From: Alistipes sp.
Lineage (GTDB): Bacteria; Bacteroidota; Bacteroidia; Bacteroidales; Rikenellaceae
Reading direction: 5' to 3'
Length of the DNA stretch: 14,041 nt
Assembly: GCA_017391185.1 (NCBI GenBank)
Contig: JAFOZN010000251.1
Location: 1 to 14,041 of the forward strand
The notes under the pieces are model-generated. The model worked only from the letters and a program-made list of their open reading frames with translations, ran no database searches and was not told where the DNA came from. A program made the position numbers and the translations under genes. Each line of letters starts with the position of its first letter. Position 1 is the stretch's first letter. Positions 1-14,041 of this stretch are shown piece by piece.

Positions 1-1
1 C

Positions 2-271
2 ACTTCGTTATCAACCCAACTTGATTTAAGCAATTTCAATACATCTAATGTCACTAACATGGATAGTATGTTTTTATATTGCTCGGTATCATCGCTTGAT
101 TTAAGTAGTTTTAATTTTGGGAATGTTACAGAATTTGACAATATGTTCAAAGGTTTAGGTTACCTCCTCGCAAGCCCTGATATATGTAAAGTATATGTTT
201 CTGCAGATAGTTATACTTGGACGGAAGACAAAAACTTTGGAGTTGGTAATTATCAAATCACAGTAAAATAA
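2..271 (+). CDS. BspA-like leucine-rich-repeat surface protein (DUF285), C-terminal fragment
   Basis: The frame is open from the left edge, so the true start lies outside the window; the internal ATG at 59 is only a residue within a repeat. The 89 visible residues contain repeats of the form LDLSNFNTSNVTNMDSMF followed by LDLSSFNFGNVTEFDNMF, the hallmark of the BspA/DUF285 (Listeria-Bacteroides type) leucine-rich repeats. Repeats end near residue 60. A short non-repeat tail (VYVSADSYTWTEDKNFGVG...) closes the protein without an obvious sorting domain. Family members are exported or surface lipoproteins, often linked to adhesion and often repeat-length variable. The exact role here is unknown. 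It is followed directly by a strong hairpin terminator. Confidence 0.85.
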   Translation, partial: TSLSTQLDLSNFNTSNVTNMDSMFLYCSVSSLDLSSFNFGNVTEFDNMFKGLGYLLASPDICKVYVSADSYTWTEDKNFGVGNYQITVK

Positions 272-289
272 TTCAATCATAACTTGACA

Positions 290-323
290 AAAAAATACGG
301 GTAGAATTTTACCCGTATTTTTT
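290..323. terminator. Bidirectional intrinsic terminator between BspA-like gene and SLOG gene
   Basis: A perfect inverted repeat, AAAAAATACGGGTA / TACCCGTATTTTTT, encloses a 6-base loop (304-309). The A-run on one side and T-run on the other give a U-tract in both directions. It serves both the plus-strand gene ending at 271 and the minus-strand gene ending at 330. Confidence 0.92.
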
Positions 324-329
324 GTCTAT

Positions 330-821
330 CTAAAACAGATCAAGTTGCGGATCGGGATAGAGATTTATGACGCGGCATCCAGCATGGCGAGCGCGGCGAA
401 GAGTATAGGCCGTACCTCCACGAGGCACACCATCCCACCAAGCAACTACCACCGTAGCATTATCTACCAGAAAATCATTACGCCTCAGATAGCTCCTATC
501 CGAAGGCACATCGCTCAAAAACTCCGCCCCATCGGCGATATCCGCCACCCGCTTATATTGCTCAGCATCCTCGCCTCGAAAGAGCTGAAAGAAACCCTTA
601 TGTGGAACTACGGCGATAAGTTCTACTTCAGGATGCTCCTGCTTTAGCTCAGCGACAATCTCTCCCGCCGCCAAGTCGAATCCCCAAGCCATTCCACACA
701 AAAAACGGCTATAACCCTCGGCATACAACCTACGCACCAACAAACGAAGCTCATCATCGGCCTCGTGGCTATAAGTACGGTGGCCTGTGAAGGCTACGGT
801 GATATCTTTTATCTCTTCCAT
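330..821 (-). CDS. SLOG-family (DUF1273/YpsA-like) protein with C-terminal clamp-binding motif QLDLF
   Basis: The 163-residue protein is a stand-alone Rossmann-like SLOG domain. Visible marks are the N-terminal strand ending in FTGHR (residues 11-15), the GMAWGFDLAAGE segment (43-54) where a nucleotide-type ligand is expected, VVPHKGF (71-77), RRNDFLVDNA (113-122) and the glycine motif GGTAYTLRRA (135-144). Related proteins include YpsA and DprA. SLOG domains are proposed to bind nucleotides or nucleotide derivatives, but the ligand and reaction here are unknown. The last five residues (159-163) are QLDLF, matching the bacterial beta sliding clamp-binding consensus QL(S/D)LF at an exposed C-terminus. 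The gene is monocistronic: a terminator lies 6 bases beyond its stop, and a promoter abuts its start codon so closely that the mRNA may be leaderless. The family call is firm; clamp binding is inferred from the motif. Confidence 0.88.
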   Translation of the reverse strand: MEEIKDITVAFTGHRTYSHEADDELRLLVRRLYAEGYSRFLCGMAWGFDLAAGEIVAELKQEHPEVELIAVVPHKGFFQLFRGEDAEQYKRVADIADGAEFLSDVPSDRSYLRRNDFLVDNATVVVAWWDGVPRGGTAYTLRRARHAGCRVINLYPDPQLDLF

Positions 822-825
822 AAAA

Positions 826-857
826 CAAATTTACCCGTTTGGCGTGGATTTTGCAAC
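826..857 (-). promoter_or_regulatory. Bacteroidetes-type promoter of the SLOG gene
   Basis: Read on the minus strand, TAAATTTG (826-833) matches TAnnTTTG exactly, with GTTG (854-857) placed 20 bases upstream as the -33 element. Only 4 bases separate the -7 box from the ATG at 821, so transcription would begin at or next to the start codon. Confidence 0.5.
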
Positions 858-868
858 TCTTAGAAGTG
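838..868 (+). promoter_or_regulatory. Possible promoter of the YtxH operon
   Basis: TTTG (838-841) is followed after 19 bases by TAGAAGTG (861-868), which matches six of the eight TAnnTTTG positions when the two free bases are counted. It overlaps the divergent SLOG promoter, so the two may compete. The match is weak. Confidence 0.3.
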
Positions 869-889
869 AATTTTAAAACTATAAGTAAT

Positions 890-1063
890 ATGAAAGGTAC
901 AGGTATTTGCTCATTGGTCTCATTTTTCGGAGGCATGTTGGTCGGTTCGGTAGTAACAATGCTCGTAACGCCACATTCGGGACCAGAGCTTCGCAGCAAA
1001 ATTCGTGACTACGTAGATCAGGAGGCAGAGAAAATCCGTTGCCACTGCAACGAGGAGAAGTAG
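890..1063 (+). CDS. YtxH-domain small membrane protein
   Basis: Start chosen at ATG 890 (57 residues, MKGTGICSLV...) rather than ATG 839, because the family begins right before its transmembrane helix and 839 would overlap the promoter region. Residues about 6-25 (CSLVSFFGGMLVGSVVTMLV) form one transmembrane helix. It is followed by the conserved TPHSGPELRSKI segment typical of YtxH proteins (usual pattern AP.SG.E.R..I) and a short charged tail with a CHC pair near the end. Such proteins are common in Bacteroidota and Firmicutes envelopes and are often stress-linked in Firmicutes; no enzymatic role is known. It lies 30 bases upstream of another membrane protein gene, probably in one transcript. 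Confidence 0.8.
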   Translation: MKGTGICSLVSFFGGMLVGSVVTMLVTPHSGPELRSKIRDYVDQEAEKIRCHCNEEK

Positions 1064-1076
1064 TAGTTTCACCCCC

Positions 1077-1084
1077 AAAAGGAG
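1077..1084 (+). promoter_or_regulatory. Shine-Dalgarno-like site AAAAGGAG
   Basis: AAAAGGAG ends 9 bases before the ATG at 1094. It stands out because most other starts in the window show no purine-rich SD site, and it supports translation of the second cistron from a shared mRNA. Confidence 0.6.
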
Positions 1085-1093
1085 TATTCAACG

Positions 1094-1435
1094 ATGAGTG
1101 AACAGAATCGAGAGAGCGCAGGGATATTTTCTTCTATTATCTTCTTTGTAATCGCCATCTCGTCAGCCGTAATATTGTTAATGGCATCGGCTGTGATATG
1201 GATCGGAGAGTTGATAGGATCGGGAGCTCTGGCTTGTTTAATAGTGGCTGCAGTGCTATTGCTTATTGCATGGATGATCTATTTTTTGGCAGCTCGACAA
1301 TCAATCGAGAAATTGAATCAACATCTGGATCTTATCTATAACATTGCCTCAGCAGCCAGCAACGCCTATCACTCGGCACTCAAATTGATAAACTCCATAT
1401 TGGGAGAAACGCTATGGCCTAAAACTGAAAAGTAG
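1094..1435 (+). CDS. Small two-helix membrane protein, holin-X/YqjE-like
   Basis: 113 residues with a short polar N-terminus (MSEQNRESAG), two transmembrane helices (about 11-36 and 42-67) and a cytoplasmic, probably helical tail (68-113). The layout matches the putative actinobacterial holin-X / YqjE 'phage holin family' small proteins, which often sit next to YtxH or DUF883-like genes. Despite the label, nothing nearby is phage-like, and an envelope or stress role with the upstream YtxH protein is more likely. Family assignment rests on topology and neighbour only. Start supported by the AAAAGGAG site. Confidence 0.75.
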   Translation: MSEQNRESAGIFSSIIFFVIAISSAVILLMASAVIWIGELIGSGALACLIVAAVLLLIAWMIYFLAARQSIEKLNQHLDLIYNIASAASNAYHSALKLINSILGETLWPKTEK

Positions 1436-1440
1436 ATGCG

Positions 1441-1468
1441 AAAAAAGGGCTGGAGAATATCCAGCCCT
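1441..1468 (-). terminator. Intrinsic terminator of the rubrerythrin gene
   Basis: GGGCTGGA / TCCAGCCC (1447-1454 / 1460-1467) form an 8-bp GC-rich stem with a 5-base loop. On the minus strand it is followed by TTTTTT. On the plus strand the trailing sequence (TAACTACTTTATT) is poorer, so it would stop the holin-like transcript less well. Confidence 0.88.
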
Positions 1469-1490
1469 AACTACTTTATTAAAAATTCAA

Positions 1491-2045
1491 CTACTTGCCG
1501 AAGTAGCGGTTATAAAGACCCTGGAAACCAGCTCCGTGACGAGCCTCATCCTTAGCCATCTCATGTACTGTATCATGTACTGCATCGAGATTCTCCTGCT
1601 TAGCCAAAGTAGCCAAACGGAACTTATCCTCACATGCGCCGTGCTCAGCCTCAGTACGCTTCTCAAGGTTAGTCTTAGTATCCCAAACTACCTCACCGAT
1701 CAACTCTGCGAGCTTAGATGCGTGCTCAGCCTCCTCCCAAGCGTAACGCTTGTATGCCTCAGCGATCTCTGGATAACCCTCACGGTCAGCCTGACGGCTC
1801 ATAGCAAGATACATACCTACCTCTGTACACTCACCGATGAAGTGATCCTGAAGACCCTGCCACAACTCTGGGCTTGCACCCTTACCATCACCCAACTTGT
1901 GAACAGTAGCAAACTCCAACTTACCATTGCTCTCCTTTACCTCAACAAATACCTCGGCACCCTTCTTACAAAGTGGACATACTGCAGGAGCTGCATCACC
2001 CTCATGAATGTAACCGCAAACTGTACAACGAAACTTCTTAGCCAT
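1491..2045 (-). CDS. Rubredoxin-rubrerythrin fusion (reverse rubrerythrin order), peroxide detoxification
   Basis: 184 residues. The N-terminal rubredoxin-like domain carries two iron-binding pairs, C7-x2-C10 and C23-x2-C26. A ferritin-like diiron four-helix domain follows. Candidate diiron ligands are E72 (GECTE), E105 and H108 (EEAEH), E134 (EAEH) and E167 and H170 (DEARH). This domain order is the reverse of classical rubrerythrin and matches 'reverse rubrerythrins', which act as NADH-linked peroxide and oxygen reductases in anaerobes. The electron donor is not encoded nearby. It is a single-gene unit with a consensus promoter, about a 50-base leader and its own terminator, suggesting high expression. 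Whether oxygen-stress regulators control it cannot be seen. Confidence 0.92.
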
Positions 2046-2102
2046 AATTTTAAATGTTTTTTAAGTTATTAATTTTGTTAATTGTTTTCTGTTTTCCTAT
2101 TG

Positions 2103-2133
2103 CAAAGATAAAATAACTTTTAACTTTTGCAAA
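2103..2133 (-). promoter_or_regulatory. Consensus Bacteroidetes promoter of the rubrerythrin gene
   Basis: On the minus strand TTTG (2130-2133), 19 bases, then TATCTTTG (2103-2110): a perfect match to TTTG-N19-TAnnTTTG. The expected start of transcription lies near 2097, giving a leader of about 50 A-rich bases. Confidence 0.85.
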
Positions 2134-2181
2134 TATATTTTCAATCACAATTTTCTATACTCCTATAAAAATAGCTTATAA

Positions 2182-3144
2182 TTAATCTTGCATCAATAAC
2201 ACTTCCTCTATCTTCTCCACTGAAGTACAATCCTTTACCATCACTCGTTTCTCGGCATCCAATAGATACAACGCAGGGATAGCCTTTAGATCATATAATC
2301 GCTGGCGAGAGATTACTTCACCCTTATCATAGGCGTTAATCCATGAGCGAGGATAATCCTCTATATGTTCACGCCACGCCTCAAGATCGGCATCGGGATA
2401 AACGACCAAGACAGACAACTCCTTGCGCGAGATCATATCACTGAGCTTGGGGCTCTGGGTAATCTGCTCTTTGATATCACGGCACATCGGGCAACCGGGA
2501 TTACTGAAAAAAATCATCGTATAATCACTCTTTATCTCACTCATACGCCCACTACGACCAGAAGCCAGAGTATAACTAAAATCATTAGCCACACGACCTA
2601 TACGATTCTGCATTGCCATTTGCAAATCATAGACGAGGGGCATCTTCTCATACTCATCCATGAGTGGACTTGCAATGGCGGCCTCCAACACAGGGATATA
2701 GAGTTCATCGTCTCTGAGTTGCGAATTAGGATTATGCAACACCTCTGAGCCAAGCATCATAAAGTAATCGAACATGCGCTTCGAAGAGGAGGCCTTCTGC
2801 ATCAGGCGATGCATAGATTTACTACGAAGTGAATCGGGCACATATCCTATGGCATAGACAGAATAGGCTCTAAGCATATTGAGAGTATCTACCCTATCGA
2901 GAAATAGTGTATCGGCAAAATCAAATTTATCCCAATAATGCTCATTCATATAGAGAATCTTTTGCTCCGAAGACATGGTCGATGGAGCCAGAGCAGGGAT
3001 AAATACTGCCGCAGGCTGAGCTTTGGGCTGCTCTTCAAGATTAGCGACTACATTTTGCTGAGATTTACCACCTCGGCACGCAATCATCGTAAGCAGGAGC
3101 AGGAACAACCCTATATAATATATGTATTTCATATTACGCTTCAT
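2182..3144 (-). CDS. Thioredoxin-fold lipoprotein, DUF5106-like
   Basis: 320 residues. The N-terminus (MKRNMKYIYYIGLFLLLLTM) is a signal peptide ending in a lipobox, MIA-C23, so the protein should be lipid-anchored in the envelope. Residues about 50-190 form the helical segment typical of DUF5106 proteins (MNEHYWDKFDFAD, then helices). Residues about 195-320 form a thioredoxin-like domain with the redox pair C218-P-M-C221 in FFSNPGCPMC and the cis-proline loop AIP (288-290). It probably acts as a periplasmic thiol-disulfide or reductive protein, partner unknown. M5 (start at 3132) is an equally good start and would leave a more normal leader behind the promoter. No clear terminator separates it from rubrerythrin downstream. 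DUF assignment is from memory of the family pattern. Confidence 0.82.
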   Translation of the reverse strand: MKRNMKYIYYIGLFLLLLTMIACRGGKSQQNVVANLEEQPKAQPAAVFIPALAPSTMSSEQKILYMNEHYWDKFDFADTLFLDRVDTLNMLRAYSVYAIGYVPDSLRSKSMHRLMQKASSSKRMFDYFMMLGSEVLHNPNSQLRDDELYIPVLEAAIASPLMDEYEKMPLVYDLQMAMQNRIGRVANDFSYTLASGRSGRMSEIKSDYTMIFFSNPGCPMCRDIKEQITQSPKLSDMISRKELSVLVVYPDADLEAWREHIEDYPRSWINAYDKGEVISRQRLYDLKAIPALYLLDAEKRVMVKDCTSVEKIEEVLLMQD

Positions 3145-3152
3145 TTGTTACA

Positions 3153-3160
3153 CAAATATA
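3153..3160 (-). promoter_or_regulatory. -7 element of the lipoprotein gene promoter
   Basis: Minus-strand TATATTTG matches TAnnTTTG exactly. No good TTTG is seen 19-21 bases upstream. The box ends 8 bases before ATG 3144, but 20 before the alternative ATG 3132. Confidence 0.45.
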
Positions 3161-3194
3161 ACTATTCAAACGCTAAAACATTGTGTAAGGAGTC

Positions 3195-3231
3195 AAAAAA
3201 AAGTGAGTTGGCCCGATTTAAGCCAACTCAC
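3195..3231 (-). terminator. Intrinsic terminator of the etfBA-acyl-CoA dehydrogenase operon
   Basis: A perfect 10-bp stem, GTGAGTTGGC / GCCAACTCAC (3203-3212 / 3222-3231), encloses a 9-base loop. On the minus strand eight T residues follow directly. It lies 22 bases past the dehydrogenase stop codon. Confidence 0.93.
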
Positions 3232-3253
3232 GCAACATATTTTCTGTATAAAA

Positions 3254-4978
3254 TCAGAATTCCTCCTGCACTTCAGACCACAAAGCCACGTCCTCGGCAG
3301 AAGAAGAGAGAATCACAGCCTCAGCACCAGCTATGTATTGCTCCGCCATCTTGAGGAATACTTTGGCATCTGAGCCATAGACCTCGCTATAGGCAGCCTG
3401 CTTAGCCAAAAGATGTGTGATAATGATATATCCAACCGACTCTACCAAACGGCGAGCATGGAAATCTCTAAACTGTGTAGACTCCTTACATACACTCTCC
3501 ACGTGAGCAACCATCGCTTCCACACGTTCTCTAAGAGAGATAAGTCTCTCTTTAACTGTCTGCATCGACTCAGCATACTCCATCGCTTCATATCGGGCAA
3601 TACTATCCATAAATACGCCCTTAGTAACGCCATTGATAGCAGCTACGACCTGCAATTGTGAAGTACCCTCGTAGATATTCAACACGCGAGCATCGCGATA
3701 GAGGCGCTCACACGCAAAATCCTTCATATAGCCCGATCCGCCATGAATCTGAACCGAATCGTATGCCAACTCATTGGCAAACTCCGAAGATAACAATTTT
3801 ACAAGAGGAGTATATACATCAGCCAAACGATTATAATACTTCATCTCCTGACGCTCCTCGCCCTCCAACGAACGCTCGCGCGAGATATGAGCATACTGCT
3901 TATACACCTCCACAAAACGGCTTGTCTCATAGAGCAATGCTCGTGTTCCATGCAACTTGGCACGCATCTCGGTGAGCATCTGAGAAACAGCAGGGAACTT
4001 AATGATATCGCGACCAAACTGCTTACGTTCATGAGCATACTTCAACGCCTCACGATAAGCCGCCTCACACAAACCTACCGACTGGGCTCCGATACCAAGA
4101 CGTGCAGCATTCATCAACGACATGACATATTTGATAAGTCCCATACGGCGATCACCTACCAACTCAGCGGGTGCATCGGTAAAGACCAACTCGCAAGTTG
4201 GCGAGCCCTTGATACCGAGTTTATTCTCGATACGGCGCACCTTCATACCTCCGCTACGTTTATCATATACAAACATCGACAAGCCTCGAGCATCCGCAGT
4301 TCCCTCCTCGGTACGAGCCAAAACAAGCGAGACTTCTGCATCGCCATTGGTAATAAAACGCTTCACGCCATTGAGCAACCAACACTGACGCTCCTCACTC
4401 CACGAAGCCTTCAACATAGCAGCACCCAAATCCGAGCCTGCATCTGGCTCAGTCAGACTCATGGCGCAAGTAGCTCCTTGACACACCCATGGGAGATATT
4501 TCTCTTTCTGTTCCTCTGAGGCAAACTCATTCAAGGTCTCGGCACAATCCTGCAAACCCCATATATTCTCGAAGCTGGTATCTGCACGCGCTACCATCTC
4601 ATTGGCCATAACAAAGCAGATAAGCGGGAAATTCAACCCTCCAAAACGGCGAGGCAAGGTTATACCATTCAAGCCTGCCGCATTCACAGCTTTCATATTA
4701 GCCACCGTACCTGAGGCGTACTCCACCCTATCATCGACTACACGAGGGCCCTCTTTATCAACCCCTTCAGCATTGGGTGCAATCACATCGACACACAACT
4801 CTCCCACCAGAGACATCACACGGCGGAAAGTATCCATAGCATCCTCAAAGTTATGAGGTGCCGTATCATAGAGGTTCTTCTCCGAGAAATCTCTCTCCTT
4901 GAGTTCCACAATCTTGCGCATCAAGGGATGCTCAAGGTGGTACTGCAAATCTTTATTATCTAAAAAGAAGTTAGCCAT
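3254..4978 (-). CDS. Acyl-CoA dehydrogenase, long (about 570-residue) type
   Basis: FAD-dependent acyl-CoA dehydrogenase of 574 residues, which oxidises acyl-CoA to enoyl-CoA, or runs in reverse, and exchanges electrons with Etf. Visible motifs are MSLTEPDAGSD (173-183, substrate/FAD contact), the middle beta domain with NGVKRFITNGD (203-213), RKQFGRDIIKFPAV (318-331, FAD binding), IHGGSGY (411-417) and IYEGTSQLQ (435-443). E437 is at the usual catalytic base position for this family. A C-terminal helical extension after about 450 makes it longer than the classical 380-residue enzymes. It starts 3 bases after etfA and ends the operon. Chain-length specificity cannot be read from the sequence; no thiolase or hydratase gene lies nearby to help. 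Confidence 0.95.
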   Translation of the reverse strand: MANFFLDNKDLQYHLEHPLMRKIVELKERDFSEKNLYDTAPHNFEDAMDTFRRVMSLVGELCVDVIAPNAEGVDKEGPRVVDDRVEYASGTVANMKAVNAAGLNGITLPRRFGGLNFPLICFVMANEMVARADTSFENIWGLQDCAETLNEFASEEQKEKYLPWVCQGATCAMSLTEPDAGSDLGAAMLKASWSEERQCWLLNGVKRFITNGDAEVSLVLARTEEGTADARGLSMFVYDKRSGGMKVRRIENKLGIKGSPTCELVFTDAPAELVGDRRMGLIKYVMSLMNAARLGIGAQSVGLCEAAYREALKYAHERKQFGRDIIKFPAVSQMLTEMRAKLHGTRALLYETSRFVEVYKQYAHISRERSLEGEERQEMKYYNRLADVYTPLVKLLSSEFANELAYDSVQIHGGSGYMKDFACERLYRDARVLNIYEGTSQLQVVAAINGVTKGVFMDSIARYEAMEYAESMQTVKERLISLRERVEAMVAHVESVCKESTQFRDFHARRLVESVGYIIITHLLAKQAAYSEVYGSDAKVFLKMAEQYIAGAEAVILSSSAEDVALWSEVQEEF

Positions 4979-4981
4979 CTC

Positions 4982-6001
4982 TTACTTTGAGTTTTGTTTA
5001 TAATACTTTATCATCTTAGGGATAACCTCTCCCACATCACCCACAATCGCATAGTCGGCAATTTTATGAATAGGTGCATTGGGATCGCTATTAATAGAGA
5101 TAATCTTCGCAGACTCATCCATTCCTGCCGTATGCTGAACGTGGCCTGAGATACCACAAGCGACATAGAGTTTGGGGCGTACGGTAACTCCCGTCTGGCC
5201 TATCATACGCTCATGCTCGCAGAAACCTGCATCAATCGCAGCACGGCTCGCCCCGACCTCTCCGCCAAGCACCTCGGCCAAATCGTAACAGAGTTTAAAG
5301 CCCTCCTTAGAGCCCATACCGTAACCACCAGCCACAATAACATTGGCACCTTTGAGATTGATTTTACGCTCCTCTATCTCGCGGCTAATGATTTTCACGG
5401 CAAGGTCTGCATCCGAGATACACTCTCGCCATGCAATCTCTCTGCGCTCACCCTTAGCTGGGCTTTGAGCCACCTGCTTACGCATAACACCCTCACGCAC
5501 AGTCGCCATCTGAGGACGATGATCGGGAGTGATAATCGTAGCAATGACATTACCGCCAAAGGCTGGACCAATCTGATACAGGATATTATCATACTCCTTA
5601 CCAGACTCTTCATCCACATGAGAGCCAATCTCCAACTGAGTACAATCGGCCGTAAGTCCCGTACGCAACGCAGCAGAGACTCTCGGTGCAAAATCTCTAC
5701 CTACAGAGGTAGCACCAAACAAAACTATCTGAGGCTGCTCAGCCTTAATCAATCCACTCATGACCGAAGCATGAGGCTGACTGCGGAAAGGTGAGAAGAT
5801 CTCATCGTCTGCCACCCACACTACATCGGCACCATACTGAGCCAACTCTTTCTCTACGCCGTCAAGAGCCGAGCCAATAACCACAGCCTCCAACTTAACA
5901 CCCAACTTATCGGCTAACTCTCGGCCCTTGGTCAAGAGTTCCAGACTAACTTCAGCAATCTTGCCCTCACTAAACTCAATATATACAAATATATTATTCA
6001 T
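4982..6001 (-). CDS. etfA: Electron transfer flavoprotein, alpha subunit
   Basis: 339 residues, normal length. The N-terminal part (1 to about 200) is the ETF domain with GRDFAPRVSAAL (101-112). The C-terminal FAD-binding domain carries SRAAIDAG (252-259), GQTGVTVRPKLY (268-279), GISGHVQH (283-290) and DYAIVGD (316-322), all standard FAD contacts. It pairs with EtfB to form the heterodimer that carries electrons between acyl-CoA dehydrogenase and another carrier. It begins 16 bases after etfB ends and is translated with the dehydrogenase. Bifurcating versus simple electron transfer cannot be decided by eye. Confidence 0.96.
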   Translation of the reverse strand: MNNIFVYIEFSEGKIAEVSLELLTKGRELADKLGVKLEAVVIGSALDGVEKELAQYGADVVWVADDEIFSPFRSQPHASVMSGLIKAEQPQIVLFGATSVGRDFAPRVSAALRTGLTADCTQLEIGSHVDEESGKEYDNILYQIGPAFGGNVIATIITPDHRPQMATVREGVMRKQVAQSPAKGERREIAWRECISDADLAVKIISREIEERKINLKGANVIVAGGYGMGSKEGFKLCYDLAEVLGGEVGASRAAIDAGFCEHERMIGQTGVTVRPKLYVACGISGHVQHTAGMDESAKIISINSDPNAPIHKIADYAIVGDVGEVIPKMIKYYKQNSK

Positions 6002-6017
6002 ACCTTATAGCATTAGA

Positions 6018-6896
6018 TTAGCCGAGCGTATGGCTCGCCATGAGTTCAACCATCAATTCCTTAACGTCCTCATCCGAAGATGTGAGTCGCTTAGACTCCT
6101 TGGATTGGAATACCACAGCCTGAACATCCTTAACCTTGGTAGGAGATCCCGCAAGACCTAACTGAGTCTCATCGCACTCGATATCCGAAGCACTCCACTC
6201 CACGATTTGGAGATAATCACGCGCCGAAGCCAAATTAGCTGAGAGAGAGTGCTCATTAGCCCTCATCTCACTCGAAGTCATGGAATGCTTATATTTCATT
6301 ATAAGACGTGCATTTTGTGGGCGTACCGCAGGCGCAGAGTAGTTGACCGTCAAAACCGCTGGTAGCGGAGTCTCTACCACCTCAACACCTCGCTCCAAAC
6401 GGCGGCGTACTACGATAGACGAATCCTCCACATGAAGAATCTCCTCAGCATAAGTCACCTGAGGCAAGCCTAAGGTCTGAGCTACCTGAGGGCCAACCTG
6501 TGCTGTATCGCCATCAATAGCTTGGCGACCAGCGAAGATAATATCAGCTTCTATTTTACGTAACGCACACGATAGAGCATAAGACGTAGCGAGTGTATCC
6601 GAGCCAGCGAATTTGCGGTCCGAGAGAAGGTAACCACCATCGGCACCTCTGAACATCGCCTCACGAATAATATCGGCAGCACGTTGTGGACCCATACTAA
6701 GTATATACACCTTAGAGCCTTCGCGCTGCTCTTTGAGTCGTAAAGCCAACTCCAAGGCATTCAAATCCTCAGGATTAAAAATAGCAGGCAATGCCGCTCG
6801 ATTTACCGTACCCTCAGGGGTAATGGCATCCTTACCCACATTGCGGGTATCGGGCACCTGCTTTGCCAATACAACAATTTTTAATGCTTTTTTCAT
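6018..6896 (-). CDS. etfB: Electron transfer flavoprotein, beta subunit
   Basis: 292 residues. Motifs include KQVPDT (12-17), FNPEDLNALELAL (40-52), GRQAIDGDTAQVGPQ (123-137, nucleotide-binding loop typical of EtfB) and RRRLERGVEVVETPLPAVLTV region (164-184). The tail includes LAGSPTKV (248-255), the part that contacts the dehydrogenase. It is the first gene of the operon etfB-etfA-acyl-CoA dehydrogenase. No convincing TAnnTTTG promoter was found just upstream; TATTTTTT near 6950 is the nearest match but lacks a -33 element. Confidence 0.96.
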   Translation of the reverse strand: MKKALKIVVLAKQVPDTRNVGKDAITPEGTVNRAALPAIFNPEDLNALELALRLKEQREGSKVYILSMGPQRAADIIREAMFRGADGGYLLSDRKFAGSDTLATSYALSCALRKIEADIIFAGRQAIDGDTAQVGPQVAQTLGLPQVTYAEEILHVEDSSIVVRRRLERGVEVVETPLPAVLTVNYSAPAVRPQNARLIMKYKHSMTSSEMRANEHSLSANLASARDYLQIVEWSASDIECDETQLGLAGSPTKVKDVQAVVFQSKESKRLTSSDEDVKELMVELMASHTLG

Positions 6897-6943
6897 TTAT
6901 CTAAATATGGTTACTATCGGGTTATGCCGCGACCACTATCCCA

Positions 6944-6984
6944 ATAAAAAATAAAGGCTCGAAACAACAATCACGATATCGAGC
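6944..6984 (-). terminator. Possible intrinsic terminator downstream of the glycosyl hydrolase relic
   Basis: GCTCGA / TCGAGC (6957-6962 / 6979-6984) form a 6-bp stem with a 16-base loop. On the minus strand it is followed by CTTTATTTTTTATT. It could end the purA-relic transcript before etfB. The large loop makes it only moderately convincing. Confidence 0.4.
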
Positions 6985-7148
6985 TCAGGATTGAGAATAC
7001 GCGACTTATTCACAACCCTTCGAGTTCGACATCTCGACTCTTATTTCAAGCACTTATCACTTAAAAATATCTTTAGCACAAATACCAAACGCAACAAGTT
7101 CCAATTTAGTATCCCTGCATTAACATCTCTCCTAAAGATTTTTGCTTG
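6985..7148. other. Non-coding spacer between relic gene and etfB region
   Basis: No open frame with protein-like composition is seen on either strand. A small imperfect hairpin (GAGT...ACTC, 7022-7040) lacks a U-tract. Together with 6897-6956 it forms about 250 bases without a gene, possibly further decayed remains of the hydrolase locus or the regulatory region of etfB. Confidence 0.4.
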
Positions 7149-7559
7149 CTACCTCTCCAAACGAAGAAGCTGCAAACGTCCATCTATCAAACACTCAACA
7201 CTACGTCTTGGACTCAACTCCTCGATCGGCTCGGCCGACAGCTCTATCGGACGAGGTGATGAGCAGAAGTCTTATACCTGCCTGACCAACCTCGCGATAT
7301 TTTCTCGCGACATCATCGTTATAAGTACCATCTCGGATATGCTTCACACCTAACTCCAGCAAACGAGGCTTTAGAATCTCCTCATACTTACCATAGGTCG
7401 TACGTAATATCCGAAGTGGGTATTTACACCGATAGAATTGACAAAATCACTCGCTCTACGAGCCTTAGTCTTGACTAACTCCTGGGCCAATAGCTGAGTT
7501 GCTCCGAGTGTTGCGACAACCCCCCAGAGCAACTTAAGCATTCTATTGAAAAATCTCAT
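7149..7559 (-). pseudogene. Decayed glycosyl hydrolase gene (frameshift plus internal deletion)
   Basis: The frame from ATG 7559 gives a signal peptide (MRFFNRMLKLLWGVVATLGA..LLAQ) and then ASDFVNSIGVNTHFGYY, the typical start of a secreted (alpha/beta)8 glycosyl hydrolase catalytic domain. After about 7397 the frame fails. Dropping one base gives a clean continuation from 7395: YGKYEEILKPRLLELGVKHI, then RDGTYNDDVARKYREVGQAG and IRLLLITS, ending near 7252. That frame hits TAG at 7201. In the third frame, from 7253, RPIELSAEPIEELSPRRSVE and CLIDGRLQLLRLER run to TAG at 7149-7151, resembling a protein C-terminus. I infer a one-base loss near 7395-7400 and a large deletion near 7250 joining the N- and C-terminal ends of a much larger protein. 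It follows purA by 23 bases on the same strand. Exact hydrolase family not determined. Confidence 0.72.
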
Positions 7560-7582
7560 AGAGAAAGTCCGTTTGAGACAAA

Positions 7583-8851
7583 CTATCGGACAATAGTCTC
7601 CTCACGGTCTGGACCTACCGAGATAATCTTCACAGGCACACCTGTCTCAGCCTCGATAAACTCTACATAATTCTTGAACTCCTGTGGGAAGTCCTCATAA
7701 CGGCGAACCTTGCAGATATCACACTTCCAACCTGGGAATTCTGTATATACTGGCTCCAAATCATCGGTAACCTCATAAGGGAAGTGGTCAACCACCTCGC
7801 CACCGATCTTGTAAGCCGTAGCGACCTTAATAGTCTCAAAGTCGTTCATAACATCAGACTTCATCATGATGAGCTGAGTAACACCATCGACCATCACAGC
7901 ATACTTCAAAGCCACCAAGTCCAACCAACCACAACGGCGTGGACGACCTGTAACAGCTCCGAACTCGTGACCAATACGGCGCAACTCCTCACCTACCTCA
8001 TCAAAGAGCTCTGTTGGGAATGGGCCACTACCTACACGTGTACAGTATGCCTTGAAGATACCATATACATCACCGATCTTGGTAGGTGCAACACCCAAAC
8101 CTGTACAAACTCCTGCACATACGGTATTAGATGAAGTAACGAATGGGTATGTACCGAAATCAACATCAAGCAAAGAGCCCTGAGCGCCCTCAGCAAGGAT
8201 AGCAACATCCTGCTTAATCATCTCATTCACCTCATGCTCGCTATCGATAAAGCGGAAACCCTTCAGATACTCGATACCCTCCATCCAAGTCTTCTCATAC
8301 TCTGTAACATCGTACTCGAAACCTGCATACTGGCTGAGCATCTCCTCATGCTTAGACTTGAGTTTATTGTAACGATCTACAAAATTTGGAGCCAACACAT
8401 CGCCGAAACGCAAACCATTACGGCCTGTCTTATCCATATATGTAGGACCGATACCCTTCAATGTAGATCCGATCTTAGACTTACCCTTCGCAGCCTCGCT
8501 CGCAGCATCGAGCATACGGTGTGTTGGGAGAATGATATGAGCTTTCTTCGAGATAAAGAGCTTCTCCTTCACAGGGATACCCTGCTCAGCGATATTACGA
8601 AGCTCCTCGGTAAGGCTTACTGGATCAACAACCACACCGTTACCGATAATATTAACAGAGCCGTCACGGAAGATACCCGATGGAACGGTACGCAACACAA
8701 AGCTCTTATCACCAAAATGCAATGAGTGACCTGCATTAGGACCACCCTGGAAACGAGCAACAACAGTATAGTTAGGAGTCAATACATCGACAACCTTACC
8801 CTTACCTTCGTCACCCCACTGCAAACCAAGAACTACATCTACTTTTTTCAT
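7583..8851 (-). CDS. purA: Adenylosuccinate synthetase
   Basis: 422 residues, normal length. It catalyses GTP-dependent joining of IMP and aspartate, the first committed step to AMP. The N-terminal GTP loop is GLQWGDEGKGK (9-19), with D14 as the expected general base and NAGHSL (39-44) holding the catalytic H42. Further family segments are KGIGPTYMDKTGRNGLR region, AEGAQGSLLDVDFGTYPFVT region, VGSGPFPTEL and GRPRRCGWLDLVAL. A consensus promoter lies about 40 bases upstream. The next gene downstream is a hydrolase relic 23 bases away. Not organised with other pur synthesis genes here; a purine permease lies upstream but has its own terminator. Confidence 0.97.
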   Translation of the reverse strand: MKKVDVVLGLQWGDEGKGKVVDVLTPNYTVVARFQGGPNAGHSLHFGDKSFVLRTVPSGIFRDGSVNIIGNGVVVDPVSLTEELRNIAEQGIPVKEKLFISKKAHIILPTHRMLDAASEAAKGKSKIGSTLKGIGPTYMDKTGRNGLRFGDVLAPNFVDRYNKLKSKHEEMLSQYAGFEYDVTEYEKTWMEGIEYLKGFRFIDSEHEVNEMIKQDVAILAEGAQGSLLDVDFGTYPFVTSSNTVCAGVCTGLGVAPTKIGDVYGIFKAYCTRVGSGPFPTELFDEVGEELRRIGHEFGAVTGRPRRCGWLDLVALKYAVMVDGVTQLIMMKSDVMNDFETIKVATAYKIGGEVVDHFPYEVTDDLEPVYTEFPGWKCDICKVRRYEDFPQEFKNYVEFIEAETGVPVKIISVGPDREETIVR

Positions 8852-8890
8852 TATCTATTAGTAATTTAGACAAAAACTATTTTTTGCACT

Positions 8891-8920
8891 CAAAGTTACA
8901 TATTTTTTTTCATCTGCAAA
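8891..8920 (-). promoter_or_regulatory. Bacteroidetes promoter of purA
   Basis: On the minus strand TTTG (8917-8920), 18 bases, then TAACTTTG (8891-8898), an exact TAnnTTTG match. The leader is about 33 bases with no SD site. Confidence 0.78.
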
Positions 8921-9030
8921 CTATCGGGTGATGGATTTTTTCAACAGATTGTTAAAAGAGACGCATTGTGGTCAATTTATCCTATAGTGTGGCAAACGCA
9001 CTTTACTCATTAACCACAGCCTACACCATC

Positions 9031-9071
9031 AAAAAAAGCGATCTGTCATCACAAAAGACAAGCAGACCGCT
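9031..9071 (-). terminator. Probable intrinsic terminator of the purine permease gene
   Basis: AGCG-a-TCTG (9037-9045) pairs with CAGA-c-CGCT (9063-9071), with one mismatch. On the minus strand the stem is followed by seven T residues. It lies about 40 bases past the permease stop codon. Confidence 0.7.
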
Positions 9072-9111
9072 ATAATCGCACTATTAATTCACCGAATCAC
9101 TCCTCCAATAG

Positions 9112-10404
9112 CTATATGAAGATAAATTTTAGAATAAACAATATCGCCATAATATACATCGCGGGTGTAATCTTCCTAAAATTACCGCATATCATATTCA
9201 TCAACACATAGGCAATCATACCGAGCAAAATACCATTTGAAATAGAGTATGTCAAAGGCATCATAATCATACACACAAAGGCTGGGATAGACTCCGAAAA
9301 ATCATCCCATGAGATATTAATTATAGGTTCGACCATCAAAAGTCCCACAATAATAAGCGCAGGAGCAGTCGCTGCCGATGGGATAGAGAGGAACAGTGGA
9401 GAAAAAAACAACGCTACGACAAAGCACATAGCAACAGAGAATGCTGTAAGCCCCGAACGACCACCCTGAGCAACACCCGCAGCGCTCTCCACATAGGTGG
9501 TGGTTGTAGATGTTCCGAGCATTGCGCCAACAGTTGTTGCAATTGCATCAGCCATAAAGGCCTGCTTGAGTCTATAAATATTACCCTTCTGATCGACCAT
9601 CTTAGCCTTGATACACACACCCACAAGAGTACCTACTGTATCGAACATATCGATAAAGAGGAATGTGAATACCACAACAAGCATATCAAGCGTAAAGATG
9701 TTCTCGAACTCAAATTGACAAAATATTGGAGCCACAGATTCAGGCTGTGACAAAACTCCTTTATACTCAGTAACACCCATAGGGATACCTATCACCATGG
9801 TCACAAGGATACCGACAAGGATAGCCCCTGGGATGTTACGTGCATACATAAATCCCGTAATGACCAAACCGATCATGGCAAGTAGCGCAGAGCCAGATGT
9901 GATATCGCCCAGCGCCACAAGTGTCGAATCATTATGTACAACCACGCCAGCACTACTCAATCCGATGAATGCTATAAAGAGACCTATGCCTGCACCAATA
10001 GCATTGCGTAGACTCAAAGGAATGGCATCGACTATCGCTTCACGAACATTGGTTATAGTAAGAATGATAAATATCAGGCCTTCGAGCAACACTGCCGTAA
10101 GAGCAAATTGCCACGAATAACCCATACCAAGACACACGCTATAAACAAAGAAGGCATTGAGGCCCATTCCCGGAGCAAGTCCGAATGGCAACTTACCCCA
10201 AAACGCCATCGCCAAACATCCTACAACTGCTGCCAAAGCCGTAGCAGTAAATACCGCACCGCCACTCATACCATCCAACAGGCTAAACATAGACGGATTC
10301 ACTGCAAGAATATAAGACATCGTAAGAAATGTAGTGATTCCTGCCAGAATCTCTTTTCTGATTGTGGTTTGCGCTGGATCAAACCCAAATAGTTTTTTAA
10401 GCAT
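9112..10404 (-). CDS. NCS2-family purine permease, AzgA/GhxP type
   Basis: 430 residues with about 12-14 hydrophobic helices. The N-terminus MLKKLFGFDPAQTTIRKEIL and AGITTFLTMSYILAVNP, then GLAPGMGLNAFF, GAGIGLFIAFIGL, FLFIDMFDTVGTLVG and TSTTTTYVESAAGVAQGGR, are the standard landmarks of the AzgA subgroup of NCS2 proton symporters, which import adenine, guanine or hypoxanthine. Substrate choice cannot be assigned by eye. It sits in the inner membrane. It is transcribed alone behind a leader of about 155 bases containing a hairpin with a U-run, which hints at regulation by attenuation. purA lies downstream, consistent with a purine theme. Confidence 0.94.
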   Translation of the reverse strand: MLKKLFGFDPAQTTIRKEILAGITTFLTMSYILAVNPSMFSLLDGMSGGAVFTATALAAVVGCLAMAFWGKLPFGLAPGMGLNAFFVYSVCLGMGYSWQFALTAVLLEGLIFIILTITNVREAIVDAIPLSLRNAIGAGIGLFIAFIGLSSAGVVVHNDSTLVALGDITSGSALLAMIGLVITGFMYARNIPGAILVGILVTMVIGIPMGVTEYKGVLSQPESVAPIFCQFEFENIFTLDMLVVVFTFLFIDMFDTVGTLVGVCIKAKMVDQKGNIYRLKQAFMADAIATTVGAMLGTSTTTTYVESAAGVAQGGRSGLTAFSVAMCFVVALFFSPLFLSIPSAATAPALIIVGLLMVEPIINISWDDFSESIPAFVCMIMMPLTYSISNGILLGMIAYVLMNMICGNFRKITPAMYIMAILFILKFIFI

Positions 10405-10484
10405 TGTAAATATTAGATTAGAGTGTTAAAAATTCCATTTTGCAGCCAAAGTAGGCATCACGCTACATAATTCATATATGATTC

Positions 10485-10531
10485 AAAAAAAACTCTGCAT
10501 CACATCTAATTAGAATAAATACTCCACAGAG
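10485..10531 (-). promoter_or_regulatory. Hairpin plus U8 in the permease leader, candidate attenuator
   Basis: On the minus strand CTCTGT (10526-10531) can pair with GCAGAG (10493-10498), the last pair U-G, followed directly by eight T residues (10485-10492). The loop is about 27 bases and contains the 10-bp palindrome TCTAATTAGA (10505-10514). It lies between the likely promoter and the permease start, so it may be a conditional terminator. The short stem keeps confidence low, and no known purine riboswitch core was recognised. Confidence 0.35.
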
Positions 10532-10564
10532 CCCGTTTTATATCAAATCCATATCTACTAAATA

Positions 10565-10598
10565 CAAATATAGGAAAATTATATTCTATACGTACAAA
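10565..10598 (-). promoter_or_regulatory. Likely promoter of the purine permease gene
   Basis: Minus-strand TATATTTG (10565-10572) matches TAnnTTTG exactly. TTTG (10595-10598) lies 22 bases upstream, slightly longer than the usual 19-21. It predicts a 5' leader of about 155 bases. Confidence 0.55.
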
Positions 10599-10617
10599 AC
10601 GTAGCAAAAATCCACTC

Positions 10618-10645
10618 TTTCATCTTTCATCTCTCATCTTTCATC
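10618..10645. repeat. Tandem heptamer repeat (TTTCATC)4
   Basis: Four 7-base units: TTTCATC, TTTCATC, TCTCATC, TTTCATC. The minus-strand reading is GATGAAA, a pure purine-rich track apart from its T. It lies between the terminator of the acidic-protein gene and the permease promoter. Confidence 0.85.
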
Positions 10646-10646
10646 C

Positions 10647-10688
10647 AAAAAACAAGAGTCCTAACTCGAAAGCGAGCCAGAACTCTTG
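10647..10688 (-). terminator. Strong intrinsic terminator of the acidic-protein gene
   Basis: CAAGAGTCCTAACTCG (10653-10668) and CGAGCCAGAACTCTTG (10673-10688) fold on the minus strand into a 16-bp stem including a few G-U pairs with a 4-base loop. Six T residues follow. The pairing is better on the minus strand than the plus strand. Confidence 0.88.
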
Positions 10689-10744
10689 GTCCTCAAATAA
10701 TGCGACCCGAAAGACCGCACTACAAAAATAAAATTCAGATCAGA

Positions 10745-11056
10745 CTACATATCATCCTCTCCCATCTCCTCATCAGCAGGAATCTCATCTGCACCCTTGA
10801 GCTCATCCTCGCCGTAGAAGTCATCCTCCAAAGCATCATCAGCCGAGTCGTCAATCTTCACATCGATCTTAACCAAGTAAGAGATCTCCTCAGTCTCGAA
10901 TGGGACAACATAGAAGAAATCGCCATTTGGCTTATCAATACGTTGCATTACCTCTGAAAATCCTTTTGGATAGAGAGCCTTAACCTCCTGCTGCAACTCC
11001 AATGGGAGGTTGTTAAATGATGTAACTAATCTCTTTTTTGTACTATTTGGTGCCAT
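10745..11056 (-). CDS. Conserved Bacteroidales small protein with acidic tail, function unknown
   Basis: 103 residues from ATG 11056. The frame continues up to an ATG at 11101, but that extension (MICKFCLYLQKISVI) would start upstream of the promoter. Residues 1-68 look folded: basic start (MAPNSTKKRL), a helix SFNNLPLELQQEVKALYPKG (13-32), then strand-like segments DFFYVVPFETEEISYLVKID. Residues 69-103 are a very acidic tail, with 18 of 35 residues Asp or Glu. I recognise it only as a protein type conserved in Bacteroidales without assigned function. The acidic tail suggests DNA mimicry, chaperone-like or RNA polymerase binding roles, none of which is shown. It is divergent from ligA, with its own promoter and terminator. 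Confidence 0.8.
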   Translation of the reverse strand: MAPNSTKKRLVTSFNNLPLELQQEVKALYPKGFSEVMQRIDKPNGDFFYVVPFETEEISYLVKIDVKIDDSADDALEDDFYGEDELKGADEIPADEEMGEDDM

Positions 11057-11074
11057 AATTACCGAAATTTTCTG

Positions 11075-11107
11075 CAAGTATAAGCAAAATTTACATATCA
11101 ATGCAAA
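11075..11107 (-). promoter_or_regulatory. Likely promoter of the acidic-protein gene
   Basis: Minus-strand TTTG (11104-11107), 21 bases, then TATACTTG (11075-11082), one mismatch from TAnnTTTG. It predicts a leader of about 13 bases and supports the start at 11056. Confidence 0.5.
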
Positions 11108-11164
11108 TGTTTATATTTTTTTTGCTTTTTTTTTATTTTTCGTCATTCTTACAAACAAATTGTG

Positions 11165-11172
11165 TACCTTTA
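11165..11172 (+). promoter_or_regulatory. -7 element of the ligA promoter
   Basis: TACCTTTA has one mismatch from TAnnTTTG, about 20 bases before the ligA ATG. No TTTG is seen at the expected upstream distance. The upstream region (11109-11140) is very T-rich and may be curved DNA. Confidence 0.4.
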
Positions 11173-11191
11173 CCCCAAATTATCATAAGCA

Positions 11192-13297
11192 ATGAGCATA
11201 GAGAAGCAAATCAAGGAGTTGCGCCAAAGACTCAACCACTATAACTATCTATACTACGTGGAGAATGCCCCCGTAGTGAGCGATTATGAGTTTGATCAGA
11301 TGCTACGAGAGTTACAGGAGTTAGAGAAACAGCACCCCGAATTTGCCGACCCCAACTCTCCAACGGCCCGTGTAGGAAGTGACCTGAGTAATGCTTTCAA
11401 GAGCGTGGATCACGCCTTCCCGATGCTATCACTATCGAACACCTATTCGCTCGAAGAGCTTCACGAATGGGTAGAAAAGATCAGCAATGAGGTTGGTGAG
11501 GTGGAGTTTGTCTGCGAGCTTAAATTTGATGGTACGGCAATATCCTTGACATACGAAGATGGCAGATTACTACGAGCTGTGACACGAGGTGACGGCTCAC
11601 GAGGCGATGATGTGACGGAGAATGTGCGTACTATTCGTTCCATCCCGCTTATGCTCAACGGAGAGGATTACCCCTCTTATTTTGAGATCAGAGGTGAGAT
11701 ATTTATGCCATACGCATCGTTCGATAGACTCAATGCCGAGCGAGAGAAGAACGAAGAGCCTCCTTTTGCCAACCCTCGCAACGCTGCGGCAGGTACGCTC
11801 AAGCAGCAACAGTCGAAGATCGTAGCTCAACGTGGTCTGGATTGTACACTTTACCAGATTGCAGGCCAGAATCTGGCTTTTACATCCCACTCAGAGAGTT
11901 TAGAGGCTGCAAAAGGCTGGGGCTTTAAGATCTCGGACAAGATAAAGGTATGTCGCACCACAGCCGAGATAGATGATTTTATCAGCTATTGGGACATCGA
12001 GCGTAAGGCTCTGCCATTCCCGACCGATGGTGTGGTCATCAAGGTCAATCGCTTTAGCGACCGCAAGGCATTAGGTACAACCGCCAAAGCTCCCAAATGG
12101 GCTGTTGCATATAAATTCAAGGCCGAGCAAGCCCTCACACGACTACTCAAGGTGAGCTATCAGGTGGGACGCACGGGCGCGATAACTCCTGTAGCAAATC
12201 TTGAGCCTGTATTGTTGGCAGGCACTACCGTAAAGCGTGCTACGCTACACAACGCCGATCAGATCATGGCGTTGGATCTCAGGGAGGGCGATATGGTCTA
12301 TGTAGAGAAGGGTGGCGAGATTATCCCTAAGATTACGGGCGTAGAGATAAGTGAGCGTAAAGCCGAAAGTGAGCCACTACAATACATCACTCATTGCCCC
12401 GAATGTGGAGCAGAGCTTGTGCGCTACGAAGGCGAGGCTAAGCACTACTGCCCTAACCAAAGCCACTGCCGTCCACAGATTTTGGGACGAATTATACACT
12501 TCATACGCCGCAAGGCTATGAATATCGAGGGCTTGGGAGAGGAGACCATTGAGCTGCTTTTCGAGAATGGCCTTATCAACAATATGGCCGACCTATACGA
12601 CCTTCGCGCCGAACAACTTGCCGTATTGCCACGCTTGGGCGAAAAATCGGCCCGCAACATAATGCAGAGCTTGCAACTTTCACTCGATGTGCCATTCCAT
12701 AGAGTATTGTTTGCGTTGGGAATTCGTTTCGTGGGAGAGACTACAGCAAAGTATATCGCAGCACACTTCAAGGATATGGACTCGGTAATAAATGCCACCA
12801 AAGAGGAACTTACTCAGGCCGAAGAGGTGGGCGATAAAATTGCCGATTCTATAATAGAGTATCTGCACGATGAGCAGAATATAGAGATAATAGAGCGTCT
12901 GCGCAAGGCTGGCCTTAAATTCAAGGCTGAAGAAAAGGCTCAGAAATCCAATGTACTGGAGGGGTTGAATTTTGTTATTTCTGGAAGTTTCTCACTCCAC
13001 TCAAGAGATGAACTCAAGGCTATGATTGAAGCACATGGAGGTAAAAATCTCGCTGCCGTATCGGCCAATACTTCATATCTTTTGGCGGGAGATAAAATCG
13101 GCCCAGCCAAATTGCAGAAGGCGACAAAACTCGGCATCAAGATTATTTCTGAGGAGGAGTTCCTCAAGATGATTCTAACAAGCGACCACGACACCGAGCA
13201 AAACCCGACAGAGCAGACTAAGTCAAAGGCCGAGAATCCTACCCCACAGGAGCAGACAAAGACAAACGAGATAGTAACACAAGGTTCACTCTTTTAG
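11192..13297 (+). CDS. ligA: NAD+-dependent DNA ligase with C-terminal clamp-binding-like tail
   Basis: 701 residues. It seals nicks in duplex DNA in replication and repair using NAD+. Domains in order: Ia NAD-binding (1 to about 70, including YYVENAPVVSDYEFDQML); adenylation domain with catalytic K111 in ELKFDG (109-114); OB fold (about 320-400); zinc finger C402-x2-C405-x14-C420-x5-C426; helix-hairpin-helix region (about 430-580); and BRCT domain (about 588-661). After the BRCT comes a hydrophilic tail of about 40 residues rich in T, E, Q and K. It ends in QGSLF, close to the QL(S/D)LF sliding-clamp motif. The Shine-Dalgarno site is absent, as usual in Bacteroidota. dapA follows after 36 bases, with no terminator seen between. 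Confidence 0.97.
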   Translation: MSIEKQIKELRQRLNHYNYLYYVENAPVVSDYEFDQMLRELQELEKQHPEFADPNSPTARVGSDLSNAFKSVDHAFPMLSLSNTYSLEELHEWVEKISNEVGEVEFVCELKFDGTAISLTYEDGRLLRAVTRGDGSRGDDVTENVRTIRSIPLMLNGEDYPSYFEIRGEIFMPYASFDRLNAEREKNEEPPFANPRNAAAGTLKQQQSKIVAQRGLDCTLYQIAGQNLAFTSHSESLEAAKGWGFKISDKIKVCRTTAEIDDFISYWDIERKALPFPTDGVVIKVNRFSDRKALGTTAKAPKWAVAYKFKAEQALTRLLKVSYQVGRTGAITPVANLEPVLLAGTTVKRATLHNADQIMALDLREGDMVYVEKGGEIIPKITGVEISERKAESEPLQYITHCPECGAELVRYEGEAKHYCPNQSHCRPQILGRIIHFIRRKAMNIEGLGEETIELLFENGLINNMADLYDLRAEQLAVLPRLGEKSARNIMQSLQLSLDVPFHRVLFALGIRFVGETTAKYIAAHFKDMDSVINATKEELTQAEEVGDKIADSIIEYLHDEQNIEIIERLRKAGLKFKAEEKAQKSNVLEGLNFVISGSFSLHSRDELKAMIEAHGGKNLAAVSANTSYLLAGDKIGPAKLQKATKLGIKIISEEEFLKMILTSDHDTEQNPTEQTKSKAENPTPQEQTKTNEIVTQGSLF

Positions 13298-13333
13298 AGA
13301 GAGCCATTAACCATAAAGAGAAAATATACCAAT

Positions 13334-14041
13334 ATGAAAAATAGACTTAAAGGCGTTGGTGCCGCAATGATCACCCCATTCAAGGCAGATATGTCGATTG
13401 ATTGGGAGGCATTGGAGAGAATGATAAATTATGTAATTGATGGCGGTAGCGACTATATCGTTGCGTTGGGCACTACTGCCGAGACTCCTACCCTAAGCCA
13501 TGATGAGAGAGCAGAGGTTTTGCGCTTCACTAAGCAGGTCGTTGCAGGCCGTTGTCCCATAGTAGCAGGCGCGGGAGGAAACAACACGGCAGAGGTTATA
13601 CGCCAATTGGGAAAGATGGATTTGGAGGGCGTAGATGCTATTCTGAGCGTCACACCATATTATAATAAACCTTCGCAGGAGGGATTGTATCGCCACTTTG
13701 AAGCCGTTGCTAAGGCTTCACCCGTACCCGTAATCCTCTACAACGTACCAGGACGCACAGGCGTGAATATGAATGCCGACACCACATGCCGTTTGGCTCA
13801 GGTAGAGAATATCATCGGCATCAAAGAGGCATCGGGCAAGATTGATCAGATAGAGCAGATAATCAAGAATCGTCCAAAGGGATTTTTGGTACTCTCAGGC
13901 GATGACGGCATGACGGTGGATGTTATGCGCAAGGGCGGAGATGGAGTTATCTCTGTGGCGGTAAATTCATTCCCGAAGCGATTCTCTCATGTTGTATATC
14001 TGGCCAAAAACGGGCTCTTTGATCGTGCCGAGGAGGCTTAC
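13334..14041 (+). CDS. dapA: 4-hydroxy-tetrahydrodipicolinate synthase, N-terminal 236 residues
   Basis: The gene runs off the right edge. It condenses pyruvate with aspartate semialdehyde in the lysine/diaminopimelate pathway and so supplies peptidoglycan. Visible active-site residues are T47-T48 in ALGTTAETPTL, Y110 in TPYYNKP, Y136 and R141 in YNVPGRTG, and the Schiff-base lysine K164 in GIKEASG. The GTTAETPTL variant, instead of the GTTGES form of E. coli, is one I associate with Bacteroidota. The start at 13334 (MKNRLKGVGAAMITPF) fits the family N-terminus. It is probably co-transcribed with ligA: 36 bases apart, same strand. Confidence 0.96.
   Translation, partial: MKNRLKGVGAAMITPFKADMSIDWEALERMINYVIDGGSDYIVALGTTAETPTLSHDERAEVLRFTKQVVAGRCPIVAGAGGNNTAEVIRQLGKMDLEGVDAILSVTPYYNKPSQEGLYRHFEAVAKASPVPVILYNVPGRTGVNMNADTTCRLAQVENIIGIKEASGKIDQIEQIIKNRPKGFLVLSGDDGMTVDVMRKGGDGVISVAVNSFPKRFSHVVYLAKNGLFDRAEEAY

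Follow-up and report, generated by a model that had tools for sequence, protein, structure and literature searches.

The gene at positions 330 to 821 of a 14,041-nucleotide stretch of DNA from Alistipes sp. (hereafter the window, which comes from a 1.95-Mb assembly) encodes a SLOG-family protein whose last five residues are QLDLF. The question that this locus raises is whether such an ending is a genuine motif for binding the replication clamp (beta-clamp, DnaN) and, if it is, what a SLOG domain could be doing there. The published clamp consensus is Q-phi-x-[LM]-[FL] or, with one more residue, Q-phi-x-[LM]-x-[FL]; LF is the strongest-binding ending, and the Q is helpful yet dispensable (PMC13254535, 2026). 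In E. coli the clamp clients include DNA ligase, Pol II/IV/V, MutS, MutL, Hda and RecB (PMC13254535). The features of the window that concern the gene and its end are the following:

330..821, minus strand: YpsA-type SLOG protein of 163 aa (ORF translation, PF06908, AF2 model, Foldseek)
333..347, minus strand: clamp-binding-type motif QLDLF, pentapeptide form (translation, ortholog tail counts; the stop is at 330-332)
348..356, minus strand: linker of variable sequence, here the PDP of NLYPDPQLDLF, joining the last strand to the motif (AF2, with the last strand at residues 150-153, and variable alignment columns)
290..323, no strand assigned: inverted repeat, putatively terminator-like (34 bp that match their own reverse complement at 94%)

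The reading frame runs from 821 to 330 on the minus strand and its final codons are CAA CTT GAT CTG TTT TAG, so that translation confirms what an earlier note on this DNA had stated, namely that the gene ends in QLDLF right before the stop. The inverted repeat lies just 3' of that stop, a position in which it may work as a terminator. Directly 3' of the stop, in a rearranged part of the window, positions 2-271 of the plus strand encode the final part of a protein, which we take to be BspA-like, with NTSNVTNMDSMF-type repeats.

The encoded protein matches the Pfam profile of YpsA (PF06908) with an E-value of 2.3e-12 and a score of 47.6 bits, the cut-off being 27.7 bits, and it does not reach the cut-off of the YpsA equivalog of NCBIfam, PRK13660 (33.2 vs 165 bits). 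It is a single-domain protein, composed of a Rossmann core that extends to about residue 154 and of a tail; the GxD/E signature is present as G47-F48-D49 and is invariant across 34 aligned SLOG proteins. The AF2 model has a mean pLDDT of 94.4, with 145 of the 163 residues at 90 or above and the last strand at residues 150-153. Confidence decreases along the tail of this monomer model, from 86 on average at residues 151-160 to 55 at residues 161-163, and the final residues are not confidently packed into the predicted SLOG core, so that the idea of the earlier note survives the refutation by core packing that the note itself had named.

Conservation of the tail was studied in 121 distinct Alistipes SLOG proteins, drawn from genome sets that overlap, those with the same last 140 residues being counted once. 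In 64 tails there is a Q-anchored penta- or hexapeptide, in 45 LF without Q and in 12 neither, four of these 12 having the motif more deeply inside the tail; among the eight proteins whose tail matches no pattern at any position, four read QL[SR]FxxL. The Q-less endings belong chiefly to one large proline-rich PxLF lineage. LF, MF or IF is followed by 1-4 more residues in 27 of the 121 tails, and as a consequence the free carboxylate is not the signal. The columns of the tail can also be read without any selection by pattern: tails of 11 residues have Q at position 7 in 14/17 cases, L at position 10 in 16/17 and F at position 11 in 16/17, and tails of 12 residues have Q at position 7 in 34/40, L, I, F or M at position 10 in 35/40 and F, L or I at position 12 in 38/40. 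Positions 4-6, 9 and 11 of these 12-residue tails are variable, and the columns are less regular in tails of 13 residues (n=17) and longer. The entropies of the Q and F positions, which the pattern itself sets to zero, carry no weight here. The earlier expectation that orthologs would conserve the C-terminal peptide and vary the preceding linker is thus correct for the clamp-type peptide and for the linker, but it has to be corrected for a minority of proteins that lost or changed the tail and for the 45/121 that have no Q.

Five-residue motifs can arise by chance, and QLDLF could accordingly be a fortuitous match in one protein. The published consensus, scanned with up to four residues allowed after the motif, is present in 19/121 Alistipes SLOG proteins and in 1/569 non-SLOG neighbour ORFs (Fisher p 2e-14, a value that ignores relatedness); when the last 12 residues were shuffled in 2000 rounds, a mean of 1.0 and a maximum of 6 of the 121 proteins matched it. 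The pair [LM]F occurs in the last six residues of 68/121 SLOG proteins vs 31/569 neighbour ORFs. Two looser sets of patterns, both picked after the tails had been viewed, gave 51/96 vs 10/570 for Q-anchored forms, one of the ten neighbour ORFs being itself a SLOG and two being LigA, and 85/96 vs 54/570 for Q-anchored or LF-type endings, the latter not being rare by themselves (48/570 neighbour ORFs). QLDLF fits the published pentapeptide, in line with its initial identification as a consensus clamp motif, and belongs to a set of ortholog tails that is enriched over both neighbour ORFs and shuffles. The motif is kept genus-wide and is commoner than in either control, which rules out an artefact of chance or of a single genome; we give such a reading almost no probability.

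The five- and six-residue forms interchange during the evolution of the gene. At least 12 changes are needed, a parsimony-type minimum that holds only for one quickly built maximum-likelihood tree, made from the core with the tail removed, in which 56 of the 156 inner branches are open and the deep joins of long branches are unreliable. Swaps between near relatives are QLDLF/QLDFGF, QLDLF/QLDLEF and QKKLF/QQKLSF, and they match the two lengths of the published clamp consensus (PMC13254535). The assembly of the window also carries a partial second SLOG copy (L035, G000:C101), 98% identical over 96 residues, whose tail is QLDFGF, and a relative from sheep rectum likewise ends in QLDFGF. The point at which the two copies diverge is:

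339, no strand assigned: breakpoint, where identity with the second copy (L035) stops inside the motif (copy-to-window comparison)

Beyond base 339 the new sequence of the window again encodes LF followed by a stop, and the sequences downstream of the two copies differ. If the motif is under selection, a clamp-type ending would be expected to survive a rearrangement, as it does here, and in this single case its survival may also be luck.

The SLOG gene belongs to the core of the genus. With a profile of 34 orthologues it was found in 71 of 72 genus genomes (the window's own and those with a completeness of 90% or more), one of the 71 copies being broken (G367); with the window protein alone as query it was found in 34/37 genus genomes, the three misses being 74-85% complete, and in 0/24 genomes of other families. 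Over the order, the genus profile matched 10/295 genomes, six of them outside the family and in part only, and Pfam YpsA matched 2/247 genomes of the class. The single full-length match outside Rikenellaceae ends at NLY, without the tail. The 80 relatives kept out of 181 are mostly Alistipes or Rikenellaceae MAGs, with a few Bacteroidales ones. The idea of a SLOG family shared by the Bacteroidales as a whole, taken for granted at the start, was rejected, since profile matches are scarce in the order and Pfam matches in the class; the family is largely specific to Rikenellaceae.

Outside Alistipes the tail follows a narrower distribution. In the related genus g26 an LF/MF-type tail is present in 11/11 proteins, five with Q, including QLDLF, QGELF and QGDLF. 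Q forms number 0 among 21 further copies, which come from eight other genera of the Rikenellaceae and, in one case, from an Alistipes genome as its second copy; this split of the other Rikenellaceae genera into those with and those without the tail was drawn after the tails had been viewed. The four proteins of g186, g195 and g197, also tallied apart from g26 and from the 21 after viewing, comprise one Q form (PDPQLSLALE), two LF endings without Q (KIFGLF, RAGELF) and one with neither. The Q motif is absent from four distinct homologues on Bacteroides plasmids or phage-like contigs and from one homologue of another family. Motif-less homologues stop at or near the last strand or carry unrelated tails, and the LF counted in the group of 21 (two cases) and in the plasmid/phage-like group (one case) are strand residues NLF, not tails. 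A few sequences stand outside the Alistipes counts: the partial second copy of the same assembly (L035/L125), a broken copy (L267), the motif-less second copy in one Alistipes genome, which was counted in the group of 21 (L266), an Alistipes-like protein filed as phage with the tail MNPTLF (L193), and remote viral proteins (L188-192, L198, L199).

The genus offers a point of comparison in its DNA ligase, which is also encoded in the window:

11192..13297, plus strand: NAD-dependent DNA ligase LigA, 701 aa, with C-terminal QGSLF at 13280-13294 (translation, Pfam, locus comparison)

In 30/30 Alistipes loci (L127-L156) the C-terminus of LigA is Q[GT]xLF preceded by a variable linker, an apparent clamp-binding tail that serves as an in-genus control. 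DnaN itself was found in 34/37 genomes and matches solved clamps over its length (best E 1.4e-73). LigA retains its Q in 13/13 checked genomes whose SLOG tail is not Q-anchored, which gives no support for a changed clamp pocket. Since the Q-less PxLF lineage coexists with a LigA that keeps Q, the affinity of SLOG for the clamp may be low there. Covariation of the SLOG and LigA tails was considered and rejected, the Q of LigA being constant in those 13 genomes. Of the 33 Alistipes genomes that have both SLOG and ligA, 10 carry them on the same contig with 1.6-21 kb between the two starts, a loose linkage.

Our main reading, to which we assign a probability of roughly 0.78, is that the QLDLF tail is a genuine and selected beta-clamp motif that probably tethers a DprA/YpsA-type SLOG domain to DnaN in Alistipes and g26. 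The tail peptide would fill the hydrophobic pocket of DnaN, and the SLOG domain would thereby sit at replication forks or on clamps that stay on the DNA once synthesis is over. Placed on the clamp, the domain would use its conserved GxR, GMAxGFD, RN and GGT loops to bind the ligand, and the ligand-bound protein would mark or protect the site or compete with other clamp clients. The ligand could be a segment of ssDNA, as in DprA, or a nucleotide of the NAD/ADP-ribose type, which has been suggested for the YpsA clade. Proteins that bind the clamp by such motifs are well known, and the Alistipes protein resembles them in having Q-phi-x-L-F or Q-phi-x-L-x-F on an accessible segment, to which the Q[GT]xLF of LigA is a related form. 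It differs from the listed clients in the attached domain, which is a YpsA/DprA-type SLOG; a client of this type is apparently new, in that no SLOG or YpsA protein was found as a clamp client in the searches made of open-licence PMC papers. If the tether is real, the clamp clients would come to include a nucleotide- or DNA-binding Rossmann domain. The conserved tether, belonging to a core gene of a genus common in the gut, would moreover give a YpsA-type SLOG its first place of action, the replication clamp.

The tail might instead have a hydrophobic role of another kind, as a C-terminal degron or protease tag, a mimic of the SSB tip or a docking end for the protein's own dimer, and in other proteins short hydrophobic C-termini do act as degrons, tags or docking ends. 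We consider this very unlikely here: one to four residues may trail LF, the listed tails have no acidic SSB-like run, and the Q anchor with alternate spacings of five and six residues suits clamp motifs (PMC13254535). The end of the tail also lies outside the confident core of the AF2 model, a monomer model that is compatible with dimer docking. If the protein is indeed clamp-bound, it could act simply by being there, occupying DnaN and damping replication or polymerase access with the ligand as a switch. This scheme is conjecture throughout and we hold it to be unlikely; a small protein with a canonical pocket motif would suit it, and overproduced B. subtilis YpsA leads to filamentation (abstract), but that filamentation is described as acting via FtsZ assembly, and that YpsA is not described as carrying a clamp tail.

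Under the preferred reading of a clamp tether, two further possibilities concern what the domain binds. Foldseek places B. subtilis YpsA first (2nx2, TM 0.82, 20% identity), followed by DprA of several species and by ShosA; with DprA and ShosA as the nearest solved folds after YpsA, ssDNA and a nucleotide are equally plausible as ligands. In DprA a basic pocket takes up the ssDNA (PMC4489622), and the tethered SLOG could be a reduced DprA that binds ssDNA close to the fork, either shielding it or passing it to RecA. In fact, a profile alignment with Alistipes DprA, of modest strength (E 8e-5, probability 60%), pairs the conserved loops of the two proteins (GHR/GTR, GMAWGFD/GLAFGID, RND/RNR, GGT/GGS). 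The SLOG locus also passes the cut-off of the Pfam DprA domain (PF02481) in 4/17 genomes; the window protein itself is not listed at E 0.01, nor among the matches of G000. In one genome (L029/L309, G024:C14) the SLOG gene and the dprA reading frame share a strand, the former stopping 82 bases ahead of the latter. However, the 163-aa protein has neither a SAM nor a winged-helix domain, as seen in its translation and AF2 model, and a separate DprA is encoded in each of the 17 genomes checked, the two genes being far apart or on different contigs in the other 16. A DprA-like function is accordingly conceivable, yet we would place it clearly under even odds.

The alternative put forward in the earlier note is a clamp-tethered sensor, or possibly a hydrolase, of nucleotides or NAD derivatives. 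NAD or ADP-ribose derivatives have been put forward as ligands of the YpsA clade (PMC6459960; PMC9503650), and the GxD/E substrate motif described for the clade (PMC6459960) is here GFD; B. subtilis YpsA is tied to oxidative stress and division (abstract), and rubrerythrin is among the neighbours of the SLOG gene in 17/58 placed loci. The conserved loops are common to DprA and cannot separate the two ligands, so that this reading too stays tentative, a little short of even odds, and no single ligand reading deserves more than that. What the earlier note said of kinship with DprA is upheld by fold and profile, and nucleotide sensing becomes just one option beside ssDNA.

Comparison with the nearest known systems gives partial likenesses. 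With YpsA of B. subtilis (PF06908, PDB 2nx2) the Alistipes SLOG shares the Pfam family, the fold and the GxD motif, and it differs in being far under the equivalog cut-off, in its clamp-type tail and in having no gpsB among its annotated neighbours. With DprA/Smf it shares a Rossmann core with GxR, G-x-A-x-G-x-D, RN and GG(T/S) loops, but it is single-domain and coexists with a separate DprA (17/17 genomes). ShosA, the DprA-like antitoxin of ShosTA, is matched weakly by PADLOC (E 3e-4) and by fold (8zva), whereas the Alistipes SLOG is a solitary chromosomal gene with no phosphoribosyltransferase among its annotated recurrent neighbours. No ShosT phosphoribosyltransferase is present in the window, and in 17 genomes none is nearer than about 21 kb on the SLOG contig; the ShosT model also matches 13/14 control genomes and is therefore not specific. 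A phosphoribosyltransferase partner of the ShosTA type was rejected, none being seen beside the Alistipes SLOG gene.

Candidate gene pairs of this kind occur elsewhere. On Bacteroides plasmids (L196:5286-6468 and L197:3416-4477) a ShosT-like phosphoribosyltransferase is directly followed by a short, motif-less YpsA-type SLOG, likely a ShosTA-like pair with a single-domain antitoxin. In one Alistipes genome (L318, G034:C4:83191-84542) a second DprA-like gene comes after a ShosT-like gene, and the two may form a ShosTA pair.

A wider evolutionary scenario can be drawn, which we find rather unlikely: a ShosA/YpsA-like SLOG of mobile elements may have joined the Rikenellaceae core by gaining a clamp tail and may now be a ligand-gated fork factor. 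SLOG bound to a nucleotide or to ssDNA would then occupy DnaN and redirect the traffic of polymerase, ligase or RecA, and a nucleotide receptor of defence type would be linked to replication. More generally, the tether would suggest a route by which a module of conflict systems could enter replication or repair.

The gene neighbourhood was analyzed for 58 of the 80 loci, which could be placed, with annotation of ten cluster representatives; among the annotated clusters of these 58 loci no conserved operon partner and no recurrent replication-gene neighbour was found. The further clusters are phosphofructokinase (22/58), rubrerythrin (17/58), a DUF5106/thioredoxin protein (15/58) and an AP-endonuclease-2/xylose-isomerase-like protein (7/58), the last being the sole cluster with a possible link to DNA repair. 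The commonest neighbour is a small upstream protein on the opposite strand (27/58 loci), which in 22 cases directly matches the protein at window positions 1094-1435. In the window, positions 839-1435 encode two small proteins divergent from SLOG, one YtxH-like and one weakly holin-like, both below the Pfam cut-offs; the second, weakly holin-like type is the one that recurs in the 27 loci.
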